From NCBI RefSeq assembly GCF_024362485.1, contig NZ_CP101456.1, positions 3,224,001-3,288,000 on the forward strand: 64,000 bases of DNA, written 5' to 3'. Shown piece after piece: positions 1 through 64,000 of this stretch. A program made the position numbers and the translations under genes. The notes beneath the pieces are model-generated. The model was not told the DNA's origin, searched no databases, and saw only the letters and a list, made by a program, of their open reading frames with translations. The number at the start of each line of letters is the position of its first letter. Positions within the stretch are counted from its first letter, which is position 1. This DNA is from Natronobeatus ordinarius. Its GTDB lineage: Archaea; Halobacteriota; Halobacteria; Halobacteriales; Natrialbaceae.

Positions 1-241
1 GCCGCTGGATCGGTGTGGCGAACGTCCGCTGCATGAACTCGGTCGTGGCCTTCAGAAACGGGTTCGAGTCGATCCCGGTCGGGTCGACGTCGGCGAACGT
101 CTCGTACAACTCGAGAAGCGTCGACAGCTCCTCACGCGTGAGCGCGATCGGCAGCACCGGCTCCCCCTTCGGCAGCGAGTAGTCCGGGAAGCTGTGGGTG
201 CCCGGATTCGGGAGGTCGGCGAACACGTCCTCGAGGGCCAT
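1..241 (-). CDS. hypothetical protein, N-terminal 80 residues (runs off the window)
   Basis: An open frame starts with ATG at 241 and stays open to the window edge, so only the N-terminal part is visible. It begins MALEDVFADLPNPGTHSFP and is acidic with strong G/C third positions, as a real haloarchaeal gene should be. It is mostly helical-looking, with no signal peptide, membrane segment or recognised motif. It is 120 bases downstream of the isopentenyl phosphate kinase gene on the same strand, so it may be cotranscribed with the mevalonate-pathway genes. I do not recognise the family and assign no function. Confidence 0.6.
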   Translation of the reverse strand, partial: MALEDVFADLPNPGTHSFPDYSLPKGEPVLPIALTREELSTLLELYETFADVDPTGIDSNPFLKATTEFMQRTFATPIQR

Positions 242-361
242 ACGCCCCCTCCCACGTTCTCGCCCCTAACGGTTTGTGTCCCTCTCGCTCGCTGAACGTC
301 GGGTGAAGTGACACCTCGAGCGTCGTCGCCCTCGACCGCCGAACTCGGCCGTCGCCCGTTC

Positions 362-1105
362 TCAATCGAGGGTCGTCCCCGACTCCTTGCCCGCGAGGAA
401 CGCCTCGAGGTCAGCGGGGCCGAAGATCGACGCCTCGGCTTCCAGCTCGAGCAGCGCCCGGACCTTGGCGGCCATCCCGCCGGTGACGTCCGTGGCGTCG
501 CTGCCGCCGAGGACCGACTCGACGTCGGCGAACGAGGTGATCCGGGCGATCACCCGGCCCTCGTCGTCGAGGACGCCGGGGACCGTCGAGCAGAGGCCGA
601 TCCGGTCGGCCTCGAGGGCCGTCGCGAGGTCGGCCACGAGTTCGTCGCCGCTGACGACCGTCGCCCCCTCACCCGCATGAGCGACGAGGTCGCCGTGGAG
701 CACGGGGACGAACCCTTCGTCGAGCATCGTTCGAACCTGGCCCGTCGGGAGGTGAAGCGCGCCGTCGGCGTCGCGGTGTGCGGTCGAGAACGGGTGAACC
801 GGTACGGCGGGCACACCGCGGGCGAGCAGCGCCTCGAGGACGGCCTCGTCGAGCGCCTTCATCGCGCCGTGGATGGCGTCGACGGCCGCGGCGTCGTGGG
901 TCCCGTCGGTCGTACTCACGCCGTGTTCGCTCGCGTGGACGTGCCCGAAGCTCCCCCCGCCGTGGACGAGCACGAGGTCGTCGACGTGGCCGGCCTCGAG
1001 CGACCCCGCGACGGCGTCGGCCGCCCGCTCGAGCGCCGCCTCGTCAACCGTCTCGGGGCACTCCTTGTCCGTGACGACGCTTCCCCCGAGTTTCAGGACG
1101 ATCAT
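362..1105 (-). CDS. isopentenyl phosphate kinase
   Basis: Phosphorylates isopentenyl phosphate to isopentenyl diphosphate with ATP in the cytoplasm. This is the last kinase step of the archaeal mevalonate pathway, which feeds ether-lipid, carotenoid and quinone synthesis. The 247-residue protein has the amino-acid-kinase fold signature: MIVLKLGGSVVT at the start, the glycine-rich HGGGSFGH at about 48-55 (typical of IPK, including the substrate-binding His) and GGMAAKV at about 209-215. The start at 1105 was chosen because translation from there gives the family N-terminus, and it overlaps the stop of the upstream mevalonate kinase gene in an ATGA arrangement, implying translational coupling. 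Family assignment is clear. Confidence 0.95.
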   Translation of the reverse strand: MIVLKLGGSVVTDKECPETVDEAALERAADAVAGSLEAGHVDDLVLVHGGGSFGHVHASEHGVSTTDGTHDAAAVDAIHGAMKALDEAVLEALLARGVPAVPVHPFSTAHRDADGALHLPTGQVRTMLDEGFVPVLHGDLVAHAGEGATVVSGDELVADLATALEADRIGLCSTVPGVLDDEGRVIARITSFADVESVLGGSDATDVTGGMAAKVRALLELEAEASIFGPADLEAFLAGKESGTTLD

Positions 1106-2088
1106 TCGAGCCGCTTCACCCCCTCTTCTGCGAGCTCGGCGCGGAAGGCGTCCTCGCAGCCGGGCGTGTACGAGAGAGCTGTCTCGGTCTCGTCGGTGGG
1201 GTCGAGTGCGACGATGCAGCCGCCGCCGCCGGCACCCGTCAGCTTCGCCCCGTAGGCGCCCGCGTTCCGGGCCGCCCACACCATCGCGTCGAGCGATCTC
1301 GAGGAGACGCCGAGCGCCGACAGCAATCCGTGGTTGACGTCCATCAGCCGGCCGAGCTCCTCGAGGTCGCCGTCGGCGAGGACGTCCTCGCCGGTGCGCA
1401 CCAGGTCGCCGATGGTTTCGACCGTGTCCGCGGCGAAGCCGTACTCCTCGCGTAGCGACCGCACGCCGGCGACGAGTTCGCCCGTGTCGCCCGCGCCGCC
1501 GTCGAACCCGACGACGATCGGGAGGTCCGGCGCCTCGATCGATCGACAGTCGTCGCCCTCGACGCGGACCGCCCCACCGGTGGCCGAGCAGAACGTGTCC
1601 GCCCGGGAGGCCTGCCCGTCTTGCACCTCGTACTCGGTCTGGAAGGCCCGTTCGGCGAGTTCGTCGGGCTCGAGTGTGACGCCGAGCTCACGCGTCGCGG
1701 CGTCGATGGCGGCGACGACGACTGCCGCCGACGAGCCGAGCCCCGCGCCGAGCGGAATGTCGCTTTCGATGGTGACGTCGAAGCCGGCGTCGGCCTCGCC
1801 TGTGACGTCGCGAACCTGCTCGATCGCCCCGTCCACGTAACCCATCGCGGCCGCGATCAGGTTTTCAGAGACGTCGACGTCCGGTCGGGTTCCCGTCTGC
1901 CCACCGTACTCGACGGTGAAGCCGTCGAGGCTGAGGTCGTCCGCCTGGACGCGCAGCTTGCCGTCGTCGCGTCGAGTCACCCCCACGCGAGCCCGTCGCT
2001 CGATGGCACACGGCACCGCCGGCTCGCCGTAGACCACGGCGTGCTCCCCGAACAGGTACACTTTCCCGGGAGCGCTCGAGAGCGTCAT
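1102..2088 (-). CDS. mvk: mevalonate kinase
   Basis: Phosphorylates mevalonate to 5-phosphomevalonate with ATP. The 328-residue protein is a GHMP kinase. The N-terminal APGKVYLFGEHAVVYG is at 6-21, the ATP-binding IPLGAGLGSSAA at 111-122, an Asp in SRADTF near 164 at the position of the catalytic base, and the C-terminal KLTGAGGGGC at 282-291. It ends in a four-base overlap with the isopentenyl phosphate kinase gene, so two steps of the same pathway are encoded as a coupled pair, as is usual in haloarchaea. The start ATG at 2088 leaves no spare N-terminal sequence. Highly certain. Confidence 0.96.
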   Translation of the reverse strand: MTLSSAPGKVYLFGEHAVVYGEPAVPCAIERRARVGVTRRDDGKLRVQADDLSLDGFTVEYGGQTGTRPDVDVSENLIAAAMGYVDGAIEQVRDVTGEADAGFDVTIESDIPLGAGLGSSAAVVVAAIDAATRELGVTLEPDELAERAFQTEYEVQDGQASRADTFCSATGGAVRVEGDDCRSIEAPDLPIVVGFDGGAGDTGELVAGVRSLREEYGFAADTVETIGDLVRTGEDVLADGDLEELGRLMDVNHGLLSALGVSSRSLDAMVWAARNAGAYGAKLTGAGGGGCIVALDPTDETETALSYTPGCEDAFRAELAEEGVKRLE

Positions 2089-2151
2089 ACCCCGCCGTTC
2101 GCACGACGGCGATTAATAGCTGTCCGATTCGACGCTCGCGGCGACCCCGTG

Positions 2152-2337
2152 CTACTCGTCGTCAGGCCCGCCGACGAACTGCTCCCGGGTCCGGTACCGA
2201 AACGAGAGATACAGCACCACCAGGACGAACGCAACGGCGAATGCAGTCTGCCCGGTCTGGATCGCATAGACCAGGGCGACCAGGTTGAGGGCGATGCCAA
2301 AGAGGTAGAACGCCCCCAGATACTGGCTTTGCTCCAT
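2152..2337 (-). CDS. small two-helix membrane protein, unknown function
   Basis: A 61-residue protein starting MEQSQYLGAFYLFG. Two hydrophobic stretches (about 6-25 and 30-45) predict two transmembrane helices, followed by a charged tail with RYRTREQF. An ATG 39 bases further upstream is in frame, but the residues it adds (MNKAHLHRRTTPS) look unlike a membrane-protein N-terminus, so the inner ATG was preferred. It sits alone between mvk and the DUF3006 gene. I do not recognise a function. Confidence 0.6.
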   Translation of the reverse strand: MEQSQYLGAFYLFGIALNLVALVYAIQTGQTAFAVAFVLVVLYLSFRYRTREQFVGGPDDE

Positions 2338-2431
2338 GCTGGGCGTTGTTCGCCGATGTAAATGAGCCTTGTTCATCGATCGGTCGTCGGCGCGCCGGTC
2401 GCCGCCGAGGCGCGAGCGCGGGGACGGCCGA

Positions 2432-2710
2432 TCACCCCTCGTCGTCGCCCAGTCGCCTGGAGAGGCGGTCGAATCGCTCCTGAGCCGCCTCGCGACGGGC
2501 GTCCGTCTCTTCGGGTTGGTAGGTCGCCTCGAGGAGCTCCCCGTCCACGACGACGACGTCGAACACCGCGCCGTCGCGGCGGCCGTCCTCGGGGACGCGT
2601 TCGACGTCGACGGTCAGTTCGTCGACGACGCGATCCTCCGCTTCGAGCAGGAACACTGCCGTCTCGCCGTCGACGATGCGGTCGAGGACGGCCGTGTACG
2701 TGTCGGTCAT
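2432..2710 (-). CDS. DUF3006 domain protein
   Basis: A 92-residue acidic cytoplasmic protein starting MTDTYTAVLDRIVDGETAVFLLE. The pattern 'VDRIVDGxxAVLLLE...G' followed by a predicted beta-rich core matches the DUF3006 family. Its start overlaps the stop of the upstream metallo-beta-lactamase lipoprotein gene by four bases, so the two are translationally coupled. DUF3006 genes are often found next to ComEC-like MBL proteins, which supports both calls. The biochemical role of DUF3006 is not known. Confidence 0.8.
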   Translation of the reverse strand: MTDTYTAVLDRIVDGETAVFLLEAEDRVVDELTVDVERVPEDGRRDGAVFDVVVVDGELLEATYQPEETDARREAAQERFDRLSRRLGDDEG

Positions 2711-3906
2711 GCGCCGAGCGTAGGCGCGCCAGCCACATCAATCGGGGTCACGGCACCTCCCGGCGAAGCGAGCCCCGACGACGGATCGACGAGTCCGACC
2801 GACTCGTCGTCGGGCTTTGCCTCGAGCAGTTCGGCCGCGTCCGTCGACCCCTCGCGTTCGGGCTCGACCGTGACCGTCTCGCCGTCGGTCGTCACCACGA
2901 TGTCGCCGTGGACGCCGGTCCAGTACGTCTCGATTCCGCGCTCGGCGAACGCCTCGAGCACCTCGTCGTGTGGGTGGCCGTACTGGCTCTCGAGTGCGCT
3001 CGAGATGACGGCCACCTCGGGTGAGACCCCCTCGAGGAACGGCTCGGTCGAACTCGTCGAGGAGCCGTGGTGGCCCGCCTGATAGACGTCGGCCTCGAGT
3101 TCGTCGGCCCAGTCCTCGACCATGCGCGCTTCGGCGTCGGCCTCGGCGTCGCCGGTCGTCAGGTACCGAACGTCGCCGAACTCGATCGCGAGGCTCACGC
3201 TGTTGTAGTGGAGGTCGCTGCCGCTATCGCCCTCGGGCGGGTTCAGGACGAGGGCGTCGACGCCCTCGAAGGGAATCTCGTCGCCCTCACGGACCTCGAA
3301 CAGCGTCACGTCGTGGCGTTCGATCGCGTCGAGGTACCGCTCGTAGGTCTGTGAGGTGTGGGCGACCCCGGAGTCGTAGGCGGCGCCGACCCCGTCGCCG
3401 TGTTCTTCGAAGTGGTCGATTACGGCCTCGTGGCCGCCGATGTGGTCCGCGTGGGCGTGAGTCGCCACGAGGTGGTCGATCCGGTCGATTCCGTGAGCTT
3501 CGAGGTACTCGATGACCGCCTGGCCGTCCTGGCGCCAGTCGCCCGTGTCGATCAGCATCGTCTCGCCCGACGGCGCGATCAGGAGCGTCGCGTCGGCCTG
3601 CCCGACGTCGAGGTGGTGAACCTCGAGTTCGCCGTCGACCGCGTCGTCGGTTTCCTCGGCCGGTTCGTCGGTTTCCTCGACCGCGTCGTCGGTTTCCTCG
3701 ACCGCGTCGTCGTTCTCGTCGAGTTCGACCGTCGGATCGCCGCCGTCGTCGGTTTCCTCGACCGCGTCGTCGGTTTCCTCGACCGCGTCGTCGTTCTCGT
3801 CGAGTTCGACCGTCGGGTCGCCGCCGTCGTCGCCGGTCAGCCCGCCGGTACAGCCGGCGAGGACGACCAACAGGACGACGAGGAGCGTCGGGAGCGCGCG
3901 TCGCAT
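2707..3906 (-). CDS. secreted metallo-beta-lactamase-fold lipoprotein (ComEC/Rec2 C-domain type)
   Basis: A 399-residue predicted extracytoplasmic lipoprotein. Residues 1-19 form a short hydrophobic signal ending in the lipobox VVLAGC with Cys19 as lipidation site. Residues 23-92 are a highly acidic linker made of two 27-residue repeats. The rest is an MBL hydrolase domain starting HHLDVGQADATLL, with the metal ligands THAHADHIGG near 138-147, TGDAE and QAGHHGSS. This arrangement matches the free-standing relatives of the ComEC hydrolase domain, which in ComEC is linked to DNA uptake and proposed to act as a nuclease. The true substrate is unknown. It is coupled to the DUF3006 gene by an ATGA overlap. 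Confidence 0.88.
   Translation of the reverse strand: MRRALPTLLVVLLVVLAGCTGGLTGDDGGDPTVELDENDDAVEETDDAVEETDDGGDPTVELDENDDAVEETDDAVEETDEPAEETDDAVDGELEVHHLDVGQADATLLIAPSGETMLIDTGDWRQDGQAVIEYLEAHGIDRIDHLVATHAHADHIGGHEAVIDHFEEHGDGVGAAYDSGVAHTSQTYERYLDAIERHDVTLFEVREGDEIPFEGVDALVLNPPEGDSGSDLHYNSVSLAIEFGDVRYLTTGDAEADAEARMVEDWADELEADVYQAGHHGSSTSSTEPFLEGVSPEVAVISSALESQYGHPHDEVLEAFAERGIETYWTGVHGDIVVTTDGETVTVEPEREGSTDAAELLEAKPDDESVGLVDPSSGLASPGGAVTPIDVAGAPTLGA
3670..3831. repeat. two tandem 81-bp units in the acidic linker of the MBL lipoprotein
   Basis: Units 3670-3750 and 3751-3831 are identical except for one base (gga versus ggg). Each encodes the 27-residue unit DDGGDPTVELDEN plus DDAVEETDDAVEET. 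Within the unit a shorter 21-base motif encoding DDAVEET is itself repeated. The near-identity indicates a recent tandem duplication, or ongoing slippage that changes linker length in frame. Confidence 0.9.
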
Positions 3907-4018
3907 ACCGTTTCTCCTCGGGGGCCGAACGTATGGTGGTTGTGATCGGTGAGCTGTCTGGTCGTCGATGTGACCGGAAAATCCTGCCGCGGCGAGTGTC
4001 GGATAGAACCCGTCACAC

Positions 4019-4026
4019 TTCTATAC
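4019..4026 (+). promoter_or_regulatory. TATA box of the FAD-protein gene
   Basis: The sequence TTCTATAC lies 23-30 bases before the ATG at 4049, the usual distance in haloarchaea for a leaderless transcript. No Shine-Dalgarno sequence precedes the ATG, which agrees with a leaderless mRNA. Confidence 0.5.
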
Positions 4027-4048
4027 CTCCCCATCACAACGACCGCCC

Positions 4049-4831
4049 ATGAGAGACGTGCTCATCGTCGGCGGCGGCGTCGCCGGCCTCGCCGCCTCGA
4101 TCTTCACCGCCCGCGCCGGACTCGACACCCTCGTCGTCGACAGCGGGGGACGGAGTCCCCCGAGCAGCCGGACGCAGTCCGGCGACGGGGGCGAGTCGAT
4201 CCTCGCGCGCAACGCCAGCCTCGAGAACTATCCCGGCTTTCCCGACGGCATCGACGCCCGGCGATACCTGCTGCTGGCTCGCGAGCAGGCGACCACCGCC
4301 GGGGCCACGTTCGAACTCGGCCGCGTCACGCGGGTCGAACCCGTCGAGGAAGGGAACGTCGAGGCGGGCTTCGTCGTCTCGACCGAGGGTGGTGAGCCGC
4401 TCGAGGCCCGCCGGCTGATCGCCGCCTCCTGGCCCGACAGCGAGTACCTCACGCCGCTGGACGTCGGGCGCGAACAGCGCGGGAGCAAGTACGTCGTGAG
4501 CGTGGACGAGGCGGGCCGGACGGCCGTTTCCGGCGTCTACGCCGCCGGCCGAATCGCGGGCGAACCCCACCAGGCGATCGTCGCAGCGGGTCACGGCGCC
4601 AAAGTCGGGCTCGCTGCGATCCAGGATTCTGAGACGCCCTTCTACCACGACTGGGTCGCCCCGGAAGGCTACTTCACCGGTCGCGGCCGGGAGGTGCCAC
4701 CCGCCTGCGAGGAGATCGACGACGAGGAGCGACGACGTCGCGACGAGCGGGCGCGCGAGACGATGCTCGAACAGCTCGCCGAGCCGCTCGAGCAGAAGCC
4801 GACGATGCATCCGAGCGTCGATCGGGTGTAG
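4049..4831 (+). CDS. short FAD-dependent oxidoreductase (thioredoxin-reductase-like)
   Basis: A 260-residue cytoplasmic flavoprotein. The N-terminal DVLIVGGGVAGLAAS at 3-17 is an FAD-binding Rossmann motif. The C-terminal VYAAGRIAGEPHQAIVAAGHGAKV is the second FAD motif, of the type TGDxxxxxxxAxxxG. The central NADPH domain and the CxxC redox pair of true thioredoxin reductases are absent, and 260 residues is short for the family. Around residues 32-45 the protein carries GGRSPPSSRTQSGDGG, a Ser/Gly/Pro-rich stretch encoded by two DNA hairpins; it looks like an insertion between a normal VVDSG and ESILARNA. The C-terminal 60 residues are charged and helical. The electron donor and substrate are unknown. 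Confidence 0.8.
   Translation: MRDVLIVGGGVAGLAASIFTARAGLDTLVVDSGGRSPPSSRTQSGDGGESILARNASLENYPGFPDGIDARRYLLLAREQATTAGATFELGRVTRVEPVEEGNVEAGFVVSTEGGEPLEARRLIAASWPDSEYLTPLDVGREQRGSKYVVSVDEAGRTAVSGVYAAGRIAGEPHQAIVAAGHGAKVGLAAIQDSETPFYHDWVAPEGYFTGRGREVPPACEEIDDEERRRRDERARETMLEQLAEPLEQKPTMHPSVDRV
4145..4182. repeat. two adjacent short palindromes inserted in the FAD-protein gene
   Basis: GGGGGAC..GTCCCCC occupies 4145-4161 with a 3-base loop, and CCGGAC..GTCCGG occupies 4168-4182 with a 3-base loop. Together with their spacers they add about 45-50 bases in frame. The encoded Gly/Ser/Pro-rich stretch breaks an otherwise conserved region of the flavoprotein, which suggests a small palindromic mobile repeat that kept the reading frame. 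Confidence 0.6.
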
Positions 4832-4886
4832 CGCTCGCTCGCCTACCTGACCCCTTTTTACCCCCACCGCCCCAACGTGGGGGCGA

Positions 4887-6041
4887 ATGCTCGAGGGAGT
4901 CAACGTCGCACTCGGGGTGACGGGATCGATCGCGGCCGTGAAGACGGTCGAACTCGCCCACGAACTGCGCCGCCACGGGGCGACCGTCCGGACCGTGATG
5001 AGCGACAGTGCGCGGGGAATTATTCATCCCTGGTCGCTCGAGTTCGCCACCGATCGCGAGGTCATCACGGAGATCACGGGTGGGGTCGAACACGTCGACC
5101 TCTGTGGCTACGAGGGCTGGGCGGACGTCTTCTTGATCGCGCCGGCGACGGCGAACACGGTGGGGAAGATCGCGGGTGCAGTCGACGACACGCCCGTCAC
5201 CACGACGGCGACGACGGCGCTCGGGTCGGGGACGCCGGTCGTCATCGCCCCGGCGATGCACGAGCCGATGTACGACCATCCGGGCGTGCTCGAGGCCATC
5301 GAGCGCGTCGAGTCCTGGGGCGTCTCGTTCGTCGAGCCGCGACTCGAGGAGGGGAAGGCCAAGCTCGCGACCGAGGAGGCGATCGTTTGCGAGCTCGCGC
5401 GGGCGGTCGGGAATCGCCCACTCGAGGGCGAGCACGTGGTCGTCACCTCGGGGGCGACGACCGAGCCGATCGACCCCGTGCGGGTGCTAACGAACCGCGC
5501 GTCGGGGAAGATGGGGCGGGCCGTCGCGAGGGCCTGTTACGTCCGTGGGGCCGACGTGACGTTGATCCACGACGGCGACGACGTCCCCTACGCCGACGTT
5601 CGCCAGATCGAGACGGCTGCGGAGATGCTCGAGGAGACGATCGACGCCTGCGAGACCGCGGACGCGCTGGTCTCGGTCGCCGCGATCAGCGACTACACGG
5701 TCGAGGCGAGTCCGGAGAAGATCCGTTCGGGCCAGGAGCTCACGCTCGAGCTCGAGGTGGCGCCGAAGCTCATCGACGAGATTCGCGACCGCCGCCCGGG
5801 GCTGCCGATCGTGGGCTTCAAGACGGAGACCTCGGGGGAAGACGAGGCGATGGTCGACGCCGCTCGCGAGACGCTCGAGCGCGTCGACCTCGCGTTCGTC
5901 GTGGCCAACGACGCGAGCGTGATGGGAAAGGACGTGACGCGCGCGTTGCTCGTCCACGCCGGGGACGCAGTCGAGTATCAGGGTTCGAAAGCGGGACTCG
6001 CGAGTGAGGTTGCCGGTTCGCTCGCGGTCGTCCTCGGATGA
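4887..6041 (+). CDS. coaBC: bifunctional phosphopantothenoylcysteine decarboxylase / phosphopantothenate-cysteine ligase
   Basis: Two-domain cytoplasmic enzyme of coenzyme A synthesis. The CoaB half joins phosphopantothenate to cysteine, and the flavin-dependent CoaC half decarboxylates the product to 4'-phosphopantetheine. The 384-residue protein has the CoaC flavoprotein fold at about 1-180 (GVTGSIAAVKT at 9-19; GVEHVDL with the catalytic-type His; IAPATANTVGK; APAMHEPMY) and CoaB at about 185-384 (VVTSGATTEPIDPVR, NRASGKMG, VAAISDYTV, LVVAND-type NDASVMG). The CoaC loop normally carrying a reactive Cys reads EPRLEEGKAKLA, an archaeal-looking variant without Cys. A T-rich stretch 30-40 bases before the start may be the TATA box. 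Confidence 0.95.
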   Translation: MLEGVNVALGVTGSIAAVKTVELAHELRRHGATVRTVMSDSARGIIHPWSLEFATDREVITEITGGVEHVDLCGYEGWADVFLIAPATANTVGKIAGAVDDTPVTTTATTALGSGTPVVIAPAMHEPMYDHPGVLEAIERVESWGVSFVEPRLEEGKAKLATEEAIVCELARAVGNRPLEGEHVVVTSGATTEPIDPVRVLTNRASGKMGRAVARACYVRGADVTLIHDGDDVPYADVRQIETAAEMLEETIDACETADALVSVAAISDYTVEASPEKIRSGQELTLELEVAPKLIDEIRDRRPGLPIVGFKTETSGEDEAMVDAARETLERVDLAFVVANDASVMGKDVTRALLVHAGDAVEYQGSKAGLASEVAGSLAVVLG

Positions 6042-6212
6042 GACTGGAGTGGCTAGCCGATCGCACAACGTGTGGATTCGTTCTGTCGGTTCGGATTATC
6101 GTTCGTCAGAGATAGTCACGAGAATTATATAGTATGCGTTGCCTTCCTCGAGTTAATGGGCAGCGAACGGACCGCGATGGCTCGTTGGAACGAGGTGAGG
6201 TGAGCAACGGTG

Positions 6213-6782
6213 ATGAGCGGTCACATCACGAAAGATCGGCTCTCGAAAGGAGAGATCTTCGAGGTTCTCCGCAATCAGCGCCGTCGGTACGTCCTCCACT
6301 ATCTGAAACAGGACGACCGGCCCGTCGAACTCGGTGATCTCGCACAGCAGGTCGCCGCCTGGGAGTACGAGACGACGCTCGAGGAGGTGACGCCCGAGCA
6401 GCGAAAGCGCGTGTACACGACGCTCCAGCAGACGCACCTGCCGAAGATGGACGAGGCGGGGATCGTCACGTTCGATTCGGACGAGGGACGCATCGAAGTG
6501 ACGGGGCTGACGGCCGATGTCGCCATCTACCTCGAGATCGTTCCCGGACGCGAGTTCGCCTGGCGAGAGTTGTACCTCTCACTCGGTGCGATTAGCTGTG
6601 CGCTCGTCGCCACACTCTGGCTCGACGTCTATCCGCTGACGACACTCTCGACGCTCACCTGGATGGCGATCATCGCCGCGACGTTCACCGTCACGGCGAC
6701 GGCACACATCTACCACGAACGCCACATGCGGCTGGGACAGGGCGAGCAGCCGCCGGAGTTGAGCTACGGCGCGGACGACTGA
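6213..6782 (+). CDS. membrane-anchored winged-helix regulator (DUF7344 type)
   Basis: A 189-residue protein. Residues about 8-90 form a winged-helix domain beginning LSKGEIFEVLRNQRRRYVL, the hallmark of the haloarchaeal DUF7344 family. Two hydrophobic segments at about 117-136 and 141-163 predict two transmembrane helices, with an exposed tail. It is likely a DNA-binding regulator tethered to the membrane; no ligand can be inferred. The ATG at 6213 is preceded by GAGGTGAGGTGAG, a good Shine-Dalgarno, so this gene has a leader. A TATA-like ATTATATA at 6124-6131 could be its promoter. It stands alone between coaBC and hpt. Confidence 0.75.
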   Translation: MSGHITKDRLSKGEIFEVLRNQRRRYVLHYLKQDDRPVELGDLAQQVAAWEYETTLEEVTPEQRKRVYTTLQQTHLPKMDEAGIVTFDSDEGRIEVTGLTADVAIYLEIVPGREFAWRELYLSLGAISCALVATLWLDVYPLTTLSTLTWMAIIAATFTVTATAHIYHERHMRLGQGEQPPELSYGADD

Positions 6783-6856
6783 TACTGTCTGCGGTGACCG
6801 ACAGATGGCGATGCGTCTGACGGCGTCGGGACCAAGGACCGTGAACGGTATCGTCA

Positions 6857-6864
6857 GTTTTTAC
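6857..6864 (+). promoter_or_regulatory. TATA box of the phosphoribosyltransferase gene
   Basis: GTTTTTAC lies 24-31 bases before the ATG at 6888, matching haloarchaeal promoter spacing for a leaderless transcript. Confidence 0.45.
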
Positions 6865-6887
6865 TCGTCTTCGGGCGCAGCCACGAC

Positions 6888-7457
6888 ATGGACCAGCTGA
6901 AAGCGTCTCTGCTCGAGGCCCCTATCATCGAGAAGAACGGCTATCACTACTTCGTCCACCCGATCAGCGACGGCGTCCCCCAGCTCGACCCCGGGCTGTT
7001 GCGCGAGATCGTCATCCGCATCATCCGAAAGGCAGAACTCGAGCGCGTCGACAAGATCGTCACCCCGGCGGCGATGGGGATCCACATCTCGACGGCCGTC
7101 TCGCTGATAACGGATATCCCGATGACGGTGATCCGAAAGCGTCAGTACGACCTCGAAGGCGAGGTCGCCATCGCCCAGCAGACGGGCTACTCGGAGAACG
7201 AGATGTACATCAACGACGTCTACGAGGGTGAACGCGTCCTCGTCATCGACGACGTCCTCTCGACCGGCGGAACGCTCGCGTCCGTGCTCGAGGCGCTCGA
7301 CGAGATCGGTGCGGAGGTCGTCGACGCCGTCGCCGTCATCAAGAAAGTCGGCGGCGAGAACAAAGTCGAGGACGCAGGCCACCACGTGAAGACACTCATC
7401 AACGTCGACGTCGTCGGTGGAGAGGTTGTCGTCGTCGACGACGAGGGCGACGATTGA
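6888..7457 (+). CDS. hpt: HGPRTase-like purine phosphoribosyltransferase
   Basis: Transfers phosphoribosyl from PRPP to a purine base in the cytoplasm (salvage). The 189-residue protein has the PRPP-binding motif [13 protein letters not shown] at 118-130, an upstream [12 protein letters not shown] substrate loop near 58-70 and the flexible-loop region [13 protein letters not shown]. This matches the haloarchaeal HGPRTase-like family, which is built more like adenine phosphoribosyltransferases. Base preference (hypoxanthine/guanine or adenine) cannot be read from the sequence. It is followed by a 245-base AT-rich gap before the first ABC cluster. Confidence 0.88.
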
Positions 7458-7673
7458 CCAGCTGACGGAGCAAGCATCGGTTACTCTGACTCAACTCAGC
7501 CGTTTCTATCGCTCATTTGGCGTCTGCTTCCGGGCCACATAACTTGGGTATGAACACCATTTCTGTTGTCTGCTGTTGGAACCTGGTGGATTAAGACTGT
7601 ATTAATAACATTCCTCAAGAGATTCCCCAGATCCAAAATAAGATAACAATCGCTTAGAAGTAAAGCAATATCT

Positions 7674-7680
7674 CTTTATA
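7674..7680 (+). promoter_or_regulatory. TATA box of ABC system 1
   Basis: CTTTATA ends 22 bases before the ATG at 7703 and lies in an unusually AT-rich 245-base gap (7458-7702). The spacing fits a leaderless or nearly leaderless operon transcript covering the five ABC genes that follow. Confidence 0.6.
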
Positions 7681-7702
7681 CTGGGGTTTGTAATTGTTGG
7701 TC

Positions 7703-9679
7703 ATGCCTCAGGACGATAAGCAGGTAAGTCCGATAGTAAACCGCCGACGACTTCTTCAGGGGGTCGGGGTTGCAGGTGCAGTTGGCCTCGCGGGTTGTTT
7801 CGGTGGAGACGACGATCCTTCTGGCGATGACGACGGCTCGAACGGTGACGACGGGACGGCTGATTCACCGACCGACGACGCGCCGCTCGAGGAGCTGGTC
7901 GAGGGCGGGACGCTCCGCGTGGGCGTCGGCTCGAACGTCGATTCGTTCGACCCGCCAAACAGCTCGGACACGACCTCGTCGCTGTCCCAGTCACTCATCT
8001 TCGAGTCGCTCACGACGAGCGACGCTGAAGGGAACCTCTATCCCTGGCTCGCCGAGAGCTGGGACGTTCTCGACACGAACAGCGTCGAACTGACCGACTA
8101 CGAACCGTACATGTCGACGTTCACGGCCGGCGAAGAGGGTGCCCTCGACCACGGCGAGCAGGAGATCATCCGGCATCCCGAGGACATGGTGCCCGAAGAG
8201 GGCGACGAGGTCCGCGTGCTCCTGTTCGACGACGCGGCCGACGCCGTCGCCGACGGCGTCTTCGGGGTGCAGATTCGGTACCACATCCGTGAAGGCGTCA
8301 CGTTCCACAACGGCGAGGAGCTGACCGCCGAGAACGTCATCGCCTCTTACGACCGCATCAAGCTCTCCGACGTCAGCGCCCAGTACTTCGACTCGACGCT
8401 CTACTACGAGGAAGTCGACGAGTACACGGTCGACATCTTCGCGCAGATTCCGGACGCCGAGGCCGAGCGCGAACTGCCGCCAATCGGCGTGTTCACCGTC
8501 GAACAGGCACAGCTACCCGCCGGCGATCTCGACCCGCGCCAGGGCAACGACCCCATCGGCACCGGCCCGTACGTGTTCGTCGAGATGGAAGACGAGCAGT
8601 GGGTCGACTACGAGAAGAACGACGACTACTGGGTCGAGCAGATGGGCGTCGACTCCATCGACTGGTTCGACGGTCCAGCAGAGTACCCCGACGGCCCCGT
8701 GGTCGAAGAGGTGACGTTCGAGATCATCCCGGACAACGCGACCCGTTCGGCCGCGCTTCAGGCCGACGAGATCGACATTACGACCGGGCTGTCCTCGTCG
8801 ACCCTGAACGACTTCGACGACTCCGAGGACTTCTCCGTCACGTTCGTCGAGACCGGCGGCTACACCTACTTCCAGCCCCCGGTCAACGTCGAACCGTGGG
8901 ACGACCAGCGCCTCCGGCAGGCGTTCAACAACCTCGTGCCACGCGAACTCATCGCCGACCAGATCTTCGACGGCTGGTCCACCCCAGCGTACATCATGAT
9001 CCCCGGCCTCGCACAGGGGCTGGGTACGACCGACGCCCAGGCCCTCGAGGACGACGTCCGACACCTCAACGAGTTCGACCCCGAGCGCGCCGGTGAGCTG
9101 ATCGAGGAAGTCTTCGACGACTACGGGATCGAGGCCCCGCTCGAGGTCCAGCTCGAGGTCAACGTCGACAACGACGACCGCGTCAATATGGTCGAACTCG
9201 TCGCCGAGGCCATGGAGGATACGGGCTACTTCGAGACGAGCGTCGAAACCTACGAGTGGACGACCTACGTCGGCCGCATCATGGATCCCGAGTACGGCGA
9301 CCGCGGCCACATCAGCTGCGTCGGTCTCTCGGGAACGTTCAACCCTCACAGTTTCGCCGACGCGCTCCACCACAGCACCAACGTCGGCCAGTGTTGTAAC
9401 CTGGCCGGCATCAGCGAGGACTGGATCGACGAGCTGCTCGAGAGCGCACGGTACGGGGCAGACGTCGCCGAAGATCCCGACCTGCGTCGTGAGCGCTACG
9501 ACGAAGTCTTCCGCGAGCTCGAGGAGTACGCCGGCAGCGCCATCGCGATCTTCGGCACCCAGGAGTCTGTGCTCAGCACGCGGGTGAGAAACTGGGCGCA
9601 GTGGCCGTTCCACGAGGGATACCTCTCGTACGCGCTCTACTCCCCGCAGGACGAGCGCATCGCCTGGATCGACGAATAA
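7703..9679 (+). CDS. family 5 (peptide/nickel type) ABC substrate-binding lipoprotein, system 1
   Basis: Extracytoplasmic receptor that captures the substrate for the permease encoded downstream. The 658-residue protein starts with a Tat-like signal (NRRRLLQGVGVAGAVG) ending in the lipobox LAGC. An acidic Gly/Ser/Asp tether follows (to about residue 60), then the SBP_bac_5 domain with landmarks LEELVEGGTLRVGVGSN, YHIREGVTFHNGEELTAENV and GTGPYVF. The start at 7703 was chosen over an in-frame TTG nine bases upstream because it is an ATG at the right distance from the TATA box. Family 5 receptors bind peptides, nickel, heme, glutathione or sugars, so the ligand is not assigned. It heads a five-gene operon. 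Confidence 0.93.
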   Translation: MPQDDKQVSPIVNRRRLLQGVGVAGAVGLAGCFGGDDDPSGDDDGSNGDDGTADSPTDDAPLEELVEGGTLRVGVGSNVDSFDPPNSSDTTSSLSQSLIFESLTTSDAEGNLYPWLAESWDVLDTNSVELTDYEPYMSTFTAGEEGALDHGEQEIIRHPEDMVPEEGDEVRVLLFDDAADAVADGVFGVQIRYHIREGVTFHNGEELTAENVIASYDRIKLSDVSAQYFDSTLYYEEVDEYTVDIFAQIPDAEAERELPPIGVFTVEQAQLPAGDLDPRQGNDPIGTGPYVFVEMEDEQWVDYEKNDDYWVEQMGVDSIDWFDGPAEYPDGPVVEEVTFEIIPDNATRSAALQADEIDITTGLSSSTLNDFDDSEDFSVTFVETGGYTYFQPPVNVEPWDDQRLRQAFNNLVPRELIADQIFDGWSTPAYIMIPGLAQGLGTTDAQALEDDVRHLNEFDPERAGELIEEVFDDYGIEAPLEVQLEVNVDNDDRVNMVELVAEAMEDTGYFETSVETYEWTTYVGRIMDPEYGDRGHISCVGLSGTFNPHSFADALHHSTNVGQCCNLAGISEDWIDELLESARYGADVAEDPDLRRERYDEVFRELEEYAGSAIAIFGTQESVLSTRVRNWAQWPFHEGYLSYALYSPQDERIAWIDE

Positions 9680-9717
9680 TCACTCGCTAACCTGATTCAC
9701 AGGTCGCTTTCAAACGT

Positions 9718-10674
9718 ATGAGTCTTCGACGATTTATCCTGAAGCGGTTGCTGCTAGTCTTCCCGATACTGTTCGGTGTCTCAGTGATTACGTTCGCGCT
9801 CGTTCACTGGACCCCCGGCGACCCGGTCCAGCAGATGGTCGGGCTGAATCCGGACATGACACCCGCCGAAGAGCAGGCGCTCTACGACCGGTACGGTCTG
9901 AACGACCCAATGTACGAGCAGTATCTGACCTGGATGGGCAACATCCTGACGGGGGACTTCGGAGAGATGTACAGCTCCGGACGTGACGTCGGCACTATCG
10001 TGTGGTGGCGGCTGCCCGAGACGATCGCGCTCGGGATCTTCGGCTGGGCGTTCGCCCTCGCCATCGCGATTCCGTCCGGGATCTACGCAGCAGTGCACAA
10101 GGACGAGCTGGGCGACTCCGTCAGCCGATTCCTCGCCCTGTCCGGTATCTCGATTCCGAACTTCTGGCTCGGGCTGATCCTGATCCTGGTGTTCGGGCTC
10201 TATCTGGAGTGGTTTTCCGTGACGGCGCCGTCACGGGAACCGCTGTACAGCCCTGCAATGTTGTACTACCTCATCTTACCCGGGATCACGATCGGGACGG
10301 CATCGGCGGCGGCGCTGATGCGAGTCATGCGGACGTCGATGGCAGAAGAGATGAACAAAGAGTACGTGATGGCAGCCAGGGCCAAGGGACTACCCGAGCG
10401 GACCATCGTCCTCAAACACGTCCTCCGGAACTCGCTGATCTCGGTCGTCACGATCGCCGCGCTCCTGACTGCGAGCATCATCAGCGGCTCGGTCGTCGTC
10501 GAGTACGTCTTCAACTGGCCGGGTCTGGGCCGTGAGTTCATCGAGGCGTTGACTGCACACGAAATAGACATGATCATGGCGATTACGCTTATCACCGGTA
10601 CGGCGATCATCATCGCGAACCTGATCGCCGACATCGCCTACGCGGTTCTCGATCCAAGGATTCGATATGACTAG
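9718..10674 (+). CDS. ABC permease, DppB type, system 1
   Basis: First integral membrane subunit of the importer; 318 residues with about six transmembrane helices. It starts MSLRRFILKRLLLVFPILFGVSVITF, the typical DppB/OppB N-terminal helix. The ATPase-docking EAA loop appears as AARAKGLPERTIVLKHVLRN near 220-240, and the family C-terminus ADIAYAVLDPRIRYD is intact. It lies 38 bases after the binding-protein gene, and its end overlaps the next permease start by eight bases. Confidence 0.93.
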   Translation: MSLRRFILKRLLLVFPILFGVSVITFALVHWTPGDPVQQMVGLNPDMTPAEEQALYDRYGLNDPMYEQYLTWMGNILTGDFGEMYSSGRDVGTIVWWRLPETIALGIFGWAFALAIAIPSGIYAAVHKDELGDSVSRFLALSGISIPNFWLGLILILVFGLYLEWFSVTAPSREPLYSPAMLYYLILPGITIGTASAAALMRVMRTSMAEEMNKEYVMAARAKGLPERTIVLKHVLRNSLISVVTIAALLTASIISGSVVVEYVFNWPGLGREFIEALTAHEIDMIMAITLITGTAIIIANLIADIAYAVLDPRIRYD

Positions 10675-11716
10675 ACAGACTCACACGCAGCGAGGGCGAA
10701 TTCAGATCACCGGGTTTGACCCCGACGTAGTCGAACGACGAGATCCACTCTCCGACTGGGCTCCCGACACGGGGGCGGAAACCGAGAGTCGATGGATGCG
10801 CGCATTCCACCGGTTCACCCGTAACCGGTCGGCACTCGTCGGCGTCGCCATCGTCGGGCTGCTCAGCCTGCTGGCGATCTTCGCCCGGCCGATCGTCCTC
10901 TTCGGAATCCCCGTCCAGCCGTTCGCGCTCGCACCGTACGAGGCTGGGACCACGCTGTACCTCTCCGTGGATCCGTCGGTACGCGCCTACGATCCGCCCT
11001 CGAGTGACTACTGGTTCGGCGTCGACGGCAACGGTCGCGACATGTTCTCGCGCGTGATCTACGGCGGGCGGTACAGCATCTCGATCGGGTTCGTCGTCGT
11101 TGCGCTCACGATGGTGTTCGGAATGATCTACGGCAGCATCTCCGGGTACTACGGTGGCCTGGTCGACGAGGTCATGATGCGCATCGTCGACACGCTGTAC
11201 GCGTTCCCCGGACTCGTCCTGGCGGCGATCATCGTCACGCTCTTTGGCGGTGGCTACTGGCAACTCGTCGCTGCGTTTTCGCTGGCGGGCTGGATCGGAT
11301 ACGCGCGTATCATGCGCGGTGAGGTGTTGAAGATCAAGGAGATGGAGTACGTCCAGGCGGCGAGAGCGCTCGGCGCACGGGACCGATCGATCGTACTCCG
11401 CCACGTGACGCCAAACGCGATGTCCGCGGTGATCGTCGTCGCGACGCTCAACATCGGGACCGTCGTGATCGGCGTCGCCGCGCTCGGCTTCCTGGGCCTG
11501 GGTATGCCGCCGGGCTCGGCCGAGTGGGGGACGATGCTCGATCAGACCCGTGAGACCCTGATCCAGGGGCCGGGCGGGCAGATCCCCTGGCACGCGACGA
11601 TCTTCCCCGGCGGAGCCATCTTCCTGTTCGTGATGTCGATGAACATGATCGGTGACGGGATCAACGACGCCCTCGACGCACAGGAGAGCGGCGTCTCCCA
11701 GGGAGGTGCCCAGTAA
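10667..11716 (+). CDS. ABC permease, DppC type, system 1
   Basis: Second integral membrane subunit, 349 residues. A hydrophilic N-terminal region of about 45 residues precedes FTRNRSALVGVAIVGLL, the usual DppC first helix (NxxA motif). The EAA loop is AARALGARDRSIVLRHVTPN near 225-245. The C-terminus MSMNMIGDGINDALDAQ matches the 'lGDglRDalDP' end of DppC proteins. Its stop overlaps the first base of the dppD start codon, so translation is coupled. Confidence 0.93.
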   Translation: MTRQTHTQRGRIQITGFDPDVVERRDPLSDWAPDTGAETESRWMRAFHRFTRNRSALVGVAIVGLLSLLAIFARPIVLFGIPVQPFALAPYEAGTTLYLSVDPSVRAYDPPSSDYWFGVDGNGRDMFSRVIYGGRYSISIGFVVVALTMVFGMIYGSISGYYGGLVDEVMMRIVDTLYAFPGLVLAAIIVTLFGGGYWQLVAAFSLAGWIGYARIMRGEVLKIKEMEYVQAARALGARDRSIVLRHVTPNAMSAVIVVATLNIGTVVIGVAALGFLGLGMPPGSAEWGTMLDQTRETLIQGPGGQIPWHATIFPGGAIFLFVMSMNMIGDGINDALDAQESGVSQGGAQ

Positions 11717-12789
11717 TGGCGCTGCTCGAGGTAGAGGACCTGACCGTCCGGTTCTACACCGGTGACGGCGTCGTTACCGCGGTCGACAACCTCTCGTTCA
11801 GCATCGACCGCGGGGAGAAGTTCGGCGTGGTCGGCGAGAGCGGTGCCGGCAAAAGCGTCACCGCGCTCGCGCTGATGAGACTCATCGACGAACCGGGGCA
11901 GATCGAGAGCGGGACGATTCGATTCAAAGGCGAGAACGTCCTCGACATGTCAGAAGAGGAGGTTCGAAACATCCGCGGGAACGAGGTCGCGATGATCTTC
12001 CAGGACGCTCAGACCGCCCTCAATCCCGTCTACACCGTCGGCGAGCAGATCGCAGAGACCATCCGACACCACCTCGGCTACGGAAAGGAGGAAGCTCGAG
12101 AGCGGACCATCCAGCTGCTCGATCAGGTCGGCATTCCCGAAGCGGAAATGCGGTACTCCGACTATCCCCACGAGTTCTCCGGCGGAATGCAACAGCGAGC
12201 CGTCATCGCGATGGCGCTGTCGTGTGATCCTGACTTGCTCATCTGTGACGAGCCGACGACCGCGCTCGACGTGACGATCGAGACGAAGATCCTCGACCTG
12301 ATCAGAGAGCTCGCCGACGAGTTCGACACGGCGGTTCAGTTCATCACCCACGACCTCGGCGTCGTCGCCGAGCTGTGTGACCGCGTGATGGTGATGTACG
12401 CTGGCAAGCCGGTCGAGAAGTCGACCGTCGAAGAGCTGTACTACGATCCGAAACACCCCTACACGGTCGGATTGATGAGTTCGATCCCGCGAATCGGCGA
12501 TCAACGCGAACGGTTGCAAACCATTCCCGGGACGATGCCTGACCTGGTCGAACTCCCCTCGGGTTGTAGCTTCCACCCGCGGTGTCCGTACGCCGAGGAG
12601 GCCTGTGCCCGGAAAGAGCCCCAACCGTTGAATCCGGAGACTGGACTGCCGGTCACCGATTCGAACGAGCGGAGTGCAGCGTGTCTCGCACACTCCGGCG
12701 AGCTGGAGAACGAACTCGGCTACGAGGTCGTCGTCTCCGATCCGGAACCAGAAGAGGTTGCCAAACCGATGGAGGGAGAACATGAGTAA
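11716..12789 (+). CDS. ABC ATPase, DppD/OppD type, system 1
   Basis: One of the two cytoplasmic ATPases powering import; 357 residues. Walker A GESGAGKS is at 40-47, the signature FSGGMQQR at 154-161, Walker B LLICDEP at 174-180 and the H-loop THDL at 211-214. The C-terminal oligopeptide-transporter domain has the regular cysteine set C284, C290, C297 and C323 (C-x5-C-x6-C), which in studied DppD proteins can bind an iron-sulfur cluster. It overlaps the dppF-type gene by eight bases. Confidence 0.94.
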
Positions 12790-14125
12790 CGCTGGCGAGC
12801 CGCTGCTCGAGGTGAACAACCTGAAAAAGTACTACGACACGAGTAGCGGGTTCATCGATAGCCTCCTCGGGGGATCACAGAAGGTCAAAGCCGTCGACGA
12901 CGTCAGCTTCGAGCTGTACCCGGGTGAGACCCTCGGCGTCGTCGGCGAGAGCGGCTGTGGGAAGTCGACGCTCGGCAAGTCGCTCGTCCGACTGATCGAA
13001 CCGGACGAAGGTGAGATCATCTTCCGGGGAGAGGACATCACGACGTACTCCAGATCCGAACTCCGGGAGATGCGAAAGGACATCCAGTACATCTTCCAGG
13101 ATCCGTACTCGAGTCTGAACCCGCGGATGACCGTCGGCGACATCATCCGCGAGCCGCTGAAGATCCACGGGATCGGAACCGGTGACGATCACGGCGCACG
13201 GATCGCCGAACTACTCGAGGAAGTCGGGTTGAACGCGAGTCACGCGAGCCGCTACCCCCACGAGTTCTCCGGCGGACAGAAACAGCGCATCGGCATCGCC
13301 CGGGCGCTCGCCGTCGACCCGGATGTCATCATCTGTGACGAGCCCGTGAGCGCGCTCGACGTCTCGGTCCAGGCACAGATTCTCAATCTCCTGGAGGACC
13401 TCCAGGAGCGATTCGACCTCTCGTACATCTTCGTCGCTCACGACCTGAGCGTCGTCGAACACATCTCCGATCGCGTCGGGGTGATGTACCTCGGGAAGTT
13501 CGCGGAAGTCGGACCGACCGAGGAGGTGTACGCCCCGCCGTACCACCCCTACACGGAGGCGCTCCTGTCGGCGATTCCCGAACCCGACCCGTTCTGGGAG
13601 GGAGAGCAGATCTTCCTCCCCGGCACGGTGCCGTCGCCGATCAACCCGCCGTCGGGCTGTCGGTTCCACACCCGCTGTCCGCGGGTGATTCAACCGACCG
13701 AGTACGAACTCGATCAAGACGTCTGGCGGGCGCTATTGACGCTCAAACAACGAGCACGCAGTGCGGATTCGATCAGCGCGATCCTGGCGCTGCAATCGGA
13801 TCCCGAAGAGAACGTGGACGTCGACCCCGAAACGCTCGACGCTGACGAACTCGATCGACTCATCCGCACGGAGTTCGACCTGCCGAGTCGGTTAGGAGAC
13901 CCGCACGCAGAGCGGCAGTTCGGGGAGCTAATCGAGATCATCTCGGGCGGAGACGGCCTCGAGGCTGCGGCGACGAAACTCGAGGAAGCCTTCAGCTCCC
14001 CGTGTGAGCAGATCGACCCGAAATCGATACCGGTCAATCCATCGCACGAAATTTCCTGTCTGCTCTACGACGACTCGGGGAGCAGCGCCGTCTCGGAGCT
14101 GGGCGACGCCGTCGCCGACGACTGA
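12782..14125 (+). CDS. ABC ATPase, DppF/OppF type, system 1, with split cysteine domain
   Basis: Second ATPase of the importer; 447 residues, longer than the usual 320-350. Walker A GESGCGKS is at 55-62, the signature FSGGQKQR at 162-169, Walker B VIICDEP at 182-188 and the H-loop AHDL at 219-222. The C-terminal oligopeptide domain begins GCRFHTRCP (C293, C299), but the next cysteines come only at C408 and C426. The roughly 100 residues between are acidic and helical. The start ATG at 12782 overlaps the end of dppD by eight bases. This is the last gene of the system 1 operon; a 123-base palindrome lies 66 bases downstream. Confidence 0.93.
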
Positions 14126-14191
14126 AGGGGTCGTCTCCAACTCGTTGTATTCGCCCGTCGAAAAGCGCACGAGCGACCGTGCCTCGAGCCG

Positions 14192-14314
14192 ATAGTAGCA
14201 AGTGAAACGGGTTACACACTGCTCGCAGCGAGACGGCCAGTACTGGCGGAATATCGCCAGCACTGGCCGCTGGATCGCGAGCAGGTGTGCAATGACTTTC
14301 AGTGGCTACTATAG
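14192..14314. repeat. MITE-like palindromic repeat, copy A
   Basis: A 123-base imperfect palindrome. The outer arms read ATAGTAGC..TGAAA..CACACTGCTCGC and, inverted on the right, ATAGTAGC..TGAAA..GCACACCTGCTCGC. The core GGCCAGTACTGGCG / CGCCAGCACTGGCC forms a second, nearly perfect hairpin. It is related to the repeats at 28771-28868 and 28939-29062 in arm sequence, with different cores. It has no coding capacity and sits between the end of ABC system 1 and a hypothetical gene. Confidence 0.8.
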
Positions 14315-14400
14315 TGAGGCGGACGACACGCATCTACGCTCGCCGCCTCGTGCACACCGAGCACCGAACGTTTTAGCGTCCGAGCCGCGTACGTGTGCCA

Positions 14401-14943
14401 ATGAAGCGGATTTACGAGTCGAACGCCCTCAGGCGCGACGACACCGACCCGTTCAGTCCGAACGAGCGAGACAGTTCGCGCGAACCGCAGGCGATGCGTT
14501 CGGTACCGTCGACGTATCTCAGTCGCCTACTCGTCCCGCACCGAGTTCGGTACTGGTCTATTTCCGTCGACGTTTCAACTCCAAAAACGGAGTACACCGT
14601 TGGAGAGTCCGTGCCCTTCGCCGTCACCATGAAGAACGCGATGCCGTTTCCGATTACGATCCCCGTCCGGTCGCTCATCGCCTGGGACTGGGAGGTCGAC
14701 GGCCTGACCCAGGCCGCACACGTCGATCCCCGTGATCCGCCGGAAGAAACGCGCGGATTTCGGTTCTCCCGCGGCGAACGAAAGCAGTACCGCCGCCGGT
14801 GGCAGGGTATGTTCCGCGTCTCCGAGTCCGAGTGGGAGCCGGCTCCCCCGGGAGAGTATACGATCGGTGCCGGAATCAATATCGAAGGCGCTGTGAAGAA
14901 AGGGCTGTACGACGAAACGACGGTCAGACTCGTTCCCGAGTGA
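14401..14943 (+). CDS. uncharacterised haloarchaeal protein with Ig-like features
   Basis: A 180-residue soluble protein starting MKRIYESNALRRDDTDPFSPNE. Residues about 50-180 look beta-rich: VDVSTPKTEYTVGESVPFAVTMKN, then PGEYTIGAGINIEG near the end, like an immunoglobulin-type sandwich. There is no signal peptide or membrane segment. A T-rich TTTTAGC at 14371-14377 lies 24-30 bases before the ATG and fits a leaderless promoter. A GTG six bases upstream is a possible alternative start. I do not recognise a function. Confidence 0.7.
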   Translation: MKRIYESNALRRDDTDPFSPNERDSSREPQAMRSVPSTYLSRLLVPHRVRYWSISVDVSTPKTEYTVGESVPFAVTMKNAMPFPITIPVRSLIAWDWEVDGLTQAAHVDPRDPPEETRGFRFSRGERKQYRRRWQGMFRVSESEWEPAPPGEYTIGAGINIEGAVKKGLYDETTVRLVPE

Positions 14944-15114
14944 CCCGCCGGCGTAGAACAGGCCACGGCTGGGAACTACCGACGTCCTCGACGAATTGAT
15001 CTACTTCTGAATCGGCCGGCCGTGGAAGTCGGAGAACGGTCTCTCGGATCGACCCCGAGCGGCGCGCGGTCGGCGCTGGGGGCAGTTCAGATGGCGTGAC
15101 TCGGTGTCGACCGG

Positions 15115-16437
15115 CTACCGATCGGTCGACGGTGAAACCGGGCCGCAAGGAGCATCCGGGTTGTACCGGTGACAGCGAACCTGCTGCCCGTCGACGGTTC
15201 GTTCTTCGGGTTCTCGGCGTTCACAGATCGTCCGGAACGCGTCGGAGAGGCCGTCGGTCGCCCGTTTTCGGTCGCCGTCGGCCAGCGCGGCTACCGCTTC
15301 CGTGACGGCCTCGTCGACGGTTTCGTCGGGGAACGTCTCGGGCAGATCGAACGCATCGCGGACCGACGACGCGTCAGTCGCTCCCTCACACGTGAGTGTT
15401 CCAGGCAGTTCGCCAGCCTCGAGCGTGAATCGAAACGCGGCGACTCGCTTCCACCCGTCGTCGACGTCGACCTCAGCTGGTGGAATAATCGCCGGGCAGC
15501 GGGTGTGGAATCGACACCCTGCTGGCGGGTCCGCCGGGTCAGGAACCACGTCGGTCAACGGCCGTGCGAGCGTGCGGTCGGTCGGATCGAGACTGGGGAC
15601 CGACTCGAGAAGCACCTGCGTGTAGGGATGGGCGGGAGATCCGAGGACCGATTCGACCGGTCCTCGCTCGACCGTTTTCCCGAGGTACATCACGACGACG
15701 CGGTCGCAAAATCGGCGAACCACGTCGATGTCGTGGCTAATGAAGAGGATCGAAATATCGTACTCCCGACGGACGTCGTCGAGTAACGCGAGGACGTCGG
15801 ATTCGACCCGGGTGTCGAGCGCGCTCGTCGGCTCGTCTGCCACGATGAGATCGGGATTGAGGACGAGGGCTCGAGCGATGGCGATGCGCTGTTTCTCCCC
15901 GCCGGAGAACTCGTGGGGGTACCGGTCGGCGTCACCAGCCGAGAGGCCGACGCGCTTGAGTAGGTCCTCGACGATTCGCCGTCGACGGCTCCCGTCGCCC
16001 ATCCCGTGAAGCCGGAGCGGTTCGGCGACGGCCTCGCCGACCGTCATCCGCGGACTGAACGCCTCGTTCGGGTCCTGGACGACGAGCTGTGCCCGTCTAC
16101 GGAACGCGCGAAGGTCACGACCCTCGAGCGCTGTCACTCGCTCGCCGTCGAAGTAGATCTCGCCGCTGGTGGGCTCTACGAGTCGGAGGATCGACTCCGC
16201 AGTTGTGGATTTCCCGCTGCCGGACTCCCCGACGAGTCCAACGGCCTCGCCGCGCCCGACGGAGAAAGTCACGCCATCGACGGCGCGGATCCGCCCCATT
16301 TCCCGGCGGAGCCACCCCTTCGTGATCGGATAGTGGGTCTCGAGGTTTTCGACCGAGAGTAACGGTTCTTCCCCTCCTGCGTCGTCCGTTTCGTCAGCAT
16401 CTTCGACCGTTCTGGCATCAGTCGTATGATCAGTCAT
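15115..16437 (-). CDS. ABC ATPase, DppF/OppF type, system 2, with split cysteine domain
   Basis: ATPase of the second importer, 440 residues. Walker A GESGSGKS is at 70-77, the signature FSGGEKQR at 177-184, Walker B LIVADEP near 197-203 and the H-loop SHDI near 234. The first 25 residues are acidic and variable. The C-terminal GCRFHTRCP gives C308 and C314, then a 90-residue insert precedes C405 and C422, as in the other two DppF copies. The start at 16437 was chosen from the conserved LLSVENLETHYPI start of the ATPase domain and the eight-base overlap with dppD; longer frames upstream are antisense-type sequence. Last gene of the minus-strand part of system 2. Confidence 0.92.
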   Translation of the reverse strand: MTDHTTDARTVEDADETDDAGGEEPLLSVENLETHYPITKGWLRREMGRIRAVDGVTFSVGRGEAVGLVGESGSGKSTTAESILRLVEPTSGEIYFDGERVTALEGRDLRAFRRRAQLVVQDPNEAFSPRMTVGEAVAEPLRLHGMGDGSRRRRIVEDLLKRVGLSAGDADRYPHEFSGGEKQRIAIARALVLNPDLIVADEPTSALDTRVESDVLALLDDVRREYDISILFISHDIDVVRRFCDRVVVMYLGKTVERGPVESVLGSPAHPYTQVLLESVPSLDPTDRTLARPLTDVVPDPADPPAGCRFHTRCPAIIPPAEVDVDDGWKRVAAFRFTLEAGELPGTLTCEGATDASSVRDAFDLPETFPDETVDEAVTEAVAALADGDRKRATDGLSDAFRTICERREPEERTVDGQQVRCHRYNPDAPCGPVSPSTDR

Positions 16438-17479
16438 CGGTTTCACCCCGGTGTGTGCGAGGGCTAGCGTCGACGGCGTCGAGAATCGGCTCCGCTCGAC
16501 GATCCCCGTCGTAGTGGATACACGAGACCGCGTGCTCGTCGTCGTTAGAAGCGGGATAGAACGGTGGTTGCCGGTCGCTCGAACACGCGTCGACGGCGTA
16601 CGAGCACTCCTCACGGAATCGACAGCCTGTCGTCGGGATCTCCCCACGTGCGGTGCGGTCGTCACGGCGGTCGATCCCGTCGTAACTCTCGAATAACGTC
16701 TGCGTGTAGGGATGAGACGGCTGTTCGAACACCTGCTCGACCGGGCCGCGCTCGAGGATCGTCCCCCCGTACATCACGAGCAGGCGGTCGGCGAGCGCGG
16801 CGACGACGCGGAGGTCGTGCGTGACGAGCAACATCGACATGCCGTCTCGAGTGAGTTCGCGCAACAGCTCGATGAGCCGGGCCTGGACGGTCACGTCGAC
16901 GGCCGTCGTCGGTTCGTCGGCGATCAGCAGGTCGGGCCCTGCCGCCAGTGCAATTGCGAGTGCGACTCGCTGGGCCATTCCTCCCGAAAACTCGTGGGGA
17001 TAGTCGTCGATGCGTGTTTCGGCTCGCGGGATACCGACGCGTCTGAGGAGTTCGATGCCGCGTTCTCTGGCGGCCCGTTTGCCCACAGCTTCGTGGATGG
17101 TTATCGCCTCGACGAGCTGATCACAGACGGTGTACACCGGGTCGAGCGCCTGTTGTGGGTTCTGAAAGAGGTGCGCGATGCGGTTCCCCCGAATCGACCG
17201 CCGGACGGACTCGTCGGCCTCGAGCACTGAGTGTCCGTCGAACACGACTGAGCCCGAGACGACCTCCGCTGGTGGCTGGGGGATCAGACCGGTGAGCGAC
17301 TGACAGGTGACGCTCTTTCCGCTGCCGGATTCACCGACGAGGCAGACGATTTCACCGCGGTCGATGCTGAAGCTCACCCCGTCGACGGCGTGAACCGTTC
17401 CACGGTCGGTGTGAATGTGCGTCCGGAGGTTCTCGACGGTGAGCAGCGGCGTCTCCGCGCGTTCTGTCTGGTGAGTCAT
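16430..17479 (-). CDS. ABC ATPase, DppD/OppD type, system 2
   Basis: ATPase partner of the system 2 DppF, 349 residues. Walker A GESGSGKS is at 49-56, followed by the signature FSGGMAQR and Walker B LLIADEP, then THDLRVV. The C-terminal oligopeptide domain has the ordinary close cysteine spacing (GCRFREECSYAVDAC, then SCIHYDG). The ATG at 17479 overlaps the end of the upstream permease gene by four bases (ATGA), so dppC, dppD and dppF are translationally coupled. Confidence 0.93.
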   Translation of the reverse strand: MTHQTERAETPLLTVENLRTHIHTDRGTVHAVDGVSFSIDRGEIVCLVGESGSGKSVTCQSLTGLIPQPPAEVVSGSVVFDGHSVLEADESVRRSIRGNRIAHLFQNPQQALDPVYTVCDQLVEAITIHEAVGKRAARERGIELLRRVGIPRAETRIDDYPHEFSGGMAQRVALAIALAAGPDLLIADEPTTAVDVTVQARLIELLRELTRDGMSMLLVTHDLRVVAALADRLLVMYGGTILERGPVEQVFEQPSHPYTQTLFESYDGIDRRDDRTARGEIPTTGCRFREECSYAVDACSSDRQPPFYPASNDDEHAVSCIHYDGDRRAEPILDAVDASPRTHRGETDD

Positions 17480-18681
17480 CGGCCACCTCGCGGGTCGAGG
17501 GCGTCCCTGAGGCCGTCTCCGACGAGTTTGAACGAGAGCATCGTCGCCGTGAGCGCGATGGCAGGAAGGGTCGAAACCCACCAGAGCTGGTAGGCCGGGT
17601 GCTCGGCTCTGTTCTGCATCTGCCCGGCGACTTCGGCGTTCACCGACTCGCTGATAATACTTCCCCACGAGTACAGTTCGATATGGTGAAAACCAAGGAA
17701 CGCGATGCCGGCTTCGAACAGGACGAGGAGCGCGAGTAGCTGGAAGACGGCTGGAACCAGCGTGTTCGTAATATTCGGAACGATGTGACGGCTGGCGACG
17801 TACCGGTCGGATGCACCGAGACTTCGGGCGACCCGAACGTGTCCGTTTTCGCGACGCTGGAGCACCTCGCTTCGAACCAGTCGGGCAATTCCACCCCAGC
17901 TCAGTAAGCCAAATGCACCGATCAAAAGCAGCAGTGACGGATTCCAGTACGTGTATCCGACGAAGTAGACCAGGATGGCAGGGATAGATAACTGGACGTC
18001 GACGTAGGACATCAGCAGGCTGTCGACGACGCCGCCACGAAGCCCGGCGACGACACCGACGGCGGTCGCCAGCGGCACCACGAACGCGGCAGTGATGAAC
18101 GTGACGTAGAGCGCCGTCCGGGTGCCCTGAACCAGCAGGAATCCCATCGGATGCCCTCGTTCGTTCGTCCCGAGTGGATACGTCCACGAGCCGTGACACT
18201 GCCGTTCGAACGGCGGTCCGGTGACTTCGCCGACGCACTCGATCCGGACGATTTCGCTCGTAAATCCGACGGGTGGATGGAACGCGTGGTGAAACCGCAA
18301 TCCAGGGTTTGAAACCAGCATCGGTCCGACAAACCCGACGACGACGAAGACGATGAGGTAGCCGAGCGCCCCCACGGTGATCGGCCGCGAGCGCAATCGG
18401 CCGAGAACGCGTCGAACCGAGTCACGCCGCTTGCACAGCGGCACGACGCCGTATGCGACCAGCACCACGGTCGAAAGCATAAAAATCCAGTCGATAGGCT
18501 CGGTTCGCCACGTACCGACGAGGTAGACGTGGGCGACGTGTCGATCGTACAGATACAGCGCAGTGACTGCCAGGATTCCGACGAGAAGCGCCACCCGTTC
18601 GGCCGTTACCACCCCTCTCGAACGGTCGATCTCAGACCAGTTGACGCGCTCAAATCGCGCGTCTTCATCGCCTCTACTCAT
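17476..18681 (-). CDS. ABC permease, DppC type, long form, system 2
   Basis: Membrane subunit of 401 residues, longer than the usual 290-350. It has two extra N-terminal hydrophobic segments (about 26-46 and 64-82) before the ordinary DppC helix near 100-125. A large extracytoplasmic loop at about 130-180 holds two cysteines (RIECVG and RQCHGSW) before YPLGTNERGHP, the region that precedes the transport core in this family. The EAA loop is ARSLGASDRYVASRHIVPN. The C-terminus KLVGDGLRDALDPRGG is typical. The same long architecture is found in system 3, so the two are likely related by an old duplication. Its dppB partner lies divergently. Confidence 0.92.
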   Translation of the reverse strand: MSRGDEDARFERVNWSEIDRSRGVVTAERVALLVGILAVTALYLYDRHVAHVYLVGTWRTEPIDWIFMLSTVVLVAYGVVPLCKRRDSVRRVLGRLRSRPITVGALGYLIVFVVVGFVGPMLVSNPGLRFHHAFHPPVGFTSEIVRIECVGEVTGPPFERQCHGSWTYPLGTNERGHPMGFLLVQGTRTALYVTFITAAFVVPLATAVGVVAGLRGGVVDSLLMSYVDVQLSIPAILVYFVGYTYWNPSLLLLIGAFGLLSWGGIARLVRSEVLQRRENGHVRVARSLGASDRYVASRHIVPNITNTLVPAVFQLLALLVLFEAGIAFLGFHHIELYSWGSIISESVNAEVAGQMQNRAEHPAYQLWWVSTLPAIALTATMLSFKLVGDGLRDALDPRGGR

Positions 18682-18990
18682 GGAGGACGTCCGACGTGAT
18701 GAGCGTAAGTATGATAAACATTACCTTCGTATCGTGTTTACATCAGTGGATCAACCAGTGCGCTTTTATAAATGTATGCGAGTACAGCACAGTATGCCCT
18801 CCGCCACGTCTCGTAGCGGTATCGACGTTGGACCATATCGGTCCCGCCGGGGAGGACACGTTGACTGGTCCCAACGACGCACCAACGCGGTCACCCGCGG
18901 CCACCAGTTTCGGCGCGATTCACACCGTTCACGCCGGTTCGCATACCCCACGTCACCGTCGGGCGACTGGCATCGGTCACGGGTGAACCG
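18682..18990. promoter_or_regulatory. divergent promoter region between dppC and dppB of system 2
   Basis: This 309-base gap serves two divergent genes. On the plus strand TTTTATAAAT begins at 18764 and is the only strong TATA box before dppB, which would give dppB a leader of roughly 190-200 bases. GGGTGA just before the ATG at 18991 is a Shine-Dalgarno, as expected for a leadered mRNA. On the minus strand GTTTATC near 18713-18719 is a possible TATA box for dppC. No credible open frame was found in the leader. Confidence 0.5.
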
Positions 18991-19935
18991 ATGAGCGTTC
19001 TCGGGCTCTTTGCAAAGCGGATCGCAGTCGGCCTCTTCTCGGCATGGGTAGTGTTGACCACCGTCTTCGCGGCGATGACGATGACCGACGACTGGGTCGC
19101 TCAAAGCATCGAAGGAATGCTCCGATTCGGGAACGCGAGCGAAGAAGAGATCGAACAGGCGCTCAACGCGTATATGGCCGATCGCGGGTACGATCGCCCG
19201 CTGTACGAACAGTACGTCGACTGGATGGGGAACATGCTCACGCTCGAGTGGGGCGACTCGCTCGTCTCCGGGGAACCCGTGACGGCCCTCGTCGTCGACG
19301 GCGTCGTCCGAACGGGAATGTACGTCGTTCCTGCACTCGTACTCGGTGTGTGCATCGGCATACTCGTCGGACTCTACGCAGCGGTCGCCCCGAAAAGCCG
19401 GGTTGCGAACCTCGGGCGTGGAACCGCGTACCTTCTGTTCGCGTTGCCGAGCTTCTGGCTCGGTGGGTTCTGCGTCGCACTCGTCAGAGGCGGGGTGATC
19501 GATCGACCCGACCTACTGTTCGACCACGGATTACCGATCCTGTTCATCACGATGACGCTCCTCGGCGGGTACGTGAGCTATACGCGGGCACACGCGTTGG
19601 AGTACACTTCGACCGACTTCGTCGCACTCGTCAAAGCCAAGGGGGCAAGTCCACTGCTCGTCACCCGGCACATCGTCCGAAACGCGGCGATTCCGCTCTT
19701 CTCGATGCTGTTCACCGAGGTGCTCGCGTTGCTCGTCCTGGCGGTGTTCGTCATCGAGATGCTCTTCGCGATCGACGGATTCGGGTTGTTGTTCCTGCAA
19801 GCGGTGATGCACCGCGACTTCCCGATCGTCCTCGGCGGGACGATCGTCGTTATCGTGCTCGGCGTGGTCGGCAGCATCGTTCAGGACCTGTCGTACTCGT
19901 ACCTGGATCCCCGGGTGGACACCGGTCGTCGGTGA
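18991..19935 (+). CDS. ABC permease, DppB type, system 2
   Basis: Membrane subunit of 314 residues with about six transmembrane helices, starting MSVLGLFAKRIAVGLFSAWVV. The large loop contains ALNAYMADRGYDRPLYEQYVDWMGN, typical of DppB. The EAA loop is VKAKGASPLLVTRHIVRN near 212-230, and the C-terminus QDLSYSYLDPRVD matches DppB ends. It is divergent from dppC-dppD-dppF, whereas most such operons keep dppB before dppC on one strand. No binding-protein gene accompanies system 2. Confidence 0.92.
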   Translation: MSVLGLFAKRIAVGLFSAWVVLTTVFAAMTMTDDWVAQSIEGMLRFGNASEEEIEQALNAYMADRGYDRPLYEQYVDWMGNMLTLEWGDSLVSGEPVTALVVDGVVRTGMYVVPALVLGVCIGILVGLYAAVAPKSRVANLGRGTAYLLFALPSFWLGGFCVALVRGGVIDRPDLLFDHGLPILFITMTLLGGYVSYTRAHALEYTSTDFVALVKAKGASPLLVTRHIVRNAAIPLFSMLFTEVLALLVLAVFVIEMLFAIDGFGLLFLQAVMHRDFPIVLGGTIVVIVLGVVGSIVQDLSYSYLDPRVDTGRR

Positions 19936-19980
19936 GTTGCGCTCGCTTGCCACCTGTTTTCGCAGCCTCGATCTCCCCAA

Positions 19981-19988
19981 AATTATTT
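19981..19988 (+). promoter_or_regulatory. TATA-like box of the four-helix membrane protein gene
   Basis: AATTATTT lies 26-33 bases before the ATG at 20014, in an AT-rich break between dppB and this gene. The spacing fits a leaderless transcript and supports the 20014 start over the in-frame TTG at 19987. Confidence 0.45.
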
Positions 19989-20013
19989 GACAACGCAGAG
20001 TCATTTGTATACA

Positions 20014-20433
20014 ATGAGAACACCAGTCAACGCGTCGTTCGAATACAACCGCTGGCCGGTTCTCTGGGCTGCCGTGGTGATGGTTGTGGGTGGCCTCGTC
20101 GTGAACTTCGGGCTGAACCGGCCAGGGTGGTTGCTGCCCCTGGCGCTGCTCAGCGGTGGCGTCGCCGCAGCACTGAGCGGCTACTACGAACCCTCGGCGA
20201 ACAACGGGGCGCTCGGGGTGATTGTCGGCACCGCAGTGTTGATCCCGGGGCTGGCGTACACCCGCGTCACCTGGATGTTCGGCATTCAAAGCACCGGCGA
20301 CGTGCTGTTCTTTACCCTCGTCCTCTCTGCAGCGTGGTTCACAGTCACGTTCTCCCTGGCGATACTGGGCTATCTCGGCGCGATTTTCGTCGACTTCACC
20401 CGTCGTCGTATCGGTGGGCCGATCGGATACTGA
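20014..20433 (+). CDS. four-helix membrane protein (possibly DUF5518-like)
   Basis: A 139-residue membrane protein starting MRTPVNASFEYNRWPVLW. Four hydrophobic segments span about 14-32, 37-52, 66-86 and 93-123. GALGVIVGTAVLIPG and a Gly-rich C-terminus follow the general style of the haloarchaeal DUF5518 family, but that match is tentative. It lies between ABC systems 2 and 3 with no evident functional tie to either. Function unknown. Confidence 0.65.
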   Translation: MRTPVNASFEYNRWPVLWAAVVMVVGGLVVNFGLNRPGWLLPLALLSGGVAAALSGYYEPSANNGALGVIVGTAVLIPGLAYTRVTWMFGIQSTGDVLFFTLVLSAAWFTVTFSLAILGYLGAIFVDFTRRRIGGPIGY

Positions 20434-20621
20434 TGGTGATAGGATACGTCCTCATACTGCCGGACAAAACGGTTCACGCATCGATCGCACGCGACCGACC
20501 GTCAGCGAGTCCAACGGCCGGTCACAGCGCGATCGAGTGGTTACTGACTGTTGTCCAGTAGTATCAGCACTCGATCCACCTTCTCAACAGTTCCCTGAAC
20601 GCGAAAACGGCGTTCGATTTT

Positions 20622-21503
20622 CTAAGGAATGAATCCCTTGTCGGTCTCTCTCGTTTCGACTCCCTCCGGATCGAATTCCAGGAGCGGCTCCGCACAGTCG
20701 GCACAGGCGAGCGCGCGAACCTCGTACGATCGACAGCACGACTCGACGGTGTCCGACCCGAGGGCCACGTCACCCGAACAGAGTGGACAGCGCACGTGGA
20801 ACGATCGGAGCGACTCGAGCATGCCGACTCGCTGCTCGAACGGAACGTCCATCCAGCGTTCGGTCCGCTCACACAGCGCCTCGTGCGTGGCGGCATCCGC
20901 GACGAGCGCCGCGTCTCCGGGCCACTTTCGAATTCGACGCGAGACCTTGATCGCGGGGTACTCGCGATCCTCGAACGACACGTCCTCCGGCTCGAGGTCG
21001 AACATGTCGGCGACCGTCTCTCGAGCCACTGGCTCGTCCCGATACCGCTCAACGTGGGCGTCGAGGAGGGCCGCGAACTCGTCGGTGAAACAGAGGTCCT
21101 CACCACACGGTTCGACGATTCCCTCCTCGAGGAGGAACTGCTCCGGATCGACGGCGTTCCGTCGCTGTTCCTCGAGGCGCTCGAGCGTTTCCCACTGCGT
21201 TCCGTCCTCGTCGTCCTCGGTGCTCTCGGGCACGGGGTGGGTGTCGAAGCGGGCGAGCACCCGATCGGGAACGTACCGTTTCGTGAATTCGGGCGTTCCG
21301 GGCACGAGGTAGCCCCGCAGATAGATGAGCGCGATCGAGCCGGCGAACGCGACGACCCCGAGGACGGGCGAAACCAGCCCCACGAACGCGCTCCCGACGA
21401 GAGCGATCACGACGTTGACGAGGGTACACGGCACACACCGGTTCTCGCCCGTGTATTCCGGCTTCCGGACGCGGTCGAGGAACGTCACAGCCTGATCCGT
21501 CAT
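20622..21503 (-). CDS. uncharacterised membrane protein with C-terminal zinc-ribbon-like cysteines
   Basis: A 293-residue protein starting MTDQAVTFLDRVRKPEYTG. The N-terminal part holds RCVPCTLVN followed by two hydrophobic helices at about 27-64 (VIALVGSAFVGLVSPVL and VVAFAGSIALIYLRGYL). The middle 150 residues are acidic and helical. The C-terminus carries RCPLCSG, ESCCRSYE and ACADCAEP, a zinc-ribbon-like set of CxxC pairs. The 'RKPEYTGENRCxPCT' N-terminus recurs in haloarchaeal proteins of unknown function. The start at 21503 was chosen because longer upstream reading is Arg/Ser-rich non-coding type. It lies between the ABC clusters with no clear partner. Confidence 0.7.
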   Translation of the reverse strand: MTDQAVTFLDRVRKPEYTGENRCVPCTLVNVVIALVGSAFVGLVSPVLGVVAFAGSIALIYLRGYLVPGTPEFTKRYVPDRVLARFDTHPVPESTEDDEDGTQWETLERLEEQRRNAVDPEQFLLEEGIVEPCGEDLCFTDEFAALLDAHVERYRDEPVARETVADMFDLEPEDVSFEDREYPAIKVSRRIRKWPGDAALVADAATHEALCERTERWMDVPFEQRVGMLESLRSFHVRCPLCSGDVALGSDTVESCCRSYEVRALACADCAEPLLEFDPEGVETRETDKGFIP

Positions 21504-21963
21504 GCCCACGGGTTGGTGTAGCGGGGTAAAAACTCGTGTGGCTCGAGGCGGCGTCCCGGCAGAGGCGTCCGACGCGCCGGGTCTCGAGAACGAGACGTCG
21601 CTCGAGAATCCCTCCTGTCGGGTGAAGCTCATCGACGCAGGAGCGTTTCGTCGGGGAGAGTACGCGGGCACGCAGTCACGAGAGACGAAACGGTTCCGCG
21701 TCGTCGGAAACATCCTGTCGGACCTTCTCGTGTCGCCTGCTCGATCCCCGCGTCGACACGGGGACGGGATGGCGGGGCCGTTCTCTCCTGATTTTCGACG
21801 AGCGGTTGTGGCCGGTCCGATGGTCGAGCGTCGCGAAGTCGTCCGCAGCGAAAAGACCCGTTCTCGAGCCCCATACCACCTACCTGACGCCGAGACCGGA
21901 GTAGTTCACCCGGTGTCGAATCGGCGAGTGCAACGGCACTCGGCGGGCAAGGCGGGATCTGCC
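21504..21963. other. 460-base intergenic stretch without a recognised gene
   Basis: No frame here has the acidic codon pattern of a haloarchaeal gene, and no tRNA, repeat copy or strong hairpin was found. It holds the upstream region of the 20622-21503 gene and the downstream region of the system 3 dppF. Confidence 0.5.
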
Positions 21964-23319
21964 TCAGTCGTCGGTTGCGGCCAGCGCTTCCGAGTGTGGC
22001 TCCTCACGGTGTCGAATGCACGCCGATTCGTGACCGTTCCCATGATCGGTGAACACTGGTGTCGTCTCCTCACACGGCGTCACGAACGCTGTCGCCATCC
22101 GTTCTGCGGCTCTCTCGGCGTCGCCAGCGACGAACTCGTCGAGCGCCTGCTCGAGCGTACGATCGGCGTCCACGTCCGAAAGTTGCTCCGGAAGGTCGAA
22201 CTCGGCCCTGATCTGGGCTCTGATCGCGTCGGAAGGGATCTCGATGTCGGCTGTCGCCTCGTCCGCGAGGGCGTTCTCCCGGAGCTTCTCGACGTCGATC
22301 TCGCCCGCGAGCAGCCGGTCGCGTAGGTTCAACAGCCGTCGCCACTGGATCTGCTCGAGGTCGAACTCGTCGGGCTGGACGACCTTGGGACAGCGGGTGT
22401 GGAACCGGCAGCCACTTGGGGGATCCGTCGGACTCGGAACGGTACCCGTGAGCGTGATCTCTTCCCGTTCGGCTCGCGGATCCGGCGTCGGGACCGAGGA
22501 CAGGAGCGCCTCGGTGTAGGGGTGTTTCGGGTTCGAGAAGAGCTCCTCGGTTTCGCCGATCTCGACGATCTCGCCGAGATACATGACCGCGACGCGATCA
22601 CATATCTCTCTAACTACTGACATGTTGTGACTGATGAACAGCATCGAGAGCCCGAACTCCGTCTGCAGTTCGTCGATCAGCGAGAGAATCTCCGCCTGTA
22701 TCGAGACGTCGAGCGCCGACACCGGCTCGTCGGCGACGATGAGATCGGGATTGAGCACGAGTGCCCGTGCCAGCGCGATGCGCTGTTTCTGGCCACCGGA
22801 GAACTCGTGTGGGTACCGATCGTAGTCGCTCGGCGAGAGACCGACGCGCTCGAGCAGATCCTCGACGATGGCACGCCGGCGCTTCCGATCGGTCATTCCG
22901 TGAACCATCAGCAACTCGGCGACCGAATTGCCGACGGTCATCCGTGGATTGAAACTCGAGGACGGATCCTGGAAGATCATCTGGACGTCCCGGCGGAACG
23001 CCTTCAGCTCGTTGGCATCGAACCGGGTGACGTCGTTTGGATGGCTAGTGTCGGAACGGCGGCTCTTTCCGCCGCGGCCGCCGCCGTTGAAGATTACCTC
23101 CCCCGCCGTCGGCTCCTCGAGGTGGACGATCGACGTCGCGGCTGTGGACTTCCCACAGCCCGACTCACCGACCAGACCGAGCGTCTCTCCCCGACGGATG
23201 TCGAAGCTGATCCCATCGACGGCCCTGGCAGCGCCGACCTGTCGGGGGATGATCCCTTTCTTGATGGGGTAGTGTTTCTTCAGGTTCCGAACCGACAGAA
23301 TCGGTTCCTCGTCAGTCAT
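21964..23319 (-). CDS. ABC ATPase, DppF/OppF type, system 3, with split cysteine domain
   Basis: ATPase of the third importer, 451 residues. Walker A GESGCGKS is at 51-58, the signature FSGGQKQR at 173-180, Walker B LIVADEP near 193-199 and the H-loop region FISHNMS near 228-234. A Gly/Ser-rich loop, [15 protein letters not shown] at 79-93, is an extra insertion in the nucleotide-binding domain. C-terminal GCRFHTRCP gives C304 and C310, then about 105 acidic helical residues precede C416 and C434. The start at 23319 lies in an eight-base overlap with dppD. Last gene of the five-gene system 3 operon. Confidence 0.93.
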
Positions 23320-24379
23320 CGGCGAGCTCACCTCCGTCGATGGACGTCTCCGATCCCACGTGCGGATCTCGCGCTCGTTCCTGGTCGTCGTCGAGAACGA
23401 CGGAACTGTCGTATCCTGGTCCGTGATAGAGACAAGAGACGCGGTGGTTCGGGCCGATTTCGATCTCCTCCGGTTGGTCGCCAACGCGACAGTCCTCGAG
23501 GGCGTATGGACACCGCGGTGCGAATCGGCAGCCGTCCGGTGGGTCGGTGGGATCCGGCAGCGTGCCGGGAATCCCGCCGAGGTTACCTCCACTTCCCGGA
23601 ACACACCGCAAGAGCGCTTTCGTGTACGGGTGTGACGGCTGGTCGAAGATGTCAAGCACGTCCGCACGTTCCATCACTTTCCCGGAGTACATTACCACGA
23701 CCCGATCAGCGATCTCGGCGACGACGCCGAGGTCGTGCGTGACGAACAGGATCCCCATTCCGTACTCTTCCTGGAGTTCGTTGAGGAGATCCAGGATCTG
23801 TGCCTGAACGGTCACGTCGAGCGCCGTCGTCGGCTCGTCTGCGATGAGGAGGTCCGGGTTTCCGACGAGCGCCATCGCGATCATCACCCGCTGTTTCTGG
23901 CCGCCGGAGAACTCGTGGGGGTAGTCGTCGAACCGGGCGCTCGCGTTCGGGATGCCGACTCTGTCGAGCAGGTCGATCGCTCGCGCTCTCGCTTCCTCTT
24001 TCGGCACGTCTTCGTGGACCCGGATCGACTCGACGATCTGCCACCCGACGGTGTAACAGTGGTTCATCGCCTCCTGGGGGTTCTGGAAGATGTGCGCGAT
24101 GTTGTTGCCCCGGACCGACCGGAGCTCTTCTTCGGTCATCGCCATCAGGTCCTCACCCCGGTAGCGAACCGCCCCCTCGACGGCTCCGGGTGGCTCTTTC
24201 ACGAGTCGGGTGACCGATTCGGTCGCGACCGTTTTGCCGGAGCCGGACTCGCCGACGATACACACCGTCTCGCCCTCGTGGACGCTGAACTCGACGTCGT
24301 CGACCGCAACGAGGGTTCCGGCAGCTGTCTCGAACGTAGTCGTGAGGTTTTCGACTTCGAGTATGGTGTCGTTGGTCAT
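23312..24379 (-). CDS. ABC ATPase, DppD/OppD type, system 3
   Basis: ATPase of 355 residues starting [21 protein letters not shown]. Walker A GESGSGKT is at 43-50, the signature is FSGGQKQR, Walker B LLIADEP, and THDLGVV carries the H-loop. The C-terminal domain keeps the compact cysteine spacing ([15 protein letters not shown], then SCLYHG). It overlaps the upstream permease by four bases and the downstream dppF by eight, so the operon is translationally coupled. Confidence 0.94.
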
Positions 24380-25602
24380 TTGTCTGCCTCCGCCTCCGCT
24401 TCGGGGTTAAGTGCGTCGAGCAGTGCGTCACCGAGGAAGTTGAACGCGAGGATCGTCAGGAAGAGGACGATCCCTGGTGCGAGGACGATCCACGGTGCAT
24501 ACGAGAGCGAACTTCGTCCCATCGAGATCAACTGTCCCCACGATCGGATGCTCGAGTCACCGAGCCCGAGGAAAGCCAGTTGTGCCTCGGCCAGGAGGAA
24601 GATCGGGATGAGCAGCGTGAGTTGGGTGATGATGCTGCTGGCCGTGTTCGGGACGACGTGTCGACGAACGGTTCTGAACGTGCTCGCGCCGCTGATTCTG
24701 GTGGCCTTGACGAACTCCTCTTCGGAAACGGACAGTGCCTTGCTCCGAACGTATCGTGCAGTTCCACCCCAGCCGATAACCGCGAACACGAGGATGAACA
24801 TGGCCAGACTCGCGCCGTAGATGTAGAGGATCAGGATGTAGATCAGGAGCGTCGGGAGCGAGAGCACGATGTCGACGAAGCGCATCATGATCTCGTCGAC
24901 CCAGCCGCCGGCGTAGGCGCTCACGGTTCCGAAGGTGATCCCGATCGCTGCGACGATCGTCGTCACGATGAAGGCGATCTGCATGCTGATCGTCATCCCG
25001 TAGACGATGATCGTAAAGACGCTCTGTCCGTCGTGGCTCGTTCCTAACGGATACTCCCACGTTCCGTAGCACCTGCCGTCCTGTATCTCCCCGGCACACG
25101 TCGGCACGTGCACCATCTCGGTCGACATGTACACGGGCGGCTGGTACCCGATCAGAATGTCCGTCTCCGGTGGGTTCATGACGAGCGGCCCGAGGAGCCC
25201 ACCGACGAAGACGATGGCCAACCAGCCCAGACTGACGACGGCTGGACGGTTACGCTTGAACTCCTTCCAGTAGTACTTCGTCATCCGTGGATTCTGGTAG
25301 AGCGGTAACAGGAGGTAAAACAGGAACAACAGGATCGTGAAGATGAACAGGTAGTCGAGTCCCGACGGGTCGTGGTTGAGCCCAACCGTCTCGAAGAGTC
25401 CCGACACGCCCAGGTCCTCACCCAGCCGCTCGAACGTTGCTTCGCGCTCTCCCACGAGACGCCAGTCGTAGAGCGCCAGCGCGAGCAGCGGAATAGACGT
25501 CACCAGCATCAGTTTCGTGTTGATCGAGAGGACGAATCCACTCGAGTCGGTGATCTCGTCCCAGTCGACGTCGTCGAACCGATTTGGTATTTTCGTTGAC
25601 AT
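24376..25602 (-). CDS. ABC permease, DppC type, long form, system 3
   Basis: Membrane subunit of 408 residues starting MSTKIPNRFDDVDWDEITDSSG. Like the system 2 copy it has extra N-terminal helices (about 30-48 and 84-101) and a large extracytoplasmic loop with a Cys pair (VPTCAGE and GRCYGTW) before YPLGTSHDGQS. The EAA loop is ATRISGASTFRTVRRHVVPN. The C-terminus NFLGDALLDALNPEAE fits DppC. It starts two bases after the stop of dppB, so the pair is almost certainly cotranscribed. Confidence 0.93.
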   Translation of the reverse strand: MSTKIPNRFDDVDWDEITDSSGFVLSINTKLMLVTSIPLLALALYDWRLVGEREATFERLGEDLGVSGLFETVGLNHDPSGLDYLFIFTILLFLFYLLLPLYQNPRMTKYYWKEFKRNRPAVVSLGWLAIVFVGGLLGPLVMNPPETDILIGYQPPVYMSTEMVHVPTCAGEIQDGRCYGTWEYPLGTSHDGQSVFTIIVYGMTISMQIAFIVTTIVAAIGITFGTVSAYAGGWVDEIMMRFVDIVLSLPTLLIYILILYIYGASLAMFILVFAVIGWGGTARYVRSKALSVSEEEFVKATRISGASTFRTVRRHVVPNTASSIITQLTLLIPIFLLAEAQLAFLGLGDSSIRSWGQLISMGRSSLSYAPWIVLAPGIVLFLTILAFNFLGDALLDALNPEAEAEADK

Positions 25603-25604
25603 AC

Positions 25605-26579
25605 TTATCTATCGTCGTAACTGATCCGCGGGTCCATTATGGTGAACACCAGGTCCTCGATCAGGTTACCGACCACGGCGATGAACGTGAAAAACAGCGT
25701 CGCCCCGAGTACGAGGTTCGTGTCCTGTGCGATGAGCGCATCGTACGTTACTCGTCCGAGTCCGGGGATTCCGAAGACGACCTCAACCAGCAGCGAGGAA
25801 CCCCAGAAGATGGCGAGCAACTGCCCGACGACCGTCGTCGAGAGCGGAACCATCGTCGGTCTGAGGACGTGATACGCGTACGCCCGGAACGTCGAGACAC
25901 CCTTGGCTTTCGCCGTCTTCATGAAGTCCGCGTTCATGAACTCTGCGGACTCGTTCCGGGAGACGCGCATGATGGCGCCGATCGATCCCGTGACGAGGAC
26001 GAATACCGGAAGTGCCAGCTGTATCGCGTTGTCGAGGCTGAACACCGGGGCATCCGTCTGGTAGTACGTCGGCACCCAGTTGATCCAGACCCCGAAGATC
26101 AACAGCAGGACGATCGCGAAGAAGAAGTTCGGGATCGCGTATCCGAAGAACGCGAATCCCGTCGCTGCGTGGTCCTTCCAGCTGTACATGTTCGCCGCCG
26201 AATACAGTCCCACGAGCGGGCCGAGTAGCAGCGTCAGTATCGTCCAGGGAATCGAGTACTGTGCGGTGTAATAGAGGCCCTGCCATAACGCGTCCGTCAC
26301 CGGCTGGCTGCGATGCTCGGACCAGCCCCAATCGAGCGTGTAAACGCTGACGACGTAGTCGACGTATCTCACGTGAATCGGCTCGTTGAGGCCGCGTAGT
26401 TCTCGCTCACGTTCTGCAGCCTCCTGTGGGTCGCCACCCTGCAGTGCCGCCTGTGTGGCGGCCTCCTGAACGCTTGGATTCGGTGCTGCCGCTAGCAACA
26501 CGAACGTGAGCGTCACGATGATGAACGACACCACGACAGCCCACGCTACTCGTAACGCGATGTACCTCGCTAGACCCAT
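25605..26579 (-). CDS. ABC permease, DppB type, system 3
   Basis: Membrane subunit of 324 residues starting MGLARYIALRVAWAVVVSFIIVTLTFV, the usual DppB first helix. A soluble loop follows (EAAERERELRGLNEPIHVRYVDY), then five more helices. The EAA loop is TAKAKGVSTFRAYAYHVLRP near 230-250, and the C-terminus EDLVFTIMDPRISYDD is intact. It lies 85 bases downstream of the binding-protein gene and two bases upstream of dppC. Confidence 0.93.
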   Translation of the reverse strand: MGLARYIALRVAWAVVVSFIIVTLTFVLLAAAPNPSVQEAATQAALQGGDPQEAAERERELRGLNEPIHVRYVDYVVSVYTLDWGWSEHRSQPVTDALWQGLYYTAQYSIPWTILTLLLGPLVGLYSAANMYSWKDHAATGFAFFGYAIPNFFFAIVLLLIFGVWINWVPTYYQTDAPVFSLDNAIQLALPVFVLVTGSIGAIMRVSRNESAEFMNADFMKTAKAKGVSTFRAYAYHVLRPTMVPLSTTVVGQLLAIFWGSSLLVEVVFGIPGLGRVTYDALIAQDTNLVLGATLFFTFIAVVGNLIEDLVFTIMDPRISYDDR

Positions 26580-26664
26580 ATGTCAAATTCTTTCATGTTG
26601 GTATTCATACTCGTTTGAGGAACGTCGATTCAGCCACCCAAAACGGGGTGCAACCGTGGCGCTT

Positions 26665-28563
26665 TTAATAGTGCCAGGTAGGGAAGTCCCACCCGTTTGA
26701 GAAGTTCTCGATCGGACCGCGTAGCCCCGCAGTGTAGCCAACCAGGTCGTCAGGGAACGCCAGCATAATGTACGGTTGCTCTTCTGCGAGGTTCACGAAT
26801 AACTCCTCGAAGATAGCTTGAATTTCTTCCTGGCTCTCCGCACTGCGCGCGTCGGCGAAGAGACCCTCGGCGTCGAACTCGGGGTAGTACCCGACGGGGT
26901 TGTACATCGTGGTGGCCCCGTCGAAGAAGACATCGTTCGCCTGTGGATTCCGCGGATACGTGTTCAACCCGAACACGACCGACATGTCCCAGGATTCGTT
27001 CGACGTCACCGAACGCGGACCTGGGTTCCAGGGAGACGGTTCATCCCACGTCAAACCGGCATCGGGGTCCTCGCCACCTTCCGGATCTGCGGTCCAGTAC
27101 TCGTTGTTAAACCGATCTCCCCCGATCGCTTCGGGCTCCACCTCGATCCCGAGATTGTCCCCCAGTTCTTGCGCGGTGTACTCCGCTCTGAGCTGGCCGG
27201 TGGCCGAACCCGGGAAGTACAGGATGTCGAGCACCACCTGGTCTCCGTCGGGGGTCACCATGTCGTCCCCGTCGAAGTGGTAATCGTACTCCGACTGGTC
27301 GAAGGCATCCTGCGCAAGATCCCGTGCGACCTCCGATCCGTAGAGATCGCCGACCCCGAACATCGGGATGTCGTCTTCACCGGGGTAAAAGTTCGAAAAC
27401 TGTGGCTGCCACGTGAAGTGAGGTTCGGCGTTCCCGCGGTAAACCCCTGCGATGAACTCCTCTTTGTTGATCGCACAGGCCAGCGCCTGTCGGAACTCTT
27501 TGATCTGGAAGAGGTTCCCCGGCCCCGCGTTCCAGCCGTTGTCTCGCATGTTGACCGAGAGGATGTTGTTGTACGGCTGTGGGATGGTGTACGTATCGAC
27601 GTCGGGGTTCTCCTGGAACTCCGCGAAACGGTCCGGCGGGATGTCAGCCGTATCCGCCTCACCGGCCTCGAGCGCGCCCACACGGGTCGCTTCCTCTTCG
27701 ACGATGTCTACCCGCAGCTCCTCGAAGTATGGCGCGTTACTGAAGAGGTGGGGGACGCCGTCGGCCTCCTGCAGGTAGTAGTCGTCGTTACGGACGTACC
27801 GGGTTCCCGCACCCCGCTCCCACTCCTCGAGCACGTACGGCCCCAGGTTGCCAGTGAACTGGAGTTCGATGAGTTCTTCGTTCTGACGGAGCCCATCGTC
27901 GTCCTCCTCATCGACGTACGGTTCCACGAGATCCTTCGGGATCGGATACTCGAGCGGGGTGTAGGTCTCGGGCCACAACAATTCCGCGTCCTCCAGTTCC
28001 GCCTGGAACTCGAGGTCCCCGGTTTGCTCGACGTTGATCCCGGCCCAATCGCTCGAACTGGCGGTGTTCGCCCAGTCGCTCTGGTGGAGTTCTTCGATCT
28101 GGTAGACGAACGACTCGGCGTCGACCTGTCCGTACGGGTCGCTGAACTCGAGGCCGTCACGGATCTCGAATACCCACACGTTCCCCCCATCCTCGGTCCA
28201 CAGGTCGTACAGCAGCGGGAAGAGTTCTTGATCGGCGTCGAAGGTGTACCCCTGGTCCAGCGCGTATCCGATCGCTGACCCGGCTCCAGCTTCCGTGTTG
28301 TACAGCGGGTTCAGCGTCGTGAACGTCGCGTGGTGCATGTTGGTGAACCTGCCGCCCACCTCTGGCAGTTCCTCGGCGTCGTGGTCGACGCCTCCGTCGC
28401 TGTCCCCGAACCCGCCGTCGTCGTCTCCGCCATCGTCGCCTCCATCGTCGCTGGGATCGCCACCGGTACAGCCGGCGAGGCCCACTGTTGCACCAGCGCC
28501 AATGAGTCCGAGCATTTCTCGTCGCGATCGAGACGTAATGAATCGCCTTCCATCACCTGGCAT
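26665..28563 (-). CDS. family 5 ABC substrate-binding lipoprotein, system 3
   Basis: Extracytoplasmic receptor of 632 residues. The signal SRSRREMLGLIGAGATVG is Tat-like (RR) and ends in the lipobox LAGC. An acidic Gly/Asp tether (GGDDDGGFGDSDGG) leads into the SBP_bac_5 domain, with FTNMHHATFTTLNPLYNT, WVFEIRDGLEFSDPYG and LGPYVLEEWERG as landmarks. The ATG at 28563 was chosen over an in-frame GTG 12 bases upstream because of its spacing from the TATA box at 28590. It is only distantly similar to the system 1 receptor. Ligand unknown. It may also serve system 2, which lacks a receptor gene. Confidence 0.93.
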   Translation of the reverse strand: MPGDGRRFITSRSRREMLGLIGAGATVGLAGCTGGDPSDDGGDDGGDDDGGFGDSDGGVDHDAEELPEVGGRFTNMHHATFTTLNPLYNTEAGAGSAIGYALDQGYTFDADQELFPLLYDLWTEDGGNVWVFEIRDGLEFSDPYGQVDAESFVYQIEELHQSDWANTASSSDWAGINVEQTGDLEFQAELEDAELLWPETYTPLEYPIPKDLVEPYVDEEDDDGLRQNEELIELQFTGNLGPYVLEEWERGAGTRYVRNDDYYLQEADGVPHLFSNAPYFEELRVDIVEEEATRVGALEAGEADTADIPPDRFAEFQENPDVDTYTIPQPYNNILSVNMRDNGWNAGPGNLFQIKEFRQALACAINKEEFIAGVYRGNAEPHFTWQPQFSNFYPGEDDIPMFGVGDLYGSEVARDLAQDAFDQSEYDYHFDGDDMVTPDGDQVVLDILYFPGSATGQLRAEYTAQELGDNLGIEVEPEAIGGDRFNNEYWTADPEGGEDPDAGLTWDEPSPWNPGPRSVTSNESWDMSVVFGLNTYPRNPQANDVFFDGATTMYNPVGYYPEFDAEGLFADARSAESQEEIQAIFEELFVNLAEEQPYIMLAFPDDLVGYTAGLRGPIENFSNGWDFPTWHY

Positions 28564-28589
28564 GGATGATAACACCTGTCAATCAAGAC

Positions 28590-28597
28590 TATATAAA
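28590..28597 (-). promoter_or_regulatory. TATA box of ABC system 3
   Basis: TTTATATA on the minus strand lies 27-34 bases before the start codon at 28563, inside an AT-rich stretch (28585-28640). It is among the clearest archaeal TATA boxes in the window and should drive the five-gene operon running to 21964. Confidence 0.65.
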
Positions 28598-28770
28598 CTT
28601 ATCGGACATACATTGATTATGACTTATTGTCGCCTCGCACAATAGCAAAATTGAGCCATGATTCCAATAGATTCGAACCATATTAGCACCCTTGCGCAGC
28701 CCAACGACAATATTCGTCAGAATTACCGCGTGACAACGTTTGTCGAGAGACAGCTATGTTCTGTCGAGGC

Positions 28771-28868
28771 TGTAGTAACAACTGATACGGGTTACACACT
28801 GCTCGCCCGGGACAGTGCTGGTTGCTGAGTCGCGAGCAAGTGTGCAATAACGCCCAGCGGCTACTATA
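28771..28868. repeat. MITE-like palindromic repeat, copy B (shorter, decayed)
   Basis: About 98 bases. The left arm has TGTAGTAACA, then GGGTTACACACTGCTCGC, shared exactly with copy A (14209-14226). The right arm has GCGAGCAAGTGTGCAAT and GCGGCTACTATA, close to copy A. The central hairpin of copy A is mostly deleted. It lies 73 bases from copy C. Confidence 0.75.
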
Positions 28869-28903
28869 TGGTTCAAAACTCACCGTCTTTTCACGTCGAA
28901 AAG

Positions 28904-28927
28904 TAGTGGGAGGGAGATTTGAACGAC
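28904..28927. repeat. degenerate copy of the tRNA-Met 3' end (putative old attachment site)
   Basis: This 24-base stretch matches the 3' end of the tRNA gene at 29252-29275 with three mismatches. The ten bases before it (CGTCGAAAAG) also match those flanking the true tRNA. It lies between the two MITE-like repeats. Most likely it is a decayed attL-type site left by an integrative element. Confidence 0.6.
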
Positions 28928-28938
28928 GCCGAGACGTG

Positions 28939-29062
28939 CTATAGTACTCGTTGAAACGAGTTACACCCGGTCACAGCCGAGCGGGCAGCCTCGGCCTCGT
29001 TGGCGAGGCTGACCGCCAACGGTCGTGACCAGGTGTGCAATGACTTTCAACGGTTACTATAT
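28939..29062. repeat. MITE-like palindromic repeat, copy C
   Basis: About 124 bases. The left arm begins CTATAGTACTCGTTGAAACG. The right arm, inverted, begins ATATAGTAACCGTTGAAAG and continues CATTGCACACC, shared with copy A. A central hairpin contains AGCCTCGGCC / GGCGAGGCT. The outer TATAGTAACCGTT matches the left end of the IS630-type element at 63087. It has no coding capacity. Confidence 0.8.
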
Positions 29063-29116
29063 CTTTGGCACTCACGTCCGCCTCGCTACGCTCGGCGAGT
29101 TGTTCGCGCCAAAATA

Positions 29117-29140
29117 TAGCGGGAGGTAGATTTGAACTAC
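29117..29140. repeat. perfect 24-base copy of the tRNA-Met 3' end (putative attachment site)
   Basis: The 24 bases are identical to 29252-29275, the acceptor stem and T-arm end of the initiator tRNA gene. The flank TGTTCGCG..AAAA is also nearly the same as in front of the real gene. An inverted piece of the same T-arm (TTCAAATCTAC) follows at about 29175-29185. This is the pattern left when elements integrate at a tRNA 3' end and are later lost. Confidence 0.75.
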
Positions 29141-29251
29141 GCCCACTTCGCTCCCTGCGGTCGCTCGTGGTCTACTTCAAATCTACTCGTCGTACGTTCG
29201 ACGCTCACGGCGCTCGTCACTCCGTTCCTCGCTGTTGTTCGCGTCGAAAAG

Positions 29252-29326
29252 TAGCGGGAGGTAGATTTGAACTACCGATCTGCGGGTTATGAGCCCGCCG
29301 GAATCTCCTGGCTATCCCATCCCGCT
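29252..29326 (-). tRNA. initiator tRNA-Met (CAU)
   Basis: The 75-nt minus-strand sequence folds as a cloverleaf. The acceptor stem is AGCGGGA paired with TCCCGCT, plus discriminator A. The anticodon stem-loop is GCGGG-CTCATAA-CCCGC with anticodon CAU, and the T-arm has GTTCAAATC. The A1:U72 closing pair and the three consecutive G:C pairs in the anticodon stem are initiator features in archaea. CCA is not encoded. No intron is visible. The 3' end faces the repeat tract at 28.9-29.25 kb, where copies of its last 24 bases are found. Confidence 0.95.
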
Positions 29327-29386
29327 ACTTCCTTCTAACTCGGAGCAGTAGTTAAGGGTTGTGATTCGGCCACCGTATGCGACTTT

Positions 29387-29836
29387 CTACCGTTCGCTCC
29401 GGTGGACCTGCCACGTGTGGAGGCTCTCGAGGGTGTAGTTCACGAAGCAGCCGACGCCGATCCCGATCACGTTCGCCGCGATGTACCAGATGCCGACGTG
29501 CACGAGCGCGATGAACACTGTGAGCGTCACGAGAAAGCCCGCGAATCGCACCTGATACGATCGGACCAGCCGCCAGCCGACCGCTCGAGCCCTGCTCGAG
29601 CCGTACGACGCGAACGTCAGGCGCTCGTTGATGACGAAGATCGTCCCGATCGCAGCGACCCAGGCGACGACCTTGGCGGGGACGAAGCTGACCGCGGCGA
29701 ACTCGACCAGTGCGAAGAGAAGACCATTGTCGACGAGCGCACCGACGAGCCCGGCGGAGGCAAACTGACCGAACCGCTTCGCAGAGTACAGGGCCCTGAG
29801 ACGGCGTCGAACCGCCTCGAACAGCGAGTCACGCAT
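29387..29836 (-). CDS. GtrA-like membrane protein
   Basis: A 149-residue protein with four predicted transmembrane helices (about 25-42, 51-71, 95-112 and 117-135). RFGQFASAGLVGALVDNGLLFAL and the later VGCFVNYTLESLHTWQVHR match the GtrA/DPMS family. These small proteins are thought to help flip polyprenyl-linked sugars across the membrane during cell-surface glycan synthesis. Here no glycosyltransferase is adjacent, so the role is only inferred from the family. It starts 110 bases after the tRNA gene's 5' side. Confidence 0.85.
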   Translation of the reverse strand: MRDSLFEAVRRRLRALYSAKRFGQFASAGLVGALVDNGLLFALVEFAAVSFVPAKVVAWVAAIGTIFVINERLTFASYGSSRARAVGWRLVRSYQVRFAGFLVTLTVFIALVHVGIWYIAANVIGIGVGCFVNYTLESLHTWQVHRSER

Positions 29837-29884
29837 TCTGGACGTCGACGCTGCGTGTCATCTCTCGTAGCCGTCGAAACGATT

Positions 29885-30487
29885 TCAGTCGGTTACCCGC
29901 CCAGCCCACTCGAGGAGTACCCGTTTACTGCCGGCGACGAGTTCCCGGAAGACCGGTGCGCCGTCGGAGAGCCAGAGGACGAACACGAACGCCATGAGTC
30001 CGAGCTGAAACCACATGTACGTCGAGAGCTCACCCGCGAGGAGGCCGTCCCAGTACTCGCCGACCATTCGGGTGAACGTCTCCCAGAAGCCGTGGTGGTG
30101 GCCGCCGGGCTCGGTCGGCGCGACCGGCCAGAGGATGCGCTCGATTGGGAACTCGCCTCGCTGGACGTACAGCGGGAGGACGTCCGCAGGGAGGTGCAGC
30201 AAGTAGCCGAGTCCGAACGCGACCCCGACCCGTGGTCGTCCGAGCAGCCGGGTGAGTACACCGACGGTTATCGCCAGCGGGATCGCGAAGAAGATCGAGT
30301 GACCGAGCGCGTACCCGCTCTCGAAGACGCCGAACTCCCACGCGAGTGGCTTGTCGATGAGGTCAGGGAGGACCGACGCGAAGACGACGACGATCGTCTC
30401 GAGGCCGTTCGGCGAGTCCCGGTAGTACGCGTGACAGCACAGCGAGTACGCGAGGTAGCCGACGACGGCGTGTTCCCACGGCCACAT
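29885..30487 (-). CDS. membrane-bound metal-dependent hydrolase (DUF457/YdjM type)
   Basis: A 200-residue protein with about four or five transmembrane segments, starting MWPWEHAVVGYLAYSL. Family landmarks are H6 in the first helix, VFASVLPDLIDKP (metal-binding DlID), HSIFFAIPLA and LGYLLHLPADVLP with a conserved His. These match the YdjM/DUF457 family of predicted metal-dependent hydrolases. Substrate unknown. It lies 48 bases upstream of the GtrA-like gene on the same strand and may be cotranscribed with it. Confidence 0.82.
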   Translation of the reverse strand: MWPWEHAVVGYLAYSLCCHAYYRDSPNGLETIVVVFASVLPDLIDKPLAWEFGVFESGYALGHSIFFAIPLAITVGVLTRLLGRPRVGVAFGLGYLLHLPADVLPLYVQRGEFPIERILWPVAPTEPGGHHHGFWETFTRMVGEYWDGLLAGELSTYMWFQLGLMAFVFVLWLSDGAPVFRELVAGSKRVLLEWAGRVTD

Positions 30488-30649
30488 ACGCTCGAGCCGT
30501 CGGACGAGCCGTGATTAGTTATGGGTCGCCTGTTGAGAGCGCGAGCCGACAGTCACGCCACGATCGGGGGACGTGAGCGCGATGGCCCGCTGTGCGTCCC
30601 GTCCCGGTTATCGAACGTTACTCGCGAGAAATGAGTCCGTACGTGCCGA

Positions 30650-30916
30650 TCAGACGACGAGTTCTCCCTTCGGCTCGAGGACGGTGACCTCCTCCGCGTC
30701 GGCGCGCTCGACCTCGAGGAAGTGCGGGAGGTAGTTTCGCAGCTCGTACTCTTCGACTTCGCTCTCGTCACCGACGGTGCACCAGAGCTGGACGCGGTCG
30801 GGACCGTGCCACTCCCCGTTTCTGCTGATCCCGAAACAGACCAGTTCCTCCCCGTCGTACTCGATGACGGCCCCCTTCCGGATGCCGGGGTCCCCGTGGA
30901 TGATGAGCCGCTTCAT
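30650..30916 (-). CDS. conserved haloarchaeal protein, HAH_0734 family
   Basis: An 88-residue acidic soluble protein starting MKRLIIHGDPGIRKGAVIEYDG. It ends in EEVTVLEPKGELVV. I recognise it as the small haloarchaeal HAH_0734 family, which has no known function. It is divergent from the L44e-S27e-aIF2alpha translation cluster, an arrangement that may point to a translation-related role. No cofactor or zinc motif is visible. Confidence 0.8.
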   Translation of the reverse strand: MKRLIIHGDPGIRKGAVIEYDGEELVCFGISRNGEWHGPDRVQLWCTVGDESEVEEYELRNYLPHFLEVERADAEEVTVLEPKGELVV

Positions 30917-31107
30917 AGCCGTCGGTTCGCGCGACGGGATAGTAAGGGCTTCGAAGGGGACGACGGAAGAGCCGGGGGCGAACGGAGCGTTCGGTTCCGG
31001 GCCGGTTCGGGTCGTCCACGCTCGATCTCGAGCATCGGAATCACACCACAGGAGGGACGCACAACCGTGTGCCAGTCACCCATACGGATCGCCGGCGAAC
31101 CAAATCC

Positions 31108-31116
31108 GTTTTAAAC
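31108..31116 (+). promoter_or_regulatory. TATA box of the L44e operon
   Basis: GTTTTAAAC lies 35-43 bases before the L44e start at 31151. It sits in the small palindrome CCGTTTTAAACGG. The spacing implies a short leader of roughly 10 bases. Confidence 0.5.
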
Positions 31117-31150
31117 GGGGCTGTCCTAGCCCACTCCAAGTGAGCTAACC

Positions 31151-31429
31151 ATGCAGATGCCACGCCGATTCAACACCTACTGTCCGCACTGTGACGCACA
31201 CCACGAACACGAAGTCGAGAAGGTCCGAACGGGCCGACAGACGGGGATGAAGTGGATCGACCGCCAGCGCAAGCGCTCTGAGGGGATCGGGAACAGCGGT
31301 AAGTTCTCGAAGGTACCGAGCGGTGACAAGCCGACGAAGAAGACCGACCTCAAATACCGCTGCAGCGAGTGTGGCAAAGCCCACCTCCGCGAGGGATGGC
31401 GCGCCGGCCGACTCGAGTTCCAGGAGTGA
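31151..31429 (+). CDS. rpl44e: 50S ribosomal protein L44e
   Basis: Zinc-ribbon protein of the archaeal large ribosomal subunit, near the E site. The 92 residues start [14 protein letters not shown]. Zinc ligands are C11 and C14 with C71 and C74 (CSEC). The central [17 protein letters not shown] is diagnostic for L44e/L36a. It is the first gene of a conserved archaeal cluster with S27e, aIF2-alpha, Nop10 and a PAC2-family protein. Confidence 0.97.
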
Positions 31430-31434
31430 TTATC

Positions 31435-31608
31435 ATGGCAGGAAACTTCTACACCGTCCGCTGTAGCGACTGTGAGAACGAACAGATCGTCTTCGGCAAG
31501 GCCTCCACGGAGGTCGCCTGCGCTGTCTGCGGGACGACGCTCGCGACTCCGACGGGTGGCAACGCCGAGATCGACCACGAGATCGTCGAAACAGTCGAGT
31601 CACGATGA
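31435..31608 (+). CDS. rps27e: 30S ribosomal protein S27e
   Basis: Small-subunit ribosomal protein of 57 residues with a C4 zinc ribbon: C10, C13, C29 and C32 (VRCSDC ... ACAVCG). [20 protein letters not shown] is the family N-terminus. It starts five bases after the L44e stop and overlaps the aIF2-alpha start by four bases, so the three are cotranscribed and partly coupled. Confidence 0.96.
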
Positions 31609-32405
31609 AATACAGCGGCTGGCCCGACACCGGCGAGCTCGTCGTCGGCAAGATCGACGAGATCGAGGACTTCGGCGTCTTCGTCGACTTAGAGGAGTAC
31701 GAGGACAAACGCGGCCTGATCCACATCTCCGAAGTCGCGAGTGGCTGGATCAAGAACGTCCGCGATCACGTCCGCGAGGGCCAGATCGTCGTCTGCAAGG
31801 TGCTCGACGTCGACGAGAGCCACGAACAGATCGACCTCTCGCTGAAGGACGTCAACGACCACCAGCGCTCCGATAAGATCCAGGACTGGAAAAACGAGCA
31901 GAAGGCCGACAACTGGATGGAGCTGGCCTTCGGCGAGGACATCGGGAGCGAACAGTACATCTCGATCGCGAACGAACTCCTCGGCGCCCACGGCAGCCTC
32001 TACGACGGCTTCAAACAGGCCGCCATCCACGGCCACGAGGCCCTCGAGAACACCGACCTCGCCGACGACGAAGTCGACGCGATCGTCGAGACGGCTCGCG
32101 AGAACGTCTCGGTGCCGTACGTCAACGTCACCGGCTACGTCGACCTCGAGAACCCCGATCCCAGCGGCGTCGACGGCGTCCGCGAGGCGCTGAAAGCCGC
32201 CGAAGGGAACGGCGATGTGCCCGAGGAGATCGAGCTCGAGGTGACTTACGTCGGCGCGCCCGAGTACCGGATCAAAGTGCGTGCGCCGAACTACAAGGCC
32301 GCCGAGTCCGCCCTCGAAGAGAGCGCACGGCGGGCGGTCGCGGCCATCGGCGAGCACGGCGGCGACGGCGAATTCCACCGCGAGCGACGCACCGACGACG
32401 AGTAA
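31605..32405 (+). CDS. translation initiation factor aIF2 subunit alpha
   Basis: Alpha subunit of the heterotrimeric factor that brings initiator Met-tRNA to the small ribosomal subunit. The 266 residues comprise an S1/OB domain at about 8-84 ([34 protein letters not shown]), a helical middle domain at about 90-170, and a C-terminal alpha/beta domain at about 175-255 that binds aIF2-gamma. Length and domain order are standard. It overlaps rps27e by four bases and is followed seven bases later by nop10. Confidence 0.97.
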
Positions 32406-32411
32406 GACTCG

Positions 32412-32591
32412 ATGAAGTCGGACATTCGGGTCTGTTCGGCGTGGCGATCGGCCCACGACCGGCCGGTCTACACGCTCGCGGCGTCCTGTCCCGACTGTGG
32501 AGCCGACGCCGTCAACAGTGCGCCCGCACCGTTCGATCCAGCCGACCCCTACGGCGAGTACCGACGTGCTCTTAACGATCGCACTCGCTGA
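32412..32591 (+). CDS. nop10: Nop10, H/ACA RNP core protein
   Basis: A 59-residue protein of the archaeal H/ACA ribonucleoprotein that makes pseudouridine in rRNA together with Cbf5, Gar1 and L7Ae. It starts MKSDIRVCSAWRSAHDRPVY. Cysteines are C8, C26 and C29 (SCPDCG). The C-terminus PAPFDPADPYGEYRRAL is the signature Nop10 segment that binds Cbf5. The first zinc pair is reduced to a single Cys, with Ala-Trp following, a pattern I associate with haloarchaeal Nop10. Position between aIF2-alpha and the PAC2 protein is the conserved archaeal context. Confidence 0.93.
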   Translation: MKSDIRVCSAWRSAHDRPVYTLAASCPDCGADAVNSAPAPFDPADPYGEYRRALNDRTR

Positions 32592-32597
32592 TCCGAT

Positions 32598-33365
32598 ATG
32601 GACGAACTCGACATCGACGTGGTCGCCGACGTCGACCTCGACGACCCCGTACTCGTCGAGGGGTTGCCGGGGGTCGGTCACGTCGGAACGCTCGCCGCAG
32701 AACACTTACTTGAGGAACTCGACGCAGAGAGCACGCTCGTTCGACGCCTCTACTCCCACGAGTTCCCACCACAGGTTTCGATCGAAGACGGCGTTGCAGA
32801 GTTGACGTGCGCACAGGTCCACGCCATCGAGGTGCCCGAGGGACGCGATCTGCTCGTCCTGACCGGTGACCACCAGGCACAGACGAACGCCGGCCACTAC
32901 GTGCTCACCGACGCCTTCCTCGACGTCGCCGAAACGTTCGGCGCCAGCGAGGTGTACGCGCTCGGGGGCGTGCCGACGGGCGAACTCATCGAGGAGTACG
33001 CCGTCCTCGGTGCCGTAAGCGACGAGCACCTGATCGAACCGCTCGAGGACGCCGGCGTCGAGTTCCGCGGGGACGAACCCGCAGGCGGCATCGTCGGCGT
33101 CAGCGGCCTCCTTCTGGGGCTCGGAAAACGACGTGGCGTCGAGGCAGCGTGTCTGATGGGTGAGACGAGCGGCTATCTCGTCGATCCGAAGAGCGCCCGG
33201 GCGGTGCTCGAAGTGCTCGAGGAGTTACTCGGGTTCGACGTCGACTACGACTCGCTCGACGAGCGCGCCGACGAGATGGAAGACGTCGTCAGCAAGATCC
33301 AGGAGATGGAACGCCAGGGGTCGATGGACGTCCCGAGCGACGACGACCTGCGCTATATCGGCTGA
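32598..33365 (+). CDS. PAC2 / proteasome assembly chaperone family protein
   Basis: A 255-residue cytoplasmic protein. LVEGLPGVGHVGTLAAEHL at about 20-38 is the PAC2-family start, and GVSGLLLGLGKRRGVEAACLMGET near 165-190 is its second conserved block. Eukaryotic relatives help assemble the 20S proteasome alpha ring. Archaeal members are proposed to do the same, but this is not settled. It starts six bases after nop10 and completes the conserved translation/RNP cluster. Confidence 0.9.
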   Translation: MDELDIDVVADVDLDDPVLVEGLPGVGHVGTLAAEHLLEELDAESTLVRRLYSHEFPPQVSIEDGVAELTCAQVHAIEVPEGRDLLVLTGDHQAQTNAGHYVLTDAFLDVAETFGASEVYALGGVPTGELIEEYAVLGAVSDEHLIEPLEDAGVEFRGDEPAGGIVGVSGLLLGLGKRRGVEAACLMGETSGYLVDPKSARAVLEVLEELLGFDVDYDSLDERADEMEDVVSKIQEMERQGSMDVPSDDDLRYIG

Positions 33366-33500
33366 TTACCTCGTTCGAGCAGTCGACGACGCGACTGCTC
33401 GAGGTCGCCGCCCGATTCGACAGTCAGCGCACCGGAACAGTCAGTCGAGATGGCCTACCAACAGTTAAGACGACGGACGACCTAGATCCGTGCGACCACG

Positions 33501-33725
33501 ATGACCGATTACTCCGACGACGAGCAGCGGATTCTCTCGTACCTCCGCGAGAGTGCCGCCCGGGGCGAGCAGTACTTCCGGGCGAAGAACATCGCGGACG
33601 CGATCGGACTCTCTTCGAAGCAAGTCGGGGCAAGGCTCCCTCACCTCGCCGAGAAATCGGACGACGTAGACATCGAGAAGTGGGGCCGCGCCCGCTCGAC
33701 GACGTGGAAAGTGACGCTCAGCTAG
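33501..33725 (+). CDS. small winged-helix protein (DUF7123 type)
   Basis: A 74-residue protein starting MTDYSDDEQRILSYLRESA. The helix-turn-helix core FRAKNIADAIGLSSKQVGARLPHLAE and the closing beta hairpin IEKWGRARSTTWKVTLS are typical of small haloarchaeal wHTH proteins. It is probably a DNA-binding regulator; targets are unknown. It stands alone in front of a divergent-looking but same-strand SRPBCC gene. Confidence 0.78.
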   Translation: MTDYSDDEQRILSYLRESAARGEQYFRAKNIADAIGLSSKQVGARLPHLAEKSDDVDIEKWGRARSTTWKVTLS

Positions 33726-33742
33726 GGATTCCCTTCCACCGT

Positions 33743-33750
33743 CTTTTTAC
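33743..33750 (+). promoter_or_regulatory. TATA box of the SRPBCC gene
   Basis: CTTTTTAC lies 24-31 bases before the ATG at 33774, matching leaderless spacing. It starts 18 bases after the stop of the preceding gene. Confidence 0.5.
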
Positions 33751-33773
33751 GCGAGAGGACCGGACGTACCGGC

Positions 33774-34202
33774 ATGACCGTCCGGACCGAGCGCACGTTC
33801 GATCTCGCGATTCCTCCCGACCGCGTCTGGGAGTTCATCGCCGATCCCGGAAATCGAGCCGGAGCGATCAGCGTCGTCACCGACTACACCGTCAACGACG
33901 CCGACGCCACCCACGTGACCTGGCAGGTGAAGTTACCGATTCCGATGGTTCGGCGAACGATCACCGTCGAGACCGAGGACGTCAGCCGGCGGCCGCCGAC
34001 GTACGTCAGGTTCGTCGGGCGATCGAAAGTGCTGGACGTCACCGGCGAACACGAGATCACGCCGACCGAAAACGGGAGTTCACTCGAGAACCGGTTCACC
34101 GTCGAGGGGAAGCTCCCGGGGGTCGAAACGTTCTTCAAGCGGAACCTCGACGGCGAACTCGAGAACCTGCGCCGCGACCTCGAGGCCGCGGCGCGGCGCT
34201 AA
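33774..34202 (+). CDS. SRPBCC-fold (polyketide cyclase/START-like) protein
   Basis: A 142-residue soluble protein. MTVRTERTFDLAIPPDRVWEFIADPGN is the standard start of the SRPBCC helix-grip fold, a hydrophobic-ligand pocket. VTGEHEITPTENGSSLENRFTVEG lies in the later strands, and the last helix FFKRNLDGELENLRRDLEAAARR closes the pocket. Ligand unknown. It lies six bases before the nitrilase-family gene and is likely cotranscribed with it. Confidence 0.85.
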   Translation: MTVRTERTFDLAIPPDRVWEFIADPGNRAGAISVVTDYTVNDADATHVTWQVKLPIPMVRRTITVETEDVSRRPPTYVRFVGRSKVLDVTGEHEITPTENGSSLENRFTVEGKLPGVETFFKRNLDGELENLRRDLEAAARR

Positions 34203-34208
34203 TCCACC

Positions 34209-35021
34209 ATGACGACAGAGACCACCATCGCACTTGCACAGCTCGAGATCGAAGCGGGCGACGTCGAGGGCAACGTCGATCGCGCGCTCGCGGCCGTCTC
34301 CCGAGCCGCAGCGCGCGGGGCCGACCTCGTCTGCCTCCCGGAACTGTTCAACGTTGGGTACTTCGCGTTCGACCTCTACGACCGGTACGCCGAATCGCTC
34401 GACGGTGAGACGTTCACCCGACTGTCCGAGGCGGCGGCCGACCACGACGTCGCCGTCCTCGCGGGGAGCCTCGTCGAAGACCTCGCCGAGACGCGGGCGG
34501 AGACGCCGGCCGACGAGGGGTTCGCGAACACGGCCGCGCTGTTCGACTCGAGCGGCGAACGCCAGCTCGTCTACCGCAAACACCACCTGTTCGGCTACGA
34601 CTCGGTCGAGAACGAGCTCCTGGTCCCCGGCGAGCGCCTCGAGACGGCCGAGATCGGCGGCTTCACCGTTGGCGTGACGACGTGTTACGACCTCCGGTTT
34701 CCCGAACTCTACCGCGAGCTGGCCGACCGGGGCGTCGACCTCGTGCTCGTCCCGAGCGCGTGGCCGTATCCGCGGATCGAGCACTGGGAGACGCTCTCGC
34801 GGGCGCGGGCGATCGAGAACCAGTGTTACGTGGCGACGATCAACGGTTCGGCGACGTTCGAGGACGCGACGCTGCTCGGCCGATCGACCGTCTACGATCC
34901 CTGGGGCGTCGCGCTGGCCTCGAGCGGCGACGGGCCGGCGCTCGTGACGGCCGACCTCGACCCCGCGACGGTCGAGACGGTTCGTGAGGAGTTTCCGGCC
35001 CTCCGCGACCGCCGGCAGTGA
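34209..35021 (+). CDS. nitrilase-superfamily carbon-nitrogen hydrolase
   Basis: A 270-residue cytoplasmic enzyme that hydrolyses a non-peptide C-N bond. The catalytic triad is visible: Glu in VCLPELFN (near 43), Lys in VYRKHHLF (near 122) and Cys in VTTCYDLRFPELYR (near 159). RARAIENQCYVATING is the usual later motif. Relatives include omega-amidase, carbamoylases and deaminated-glutathione amidase; the sequence does not decide between them. It directly follows the SRPBCC gene. Confidence 0.9.
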   Translation: MTTETTIALAQLEIEAGDVEGNVDRALAAVSRAAARGADLVCLPELFNVGYFAFDLYDRYAESLDGETFTRLSEAAADHDVAVLAGSLVEDLAETRAETPADEGFANTAALFDSSGERQLVYRKHHLFGYDSVENELLVPGERLETAEIGGFTVGVTTCYDLRFPELYRELADRGVDLVLVPSAWPYPRIEHWETLSRARAIENQCYVATINGSATFEDATLLGRSTVYDPWGVALASSGDGPALVTADLDPATVETVREEFPALRDRRQ

Positions 35022-35458
35022 GTTGCGGCCATCCGTTCCGGACTCGCTGACCTTTTAACCATCGAGACCGAAGGGAAATCTGCCGGTAGACGGCGCTTTT
35101 CACGTCGCACACCGGCGAACCACGTCACTGGCCCGTCGCACCCGTCTCGAGCGCGGATCCGCACGCTCACCACCCGTCCCCCTCTCCTCGTCCACACCCG
35201 TTTCCGTTGTCCTGCCGTGAGAGCGCGTCAGCCGCCCGTCTGACGAAGACTTTTGAAAATCGCCACGAGAGGAACGAGTGTCTCAGATCGCCATCCGACA
35301 GTCGTCTCGGATCGCCACCCCACGGACGACTCCCATCGGAGGCAGGGTGTATCAGGCCGGTGGCGGTGCTGCTGGTCCCTTCCGCCGGACCCGTTTCGAG
35401 GTGTCACGAACGCTGACGTTAGGGAGGGTTATGCGTCTCCGTGGGGTACGACGGCCCC
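35022..35458. other. 437-base intergenic stretch without a recognised gene
   Basis: No frame on either strand shows the acidic haloarchaeal codon pattern, and no tRNA or repeat copy was found. CCTTTTAACC near 35050 and GGGTTATGCG near 35426-35435 are possible promoter elements; the latter lies just over 20 bases before the SDR start at 35459. Confidence 0.45.
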
Positions 35459-36199
35459 ATGGCTTCGACCGACGAACGCGTACTGGTTGCAGGTGCGAGC
35501 GGCGATACCGGGCGAGAGGTACTCGCGGTTCTCCGATCGAGCGATCTGACCGTCCGCGCGACGACGCGGTCACACGCCGACGTCGACGAACTGGAACGGC
35601 TCGGCGCCGACGAGATCGTCGTCGTCAACCTCTTCGAGTCGGCGGACGCAGTTCGGGCCGTCGAAGGGTGTGCGTTCGTCCTGTGTGCACTCGGTACGCC
35701 GCCCGGACCGCGCCACCTCGTCGGCGGCAAACTCGTCGATCGAACGGGTGTGATCAATCTCGTGACGGCCGCGGTGGGTGCAGACGTCGATCACTTCGTC
35801 TTCGAGAGCGCCATCGGCGTCGGGAACTCGAGCGGACGGATGGCGCTCCCCGGCCGGCTGCTCGTTCGCGCCACGCTCAACGCGAAGCAGGACGCCGAAA
35901 CGGCGCTGCGTCGATCGGGACTCGGATACACGATCGTCCGCCCTGGAAAACTGACCAACGATCCGCCGAGCGGCGAGGTGCTCGTGGGTGAAGGCGGCGA
36001 TACGCTCTCGGGCTCGATCCCGCGGGCCGACGTCGCACGGGTGATGGCCGCGGCCCCGTTCACCCCCGAAGCGCGGAATCGAACGCTCGAAGTCGTCAGC
36101 CGGGACGGCCTCCGCGGTCCACCGCGGAACGTCGTGGCGGTCGACTGGAACTACGACCGGCTCGGAATCGAGACCGAGCGCGGGCGACTCGAGCCGTGA
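35459..36199 (+). CDS. atypical SDR family NAD(P)-binding protein
   Basis: A 246-residue protein. VLVAGASGDTGREVLAVL at 8-25 is the NAD(P)-binding glycine motif (GASGxTG) of atypical short-chain dehydrogenases. ADAVRAVEGCAFVLCALGTPPG and TIVRPGKLTND are the NmrA/SDR_a5-like later motifs. The usual YxxxK catalytic pair is not evident, as in many atypical SDRs, so it may be a redox sensor, an isomerase or an oxidoreductase. The start at 35459 gives the standard N-terminus. Confidence 0.85.
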   Translation: MASTDERVLVAGASGDTGREVLAVLRSSDLTVRATTRSHADVDELERLGADEIVVVNLFESADAVRAVEGCAFVLCALGTPPGPRHLVGGKLVDRTGVINLVTAAVGADVDHFVFESAIGVGNSSGRMALPGRLLVRATLNAKQDAETALRRSGLGYTIVRPGKLTNDPPSGEVLVGEGGDTLSGSIPRADVARVMAAAPFTPEARNRTLEVVSRDGLRGPPRNVVAVDWNYDRLGIETERGRLEP

Positions 36200-36220
36200 T
36201 CGGTCAGTCGTCCAGTTTCC

Positions 36221-37105
36221 CTACTCGTGTGCGGTCAGCCAGTCGTACACGTCACCCCGTGATCCGGTTCGCACGCCGTCGTGGTCGGCGTGGTACCGTC
36301 GGTTCTCCTCGGCTCCCGACAGGGTCGGACTTCGCACGAGTCCACAGCCGACGAACACCTCGTCGGCGGTGCCGTAGCCGGTGTACCAGTTCGTCCCGTC
36401 GGGTGCCTCCTCGGGATCGAGGAGTTCGTAGAGCGGCTCCCCTTGCCGATAGCACTGCGCGGCGACGAACTGACACGGCGTCCCGGCCCCGCCCTGGTCA
36501 CAGCAGCACGCACACCAGCAGTTGCCGTGGAACGGCCCGGCCAGCCCGACGAAGGTTCGCACCCGGTCGAACCGATTCTCGGCGTCCATCCAGTAGCGCG
36601 CGCCGGTGACACCAAGCGAGTGGGCCACGACATCGATCTCGTCCGCGTCCGTGTACGCGAGTACCTCGGCGACGAACGACTCGAGTTCCTCGCGCATCGC
36701 CTCGTGAGTGCTCGTCTCGGCGCCGAAGGTGATCGCCCAGCAGTCGTCCCCCCGGTAGCCGCGTTCTGTGAGATCTTCGACGTGCCCCGTCCAGTCGCAG
36801 GCGTCCCGCCCGTTGCCGTGGACGAAGACGACGGGGACGTGCGCCGATCCCGGCTCGGTGTCCCAGTGCTCGTGTCCGCCCCACCCGCCGTACTCGCCGT
36901 CCGTCGACCACGGGAGGCGATCGTCGTCAGTCCGGCCCCACTCGCACGGGATTCCGTCCGCACCGCTCAGACTCCCCTTCCCTTCCGGATCGGCCGACCG
37001 ACCGTCCTGGTCGAACAGGCAGCCGCCAATTCCGCCGGCGACGCCGACGCTCCCGACGGATCGCAACACGTCGCGCCGTCGCACGCCCCGACTCGAGCCG
37101 CTCAT
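36221..37105 (-). CDS. Tat-exported alpha/beta hydrolase (lipase/esterase-like)
   Basis: A 294-residue predicted secreted enzyme. The signal has RRRDVLRSVGSVGVAGGIGGC (shown in part: RRRDVLRSVGSVGVAG), a twin-arginine motif with a lipobox-like GGC. VPVVFVHGNGRDACDW is the oxyanion-hole HG motif. DVVAHSLGVTGARYW contains the nucleophile elbow, written H-S-L-G in place of the usual G-x-S-x-G. A Cys-rich insert CWCACCCDQGGAGTPC follows and is unusual for a haloarchaeal protein; it may form disulfides outside the cell. Acid and His residues are plausible near the C-terminus (YHADHDGVR). Substrate unknown. Confidence 0.82.
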   Translation of the reverse strand: MSGSSRGVRRRDVLRSVGSVGVAGGIGGCLFDQDGRSADPEGKGSLSGADGIPCEWGRTDDDRLPWSTDGEYGGWGGHEHWDTEPGSAHVPVVFVHGNGRDACDWTGHVEDLTERGYRGDDCWAITFGAETSTHEAMREELESFVAEVLAYTDADEIDVVAHSLGVTGARYWMDAENRFDRVRTFVGLAGPFHGNCWCACCCDQGGAGTPCQFVAAQCYRQGEPLYELLDPEEAPDGTNWYTGYGTADEVFVGCGLVRSPTLSGAEENRRYHADHDGVRTGSRGDVYDWLTAHE

Positions 37106-37260
37106 AGGGCCCGTGAGTCCCCGAACGTCGTGTCCCCTGCCGTTGCACTTGCAACGATTGCCGCCGTGAGTGCAACGATTGCAACTGACGCGAGTGCGAT
37201 CCGGTCGAGAGTGTCTCGGCACCGATCGGATCCCACCTGTCGAGACGGTCACCCCCGGAA

Positions 37261-37268
37261 TTCTTAAT
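37261..37268 (+). promoter_or_regulatory. TATA-like box of the methylmalonyl-CoA mutase gene
   Basis: TTCTTAAT lies 25-32 bases before the ATG at 37293 and has the expected leaderless spacing. Confidence 0.45.
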
Positions 37269-37292
37269 GGGGAGTCCGGCAAATTTCGGGTC

Positions 37293-38996
37293 ATGTACGA
37301 CGACGAGGACCTGGCGGAGATTCGCGAGGCGACAGCCGAGTGGGAGACGGAGACGCTCGAACCCGTGCTCGACCGCTTCGGCGAACGACAGGACCGCTTC
37401 GCGACGATTTCGAACCTCGAGGTCGACCGCCTCTACACGCCCGAGGACGTGGCAGACCTCGACTACCTCGAGGACCTCGGCTTCCCGGGGGAAGAGCCGT
37501 ACACGCGCGGCCCGTATCCGACGATGTACCGCGGCCGGACGTGGACGATGCGCCAGTTCGCGGGTTTTGGCACCGCAGAAGAGACCAACGACCGCTTTCA
37601 CTACCTGATCGAGCAGGGCCAGACGGGGCTGTCGACGGCGTTCGACATGCCGACGTTGATGGGGCTCGACTCCGACGACCCGATGAGCATCGGCGAGGTC
37701 GGCAAGGAAGGCGTCGCAGTCGACACGCTGCGGGACATGGAGATCCTCTTCGACGGGATCGACGTCGGGGAGGTCTCGACCTCCTTTACGATCAACCCCT
37801 CCGCACCGGTCATCTACGCGATGTACGTCGCGCTGGCCGACCAGCAGGGCGTCCCCCGTGAAGCGGTCCGGGGCACCCTCCAGAACGATATGTTCAAGGA
37901 GTTTATCGCGCAGAAAGAGTGGGTGATTCCCCCGGAGCCCTCGCTCGATCTCGTCACCGACGTCGTCGAGTTCAGCACCGAGGAGACGCCGAAGTTCCAC
38001 CCGATCTCGATCTCGGGCTATCACATCCGTGAGGCCGGCTCGACGGCGATCCAGGAGCTCGCCTTTACCCTCGCCGACGGCTTCGGCTACGTCGAGGACG
38101 CGATCGAGCGCGGGCTGGACGTCGACGAGTTCGCGCCCCGACTCTCCTTTTTCTTCAACTGCCACAACTCCTTTTTCGAGGAGATCGCGAAGTTCCGGGC
38201 CGCCCGCCGCATCTACGCCCACGTGATGGACGAGTGGTACGACGCCGAGCTGGCCGAGTCCAAGCGCCTGAAGTTCCACACCCAGACGGCGGGCCAGTCG
38301 CTGACGGCCCAGCAGCCGATCAACAACGTCGCCCGGGTGACGATCCAGGCGCTCGCCGGCGTCCTCGGTGGCACCCAGAGCCTGCACACGAACAGCTTCG
38401 ACGAGGCGCTCGCGTTACCCAGTGAGAAGGCCGTCCGCGTCGCCCTGCGCACCCAGCAGCTCATCGCCGAGGAGTCCGGCGCGGCCGACATCGTCGACCC
38501 GCTCGGCGGCAGCTTCGCCGTCGAGGCGCTCACCGACGAGACCGAAACGCGCACGATGCGGTACCTCGAGCAGATCCGTGAGATGGGTGATGGCTCGGTC
38601 CGAGATGGCGTCCTCACCGGCATCGACGAGGGCTACTTCCTCCGTGAGATCCAGGAGGCTTCCTACGAATACCAGGAACGCGTCGAGCGCGGAGAGGAGG
38701 TCGTCGTCGGCGTCAACGAGTACACGATCGAGGAGGACACCAGCCCCGAGATCCTCCACGTCGACGAGGAGGCGACGACGAAACGACAGCTCGACCGGCT
38801 CGAGGCGGTCAAAGCCGAACGCGACGACGACGCCGTCGAGGAGTCGCTCGAGGCGCTTCGCGAGGCGATCGACCGCGGGGAGAACACGATGCCGTACATC
38901 GTCGACGCCGTCAAGACGTACGCGACGATGGGCGAGATCATGGCCGTCTTCGAGGACGTCTACGGCGCCTACACCGAACAGATCGGCCTCGCCTAG
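37293..38996 (+). CDS. methylmalonyl-CoA mutase, large (catalytic) subunit
   Basis: Adenosylcobalamin-dependent enzyme interconverting methylmalonyl-CoA and succinyl-CoA in propionate metabolism. The 567-residue protein is the substrate-binding TIM-barrel half only; haloarchaea encode the B12-binding subunit separately. Landmarks are YPTMYRGRTWTMRQFAGFG, the substrate-contact TGLSTAFDMPTLMG, HPISISGYHIREAG and QTAGQSLTAQQP-NNVAR. The C-terminal 60 residues are charged and helical. The start at 37293 was chosen because upstream in-frame sequence has no match to the family. A cobalamin operon lies 3 kb beyond the next gene. Confidence 0.95.
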   Translation: MYDDEDLAEIREATAEWETETLEPVLDRFGERQDRFATISNLEVDRLYTPEDVADLDYLEDLGFPGEEPYTRGPYPTMYRGRTWTMRQFAGFGTAEETNDRFHYLIEQGQTGLSTAFDMPTLMGLDSDDPMSIGEVGKEGVAVDTLRDMEILFDGIDVGEVSTSFTINPSAPVIYAMYVALADQQGVPREAVRGTLQNDMFKEFIAQKEWVIPPEPSLDLVTDVVEFSTEETPKFHPISISGYHIREAGSTAIQELAFTLADGFGYVEDAIERGLDVDEFAPRLSFFFNCHNSFFEEIAKFRAARRIYAHVMDEWYDAELAESKRLKFHTQTAGQSLTAQQPINNVARVTIQALAGVLGGTQSLHTNSFDEALALPSEKAVRVALRTQQLIAEESGAADIVDPLGGSFAVEALTDETETRTMRYLEQIREMGDGSVRDGVLTGIDEGYFLREIQEASYEYQERVERGEEVVVGVNEYTIEEDTSPEILHVDEEATTKRQLDRLEAVKAERDDDAVEESLEALREAIDRGENTMPYIVDAVKTYATMGEIMAVFEDVYGAYTEQIGLA

Positions 38997-39137
38997 GCGA
39001 GTACAGACTGTCCCGATGTGACACCGACTCGTTTTGCTCGACCGTCGCGGTACCGCGCCCGGTAAGTCACGCTCGTCGTCCCGACTCGAGTTGGGACTCG
39101 AAGCGAAACCGACAGACGAAGTGACCGTGATGGGAAC

Positions 39138-39144
39138 GTTTAAC
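39138..39144 (+). promoter_or_regulatory. TATA box of the acetyl-CoA synthetase gene
   Basis: GTTTAAC lies 23-29 bases before the ATG at 39167, supporting that start and a leaderless transcript. Confidence 0.5.
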
Positions 39145-39166
39145 TTTCGCATGGGCCTTGTCTCCG

Positions 39167-41158
39167 ATGACTATGACAGACCAATCCGAGGAGCCCGAGG
39201 TCGAACTCGAGGCACGGCTCGCAGAACAGGAGACGTTCGAGCCACCCGAGTCGTTCGTCGAGCAGGCGAACGTGACCGACGAGGGCATCTACGAGGAGTT
39301 CGAGGAAGCGTGGCCGGAGTGCTGGGAGGCGGCGGCCGACCTCCTCGAGTGGGACGAACCCTACGAGAACGTGCTCGAGGACGAGGACGCCCCGTTTTAC
39401 CGGTGGTTCACGGGCGGCAAACTGAACGCCTCGTACAACTGTCTCGATCGCCACGTCGAGAACGGTGCGAAGAACCGCGCGGCGATCCAGTGGGAGGGTG
39501 AACTCGGCGAGACGCGCACGTACACTTACGGCGAACTGTTGAACGAGGTCGAGGCGTTCGCCGCGGGACTCCGGGAACTCGGCGTCGAGGAAGACGACGT
39601 CGTGACGATGTACATGCCGATGATTCCCGAGTTGCCGATCGCGATGCTCGCGTGTGCGCGCATCGGTGCCCCTCACTCGGTGGTGTTCGCGGGCTTCTCC
39701 GCGGAAGCACTCGCGACCCGGATGAACGCATCCGACAGCGAGTACCTGATCACCTGTGACGGCTACTACCGCCGCGGGGACGCCCTGAACCACAAGGAGA
39801 AGTCGGACAAGGGACTCAGACAGGTCGATCACGACGTCACGACGGTCGTCGTCGATCGGCTCGGCGACGAGTTGAAACACTTCCTCGGAAAACACGCCCA
39901 CGACTACGACGAACTGGTCGCAGAACACGAGGGCGCGTCGGTCGAGCCCGTCTCACGGGACGCCGAGGACATGCTGTTCCTGATGTACACCTCCGGCACC
40001 ACGGGCCAGCCCAAGGGTGTGAAACACACCACCGCGGGCTATCTCGCCTACACGGCCTGGACGGGACAGGCGGTGCTCGACATCAAGCCGGAGGACACTT
40101 ACTGGTGTTCGGCCGACATCGGCTGGATCACCGGTCACTCCTACATCGTCTACGGGCCGCTCGCGCTCGGGACAACGACGCTGATGTACGAGGGCACCCC
40201 GGACTATCCCGAGAAGGACCGTTTCTGGGAACTCGTCGAGAAGTACCGCGTGGACACCTTCTACACGGCGCCGACGGCGATCCGCGCGTTCATGAAGTGG
40301 GGTGCAGAGTACCCCGAGGCCCACGACCTCTCCTCGCTGCGCCTGCTGGGAACGGTCGGCGAGCCGATCAATCCGCGCGCCTGGAAGTGGTACTACAAGC
40401 ACATCGGTGGCGAGGAGTGCCCGATCGTCGACACCTGGTGGCAGACCGAAACCGGCGGCCACATGATCACCACCCTTCCCGGCATCGGCGAGATGAAACC
40501 AGGCTCGGCCGGTCCCGGACTCCCCGGACTCGACGTCCGCGTCGTCGACGGCACCGGCGAGGAAGTCGACGCCGGACACGCCGGCTACCTCACGGTCAAC
40601 AACCCCTGGCCCGGAATGCTTCGCACCCTCTATCAGAACGACGAGCGGTTCGTCTCCGAGTACTGGCAGGAGTACTCCGACCCCGACGCCGACGAGTGGG
40701 TCTACTTCCCCGAGGACGGCGCGAAGATCGACGAGGACGGCTACATCACCGTGCTGGGTCGGGTCGACGACGTGATCAACGTCTCCGGCCACCGCCTGGG
40801 GACGATGGAACTCGAGAGTGCCATCGTCGCCACCGCGGGCGTCGCCGAGGCCGCCGTCGTCGGCGGCGACCACGAACTCAAGGGCGAGGCCGTCTACGCC
40901 TACGTCATCCTCGAGGACGGCCAGGAGCCGACCGACGCGATGCGCGAGCGCATCGTCGACAACGTGGTCGAGGGCATCGGCCCGATCGCCAAACCCGAGG
41001 ACGTGATCTTCACGCCCGAACTACCGAAGACGCGCTCGGGCAAGATCATGCGTCGCCTGCTCGAGGACATTGCATCAGGGAACGAACTCGGTAACACCTC
41101 GACGCTTCGCAACCCCGACGTCGTCGAGGACATCCAGCAGCAGGTCCAGGACGACTGA
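39167..41158 (+). CDS. acs: acetyl-CoA synthetase (AMP-forming)
   Basis: Activates acetate (or a similar short acid) to acetyl-CoA through an acetyl-AMP intermediate. The 663-residue cytoplasmic protein has the adenylate-forming core motifs: MYTSGTTGQPKGVKHT (A3 loop), DTWWQTETGGHM, VLGRVDDVINVSGHRLGT (hinge and A8) and PKTRSGKIMRRLL, which carries the regulatory acetylation-type Lys. ATGs at 39167 and 39173 are both possible; TATA spacing favours 39167. It follows the mutase gene, so acetate and propionate handling may be linked. Substrate range (acetate versus propionate) cannot be read. Confidence 0.94.
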   Translation: MTMTDQSEEPEVELEARLAEQETFEPPESFVEQANVTDEGIYEEFEEAWPECWEAAADLLEWDEPYENVLEDEDAPFYRWFTGGKLNASYNCLDRHVENGAKNRAAIQWEGELGETRTYTYGELLNEVEAFAAGLRELGVEEDDVVTMYMPMIPELPIAMLACARIGAPHSVVFAGFSAEALATRMNASDSEYLITCDGYYRRGDALNHKEKSDKGLRQVDHDVTTVVVDRLGDELKHFLGKHAHDYDELVAEHEGASVEPVSRDAEDMLFLMYTSGTTGQPKGVKHTTAGYLAYTAWTGQAVLDIKPEDTYWCSADIGWITGHSYIVYGPLALGTTTLMYEGTPDYPEKDRFWELVEKYRVDTFYTAPTAIRAFMKWGAEYPEAHDLSSLRLLGTVGEPINPRAWKWYYKHIGGEECPIVDTWWQTETGGHMITTLPGIGEMKPGSAGPGLPGLDVRVVDGTGEEVDAGHAGYLTVNNPWPGMLRTLYQNDERFVSEYWQEYSDPDADEWVYFPEDGAKIDEDGYITVLGRVDDVINVSGHRLGTMELESAIVATAGVAEAAVVGGDHELKGEAVYAYVILEDGQEPTDAMRERIVDNVVEGIGPIAKPEDVIFTPELPKTRSGKIMRRLLEDIASGNELGNTSTLRNPDVVEDIQQQVQDD

Positions 41159-41238
41159 CGACACCCATCGAACCCCGTTTCTAGTTCGGCCACGGGACGT
41201 CGCGGGCACACCGGAACTGACGTTCAGCCGGTCGCTAC

Positions 41239-41499
41239 TCAGATCGTCCCGTCGTCGAACCTCGAGACGGCCGTCAGGACGAGTAAAAGCGTCGCGAGGA
41301 ACGTCCCCACGGCCACGACGCCGTACAGCGCGAGTGACGTCGGTGTGACGGTGAACGTGATCGACAGCACCGTCACCTCCTCGAGTCCCGTTCGGTCCGA
41401 AAGCGCGTAGCCAAGCGCGGCCCCGGAGAGGCCGGCCACGGCAACGATCGTGAGGAAGCCACCGACAACGACGTGGCGTCCGGACTGGTCGTCGGTCAC
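41239..41499 (-). CDS. small two-helix membrane protein (possibly DUF7520)
   Basis: An 86-residue membrane protein starting MTDDQSGRHVVVGGFLTIVAVAG. Hydrophobic helices span about 11-31 and 57-78, with a short exterior loop and a C-terminal SRFDDGTI. The layout (two helices, PTSLALYGVVAVG before the second) resembles the haloarchaeal DUF7520 family, but the match is tentative. Function unknown. Confidence 0.6.
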   Translation of the reverse strand: MTDDQSGRHVVVGGFLTIVAVAGLSGAALGYALSDRTGLEEVTVLSITFTVTPTSLALYGVVAVGTFLATLLLVLTAVSRFDDGTI

Positions 41500-41905
41500 G
41501 GTCGAGCCTTTGGGGGCTCGAGACGAGTACGTTGTGCTTCGACAGCTTCCACGGTCTCGAATCCGTCCGTCCGTCGCTTCAGTGTGAGAGACAGTCAGGC
41601 CAACGTTGAAGACGCCTCGAGAACAAACTCAGCCTGCACCGAAAGGTGTAGAGTATGTGGGGATCACCACCTACCACCAGCCCACATACTCGCTTCCGTA
41701 TTCGGAAGCAGGCTAACGTTTTTCCAGGGACGTATAAATGATTGTGGCCGGTGGTCGTTACCCAAGGCCTCCGTTCGTGGCGATTACCACACTCGAATCG
41801 TTCGGCATGGGCGAAGTGTGGTGATATTCAGGGAGAAATCGAACGCGGTCGCGAGTCGGTCAGCGTGCGGGACGCGTCGGGGAGTCGTTTCGGAGGAACG
41901 GGCAG
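41500..41905. other. 406-base gene-free stretch rich in DNA hairpins
   Basis: No gene is supported. It contains AGTATGTGGG / CCCACATACT (41652-41690, 19-base loop) and GCTTCCG-TATT-CGGAAGC (41692-41709), the latter followed by a GTTTTT run near 41718. There is also a looser pair, ATTACCACACTCG / CGAAGTGTGGTGAT, near 41783-41826. A TATA-like GTATAAATG is at 41732. This could be a terminator array, a small RNA gene or a remnant of a mobile element. Confidence 0.55.
41692..41709. terminator. hairpin with T run (possible terminator)
   Basis: A perfect 7-bp stem with a TATT loop, followed on the plus strand by GTTTTT about 9 bases later. It lies downstream of the cobalamin operon (minus strand) but the T run is on the plus strand, so its function is uncertain. 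Confidence 0.3.
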
Positions 41906-42664
41906 TCACCGTCGAGCGTCGCCGTCGAGTCGCGGCCGAAACACCTCGGCGCGGGCGTCCGTGGAGACGCCGTAGGCCGCGTCCGCGACGGTGTCGGGAA
42001 TCGTCGCCTCTGTCTCATCGTACCGGGAATCCAGTGCCGCCTGCAGGGCCTCCCGGACGCAGGCTCGAGTCGCCGCGCCGACGGGCGTCGCACTGCCGGA
42101 GTACGTCTCGCGAGGGCCGTCGGGATCGTGGCCGACGACGATCGCGTCGGTCGTCGTTCCGGGGAAGCCCGTCGTCTCGAGCAGGGTCGTCGCCTTCGCC
42201 TCCGCGGTGACGGCGATCAGGTTCGCCAGCGCGCCAGCCTCGAGCGATCGACTCGTCCCGACGACGAGGTTCACGGTCCCGACAGGTCCGTCGGCGTCGC
42301 TCTGTTCTACGGTTCGCCCGTCGGGTAGTTCGCCGCCTGTCGGGTCCATCGGGAGCGCCGCGGGGTTCGAGACGCCGGCCGTCGCGTAGACCGTCACCGG
42401 GCCACAGCGGGCCCCGCGAGCGTGCTCGAGGTCGACCCCCGTCAGGAGCGTCGGCCCGGGCTCGTCGAAGCCTGCGCGCTCGAGGCGGGCGGGAACGTAC
42501 GCGTCGAGGTCGGCACACTCCCAGCCCTCGGGGACGGAGACGTTGTACGCGCAGTCGGCCGTCCAGCGGCCGCCGTTCCAGCCCGTCGAGAGCCACTCGG
42601 TTCCCGGCCGGCGAACGCTGAGGACGCCGTCGACGCGCCTCGCCGCGAACCCGTCACCGCCCAT
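41906..42664 (-). CDS. cbiZ: adenosylcobinamide amidohydrolase CbiZ
   Basis: Cleaves the aminopropanol side chain of adenosylcobinamide (and some cobamides) to give adenosylcobyric acid, the archaeal route for salvaging cobinamide. The 252-residue protein has the CbiZ core: LLTGVDLEHARGARCGPVTVYATAGVSNPA and GTVNLVVGTSRSLEAGALANLIAVTAEAKAT (shown in short pieces: GTVNLVVG, EAGALANL). No membrane segment. It is the last gene of the seven-gene operon and overlaps the end of cobD by 11 bases. Confidence 0.92.
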   Translation of the reverse strand: MGGDGFAARRVDGVLSVRRPGTEWLSTGWNGGRWTADCAYNVSVPEGWECADLDAYVPARLERAGFDEPGPTLLTGVDLEHARGARCGPVTVYATAGVSNPAALPMDPTGGELPDGRTVEQSDADGPVGTVNLVVGTSRSLEAGALANLIAVTAEAKATTLLETTGFPGTTTDAIVVGHDPDGPRETYSGSATPVGAATRACVREALQAALDSRYDETEATIPDTVADAAYGVSTDARAEVFRPRLDGDARR

Positions 42665-43670
42665 CGCACAGCACCTCGAGCAGCCGGTCGTTCGCCTCGC
42701 GATCGTTGACAGCGATCCGAACGTGTGAGTCGAGTCCGCGGAAGGTCCGGGCGTCCCGGAGGGCGATTCCCGCCGCCCGCGAGCGCTCGAGCAACTCGTC
42801 GACGTCGCCGTCGACCGCGAGCAGGAGGTACGGCGCGTCCGAGGGGGAGACCTCGAACGAGGGGTCGGCCTCGAGCGCCTCTGACAGTCGGGCGCGCTCT
42901 CGAGCGACGCGCTCGCGCGTCTCGCGGACGAACGCCGGCTGGCGCATGCAGTAGGCGCCGACGCGTGCGGCGGGCGTCCCGAGGTTCCAGGCCGGACGAG
43001 CGATCGCGAGCGCTCTCCCCAGGTCGCCGGTTGCGACGGCGAAGCCCGCCCGCAGGCCGGGCAGGCCGAACAGCTTCGTGAGCGAGCGGGCGACGACGAC
43101 GCCCTCGCGGCCGGCCATCGACGGCTGGTCGGTAAACCCGAGGAACGCCTCGTCGACGAGCAGCGTCGTCCCGGCCTCGAGACAGCGGTCGGCGAACGCT
43201 ACGAGCCGATCTGGATCGGCCGCTTCGCCCGTCGGGTTGTTGGGCGTGCAGACGACCGCGAGTCGGTAGCGAGCTGGATCGGTGTCGAGTAGCTCGTCGT
43301 GTCTAAAAAAACGCGGCGTCGCTCCCTGTAGCCGCACCTCGCGGGCGTACTCGCCGAAGCTCGGATACGGGAGCAGGACCTCGTCGCCGGGCTCGAGGGT
43401 CGCCTCGAGCGCGAGTCGGATCGCGGCGAGTCCACCGGGGGTGGGGATCACGTCCGCCGCATCGCAGCCGACGTACTCGGCGGCGGCCGCGCGGTAGTCC
43501 GGATAGTCGTCGTCGGGGTAGCGTCGCGAAGCCTCGAGCGCGTCGGCGTAGACCGCCTCGACGCCGTCCGGTATCCGGGGATTGATATTGGCGCTGAAGT
43601 CGAGCACCGACGGATCTGATTCGCCGCCGTGAGGGACCCGCCCACCCGCGCGGATGGCCTCAGGTTCCAT
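42654..43670 (-). CDS. cobD: threonine-phosphate decarboxylase CobD (PLP-dependent)
   Basis: Makes (R)-1-amino-2-propanol phosphate, the linker between the corrin ring and the nucleotide loop. The 338-residue protein is a fold-type I aminotransferase relative. [14 protein letters not shown] is the family N-terminus, TPNNPTG and VDEAFLGF are PLP-site motifs, and [15 protein letters not shown] carries the Schiff-base Lys. It starts at 43670 within an 11-base overlap with cobT. Class I aminotransferases look similar, but the operon context supports CobD. Confidence 0.92.
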
Positions 43671-44691
43671 GGTCGTCTTCCACCGTTCCGACGTCGAGCC
43701 CACCGTCGGGATCGATCCCAAGCCGGTCGCAGACGACCTCGAGTCGGTCTCGAACCGCCCTCATCGCCCCGTCGGGAACCAGCGAGAGCGCCCCACCCAT
43801 CGCGACGCCCTCTTTCGCCTCGCCGGCGCAGTAGCGTTCCATCGCGACGTGCTCGCCCTCGTCGAAGCCGGGGTCGGTGGCGACGACCTCGAGGTCGAAC
43901 CGGTCGGCCGCCGTCTCGAGGTCGGCCGACGGATCGTCCGCGACGAACGAGGTGGTCGCCAGCGTGAGCGGGGCGTCGACCCCGGCGTGGCGCAGCATCG
44001 CGCCGACGGTCACCAGCTGGGTCCCACCGGCGAGCGTCACCGACGTCCCCGATTCGAGCGCGCCCGCGGCGACGCCCGCCACGACAGCCTGGACCGGGTC
44101 CCCGACTCGCCGGACGGCCTCGAGCGGCTCGCCGGCGCAGTCGCCCGGCTCGAGATCGCTCGCGGCGAGCGCCTCGTCGACGACCGCGCGCTTTCGCTCG
44201 AGGGGATTCTCGGGGAGCGACGAGGAGACGCCGAGGGGCTCGCCGAGGGCAGTGAGCACGCCCAGTGCGGTGGTCGTCCCGCCGGGAACGGTCTCGCCGA
44301 TCAGCACCTCGTCGTCGGGGAGGCTCGCGCCGAAGCCGTGGGCGCGGTCGAAGATCGCCGCGGCGTCGGCCACCGCCTCCACCTCGCGGACGTCCGCGCC
44401 GCCGCTGGCGCCGAGGTCGACCGTGGGGGCGGCCGTCGGCTTCGAGAGGCCGGCGTCGAGGGTCACGAAGTCGAAGCCGACGACCTCGCGGACGGCACAG
44501 GTGATCGCCGCGGGCGTCGGACAGCCCGTCGGGCTGACGGGCGTTACGGGCGCGCCAGTCGGCTCGCCGTAGGCGACGATCTCGGCGTCAGCCGAGGGGG
44601 TGTGGGCCATCAGGTCGGGGGCGGCCCCCGCAGCGCTGAGGCCATCGATCAGCGCCGTTTCGGTCGTTCCGGCGGCGAGGATCACTCGCAT
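43660..44691 (-). CDS. cobT: CobT-like nicotinate-nucleotide-dependent phosphoribosyltransferase
   Basis: Archaeal CobT-family enzyme expected to activate the lower-ligand base as alpha-ribotide for the cobamide nucleotide loop. The 343-residue protein has [20 protein letters not shown] near 127-146, [22 protein letters not shown] near 215-236, and [22 protein letters not shown] (shown in short: [10 protein letters not shown]) near the C-terminus, all typical of the UPF0284/archaeal CobT group. Which base it uses is not clear. It overlaps cobY by 10 bases and cobD by 11. Confidence 0.9.
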
Positions 44692-45260
44692 AGTTCCTCC
44701 GCAATTCGTGCGTCTTCACGTCGGTTCACGTTGATCGCCAGTCGTGGATCGTAGCTCACGTACGTCATGTCTGTCACAGAATCGCCGACGACGTTGACCC
44801 CCGTCGGCGTAAGGTGAGGCGAGAAAGCGGTTTCGACGCTCGCCCCGAGGCGTCGTTTCAGCGCGACGGGCACGCAGACCGTCGCCGATTCAGATCCGGC
44901 TTCACGTTGCGCCCGCGTGCGCTCGAGCACGCGATCGACGGCCGCTCCCGAGAGCAACGGCAGGTCGGCCGCCACCGTCAGGACGGGCGGCTCGAGCGGA
45001 CCGTCGAGCGCGACCAGCAGGTCGTTCACGTAGCCCTCGCCGGGCGTCTCGACGGTCGTCACCCGTGGGCCGGCGACGAGGTGCTCGCGCGTCTCCGGCG
45101 CGTTCGGCGAGACGGCCGCGTAGATCGTCCCGACGCGGCTCGCACGGAGCGCCTCGAGCACCCGGTCGACCATCGGCGTCCCGCCGATCCGGACGAGGGG
45201 CTTTTCGCGATCGGCCTCGAGGCGGGTACCCTGACCGCCACACATCACCAGCACGTCCAC
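44682..45260 (-). CDS. cobY: adenosylcobinamide-phosphate guanylyltransferase CobY
   Basis: Archaeal GTP:adenosylcobinamide-phosphate guanylyltransferase, the replacement for bacterial CobU. The 192 residues start at a GTG (45260), giving [20 protein letters not shown], the nucleotidyltransferase signature GGx[13 protein letters not shown] is the metal-binding Asp motif. The GTG start was preferred over a later ATG at 45245 because it restores the first beta strand. It overlaps cobS by 16 bases and cobT by 10. Confidence 0.92.
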
Positions 45261-46027
45261 GCGATCACCCCCATGTGGACGCCGAGGAGGCGCCCGAGTT
45301 CGTTCGCGGCCCCGAAGACGTCGCCGGTGACGCCGCCGAGATGGACTCGTGCCCAGGCCCAGGGGAGCGCTCCCCCGAGGACCGCACCGGCGAGGGCGGC
45401 CGCCGCGGCCGGGTGCGGCCAGGTGAGGGCGACCGCAGGGAGTGTGAGGATAACTGGGAGGACGACGGCCGACGGGCCGACCGCGCTCGTGACGCTCGAG
45501 CCCATGCCCTCGTGGACGGCGGTGCCGACACACGCCAGGACGGCCATGCCGAGCTTCGCGCCGACCTCGGCCGCGACGGCGACGCCGACGGCGACGAGGA
45601 CGGGCAGCCCCGCCAGCCCGAGGCCGCCGAGGGCCAGGCCGACCACGACGAGCGAGACGGCGAGCAGCGCGCCGACGCCCGTCGTCGTGTCCTTCAGTAC
45701 CTCCCGCCGTCGCTCCGCGTCGCCGTGGACGACGAGCGCGTCGCCGAGGTCGGCCACGCCGTCGAGGTGGTGGATCCCCGTCACGAGGTAGACGGCGAGG
45801 AGGTAGCCCAGCGCGACCGTCGGCGCAGGGAGCGTCCCGATCGCGAGCAGAGAGACCGCCGCGAGCGCCCCCGCGACGAGACCGACGACGGGGAACGCCC
45901 ACGGCGACGACCGAAACGCCTCCCAGTCGCCATCCCGGCTCCGCGTCGGCAGGCGCGTGAGGAAGGCGAACGCCCCCCGGAGCGCGGCCACTGGTCGGCT
46001 CACGGGGCCATCCCCTGTTGGGCTCAC
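45245..46027 (-). CDS. cobS: adenosylcobinamide-GDP ribazoletransferase CobS
   Basis: Integral membrane enzyme that joins the activated corrin (AdoCbi-GDP) to the alpha-ribazole lower ligand. The 260-residue protein has FAFLTRLPTRS at the start, the active-site GIHHLDGVADLGDALVV (Asp-rich), a stretch of about five or six transmembrane helices, and a [10 protein letters not shown] tail. A GTG at 46027 is coupled to the end of cbiB in a GTGA overlap, and a second GTG at 46003 is a possible alternative giving 252 residues. Confidence 0.9.
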   Translation of the reverse strand: MSPTGDGPVSRPVAALRGAFAFLTRLPTRSRDGDWEAFRSSPWAFPVVGLVAGALAAVSLLAIGTLPAPTVALGYLLAVYLVTGIHHLDGVADLGDALVVHGDAERRREVLKDTTTGVGALLAVSLVVVGLALGGLGLAGLPVLVAVGVAVAAEVGAKLGMAVLACVGTAVHEGMGSSVTSAVGPSAVVLPVILTLPAVALTWPHPAAAAALAGAVLGGALPWAWARVHLGGVTGDVFGAANELGRLLGVHMGVIAWTCW

Positions 46028-46953
46028 GGAACCACCTCCTGGCCGGCGACGAGGACCGCCGCGAGCGCAACGGCGAGCCAGCCCGCCCGCCCGACGATGC
46101 CCACCGCTCGCTCCCCGTCGGCGACCGTCGGAAATTCGGCACCCGCGTTCAGGACGTACGCCCCTCGTTTCTCGAGTCGAACGCCGAGCGCGCACGCGAG
46201 CGTCGCCATCGGCCAGCCGGAGTTCGGCGAGGCGGGGACGCGTGCCCACTCCCGGGCGCGCTCGAGCGCCCGCGAGTCGGCCGCGGCGAGGGCGATCAGG
46301 AGGGCGGCGATGCGGGCTGGGAGCCACATGACGATATCGTCGAGCCGGGCGCTCGCGGTCCCGATCGGCTTCGAGCGGTAGCCGAGCATCGAGTCGAGCG
46401 TGTTGACGGCTTTCACCCACGCGGCGACGGCCGCCGCGGCGGGCAGCGAGATCGGCGCGAGGATCGCGAACGGGAGTAGCGCCGCGACCAGGCCGTCGGC
46501 GAGGTTCTCCCCCGCGCTCTCGACGGCGGCGCTTCGAACCTCGGCCGCCGAGAGCTCGCTCGCGTCCCGACCGGCGAGCGCGAGCAACGCCTCGCGTGCC
46601 GTCTCGAGGGCGGCCTCGGTCGCCTCGACCACCGTTCGGGTGGTCTCGAGCAGCATTCGGAGACTGATCGAGGTGAAAAGGACGAGCGCCGCGGCGAGTG
46701 CGCCGGCGAACGGGTGGACCGCGCCCGCGGCGAGGACGACGAGACCGGCGACCGCCGCGGCCACCAGGGGAAGGGAGGCAGCGATGGCGACGCCGACCAG
46801 GCGCTGGCCGCGCTCGCTCTCGGTCCACTCCCGATCTGCGGCCCCGACGAGCGAGCCGAACCACGCCACCGGGTGGAACCGGTTCGGCGGCTCGCCCACC
46901 AGCCGGTCGAGGCCGAACGCGATGGCGACGACCGCGAGCGCCGTGGTCGTCAC
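46024..46953 (-). CDS. cbiB: adenosylcobinamide-phosphate synthase CbiB
   Basis: Membrane enzyme attaching aminopropanol (phosphate) to adenosylcobyric acid. The 309-residue protein begins with a helix and LDRLVGEPPNRFHPVAWFGS, the CbiB signature. Further motifs are SAGENLADGLVAALLPFAI, VKAVNTLDSMLGYRS and RLDDIVMWLPARIAAL. About five transmembrane helices are predicted. Its stop overlaps the GTG start of cobS by four bases. It lies 22 bases after the HAD gene. Confidence 0.94.
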   Translation of the reverse strand: MTTTALAVVAIAFGLDRLVGEPPNRFHPVAWFGSLVGAADREWTESERGQRLVGVAIAASLPLVAAAVAGLVVLAAGAVHPFAGALAAALVLFTSISLRMLLETTRTVVEATEAALETAREALLALAGRDASELSAAEVRSAAVESAGENLADGLVAALLPFAILAPISLPAAAAVAAWVKAVNTLDSMLGYRSKPIGTASARLDDIVMWLPARIAALLIALAAADSRALERAREWARVPASPNSGWPMATLACALGVRLEKRGAYVLNAGAEFPTVADGERAVGIVGRAGWLAVALAAVLVAGQEVVP

Positions 46954-46975
46954 CGCATCGCCTCCCGCGGTCGGC

Positions 46976-47602
46976 TCATCGATCGATCACCACCAGCCGG
47001 TCCGGAACCGCGGACAGCGGCGTCTCCTCGAGCGAGACGAACGTTCCGCCCACGCCTTCGACGCCGCCGTCGGTTCGCGGGTCGTCGCCGACGTGGACGA
47101 GGTCGTTCGGCTCGACGTCGAGGTGGGCCGCCGTAATTTCGAAAATCTCGGGGGCGGGCTTTCGCCAGCCACAGCCCGCGCTCGTCACGACCGCGTCGAA
47201 GTCGGCGCGCTCGAGGGCCGACCGGACGAGCGTTCGGCCGACGAGTTCGGGGACGCTACAGTTCGAGCAGAGGCCGACGGGGCCGCGCTCGCGGGCGGCC
47301 TCGAGCGCCTCGAGTGCGCCCGCCCTCGTCCGAACCTCGGGGTCGAACGCCGCGATCACTGCCCGCCTGACGTCGCCGTGGACGAACGCGACGTCGCGAC
47401 TCGAGAGCGCGGCGGCGACGTGGGCGGGAAGCGGTACCTCGGCTCCCGCGGGCGCGTCGACGTGTACCTGGCGGTAGGCGACCGGCCAGTCGTCGGGGAC
47501 CGCGACGCCGCGGGACTCGAGTTCGGTCGCGACGGCGACGGCGGGATCAGCTGGCTGGTCGACGTCCACGAGCGTTCCGAAGAGGTCGAACGTGACTGCC
47601 AC
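46976..47602 (-). CDS. HAD-family phosphatase, first gene of the cobalamin operon
   Basis: A 208-residue soluble hydrolase. Motif I is TFDLFGTLVDVD (nucleophile Asp6 with the second Asp replaced by Phe, as in many HAD phosphatases). Motif II is LCSNCS, motif III GCGWRKPAPEIF (Lys), and motif IV HVGDDPRTDGGVEGVG. It starts at a GTG (47602), giving MAVTFDLFG. It leads the operon and is followed 22 bases later by cbiB. Because no CobC/CobZ-type phosphatase is present, it is a candidate for the step that removes phosphate from adenosylcobalamin 5'-phosphate or alpha-ribazole 5'-phosphate. This is inference from position. Confidence 0.8.
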   Translation of the reverse strand: MAVTFDLFGTLVDVDQPADPAVAVATELESRGVAVPDDWPVAYRQVHVDAPAGAEVPLPAHVAAALSSRDVAFVHGDVRRAVIAAFDPEVRTRAGALEALEAARERGPVGLCSNCSVPELVGRTLVRSALERADFDAVVTSAGCGWRKPAPEIFEITAAHLDVEPNDLVHVGDDPRTDGGVEGVGGTFVSLEETPLSAVPDRLVVIDR

Positions 47603-47832
47603 GTTCGTGTGACTAGCACAAGTCGACTTTACTCTCGCGGTCGGTGCGAACGTCGCCCGCAGGAAGTGAAACGGGGTGTAAAGCAACGGGCGAGGTCGCC
47701 GACAGCGGCTGCCGTTCCCGGAGCTGCCCGGACGGATCGATCGGTAGTCACGGGCTACGGATCGGAACTCGGTTCGGCGACGATCGTTCGTGGTCCCTAC
47801 CCTGACGGTCAGTTCGTCAACGATTACCGCCT

Positions 47833-47840
47833 TTTTTATA
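47833..47840 (+). promoter_or_regulatory. TATA box of the PP-loop gene
   Basis: TTTTTATA lies 56-63 bases before the ATG at 47896, which would give a leader of about 30-35 bases. It is the best promoter signal in the divergent gap between the cobalamin operon and this gene. Confidence 0.45.
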
Positions 47841-47895
47841 CGATTCCGTGGTCGGTCGCGGACGGCCAGCCGAGCCGACGCGCCTTCGATCACGA

Positions 47896-49206
47896 ATGTC
47901 AGCTTCCCCATCGATCCACGTCACCAGCATCGACGCGACCGGAACCACCCTCGAGTGTAAAATTCGCCCGTCGCCCGACCTGCGACGGTTCTTCACCGGT
48001 GAGCCGTTCCGGACGAGCTACGACGTCCCGATCGAGGACGTCCCCGAGGGCGTCCTCGCGATCCCCGTCCTCGCCCACATCTGTCCCCTCGCCTGGACGC
48101 AGGGGGCGGACGTCTACGTCGAGGAGGTCGACGCGACGTTCGCCCGCGCACTCGAGGACGTGAAGGCGACGCTGCTCTCGATGTACCCGCACTTTCTCGA
48201 GGGCGGCCAGCTGAAGGCCTGCCGGACCGTCGAGGTCGCGCCCGAGGGTGGCGGCGAGAGTGGCCTGCTCTTTACCGGCGGGGTCGACTCGACGTCGTCG
48301 TACGTTCGCCGCCGCGAGGAAGAACCGACGCTGATCAGCGTCCGCGGGTGGACGATCACGCCCGACGCGAGCGACGACGGGAAGTGGGCCGATCTCCGCT
48401 CGCGCGTCTCGGGATTTGCCGACGAGCGCGGCCTCGAGACGGCGTTTCTGGAGTCGAACATGCTCTCCGCCCTCGACCACCCCATGGTGCTCGCCCACTT
48501 CGGTCACCTGGTCGACGGCGGCTGGTACAGCTCCGTCGGCCACGGGCTGGGACTGCTCGGTCTCTGTGCGCCGCTGGCCCACGCCCGCGGGATGGACGAC
48601 CTGTACGTCGCCGCCACCCACTGGAAGGGCGTCGACCTCGAGTGGGGCTCGCGCCCCGACATCGACGACTACGTCAGATGGACGGGAACGCGCTGTCACC
48701 ACGACGTCTACGACCTCACGCGCCAGGAACGGCTCGACCTCATCGCCGACTACGTCGAAACCGAGTCGCCCGACCTGGCGCTCCAGACCTGTAACGCCCG
48801 GATGGACGGCAACTGCAGCCGCTGTGAGAAGTGCTACCGGACGGCGATCGGCCTCCGCCTCTCCGGGCTCGACCCGAACGACCACGGCTACCAGTTCAGC
48901 GACGAGGACTACCCCGAGGTCCGCCGCTCGTTCGAGCGCGGCGAGTGGATCCTCGGCCACGACGAGCGGTACATGTGGGCGGACATCCGGGATCGCGTCC
49001 GGGAGACGGAGCCGTGTTCCGAACTCGAGGCCGAGTTCTTCGACTGGCTCGAGGCCGTCGACCTCGAGGAACTCGTGGCGGCCGGCGAGTCGCCGATCCA
49101 CCACCGGCTCCTCCGGGCGGGGGCGCGAAACGCCCCGAACGGCGTCTACACGACGTTCTACCCCGTCTGGAACGCGGCGAAGACGGGCTATCGACGGATT
49201 CGGTGA
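47896..49206 (+). CDS. PP-loop ATP-pyrophosphatase with QueC-like zinc motif
   Basis: A 436-residue soluble protein of unknown specific function. Residues 1-120 are a separate N-terminal region without recognised motif. LLFTGGVDSTSSY at 124-136 is a PP-loop, which binds ATP and activates a substrate by adenylation. LAHARGMDDLYVAATHWKG near 227-244 is the usual following block. C299, C307, C310 and C313 (C-x7-C-x2-C-x2-C) reproduce the zinc site spacing of QueC. The protein is almost twice QueC's length and lies in a surface-glycan-like cluster, so a queuosine-precursor role is doubtful. A glycan- or cofactor-modifying ligase is an alternative. Confidence 0.7.
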   Translation: MSASPSIHVTSIDATGTTLECKIRPSPDLRRFFTGEPFRTSYDVPIEDVPEGVLAIPVLAHICPLAWTQGADVYVEEVDATFARALEDVKATLLSMYPHFLEGGQLKACRTVEVAPEGGGESGLLFTGGVDSTSSYVRRREEEPTLISVRGWTITPDASDDGKWADLRSRVSGFADERGLETAFLESNMLSALDHPMVLAHFGHLVDGGWYSSVGHGLGLLGLCAPLAHARGMDDLYVAATHWKGVDLEWGSRPDIDDYVRWTGTRCHHDVYDLTRQERLDLIADYVETESPDLALQTCNARMDGNCSRCEKCYRTAIGLRLSGLDPNDHGYQFSDEDYPEVRRSFERGEWILGHDERYMWADIRDRVRETEPCSELEAEFFDWLEAVDLEELVAAGESPIHHRLLRAGARNAPNGVYTTFYPVWNAAKTGYRRIR

Positions 49207-49210
49207 CCGA

Positions 49211-50803
49211 TCACTCCATGTAGCCCAGCCCCTTCAGCCGATCCTCGACGTCGGAGAAATCGTCGTCGACCGCTTCGTCCTCGCCAGCGCGGGAGACGTC
49301 GACGCGCTCGACTTTCGAGGTTGCCGGCCTCGAGTCGCTTCGGAAGGCGTCGAAGAGGACGCGTCCATCAGCGTTCGCGGGAACGGGCTCGCCGATGCCG
49401 TGTAAGAGCGTGGGGGCGACGTCGACGACGCGGGCACTCCGGAGTTCGGCGCCGGGGTTGATCGAGGGGCCACGACAGAGCAGGACTCCTTCCGGTCGGT
49501 GGCTCGCCTGGTACGTACCGGTGTCGCCGAACGGGTCGTCGCTGATGGCACTTCGGGTCTCGTAGGTGCCACAGCCGTTGACCACGAGGTCGGGCGAGCC
49601 GTCGTCCGTCGGAAACAGGTCGTCGCCGTCGTACACCGTGAGGGCCGGTTCGTTCGATCCGGGTTCGGTGACGGACTCGAGGAGGTCGACGAGTTCGGCC
49701 TTGATTTCGGGGACCTTCTCCGGCGGAACGGCCCCCTTCTCGAAACGGTCGCTGTCGTTGACGTAGAGGCCGCCCGCACCGTGGACGAACGCGATCGTGC
49801 GCTCGTAGTCGACGTCGTACAGCTCGTGGTCGCCCGGGATCTGGGAGGCGACAGAGTCGATCACCGACCGCGGGAGCTTCGAGACGAGCAGTTCCTCGGA
49901 GACGCCCACCGCGTCCAACGCGTTCACGATCGAGTCCCGCGAGATGCCGAGGCTCGCCAGCGCCCCGCGGGTCCCCTCGTCATCCCGGCGGACCAGGTAG
50001 CCTTCCTGCTCGAGGAAGTGATTGGTGTAGACCAGTCGATCGATCGGGCCGAAGCCGTGGTCGGAGACGACGTAGAGATCCGCGTCGTGTGCCTCCGTGT
50101 ACTCGATGACTTCACCCACGATCTCGTCGAGTTTCCGGTAGTGTGTGAGCATCGGCCCGTCCTCCCAGAGCAGGTGCTGGAAGCGATCGGGTTCGGTGAA
50201 GACGAAGAAAAAGAGCTGCCAGTCGTCGGTTCGCTCCATCAGCAACTGCATGAGTGCGCGACGGTTCTCGAGCATCTCGTCGACGGCGAGTTCGAACTCC
50301 TCGAGCCGGCCGGCGTACTCCGGGTAGTCGAGGCTGATCTCGTACTCTGGAATCTCGGCCTCGATCTCGTCGGCGAGTTCCGTCGGGTGCGTAAAGTCCT
50401 CGCTCGTCGAGGGAGTCATCATTCCCGAGACCAGTTCGCCGTCGATTTCCGTCGGTGGGTAGGTCAACGGTACGTTTCCGACGACCGACGGCGAGAGCTG
50501 CTCCCAGAGGGGCGACTGTTTGCAGTCCCGGCTGGTGTACATTCGATGGGAGTACGACGAGGAGAGCTTCTGGAAACTGTAGATCCCGTGCTTGTCGGGC
50601 CAGACGCCGGTGGCGATCGAGGGCCAGGCCAGCGGCGTCGTCGGCGGCCGGGTGCTATCGAGCGGTCCGGACGCCCCCTCCTCGCGCAGCCGCGCGAAGT
50701 TGGGCAACTCGCCCGCGTCGCTCCATCGCTCGATACGACTCCACGGCACGCCGTCGAGTCCGAGCACGAACGCTCGCCCGGACTGGGGGATAGATCCGCT
50801 CAT
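49211..50803 (-). CDS. alkaline-phosphatase-superfamily protein (type I phosphodiesterase/sulfatase-like)
   Basis: A 530-residue enzyme. VLGLDGVPWSRIERW at 13-27 holds the first metal Asp, and RPPTTPLAWPSIATGVWPDKHGIY carries the nucleophile-type Thr (shown in short: TTPLAWPSIATG). FTEPDRFQHLLW and VVSDHGFGPID give the other Asp/His ligands, and the later GTYQASHRPEGVLL completes the metal site. This matches archaeal phosphodiesterase/phosphomutase-type proteins often found in surface polysaccharide clusters. No signal peptide is present, so it probably acts in the cytoplasm. It converges with the PP-loop gene (four bases apart). Confidence 0.88.
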   Translation of the reverse strand: MSGSIPQSGRAFVLGLDGVPWSRIERWSDAGELPNFARLREEGASGPLDSTRPPTTPLAWPSIATGVWPDKHGIYSFQKLSSSYSHRMYTSRDCKQSPLWEQLSPSVVGNVPLTYPPTEIDGELVSGMMTPSTSEDFTHPTELADEIEAEIPEYEISLDYPEYAGRLEEFELAVDEMLENRRALMQLLMERTDDWQLFFFVFTEPDRFQHLLWEDGPMLTHYRKLDEIVGEVIEYTEAHDADLYVVSDHGFGPIDRLVYTNHFLEQEGYLVRRDDEGTRGALASLGISRDSIVNALDAVGVSEELLVSKLPRSVIDSVASQIPGDHELYDVDYERTIAFVHGAGGLYVNDSDRFEKGAVPPEKVPEIKAELVDLLESVTEPGSNEPALTVYDGDDLFPTDDGSPDLVVNGCGTYETRSAISDDPFGDTGTYQASHRPEGVLLCRGPSINPGAELRSARVVDVAPTLLHGIGEPVPANADGRVLFDAFRSDSRPATSKVERVDVSRAGEDEAVDDDFSDVEDRLKGLGYME

Positions 50804-51061
50804 GATTACAGGTCACGTTCGAGGCGTCGGCGACGCCCGCTGTCGAGGCAGTGGAGCGATTCCCGCTTTGTTATGGATCGTGTGCACGCCAACAATCCTC
50901 ACTGACAGCAGACAGTGACACGGACCGACCGATCGACCCGGCCGCTCGAGCTGACGCGATCGGCCCGCTCGACCGTCCGCCAGGGGCCAAAAGGAGGCCA
51001 TAACAATACCCGCACTGGAAATACGTCGCGGCATGACAAACGGCGATGCGTGGGGGGTATC

Positions 51062-52009
51062 GTGGGTAGCGTAGTCATCTCGCTCGACGCCGAACTCGGC
51101 TGGGGCTTTCACGACTTCGCCGAGCCGCCGACCGATCGCGTCGAGAGCGGCCGCCGCGGCTGGACGACGTGTCTCGAGCTCCTCGAGGCGTTCGACGTCC
51201 GCGCAACGTGGGCCGTCGTCGGCCACCTCATGCTCGAGTCGTGTGACGGCGAACACGCCGACCACCCGGCTCCCGACGGCTGGTTCGACCGCGAACGGAC
51301 GGAGTGGCGCGACCGCGAAGACCTCCGCTTTGGCCCCGATCTCGTCCGGGCGATCCTCGAGTCAGACGTCGACCACGAGCTCGGCAGTCACTCGTTCTCA
51401 CACGTCCTCTTTGGCCACCCCGATACCACAGACGAGCTCGCCCGGGCCGAACTCGAGCGCTGTCACGAACTCGCCGCCGAGTGGGAGCTCGACCTCGAGT
51501 CGTTCGTCTACCCCCGGAACGACGTCGGTCACCGCGACGTCCTCGCCGAGGCGGGTTTTTCGGCCTATCGAGGGGTCACCCCGACGCCGGACGGTCCCCG
51601 TGGCGTCCTCGAGACGGTCGTCAGCGGCCGATCGCTGCTCGTCGAACCGTCCGTCGACGAGCACGGGCTGGTGAACGTTCCCTCCTCGACGTTCCTGTTC
51701 GGCTTCGAGGGACCGTTACGGACGGCCGTCGAGTCCGTCTGGGAGGACCCGATGGTCGCGATGGCCCGCCGTGGGATCGACCAGGCCGCGGCGAACGAGG
51801 GCGTCTTCCACGTCTGGCTCCACCCGAACAACCTCGTCGACGAGCGCGACGACGAGCGGCTGCGAGCGATCCTCGAACACGTCGCCCGGCAGCGGCGCGA
51901 GACCGACCTGACCGTCGAGACGATGGGCGACGTCGCCCGCCGAGTGCGATCGAACGCGAGGACGGATCCTAACGTGGCCGCCCCAGGTCGGCCGTCCCTC
52001 GCCGAGTGA
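51062..52009 (+). CDS. NodB-type polysaccharide deacetylase
   Basis: A 315-residue enzyme likely removing N- or O-acetyl groups from a glycan. VVISLDAELGWGFHD holds the catalytic Asp; HELGSHSFSHVLFGH has the HSxxH metal motif (Asp-His-His metal triad); SFVYPRNDVGHRDVLAEAGF is the later RxxD-type motif. The GTG start at 51062 was chosen because it gives the beta strand just before the first motif; the longer upstream frame is Arg/Thr-rich and unlike a protein. GGGGGGT a few bases upstream could be a weak ribosome site. Divergent from the phosphatase-type gene. Confidence 0.85.
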   Translation: MGSVVISLDAELGWGFHDFAEPPTDRVESGRRGWTTCLELLEAFDVRATWAVVGHLMLESCDGEHADHPAPDGWFDRERTEWRDREDLRFGPDLVRAILESDVDHELGSHSFSHVLFGHPDTTDELARAELERCHELAAEWELDLESFVYPRNDVGHRDVLAEAGFSAYRGVTPTPDGPRGVLETVVSGRSLLVEPSVDEHGLVNVPSSTFLFGFEGPLRTAVESVWEDPMVAMARRGIDQAAANEGVFHVWLHPNNLVDERDDERLRAILEHVARQRRETDLTVETMGDVARRVRSNARTDPNVAAPGRPSLAE

Positions 52010-52055
52010 GCACTCCCGTCGATCGAAAGAGCGTCGTAGGGTCTCCATACCGCGG

Positions 52056-52973
52056 TCAGGCGACCCGTTCGTACACCTCGAGCAGCCGACCCGTGGTTCG
52101 GTCGAGGCTCACCTCCCGGACAGCCTCCCGGCCGTTCGATCGCTCGCCCGACTCGAGCACCTCGGCGAGCCCCGTCACCAGCTCCCGGTTCGACGTGGCG
52201 ACCCGCGAGGGCGAGACGCCGGCGAGGCGTTCGCGCACGTCACCGACGTCGACGGCGACGACGGGGAGGTTGCACGCGAGCGCTTCCTTCACGGAGTTTG
52301 GCGATCCCTCGCTGTGTGAGGTCAACAAGAGCGCGTCGGCGGCGTTCATGTAGTCCGAGACGGCGTCGTGGTCGACGCCGTAGACGGTCTGTAAGCGCAC
52401 GGGACGCTCGAGCATCCCGTCGACGGCGTCGACCACGCGTCTCGCCCGCGGGTAGTTTTTCAGCTCGCGTTCGGGCGAGTAGGGAAACAGAACGTGGTAC
52501 TCGTCGGCCGCCCAGCCGACGGCCGCTCGCGCCGCCGACTGCGAGGTCGGCGCGAACCGCTCGAGGTCGACCCCGTCTGGAATCACCGTACACGCCCGGC
52601 CGAGGACGTCGCGCATCTCCGGCGACATGACGACGACCTCGTCGCAAACGCGGGCACAGGCGCGGCTGACGGGTGAGACGGGGCCGTGGAGGTCAGAGCC
52701 CCACAGCGAGAGGACCACCGGGAGCCGAAGCTGGGCCAGCGCCATCGGGGCGGTCGTGCCGTAGTGGGCGTGGACCAGGTCGTAGCCGTTGCGGGACTCG
52801 CCGAGCACCTGGGGGAAAAAGCGGAGGTAGTCGGCAGGGTCGCGCGAGGTCGTCTCGTCGATCTCTCCGGGGACCGAAAGCGTCGAGAACGAGACGCCGC
52901 GTCGCTCGAGGGCGGCCAGCTGCTGAGTCATAAACGGCGCGTCGGCGTTCGCCGTGAGCGTGAGGACCTCCAT
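52056..52973 (-). CDS. GT4-type glycosyltransferase
   Basis: A 305-residue cytoplasmic enzyme that adds a sugar to a glycan or lipid acceptor. The N-domain has DLVHAHYGTTAPMALAQL and VVLSLWGSDLHGP. The C-domain has VIPDGVDLERFAP and LLTSHSEGSPNSVKEALACNLPVVA (shown in short: SEGSPNSVKEALA), the E-x7-E motif of GT-B retaining enzymes. It is convergent with the deacetylase gene and belongs to the same surface-glycan region. Acceptor and donor unknown. Confidence 0.9.
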   Translation of the reverse strand: MEVLTLTANADAPFMTQQLAALERRGVSFSTLSVPGEIDETTSRDPADYLRFFPQVLGESRNGYDLVHAHYGTTAPMALAQLRLPVVLSLWGSDLHGPVSPVSRACARVCDEVVVMSPEMRDVLGRACTVIPDGVDLERFAPTSQSAARAAVGWAADEYHVLFPYSPERELKNYPRARRVVDAVDGMLERPVRLQTVYGVDHDAVSDYMNAADALLLTSHSEGSPNSVKEALACNLPVVAVDVGDVRERLAGVSPSRVATSNRELVTGLAEVLESGERSNGREAVREVSLDRTTGRLLEVYERVA

Positions 52974-53107
52974 TCGGTGATCGATGGGCCGACTCGCGGC
53001 TTTGTTAACCGCCCCCTTCCGCGGCCGTCGCCGGCAGGGAGTGTCGGAAGCGTTCACCGGCAGGCGCCCCCCGGAGCTATTTCCGCCCGCCCGGTGTGAT
53101 GATTCCC

Positions 53108-53908
53108 ATGCCCGACATCGCGATCACCGGTGCGACCGGAAACGTCGGACGGGAGGCGATCGAGGCGTTTCCCGACCACGAGCTGACGCTCTTCTCGCGC
53201 AGCGAGTACGACGACCTCGAGACGACGCTCCTCGACATCAGAAACCGCGAGGAGTTCGTCGACGCGCTCTCGGACGAGGACGTCCTGATCCACCTCGCGG
53301 CGAACCCCTCGCCGGACGCCGCGTGGGACGACGTCTCCGAACCGAATATCGAGGGCGTCTACAACGCGTTCGAGGCCGCCCACCGGAACGACCTCGAGCG
53401 GGTCGTCTTCGCGAGTTCGAACCACGCGGTCAACATGGGCAACGTCACCTCGCCGGTCCGCCCGGAGACGACCGAGGGACAGCCGGCCGTCGTCAGACCC
53501 GACGATCCGCCGAAGCCGGACACCTACTACGGCGTCACCAAGGTCTTCGGCGAGGCGATGGGCTACTACTACGCGAAGCGCCACGGCCTCGAGGTGGTGA
53601 ACCTGCGCATCGGCTGGCTGCTCACCCGCGACGACCTGCGATGGGTCTGTGACGAACGCGACGGCGCCGGCGAACGGTTCGCCCGCGCGATGTGGCTGAG
53701 CCCCGAGGACTGTCGGCGGGTCATCCACGCCGCAGCGACGGCAACGCTCGACGGTCCCATCGTGACCGCCCACGGCATCTCGCGCAACGCCGACCGATTC
53801 CTCTCGCTGACCGAAACGACCCTCGCTCTCGATTACCGCCCACAGGACGACTCGAGCGCGGTGCTCGACGACGCGAGGGGCGGGCGAACAGGACTCGACT
53901 CGCCGTGA
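53108..53908 (+). CDS. NAD-dependent epimerase/dehydratase-family protein, Azf-like
   Basis: A 266-residue Rossmann enzyme of the extended SDR type. IAITGATGNVGREAIEAF is the NAD-binding motif, LIHLAANPSPDAAW follows, and YYGVTKVFGEA carries the catalytic YxxxK. FASSNHAVNMG sits where the Ser/Thr catalytic residue is expected. The whole resembles the haloarchaeal NAD-dependent glucose-6-phosphate dehydrogenase Azf, which belongs to this family. That identity is plausible but unproven here, and a sugar epimerase/dehydrogenase for the neighbouring glycan cluster is an alternative. ATGs at 53099 and 53108 are both usable. Confidence 0.78.
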   Translation: MPDIAITGATGNVGREAIEAFPDHELTLFSRSEYDDLETTLLDIRNREEFVDALSDEDVLIHLAANPSPDAAWDDVSEPNIEGVYNAFEAAHRNDLERVVFASSNHAVNMGNVTSPVRPETTEGQPAVVRPDDPPKPDTYYGVTKVFGEAMGYYYAKRHGLEVVNLRIGWLLTRDDLRWVCDERDGAGERFARAMWLSPEDCRRVIHAAATATLDGPIVTAHGISRNADRFLSLTETTLALDYRPQDDSSAVLDDARGGRTGLDSP

Positions 53909-53970
53909 TCGGCCGGTTTCGCCTCGCCCGCGTCGAAAGATAAAATATCGGACGGACCCGAGGGTCACGT

Positions 53971-54138
53971 ATGACCAGAACCGTGAGCACTCCGACGGGG
54001 TACGGGCCGAACCTCCAGATGTCGATCCTCGGCTACATCGTCGCGATCGGCGTCGCGATCGTGCTGTTGCCACTGTTGCCGTTTATCGTCCTGCTCTGGC
54101 TCTACTTCAAGCTGACCGACTCGAGCGACGAATCGTAG
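53971..54138 (+). CDS. small single-helix membrane protein (possibly DUF7535)
   Basis: A 55-residue protein starting MTRTVSTPTGYGPNLQMS. A hydrophobic run at about 18-44 (ILGYIVAIGVAIVLLPLLPF) predicts one or two membrane helices, with a short KLTDSSDES tail. The 'GPNLQM...VLLPLLPFIVLLWL' pattern recurs in small haloarchaeal membrane proteins, possibly DUF7535. It lies 62 bases after the Azf-like gene and is convergent with the next gene. Function unknown. Confidence 0.6.
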   Translation: MTRTVSTPTGYGPNLQMSILGYIVAIGVAIVLLPLLPFIVLLWLYFKLTDSSDES

Positions 54139-54144
54139 CGTCTC

Positions 54145-55143
54145 TCACGCCGCCTCGAGCAGCGCACGCGGCGGCTCTCCGGGAAGTTCGTCGCGGTCGT
54201 GGGGGGCGTCGAACGCGAGGTCGGGGCCGCGGGCGACGATCCGGTGGGGGTTGACGCTCGGGTGGGTGGTGTAGTAGTGTTCTTTGATGTGGTCCATGCG
54301 CATCGTCTCGGCGACGCCGGGCGTCTGGTAGAGGTCGCGGAGGTACGGCCAGAGGTGGTCGTACTCCCTGACGTACTGGACGTTACACATGAAGTGGGTG
54401 TGGTAGACGGTGTCGAATCGGACGAGGGTGGTGAACATCGCTACGTCGGCCTCGGTGAGGCGGTCGCCCGCGAGGTAGCGCCGATCGGCGAGCACCTCGT
54501 TCCAGTGGTCCAGGGCGTCGAAGAGGTCGTCGACCGCCTCGTCGTAGGGCTCCTGTTCGGTGGCGAAACCAGCCCGGTAGACGCCGTTGTTGATCGGTTC
54601 GTAGATTTCCTCGAGGATCCGATCGATCTCCTCGCGGTCGTCCTCGGGGGAGAGGTCGACGTCCCGTGTGGCGATCCCCTCGAACGCCGTGGTGAACAGC
54701 CGCATGATCTCGCGGGACTCGTTGTTGACGATCGTGTCCGTGTTCCTGTCCCAGAGGACGGGCACAGTCACTCGGCAGGTCGCATCGGGATCGGCGCGGA
54801 CGTACAGCTCGCGCAGGAAGTCGGCGTCGTGAACGTGATCGCGCGTACAGCCGTCCTTCTCCGGGGTGAACTGCCAGCCGCCCTCGCCGCGGTACGGGTC
54901 GACGACCGAGACCGAGATAGCGTCCTCGAGGCCGAGCAGCGACCGGACGATCAGCGTGCGGTGCGCCCACGGGCAGGCGTCGGAGACGTAGAGGTGGTAC
55001 CGGTCGGCCTCGGGTCGAAATCGCGCGTCCGGAGCGTCTCGAACCCAGTCGCGGAACGGCGTCTCCCCGCGCTCGAACGCCCCCTCCTCGGTCGTGGCCT
55101 CGTAGGCGTCGGTTCGCCACTCGCCGTCGACGAGCATGTTCAT
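54145..55143 (-). CDS. glutathionyl-hydroquinone-reductase-like glutathione S-transferase protein
   Basis: A 332-residue cytoplasmic protein of the xi-class/GS-HQR group. The thioredoxin-like domain carries LYVSDACPWAHRTLIVRSLLG, with the catalytic Cys of the CPWAHR motif. VPVLWDRNTDTIVNNESREIM has the cis-Pro and the ES motif for thiol binding. The helical domain includes LAGDRLTEADVAMFTTLVRFD, the usual GST N-capping motif. Haloarchaea use gamma-glutamylcysteine rather than glutathione, so the physiological thiol may be that. Starts at the first ATG (MNMLVDGEW). Confidence 0.9.
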   Translation of the reverse strand: MNMLVDGEWRTDAYEATTEEGAFERGETPFRDWVRDAPDARFRPEADRYHLYVSDACPWAHRTLIVRSLLGLEDAISVSVVDPYRGEGGWQFTPEKDGCTRDHVHDADFLRELYVRADPDATCRVTVPVLWDRNTDTIVNNESREIMRLFTTAFEGIATRDVDLSPEDDREEIDRILEEIYEPINNGVYRAGFATEQEPYDEAVDDLFDALDHWNEVLADRRYLAGDRLTEADVAMFTTLVRFDTVYHTHFMCNVQYVREYDHLWPYLRDLYQTPGVAETMRMDHIKEHYYTTHPSVNPHRIVARGPDLAFDAPHDRDELPGEPPRALLEAA

Positions 55144-55244
55144 GTATCGCTCGAGGAGCGCCAGCGATAAAGGAGGCCGCTAACATCGACGTTACCGGCC
55201 GATCGTTCGAAACGCGGTGAAAACGGGCGGTGGTCGCGAACCGA

Positions 55245-56333
55245 TCAGACGCCGAACGTCGCCCGGAGCATGTCCCGGGTGCCGGGGCCGAGGCCGACGG
55301 CGACGACGGTGATCATGAGCAGGATGGCGAACCGCGGACTCTCATCGAAGAACTCCTCGTCGAAGAGCCGGATGATGACGACGGCGGCGACGATCTTGAG
55401 AAAGACGAACGGCCACGCCGTGCCGAAGGTGTCGACGATCGCCGCGTTGATCGGGTGTTTCGGCGAGAGGTTGTACGGCCAGCCAAAGGCCGTCGCGTAG
55501 TCGAGGCCGATGAGGTTCGCGATCCCGTCGACGGTGTGTGCCCAGATCACCACGATCCCCATATATCTGGTGCCGCGGTTGGTCTTCGGAGAGAAGCGCT
55601 CGAGCAGTACCCACGTCACCGCAGTGACGACCGTCGCCCCGCCGAGGGTAGCGACCGAGATCAGGGGGAAAAAGCCGAGGCTCCCGACGCTCGAGAGCGA
55701 GGCAAGCAGCGCGATCGTCGCCAGGAGCGCGACCGTCCCGATACCAGCCAGCGGATACTCGTAGCCGGGGACGTAGTCGCGTCGCTCGAGCCAGACGGCG
55801 ACGACCAGCGCGAGCAGGGTGAACAGGGCGACGGTGACGTAGATGAATGGGCTGATCAGCAGTGCAGACCACGGCAAGGTGATCGCCATCTCGCCGGTCT
55901 CCCGGAACGCCGCGACGTTGGCGTCCTCGACGGTTCGGAGCGCGCCGCCGAACAGCATGAACGGGAACAGTCCGTAAAAGCCCGCGCGGTAGCGGTCGAT
56001 GTCGAGCCACTGGATGACGAAGTAGATCCCCACCAGGAGCAACAACAGCGTGGGGATGTAGCCGGCGTAGGAGACGAACGTGTAGCCCGGCGAGGCGGTC
56101 GGCCCGGCGTCGGCCGGCGCGTCCGCACAGTTGACCTGCGCGCCGTCGGCCCAGGCGACGCAGCCCCAGCCGTTGGCGTCGGCGACGACGGGGCCCCAGT
56201 AGTACTGCCAGATAAACTCGACGTACACCCGCTGTGGGTCCAGCAACACGCCGAGGAAGAGCGCAGCCACGAGGAGCACGACGACCGCGACCCAGAGCCG
56301 AACCGGCCCGACCCGGTCGATGAACTCGTCCAT
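55245..56333 (-). CDS. DUF63 family membrane protein
   Basis: A 362-residue integral membrane protein with about nine or ten hydrophobic helices. [16 protein letters not shown] near 39-54 and [17 protein letters not shown] are DUF63 landmarks, as are [11 protein letters not shown] and [13 protein letters not shown] in the middle. A short exterior loop has three cysteines near [17 protein letters not shown]. The family is common in archaea and has no established function. Confidence 0.88.
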
Positions 56334-56422
56334 AATCGATACCCAGCGCGGGGGGCCGCTTACCGTTTCCGATTTCGGACGTCTGTAACCGCCAGCAGAC
56401 GACTCTCTGCGGCCGTCCCTTC

Positions 56423-56872
56423 TCAGATCGAGAGCTGTCGACTCTCGTAGCTCGTTCCCAGGATCACCATCGTCTGTGAGCGAGAGAAGCCGTCGACGTT
56501 AGCGACGTGCTCGAACATGAGTTCGCGCAGGGCGTCGGCATCCTCGGCGTAGACGCGCATCATGACGTCCCACTCGCCCGTCGTCATGTGGACCTCCTGG
56601 ACGCCGTCGAGTTCACCGAGTCGCTCGAGGGCGTCCTCGGATCGACCCTGCTCGACGCGGAGGCCGACGAACGCCGAGATACCGTAGCCGACCGCCCGTG
56701 GCTCGACCGACGCGTGGTAGCCCTCGATCACGCCGGCTTCCTCGAGTCGACGGACGCGATCGTGAGCGGTCGCACTCGACATCTCGATCTGTCGAGCGAT
56801 CTCGCTGAACGGCGTCCGGGCGTTCTCCTGGAGAATCCGGAGGATCTCCCGATCGGTGTCGTCGAGTTCCAT
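56423..56872 (-). CDS. Lrp/AsnC family transcriptional regulator
   Basis: A 149-residue DNA-binding regulator. The N-terminal HTH at about 4-55 ([47 protein letters not shown], seen in pieces such as [18 protein letters not shown]) is followed by a RAM ligand/oligomer domain at about 64-140, including [19 protein letters not shown]. The standard length suggests a feast/famine-type octamer regulator. Target genes are unknown; the divergent side is gene-poor. Confidence 0.92.
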
Positions 56873-57170
56873 ACTTTATTTCGAGGAGTCGCCAACAAAA
56901 CGCTTCCGTCACCGGCAGCCAACTTCGAGTTTCCGGGGTGACGGTGAACTCGCCAGCCCACAGTTAGCTTCTCGAACGAGCGATCAACGACCGGATCGTC
57001 GAGGCGGCTGGGTACGATCGTGGCCGGCGCCTCGGAGCCTCCGGTTCTAGGGGCCGTTTGTCAGTTGCCGCCGATCGACCGCGACTGCTGTGGCGCCGTC
57101 GCACGTTGGTCGGTCAACACAACAATTGCTCGGCGAGGGATTTCAGGCCGGGTCGAGGCACCCGGGTTCG
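56873..57170. other. gene-poor stretch upstream of the Lrp regulator
   Basis: About 300 bases between two minus-strand genes with no credible reading frame, repeat or tRNA. CTTTATTTCG at 56875-56884, just before the Lrp gene, is AT-rich and may be part of its promoter region. Confidence 0.4.
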
Positions 57171-57422
57171 TTAGACCGAGGGTGCGCGCGAGGGGGTTCG
57201 CACTTCCGACCAGGCAGCCAACAGCAGCCAGACGACGGCCATCACGACGAGGGCGTACCACACTGGAACCGCAAAGAGCACGCTGAGCAGAGAGGCCACC
57301 ACCCCACCGAGAGCCAGGGCAGGAACGGTCAGCACGACCGTGAGCGTCAGTGGTAGCTCGAACTCGTACCGGAGCGCCAGCACGATCAACACGCCGAGTA
57401 CGATGAACGAGGCAGGAATCAT
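57171..57422 (-). CDS. small three-helix membrane protein, unknown function
   Basis: An 83-residue membrane protein starting MIPASFIVLGVLIVLALRYEF. Three hydrophobic segments cover about 1-17, 22-46 and 48-68. The start at 57422 was preferred over an ATG 12 bases upstream because it lies about 20-30 bases from an AT-rich TATA-like stretch at 57441-57452. I do not recognise a family. Confidence 0.55.
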   Translation of the reverse strand: MIPASFIVLGVLIVLALRYEFELPLTLTVVLTVPALALGGVVASLLSVLFAVPVWYALVVMAVVWLLLAAWSEVRTPSRAPSV

Positions 57423-57440
57423 TCCACCGAACATTGCACA

Positions 57441-57452
57441 TAAAAATATATG
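57441..57452 (-). promoter_or_regulatory. TATA-like box of the small membrane protein gene
   Basis: The minus-strand ATATATTTTTA lies 19-30 bases before the start at 57422, in the most AT-rich part of this interval. Confidence 0.45.
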
Positions 57453-57544
57453 TCACGATAGATTATAATGGTCCCGTTGATTCTCCCGTCGCGGGAATCG
57501 TGTGCGGGTGAGCGCCACGACTACTGTCGCTCGGCTGTGAGCGA

Positions 57545-59392
57545 TCAGCCGGCGTCGCGAGAGGCTGCGTGCGTTCGTTCGACTTCCTTCTGTGGCAGTG
57601 AAATCGTCACGATGCTCCCGCGCGGCTCGTTTTCGCCGAACGAGAGCCGCCCACCGGCGTAGGTCACGATCCAGTGGACGAGCCACAGTCCCATCCCGCT
57701 CCCGTGGAGTAACGCGTTCTCCGCCTGACCCGTGGTCAAGAACTCGCGTTCGTCCACCGGAATTCCAGGCCCGTCGTCTATCACCCGGATCTCGAGCCCA
57801 TCCGCAGCAGCAGTCGCCTCGACCCTGGCCAGTGGTTCCTCGCGGTCGCTGTGCCGGAGCGCATTGTCGACCAGCTCCCTGACCGCGACCTCCAGATGCG
57901 GCGTCGTCGTCACGGGCTCGGTTGGCCCAACGTCCAGCTCGATCATCGAGTCCGGATAGCGCTCTTGAAACTCGGTGACGACCCGGGCGAGCACCTCCTC
58001 GAGGTCTTGCGGTTGTGAAGCACGAGGCTTCGCAATCACCCTGGCGACGAACCGCTGTTTGGTGGCCAGCTCTAACAGCCGTTCACTGGCTGTGACGATC
58101 GCATCGCCGGCGGTGGCGAGCTGACCATCAGCTTCGGCGACGATCTGTTCTGCGTTGCCGAGAATCACGTTCAGTTCGTTGCGAAGATTGTGACGCAACA
58201 CGCGGTCGAAAATCGCAAGCTGCTGTTCGCGTTCCTTTCGCTCGGTGACGTCCGCAGTGAGACCGACGATCCGGTACACCTTCCCATCGTCGTCTCGAAC
58301 TGGGACGGCACGGTCGTGCACCCACCGAACCTCGCCGTCCGGCCGGACGATCCGATACTCCTCGTCGTAGGCACCAGTAGCCTGATCGGCGATCGCACGT
58401 TCAACTCGCGCTCGATCTTCCGGATGGACCGCCGTGAAAAACGACGACGGCTGCTGATACAGCGACTCGATCGATCGCCCCCAGACGGCCTCGTAAGCGC
58501 GATTGACGTAGTACAGTTCCTCCTTCTCGGGACCGCAGATCCAGACGATCTCGCGAACGTTTTCCGCCAGCCGATGGAACTGTCGCTCGCTCTCTGCCAA
58601 CCCGTCGATGTACGACCGCCGGTCGAGACACCCGGTCAAGAGCAGGACCGTCATCTCGAGCAACTCGCGCTCTTCGGTGAGAAACGGGCCCTCGTCTTCG
58701 GGAGGTCGCTCCTCGAGGTAGCCCACCTCGAGTTCGATCCCAATCCCGGTAGCCGTCTCACCGTCGCTTTTGAGCGTGTCGGTGGTCACCTCGAAGCCAT
58801 CGGTGCAGACGGTCGTCTCCCCGACGACGAGCCGGACCGCCGTCTGCTCGGGGTACTGGAACGCATCCGAGATGAGGGCTACTACGTCGGCCAGGACCTC
58901 CTCGTCGGGCCAGTTGGCCCCAGTCAGGAGTTTCATCAGGCGATGAATCGTCTCGAGTTCTTTCACCCGTTCGTTGAGCAGCCGTTCAGTCCGGTGACTC
59001 CTGACGAGATTCTGGATCCGTATCGCGAGTTCGGTGACGTGTGTCGGATCAGCCTCGCGTTGCAGATACGCCGTCGCAGACGCCGACAGCACCCGCCTCA
59101 GGTGCGGGATAGAACGCTCTCTGGGATACAGAACGAACGGGAGGTGTCCGTCGATCGCTCGAACCGCCCCGAGGAGGGCGATTCCATCACGGTCTGGCAA
59201 CGCCGCGTCGCTCAGTACACAGTCGACGTCGGCACCCGTAGCGAGGCACTCGAGTGCGTCGGCAGCAGTTGCGACGGTGTGCACGTCGAATCCGGCAATC
59301 GCGTGTAGCTCCCGGGTGATCTCCCGTGCGTGTGCCGTATCACTCGTCACGTAGAGGACCGTGAGTGACGGCAAATCTGAGAGATCAGTCAT
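57545..59392 (-). CDS. REC-GAF-PAS sensor histidine kinase
   Basis: A 615-residue cytoplasmic signalling protein. Residues about 10-125 are a receiver-like domain with DCVLSDAALPDRDG (phospho-acceptor Asp in LSDAA). About 150-275 form a GAF-like region, and about 285-395 a PAS-PAC pair (VREIVWICGPEKEELYYVN; VRWVHDRAVPVRDDDG). IFDRVLRHNLRNELNVILG near 398-416 is the archaeal HisKA motif with the phosphorylated His. The ATPase domain has VRELVDNALRHS, DDGPGIP and GSGMGLWLVHWIV. No membrane segments, so it senses inside the cell. Stimulus unknown. The receiver may pass or take phosphate within the same chain. Confidence 0.92.
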   Translation of the reverse strand: MTDLSDLPSLTVLYVTSDTAHAREITRELHAIAGFDVHTVATAADALECLATGADVDCVLSDAALPDRDGIALLGAVRAIDGHLPFVLYPRERSIPHLRRVLSASATAYLQREADPTHVTELAIRIQNLVRSHRTERLLNERVKELETIHRLMKLLTGANWPDEEVLADVVALISDAFQYPEQTAVRLVVGETTVCTDGFEVTTDTLKSDGETATGIGIELEVGYLEERPPEDEGPFLTEERELLEMTVLLLTGCLDRRSYIDGLAESERQFHRLAENVREIVWICGPEKEELYYVNRAYEAVWGRSIESLYQQPSSFFTAVHPEDRARVERAIADQATGAYDEEYRIVRPDGEVRWVHDRAVPVRDDDGKVYRIVGLTADVTERKEREQQLAIFDRVLRHNLRNELNVILGNAEQIVAEADGQLATAGDAIVTASERLLELATKQRFVARVIAKPRASQPQDLEEVLARVVTEFQERYPDSMIELDVGPTEPVTTTPHLEVAVRELVDNALRHSDREEPLARVEATAAADGLEIRVIDDGPGIPVDEREFLTTGQAENALLHGSGMGLWLVHWIVTYAGGRLSFGENEPRGSIVTISLPQKEVERTHAASRDAG

Positions 59393-59415
59393 GTCTCTGC
59401 ATTCTTGCGGACGAT

Positions 59416-59424
59416 CATATACGT
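59416..59424 (-). promoter_or_regulatory. TATA box of the histidine kinase gene
   Basis: The minus-strand ACGTATATG lies 24-32 bases before the kinase start at 59392. It also overlaps the left end of the integrase fragment on the other strand. Confidence 0.5.
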
Positions 59425-59789
59425 ATTGGCGAATCGGAATTTCTCGGCCAGACAGCCTCCCATCTGCAGTGGCGTAAAAATGGTGAGACAGGCCAGCGAT
59501 TCATCGCACTCTCAGAAGACGTCTGTAAGGTACTGGACGATTGGATCGAGCAGCAACGACCGCCAGTCACCGACGAGCACGGCCGAGAGCCTCTCGTGAC
59601 AACACTGGAAGGACGAGCTCACACGACCACCCTTCGCGGTGACTGCTATCGGTACACTCGACCACGTGTGCCGACGAGAGAGTGCCCGCACGGGCGCGAT
59701 ATCGAGGAGTGTTCAGCAGCTGACTACGACGGCGCTTCGGAGTACCCCCCTCTGTGAGCCCTCATGCTCTCCGACGGGGCGGAATCACC
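59416..59789 (+). pseudogene. tyrosine integrase fragment with a frameshift
   Basis: Remnant of a haloarchaeal XerC/D-like integrase. TASHLQWRKNGETGQRFIAL, DEHGREPLVTTLEGRAHTTT and RECPHGRDIEECSAADYDG (Cys/His insert) match the C-terminal catalytic half of these enzymes. The frame ends in a stop at 59755, just after a run of six C at 59745-59750. Shifting by one base restores SVSPHALRRGGIT (59751-59789), which contains the catalytic HxxR. The N-terminal core-binding domain, the first catalytic Arg region and the tyrosine are missing. The sequence then runs directly into a fragment of a PEP-synthase gene on the other strand. Confidence 0.75.
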
Positions 59790-60202
59790 TCGAGCACCGT
59801 GCTATGCTGTCCCGCAAAGGAGGCCGTCGGGAGGTCCTCGGCCGTCGCACTCGACCTGGCGACGTACGAGACGTCCGGTTCCAGCTGACTCTCGATCGAC
59901 GACTCGACGTCCGTTGGGAGCTCTGTGGCCCGAACGGCGTCCCGGAGAGCAGCCGCCCGCTCTCCCAACGTCTCAGTATCGGTTGTACCTGTGGCCTCGA
60001 GGTCGTCGATCATCGCGACGATCTCCTCGTCGTCGACGAGTTCGTCGTAGACAGCCGTCGTCACACAGAAGCCGTCCGGAACGGGAAGCCCGGCCGAGAG
60101 GAGTTTGGTGAGATTCGCACCCTCTCCTCCAGTGAGTTGCAAGTTCGTCGACTGGGGGTCCGATAGAGAAAGTACGGCGGGAGATCGCTCGAGGATGGCC
60201 AT
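59762..60202 (-). pseudogene. N-terminal fragment of a PEP synthase / pyruvate phosphate dikinase-type gene
   Basis: A 146-residue frame that matches only the start of the PPDK/PEP-synthase ATP-binding domain: GGEGANLTKLLSAGLPVPDGFC and ARSSATAEDLPTASFAGQH. Complete enzymes have about 750-900 residues. Homology stops near 59790 and the last residues (IPPRRRA) are encoded by the antisense of the integrase fragment. The usual GGKGANL reads GGEGANL, so the ATP-binding Lys is replaced. With no downstream domains it cannot be a working enzyme. Confidence 0.75.
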
Positions 60203-60224
60203 ACTCCTCTTTCGGTCCCCTCAT

Positions 60225-60244
60225 ATTTCACCTTCTTGTGAAAT
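60225..60244. promoter_or_regulatory. palindromic operator-like site
   Basis: ATTTCAC-N6-GTGAAAT, a perfect 7-base inverted repeat. It lies 23-42 bases before the start of the truncated PEP-synthase gene at 60202, exactly where a TATA box would be expected. The symmetry and position suggest a binding site for a dimeric regulator controlling the original gene. Confidence 0.5.
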
Positions 60245-60332
60245 AACCGGATAGTCCATTAAGATACGATTTGGAACCAGACCGCTGACGACATCGATAC
60301 AGTGCCCACTCTCGTTCGAGAGTTACGGGAGG

Positions 60333-61172
60333 CTAGCCCCTGTGACGGATCGTATCCCGGATATCCGATACAGTGATCCACCGCTCGTCTATCAGTATCA
60401 GCAAACAGAGAACGATCGTGATGTAGAAGATGTATCGTTGTACCACGTCTGCGGGTCCAAGGATCTCTCCAGTCGCGTTCACCATCGTGTGGAAGATGAT
60501 CGCTGCGAGAACGCTTTTGGCTGTGTTGTCGTAGATCCACGCGTAGAGTATCTGCACGAACACCGTTCCACCGAAGAAGTAGAACGGATCCGGATCGATC
60601 GTGGCCGCGCCGAAGTATCCCTCCATCAGCCACAGGGGAACGTGCCAGGCCGCCCACACGGCTCCGGTAATCACGCCGACCGCGACGACGCCCCGGAACT
60701 CGAGCAATCGATGAACGAAGTAGCCGGTCAATCCGATCTCTTCGACCACCCCTGCAAGTACCGTGAACGTCAGGAACAGCGCCAGTGATTCCAGAGCTAT
60801 CGAGGGATTCAACGGCTGCTCCGACGCACCGGCGAGTACTACGAGACCGGCTGCAACGACCGTGATCGCGGGTTGGAGGAAAATGCAGATCAGGTACCAT
60901 CTGGGACTGATTCGACGACTGTTGACGGTTCGGTCCCAGAGATTTCGAAGTCCCGACCATCCTCCCAGCCGGTGGGTCAGTGCGATGCCGCCCAGCGTTG
61001 GGCTGACTCCTCCGATGTAGAACAACAGCACGTTCGGGAACGTCCAGACGCTCTCCCCGGACAGGACGATGAGTCCCCAGAAGAACCACGCCCAGCCGAG
61101 ATAGATGATGACGAAAACGTAGGGGTTCGTCGGATTCGGTGCGATCGCAGCGAGTCGGTCACTGACGTCCAT
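60333..61172 (-). CDS. CPBP-family intramembrane protease homologue (motif variant)
   Basis: A 279-residue membrane protein with about eight helices, starting MDVSDRLAAIAPNPTNPYVF. The CPBP/Abi motifs are GVVEEIGLTGYFVHRL (motif 1), VWAAWHVPLWLMEG (motif 2 His) and IFHTMVNATG (motif 3 HxxxN). In motif 1 the Arg of EExxxR is Thr, so catalysis may be altered. CPBP proteins are prenyl-protein endopeptidase relatives; archaeal substrates are unknown. It starts 14 bases inside the end of the upstream CPBP gene. Confidence 0.82.
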   Translation of the reverse strand: MDVSDRLAAIAPNPTNPYVFVIIYLGWAWFFWGLIVLSGESVWTFPNVLLFYIGGVSPTLGGIALTHRLGGWSGLRNLWDRTVNSRRISPRWYLICIFLQPAITVVAAGLVVLAGASEQPLNPSIALESLALFLTFTVLAGVVEEIGLTGYFVHRLLEFRGVVAVGVITGAVWAAWHVPLWLMEGYFGAATIDPDPFYFFGGTVFVQILYAWIYDNTAKSVLAAIIFHTMVNATGEILGPADVVQRYIFYITIVLCLLILIDERWITVSDIRDTIRHRG

Positions 61173-62040
61173 CGGTTTCCACCTCGGACCTACTGGACTG
61201 GTTTGCCGGGACACCCCCTGCATGCTCCGTGTCGGGAATCGATTCTCGAGTCGTCAGCTTTCGGCCATAGACGGCCACGATGAGCACTGCGATGACCAGC
61301 ATCAGGACGGATCTCGAAACACCCATGAGGTACGGGAATTCGGCAATATCAAGTTCCCCCTCGTGCGGGTAGAGCACCAGTGTCGTGTTAAAGACGCCGT
61401 GTAACAGCGCCGCGATCAGCACGCTCCCTCCGGTACTGTTGTAGACCCAGGTGAACAGTACCGAGAGCGTAAACCCCTCTATCAGATAAATTACCGGTCC
61501 CATCTGCGCTTGATACGAGTCGGGCTGAAAGAAGAGCGGGAGGTGCCAGAGTGCCCAGAAAAAGCCGATGACGAGGCTGGCTGTCAACGCGTTGTACTGG
61601 TCTTGAAGCCGGGGGAGGGCAAATCCACGCCAGCCGAGTTCTTCCCCGAGGCCCGCAGTCAAGATCTGAAATGCAAGGAAGAAAAGAGCGATCCAAACTC
61701 GCTCCGGGAGGACTCCTGGAGCAATGGTGTCGCCGGTCAGAGCGACGTATATGGCCGTCGATCCGCCGATGAAGATAATAGGAAATCCAACCAGTACGAA
61801 CAGGTACCAGCGGCCGTTGACCCGCCAGATGAATAGCTGTCCGACCCACTGACGAAGGTTTCCGCCGGTGACCCACGTAAGGAATGCCGCAGCGAGTACC
61901 GGACCGAACACACCGAGCGCGATCGGTGGGGGACCAACGACGAATTCGACACCGTAAATCGTCCACGAGACCGCGATAGTGAGGACGAAAAAGAGCGCAA
62001 CCTGGTGTGAGCGAGTAAACGCTTGGAAATCCGCTTTCAT
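61159..62040 (-). CDS. CPBP-family intramembrane protease (complete motifs)
   Basis: A 293-residue membrane protein starting MKADFQAFTRSHQVALFFVL, with about eight helices. Motif 1 is LGEELGWRGFALPRL (EExxxR complete), motif 2 FWALWHLPLFF, and motif 3 LLHGVFNTTL. All metal-ligand His/Glu residues expected for the CPBP family are present. Its end overlaps the next CPBP gene by 14 bases, so the two are translated from one message. The start overlaps an upstream minus-strand open frame (62037-62255) in an ATGA pattern. Confidence 0.85.
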   Translation of the reverse strand: MKADFQAFTRSHQVALFFVLTIAVSWTIYGVEFVVGPPPIALGVFGPVLAAAFLTWVTGGNLRQWVGQLFIWRVNGRWYLFVLVGFPIIFIGGSTAIYVALTGDTIAPGVLPERVWIALFFLAFQILTAGLGEELGWRGFALPRLQDQYNALTASLVIGFFWALWHLPLFFQPDSYQAQMGPVIYLIEGFTLSVLFTWVYNSTGGSVLIAALLHGVFNTTLVLYPHEGELDIAEFPYLMGVSRSVLMLVIAVLIVAVYGRKLTTRESIPDTEHAGGVPANQSSRSEVETDGRQ

Positions 62041-62255
62041 GGATGTTTCTCCGGAACGACTCTCACGTTGCCCGTGGCCAGTGCGACGACATCTTCTCTT
62101 ACTCGAGTGGCCACCGTGAGAAGCCACCCCCCGAGACTGCGGCCTGTTACAGTGGCAGCTCCGGCCACTCCCGCGCAAGGAGACGCGCATGCACGTCCGC
62201 AGCTACCGATCTTGGCGCGTGTCCTCGCCAGTATCGTTAGCGCAATGGTTGGCAC
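62037..62255 (-). CDS. doubtful small open frame coupled to the CPBP gene
   Basis: A 72-residue frame whose last part, GWLLTVATRVREDVVALATG, reads like a real protein, whereas the first 40 residues are Arg/Cys/Ala-rich and do not. Its stop overlaps the CPBP start at 62040 in an ATGA arrangement, as in true gene pairs. It may be the tail of a truncated gene with a frame break further upstream. Unrecognised; low confidence. Confidence 0.25.
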   Translation of the reverse strand: MPTIALTILARTRAKIGSCGRACASPCAGVAGAATVTGRSLGGWLLTVATRVREDVVALATGNVRVVPEKHP

Positions 62256-62412
62256 AGTTACAGAATCGACGAGTAAATCAATAAACCCCCAGTTGTGGGA
62301 AGAAATACTACGATTCTCATCCAGCTTTGGGATGTAGATTGCAACAAACCGCTAGAGTACAGGATCAACTGACGTGCCTGGGTTATCACTCGCTCCCGTT
62401 CGAAACAGTTGT
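62256..62412. other. AT-richer spacer between accessory genes
   Basis: The gap contains TCAATAAACCCCC and GAAGAAATACTACG, noticeably AT-richer than the core genome, and no open frame of note. Together with 62041-62255 it makes a 372-base stretch with no certain gene. Confidence 0.4.
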
Positions 62413-62787
62413 TCACAACCGTGGCATCACGAGAAGGCCAGCCAGAATCGCCAGATTCGCCAGAGCGCCCGCGGAGGCGACAGTCCAATCGAGCGTGGTG
62501 AGGATCAGTGAAAACACGGTAACTGCGAGCAGCATTGCTCGCCAGTAGCGCCAGCCAGTTACCAGCGCGACAGCCGAAGCGACGAACCCAACGCCGGCCA
62601 TGGCGGTCAACACGGCAAAGACCCGTATCCCGGCATCGCCTACGTCAACGGCACCGCCGAGCAAGGTGGTTTTGTACGGGAGGTCAGCCATCTCGATTAG
62701 CTCGAAGTAGACTCCAATCCCGAGAAAGTGAATGACACCGTGGATTGTAAGTGCAATTGCTGTGGCGTATGTGAGGTATTTCCACAT
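62413..62787 (-). CDS. four-helix membrane protein, unknown function
   Basis: A 124-residue integral membrane protein starting MWKYLTYATAIALTIHGVIHFLG. Hydrophobic segments cover about 5-25, 56-78, 84-100 and 104-122. A His pair (HGVIHF) lies in the first helix. The layout is reminiscent of small DoxX-like or DUF-type proteins but no family is certain. Upstream (62788-62830) is AT-rich, a possible promoter. Confidence 0.6.
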   Translation of the reverse strand: MWKYLTYATAIALTIHGVIHFLGIGVYFELIEMADLPYKTTLLGGAVDVGDAGIRVFAVLTAMAGVGFVASAVALVTGWRYWRAMLLAVTVFSLILTTLDWTVASAGALANLAILAGLLVMPRL

Positions 62788-63086
62788 CAGGATTCACAAC
62801 TTTTGAACTGTAATACCTGTTTTCACGGCTATAACTGCCTGCTGTATAGCTAAACCAGGTCTGCAACCGTAAAACATCGGGCGAGAGACACCGCCTAGTT
62901 CAGCATTCCCTCGGCAGATACCGTCTATCCAACGGCTGATTCGACCGATCACGGTTACAATTGTGCATCTGAAACGTCTCAACCAGCGACGAGCACTGGC
63001 CGAACTGCCCCGCCAGAACGTCTGATCGAGAGACCAACTCCTCACTTGGTACTCGCCTCCCGTGCCTGGAGAGCCGACCTGCTCCT
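62788..63086. other. AT-richer spacer before the IS630-type element
   Basis: About 300 bases with no credible gene. GCTATAACTGCC and GCTGTATAGC near 62828-62850 are AT-rich, and the composition differs from the core genome. It ends at CTATAGTAACCGTT, the left end of the IS element. Confidence 0.4.
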
Positions 63087-64000
63087 ATAGTAACCGTTAG
63101 AATTATTTGCTCGTAGGCTGTTGCAACAGACAGTGGATCACCTCGACGAAATCTCAGTCGAAGAGTTGCAAGATGCTCTCGACAACGTGGACGGAAAGAA
63201 GCCGATACAACGGCTCTTAGCCGCAATCGCGTACAAAAACGGCGTCACACAAACTGAACTAGCCGAGTGGTACGGCGTGCAGCGACGGACGATCTATAGC
63301 TGGCTCAAGCGACTCGATACTGATGAGCCGCTTGAGCAGGCCGTCACTGATGCTCATCGGTCTGGGAGAAAACGAAAGCTCTCGTAAAAAGAGCAAGAGC
63401 AGTTCGAAGCAACTGTCCACGGATCTCCCGAGGAAGTTGGGCTCAACGCGCCGGCGTGGACACCGGCGCTCGTCCAGCAGTATCTTGACGAAACCTACGA
63501 TGTCGAGTACTCAATCCCGAGTTGTCGGCGGTTGCTCAAAGAAGCGGGATTGAGCTATCAAAAACCACGCCGTACAGCCGCCGAATCCGATGCTAACGAG
63601 CAAGAAACGTTCCGCGAAGAGTTTAAAAAAAGCGGCGGGAGATGGACGCCACAGTAGTTTGTATCGATCAAACCAAGAAATCCGTGCAAGTCGAGCCGCG
63701 TGCCGCGTGGTTTCCCCGCGGCACGCGGCCGTCCGTCGAATTGACTGGCCAACGCGACTGGACGTGTCTGTTGGGCGCGATCACCGAGAACGGTGATCGC
63801 TTTTTTGCTCGATTCGAAGAGTACGTCACGGCCGAACACGCAAAACATTTCATTCTCGCATTATGCTAAGAGTTCGAAGATAAACTGCTCGTCGTGTTGG
63901 ATGGAGCGTCGTATTTTCAGGCGTCGGCGGTCACGGACCTGGCGGCCCGTGACGACCTCGCCTTCGTCACGTTACCGGCGTACTCGCCAGAGCTCAATCC
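63087..64000 (+). mobile_element. IS630-family insertion sequence, left part (continues beyond the window)
   Basis: The left terminal sequence TATAGTAACCGTTAGAA begins near 63088, followed by the transposase gene on the plus strand. IS630 elements insert at TA, consistent with TA at the boundary. The right end is outside the window. The terminal sequence resembles the outer ends of the palindromic repeats at 14192, 28771 and 28939. Confidence 0.75.
63133..64000 (+). pseudogene. IS630-type DDE transposase, interrupted
   Basis: The frame begins at a GTG (MDHLDEISVEELQDALDNVD) with an N-terminal HTH (GVTQTELAEWYGVQRRTIYSWLKRL). It is broken by a TAA at 63385-63387 and another at 63867-63869, both at positions where GAA (Glu) would keep the protein intact. 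A run of seven A at 63625-63631 puts the next part in the -1 frame (KKKRREMDATVVCIDQTKK). Catalytic Asp residues are visible in CIDQTK and VVLDGASYF, and LPAYSPELN leads to the third acidic residue beyond the edge. It is inactive unless the stops are bypassed. Confidence 0.8.

Follow-up and report, generated by a model that had tools for sequence, protein, structure and literature searches.

What does a QueC-like PP-loop protein do in the midst of genes for sugar chemistry? The question is raised by a locus of about 5 kb (47896-52973) in the window, by which we mean the whole 64,000-nucleotide stretch of Natronobeatus ordinarius DNA under analysis. The four genes of this locus form two convergent pairs (Table 1), an arrangement that had been described in an initial annotation and that gene coordinates, strands and Pfam matches bear out.

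The four-gene locus and its PP-loop protein

Table 1. Features of the locus and of the adjoining gene (positions in the window)
Feature	Positions	Strand	Profile match (E-value)
P0001, QueC-like PP-loop ATP pyrophosphatase extended at both termini, 436 aa	47896..49206	+	
PP-loop motif TGGVDST, P0001 residues 127-133	48274..48294	+	
Tetracysteine motif C299-x7-C307-x2-C310-x2-C313 of P0001, predicted zinc site	48790..48834	+	
P0002, alkaline-phosphatase (AlkP)-superfamily protein (type I phosphodiesterase/nucleotide pyrophosphatase), 530 aa	49211..50803	-	PF01663 (1.2e-41)
P0003, NodB-type polysaccharide deacetylase, 315 aa	51062..52009	+	PF01522 (2.1e-6)
P0004, GT4-family glycosyltransferase, 305 aa	52056..52973	-	Pfam GT4-type (6e-10)
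NAD-dependent epimerase/dehydratase-family protein	53108..53908	+	

Chance ORFs can be excluded here, since counterparts in 25 genera mostly show 62-80% identity. The best start of the deacetylase P0003 is the GTG at 51062 (315 aa, MGSVVISLDAELGWG), with an alternative start at 51050, and a hydropathy scan of this protein found no TM segment. The epimerase/dehydratase-family gene, which differs from the conserved epimerase of other genera, is a possible member of the cluster. To the left the locus is flanked by genes for cobamide synthesis, and to the right by those for a GST-like protein, a DUF63 protein and an AsnC/Lrp-type regulator.

On its own, P0001 retrieves nothing at E<=1 from Pfam, NCBIfam, PADLOC or PDB sequences. 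The motifs that the initial annotation had singled out hold up among its relatives: G128, G129 and D131 of TGGVDST, a PP-loop of the SGGxDS type, do not vary among 15 diverse relatives from archaea and bacteria, and C299, C307, C310 and C313 are invariant both in these 15 and across 28 homologs. The cysteine spacing, which had been likened to that of the QueC zinc site, is C-x7-C-x2-C-x2-C as compared with the C(x)8CxxCxxC given for QueC in the literature (PMC13329287), but of 15 haloarchaeal QueC proteins 13 share the x7, relatives of P0001 have either x7 or x8, and the likeness stands. In an AlphaFold2 model of P0001 (pLDDT 89), the N-terminal ~120 residues, which had been proposed for structure prediction, form a folded alpha/beta domain with pLDDT mostly >90 rather than a disordered extension.

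With this model, Foldseek returned QueC (3bl5) as the only PDB entry with E<0.001. Unrelated PDB proteins matched below threshold were put down to chance. Profile comparison with hhalign relates P0001 to QueC (E 3.9e-7) and to QatC (E 1e-7, aligned from residue 68 onward), and in the tree the P0001 family forms a single clade apart from both, with support of 100/100. Fold model and alignments together place P0001 in the QueC superfamily, on a branch separate from QueC and QatC.

The same results bear on the idea that P0001 is a PP-loop enzyme of another kind, for instance a sulfur-transferring one (TtuA/MnmA/argininosuccinate-synthase-like), and came to lie among glycan genes by accident. In keeping with it, Foldseek gave weak MnmA and TtuA matches, but only QueC was matched at E<0.001, the four invariant cysteines follow the pattern of the QueC zinc site while no further Cys pair is invariant, and glycan genes accompany the family in phyla far apart, so that we regard it as very improbable.

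Comparison with QueC and QatC

Could P0001 simply be a second QueC of the 7-deazaguanine pathway, making preQ0 or the amide of preQ0? The two have in common the Rossmann-like core fold, the SGGxDS PP-loop and, where the core ends, the C-x7/8-CxxCxxC zinc motif. However, QueC is ~220 residues long and lacks the extensions of the 436-residue P0001, the basic residue of the QueC motif SKxxI is an Arg (R276) in P0001, and the QueC profile PF06508 gives no P0001 match at E<=1, relatives scoring at most 18 bits against a cut-off of 22. Absent from P0001 are also VPxRN and YPDC, the substrate and ATP motifs of QueC (PMC13329287). At these positions the P0001 family has HG and [P]WGS[H/R]P in a sequence alignment, as distinct from a superposition, the latter in place of the YPDC that holds 7-deazaguanine in QueC; by this alignment the QueC substrate-binding signature has been lost. 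Apart from forming a separate clade, P0001 differs in context: the linkage of QueC to queD and queE is absent, the flanks hold cobamide and glycan genes, and the flanking genes that were checked include no 7-deazaguanine gene, in agreement with the initial annotation, which had noted no queuosine or archaeosine genes nearby. Moreover, the genome has its own canonical queD-queE-queC operon elsewhere (C1, 2.50 Mb). P0001 thus falls outside true QueC and away from 7-deazaguanine neighbours, and a second QueC is exceedingly improbable.

Like P0001, QatC (PMC13279940), a component of qatABCD anti-phage defence (NF041925; PDB 9zee), has a QueC core extended at both ends, and the QatC profile similarity takes in part of the N-terminal domain of P0001; this likeness is one of profiles, as the fold search with P0001 did not return 9zee for a 3D comparison. 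One A1 member matches NF041925 (E 0.0017) and the paralog L067 matches PADLOC QatC at 8e-4. QatC is thought to modify a protein, and the substrates of QatC and Cap9 begin with MGTS or MGGS. By analogy, P0001 might attach a carboxylated small molecule to the N-terminus of one of the cluster's proteins, such as the deacetylase, whose N-terminus is MG[S/T] in most loci with a clear start, and thereby regulate the pathway or a defence response. However, MG[S/T] also begins the deacetylases of haloarchaea that lack the PP-loop gene (e.g. G117, G126 and G142); this makes the start a trait of the deacetylase family, and as a QatB-like substrate signal it was rejected. An N-terminal Gly is conserved in no other protein of the cluster. 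P0001 itself matches neither NF041925 nor PADLOC QatC. The zinc spacing of QatC is longer, its T-x-T substrate residues have no counterpart in the aligned P0001 sequence, its clade and genomic context are different, and flanking-gene Pfam scans and the neighbourhood survey saw no QatA, QatB, QatD or CD-NTase near P0001. We consider protein modification of this kind unlikely.

Gene neighbourhood in archaea and bacteria

Of 91 genomes sampled from the Natrialbaceae, the family of the host, 80 carry the P0001 gene; a weak G139 match was disregarded since its frame contains a stop. The recurrent linkage to glycosyltransferases that the initial annotation had named as support was found in 26 loci of 25 genera, which are related and do not represent independent events, and it is strong: a gene for a GT-C-fold membrane glycosyltransferase is linked in 25 of these loci, those for AlkP and the deacetylase in 23 each, Gfo/Idh in 19, DUF362 in 16, an epimerase in 15, and GT4 in only 11. 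The first of these neighbours was identified as GT-C because its fold matches AftA (8.6e-5), ArnT and OST. In some species the cluster resides on the chromosome and in others on plasmids of 130-400 kb; in N. ordinarius it is split, the GT-C half lying ~1.08 Mb from the four-gene locus, which is only half of the ancestral cluster. Two paralogs (L068 and L070, 47% identical) are without recognisable glycan genes within 5 kb.

Among bacteria, for which plasmids were searched, relatives matching the P0001 family profile at E 1.7e-33 occur in Priestia, Pseudobutyrivibrio, cyanobacteria, Gemmobacter and Azospirillum, mostly inside polysaccharide clusters. A polysaccharide pyruvyl transferase gene lies at most two genes away in eight of the nine species examined, and the Nostoc relative adjoins genes for a GT, a flippase and an O-antigen ligase; in Azospirillum, the pyruvyl transferase aside, the neighbours are not glycan-synthesis genes. 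Phage records gave no match, and a literature search found no paper that names the cluster or characterises a family member. What this adds to the initial annotation is the range of the family across archaea and bacteria, the naming of the neighbouring enzyme as GT-C and the halving of the cluster at the P0001 locus.

The cysteine region also matches DUF6395 (PF19932) weakly (E ~0.02, below the gathering score), and a DUF6395 protein is encoded beside two P0001 relatives in the Priestia polysaccharide cluster. This lead was followed up and dropped: DUF6395 is essentially absent from the host's archaeal phylum, and a relative is present in only two plasmid records; a literature search found no papers on it.

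A proposed role in surface-glycan tailoring

Because its relatives are found mostly in surface-sugar gene clusters, P0001 is probably an ATP-dependent decorator of cell-surface polysaccharide. To the more specific proposal, that a branch of the QueC superfamily was recruited for the synthesis of surface glycans and that P0001 belongs to it as an amide- or amidine-forming tailoring enzyme dependent on ATP, we give about even chances. The initial annotation had seen in it an adenylating enzyme recruited to modify a sugar or lipid carrier made by its neighbours; recruitment is supported by the glycan linkage and the separate clade, and the exact step is one that we infer. Precedent for ATP-dependent amidination of a sugar is provided by NASAT (WbpG/WbuX/LpNASAT; TIGR03573; PDB 8WEX), which likewise has a PP-loop and a tetracysteine zinc site and belongs to surface-polysaccharide clusters. 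Unlike in P0001, its cysteines form a CxxC-xn-CxxC motif N-terminal of the PP-loop (Cys44/47/79/82, PP-loop 122-127); the TIGR03573 profile gives no P0001 match (NCBIfam, E<=1), and no NASAT was found in 99 haloarchaeal genomes. In our best reading, the activity of P0001 would be analogous to that of WbpG/WbuX, but of the QueC rather than the NASAT type.

The chemistry, substrate and order of steps that we infer would be as follows. ATP would be bound at SGGxDS, as in other PP-loop enzymes, and a substrate oxygen (of a sugar carboxylate or an N-acyl carbonyl) would be activated as an AMP ester with release of PPi, upon which ammonia or a sugar amine would displace AMP to yield an amide or amidine. 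The substrate would be a sugar in the cytoplasm, nucleotide- or polyprenyl-linked, on which the deacetylase, the epimerase/dehydrogenases and GT4 encoded nearby would also act, and the adjacent GT-C membrane enzyme would then transfer this sugar outside.

Instead of amidating a carboxylate with ammonia, P0001 could be an acylating ligase, linking the sugar amine that the deacetylase exposes to an amino acid or another acid. The frequency of deacetylase linkage noted above fits this proposal, as do the ATP-grasp or FemAB-like genes that lie near several loci and the Mur ligase gene near the Gemmobacter relative; however, no deacetylase gene was seen in the bacterial loci and a candidate acyl donor is missing, and we assign the proposal a small but real chance.

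In a bolder reading, plausible though less likely than not, an as yet unnamed QueC-derived family common to haloarchaea, Bacillota, cyanobacteria and alphaproteobacteria carries out a new ATP-dependent surface-glycan modification, which at its far end might couple a carboxylated small molecule to the deacetylase-exposed sugar amine, even a 7-deazaguanine acid, much as Cap9 does with proteins. QueC-type enzymes serve in tRNA and DNA base synthesis and, as recognized recently, in protein modification during phage defence; to our knowledge, no surface-glycan role has been described for the P0001 branch. If our proposal is true, cell-surface glycans would be a third destination for the QueC scaffold, near-universal in Natrialbaceae and present in several bacterial phyla, and the range of functions of this scaffold would be broadened. 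It would give a first testable role to proteins that are annotated only as "hypothetical" and have no Pfam model, and the cluster conserved in archaea (GT-C, AlkP, deacetylase, Gfo/Idh and epimerase) offers a ready genetic target for a surface polymer of Natrialbaceae.

Four clustered genes and their distribution

The four genes that the initial annotation had proposed as a glycan modification cluster lie where it placed them, in two convergent pairs, and its identities for the alkaline-phosphatase-superfamily (AlkP), deacetylase and GT4 products are also the Pfam assignments. Its description of the 436-residue PP-loop protein, P0001, likewise holds, with TGGVDST at residues 127-133 and cysteines at 299, 307, 310 and 313.

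Coordinates and strands of the four clustered genes in the window
Gene	Position	Strand
PP-loop (P0001)	47896-49206	+
AlkP	49211-50803	-
Deacetylase	51062-52009, or start at 51050	+
GT4	52056-52973	-

The P0001 gene is a real gene, and a stray open reading frame is ruled out. A search of 149 relatives found it in 80 of the 91 genomes of the host family Natrialbaceae (a label that rests on named loci), mostly as a single copy per genome and at 62-80% identity, and consistently missed it in two genera (handles g7 and g10). Among 345 genomes of the phylum, the only occurrences outside this family were in one genus (g57) and a further single genome; a Halorientalis (Haloarculaceae) plasmid carries the gene as well.

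Relationship to QueC and QatC

At E<=1, searches of Pfam, NCBIfam, PADLOC and the PDB sequences gave no match to P0001. Its AlphaFold2 model, computed from an alignment of 28 homologs (mean pLDDT 89, pTM 0.87), matched a single solved structure at E<0.001, namely QueC (3bl5). In profile-profile comparisons, residues 121-321 aligned to the entire haloarchaeal QueC, zinc motif included (E 3.9e-7), and the protein aligned to QatC from residue 68 on (E 1e-7); QueC and QatC matched each other at E 9e-13. In a core tree, whose long branches lead us to claim no deep branching order, a branch supported at 100/100 separates the P0001 family from QueC and QatC.

P0001 differs from the host's own QueC, which PF06508 locates at 2502755-2503384 of the host contig in a queD-queE-queC operon, adjoined by PTPS/QueD and radical SAM (QueE) genes. 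The P0001 family has HG and [P]WGS[H/R]P in place of the QueC motifs VPxRN and YPDC, on which activity or binding of the substrate depends (PMC13329287, PMC13279940), and an invariant Arg (R276) in place of the conserved Lys of QueC SKxxI and QatC TK, as read from sequence alignment rather than structural superposition. The family lacks the Tyr/Asp pair that holds 7-deazaguanine, which argues for a different substrate; the Trp that most members have (W250) would fit a sugar ring.

Neither Pfam nor NCBIfam has a model covering the family, and our literature search found no paper describing it or its cluster. A 2026 survey of PF06508 grouped QueC, QatC, Cap9, LarE, a PfkB-linked group, NASAT, GMPS and three small, mostly archaeal clusters (PMC13329287); since P0001 falls under the PF06508 threshold, it is not expected among the proteins surveyed.

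The archaeal cluster and its break in the host

Across a sample of 26 archaeal loci from 25 genera, the cluster order is beta-helix proteins, (GNAT, CaiB-like), polytopic membrane protein, divergent PP-loop gene, AlkP, deacetylase, Gfo/Idh/MocA, DUF362, epimerase and GT4. GT4 is present in 11 loci and the polytopic membrane protein in 25; the latter has no Pfam match, and its model (pLDDT 70) has the fold of a GT-C glycosyltransferase (AftA, E 8.6e-5; ArnT; oligosaccharyltransferases). Depending on the species, the cluster resides on the chromosome or on a 130-400 kb plasmid, and its genes have thus been kept together while moving.

In the host genome a break separates the GT-C gene from the PP-loop gene and divides the ancestral cluster in two. 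The half comprising the GT-C, GNAT, CaiB-like and beta-helix genes, with the usual regulators, lies at ~2.19 Mb of the host contig (locus L173, ~2.194 Mb), ~1.08 Mb from the half beginning at 47896 in the window; no DUF362 gene was found in this genome, and its best Gfo/Idh match reaches only 33% identity. Because of this break, the initial annotation saw only half of the ancestral cluster, beside cobamide genes. The latter, directly to the left (41906-46953), are salvage and synthesis genes for CbiZ, an aminotransferase, a CobY-like NTP transferase, CobS and CbiB. Elsewhere in the window, 7694-28575 holds several successive oligopeptide-type ABC transporter gene sets with paralogous permeases and ATPases.

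The deacetylase is the only cluster protein with a conserved MG[S/T] start, as might be expected if P0001 were an enzyme like QatC and Cap9, whose substrates are proteins with an N-terminal Gly (PMC13279940). However, deacetylases of three haloarchaea devoid of the PP-loop gene (G117, G126, G142) begin in the same way, so that this start lends the protein-substrate model no support and was rejected as a sign of it; we consider such an activity of P0001 improbable. A separate haloarchaeal QatC-like protein (PADLOC QatC, 1.9e-38) is encoded in loci L151 (1309-3729; genome G403) and L152 (G038), with near copies (~88%) on plasmids of three genera (NZ_CP084470, NZ_CP019286, NZ_CP054589). In L151 a CBASS-type oligonucleotide cyclase gene (PADLOC Cyclase, 3.4e-81) directly follows, and the pair may represent an archaeal CBASS whose QueC is of the QatC and not the Cap9 type.

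Bacterial relatives and the proposed chemistry

Tblastn against plasmids revealed relatives of P0001 in Priestia (two tandem copies), Pseudobutyrivibrio, Gloeothece, Gemmobacter, Nostoc and Azospirillum, and the bacterial and haloarchaeal family profiles match across 333 columns, N-terminal domain included (E 1.7e-33). In eight of nine species examined, the relative has a polysaccharide pyruvyl transferase gene beside it or at most two genes away, and glycosyltransferase genes are near in all eight except Azospirillum, where the pyruvyl transferase is the only glycan-synthesis gene nearby. In the ninth, Nostoc, one copy lies amid glycosyltransferase, flippase and O-antigen ligase genes. GalU and UDP-glucose dehydrogenase also occur at the Priestia locus and an O-antigen ligase at that of Pseudobutyrivibrio; two paralogs (L068, L070) have no recognisable glycan gene among their neighbours. 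On a Priestia megaterium plasmid (L138; 9953-11161, 11361-12566, 18555-19871), one polysaccharide cluster contains the two tandem relatives and a DUF6395 protein, which may be another PP-loop branch. A phage-like contig (IMGVR_UViG_3300025735_000053; L131 3703-4989) encodes a full-length relative, 32% identical to P0001 and 42% to a Priestia copy, placed as a cargo gene between endolysin-like and tail-fibre-like genes, with host surface modification or defence as possible roles.

PP-loop enzymes use ATP to activate a substrate oxygen, and QueC takes a carboxylate to an amide and then to a nitrile. In LPS, the NASAT enzymes WbpG/WbuX convert an acetamido sugar to its acetamidino form (PMC10607449). 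By analogy, P0001 would most likely introduce an amide or amidine group into a sugar intermediate, with either ammonia or a sugar amine released by the deacetylase as the nitrogen source. The P0001 family is a new branch within a superfamily already known, and its role is probably new as well.
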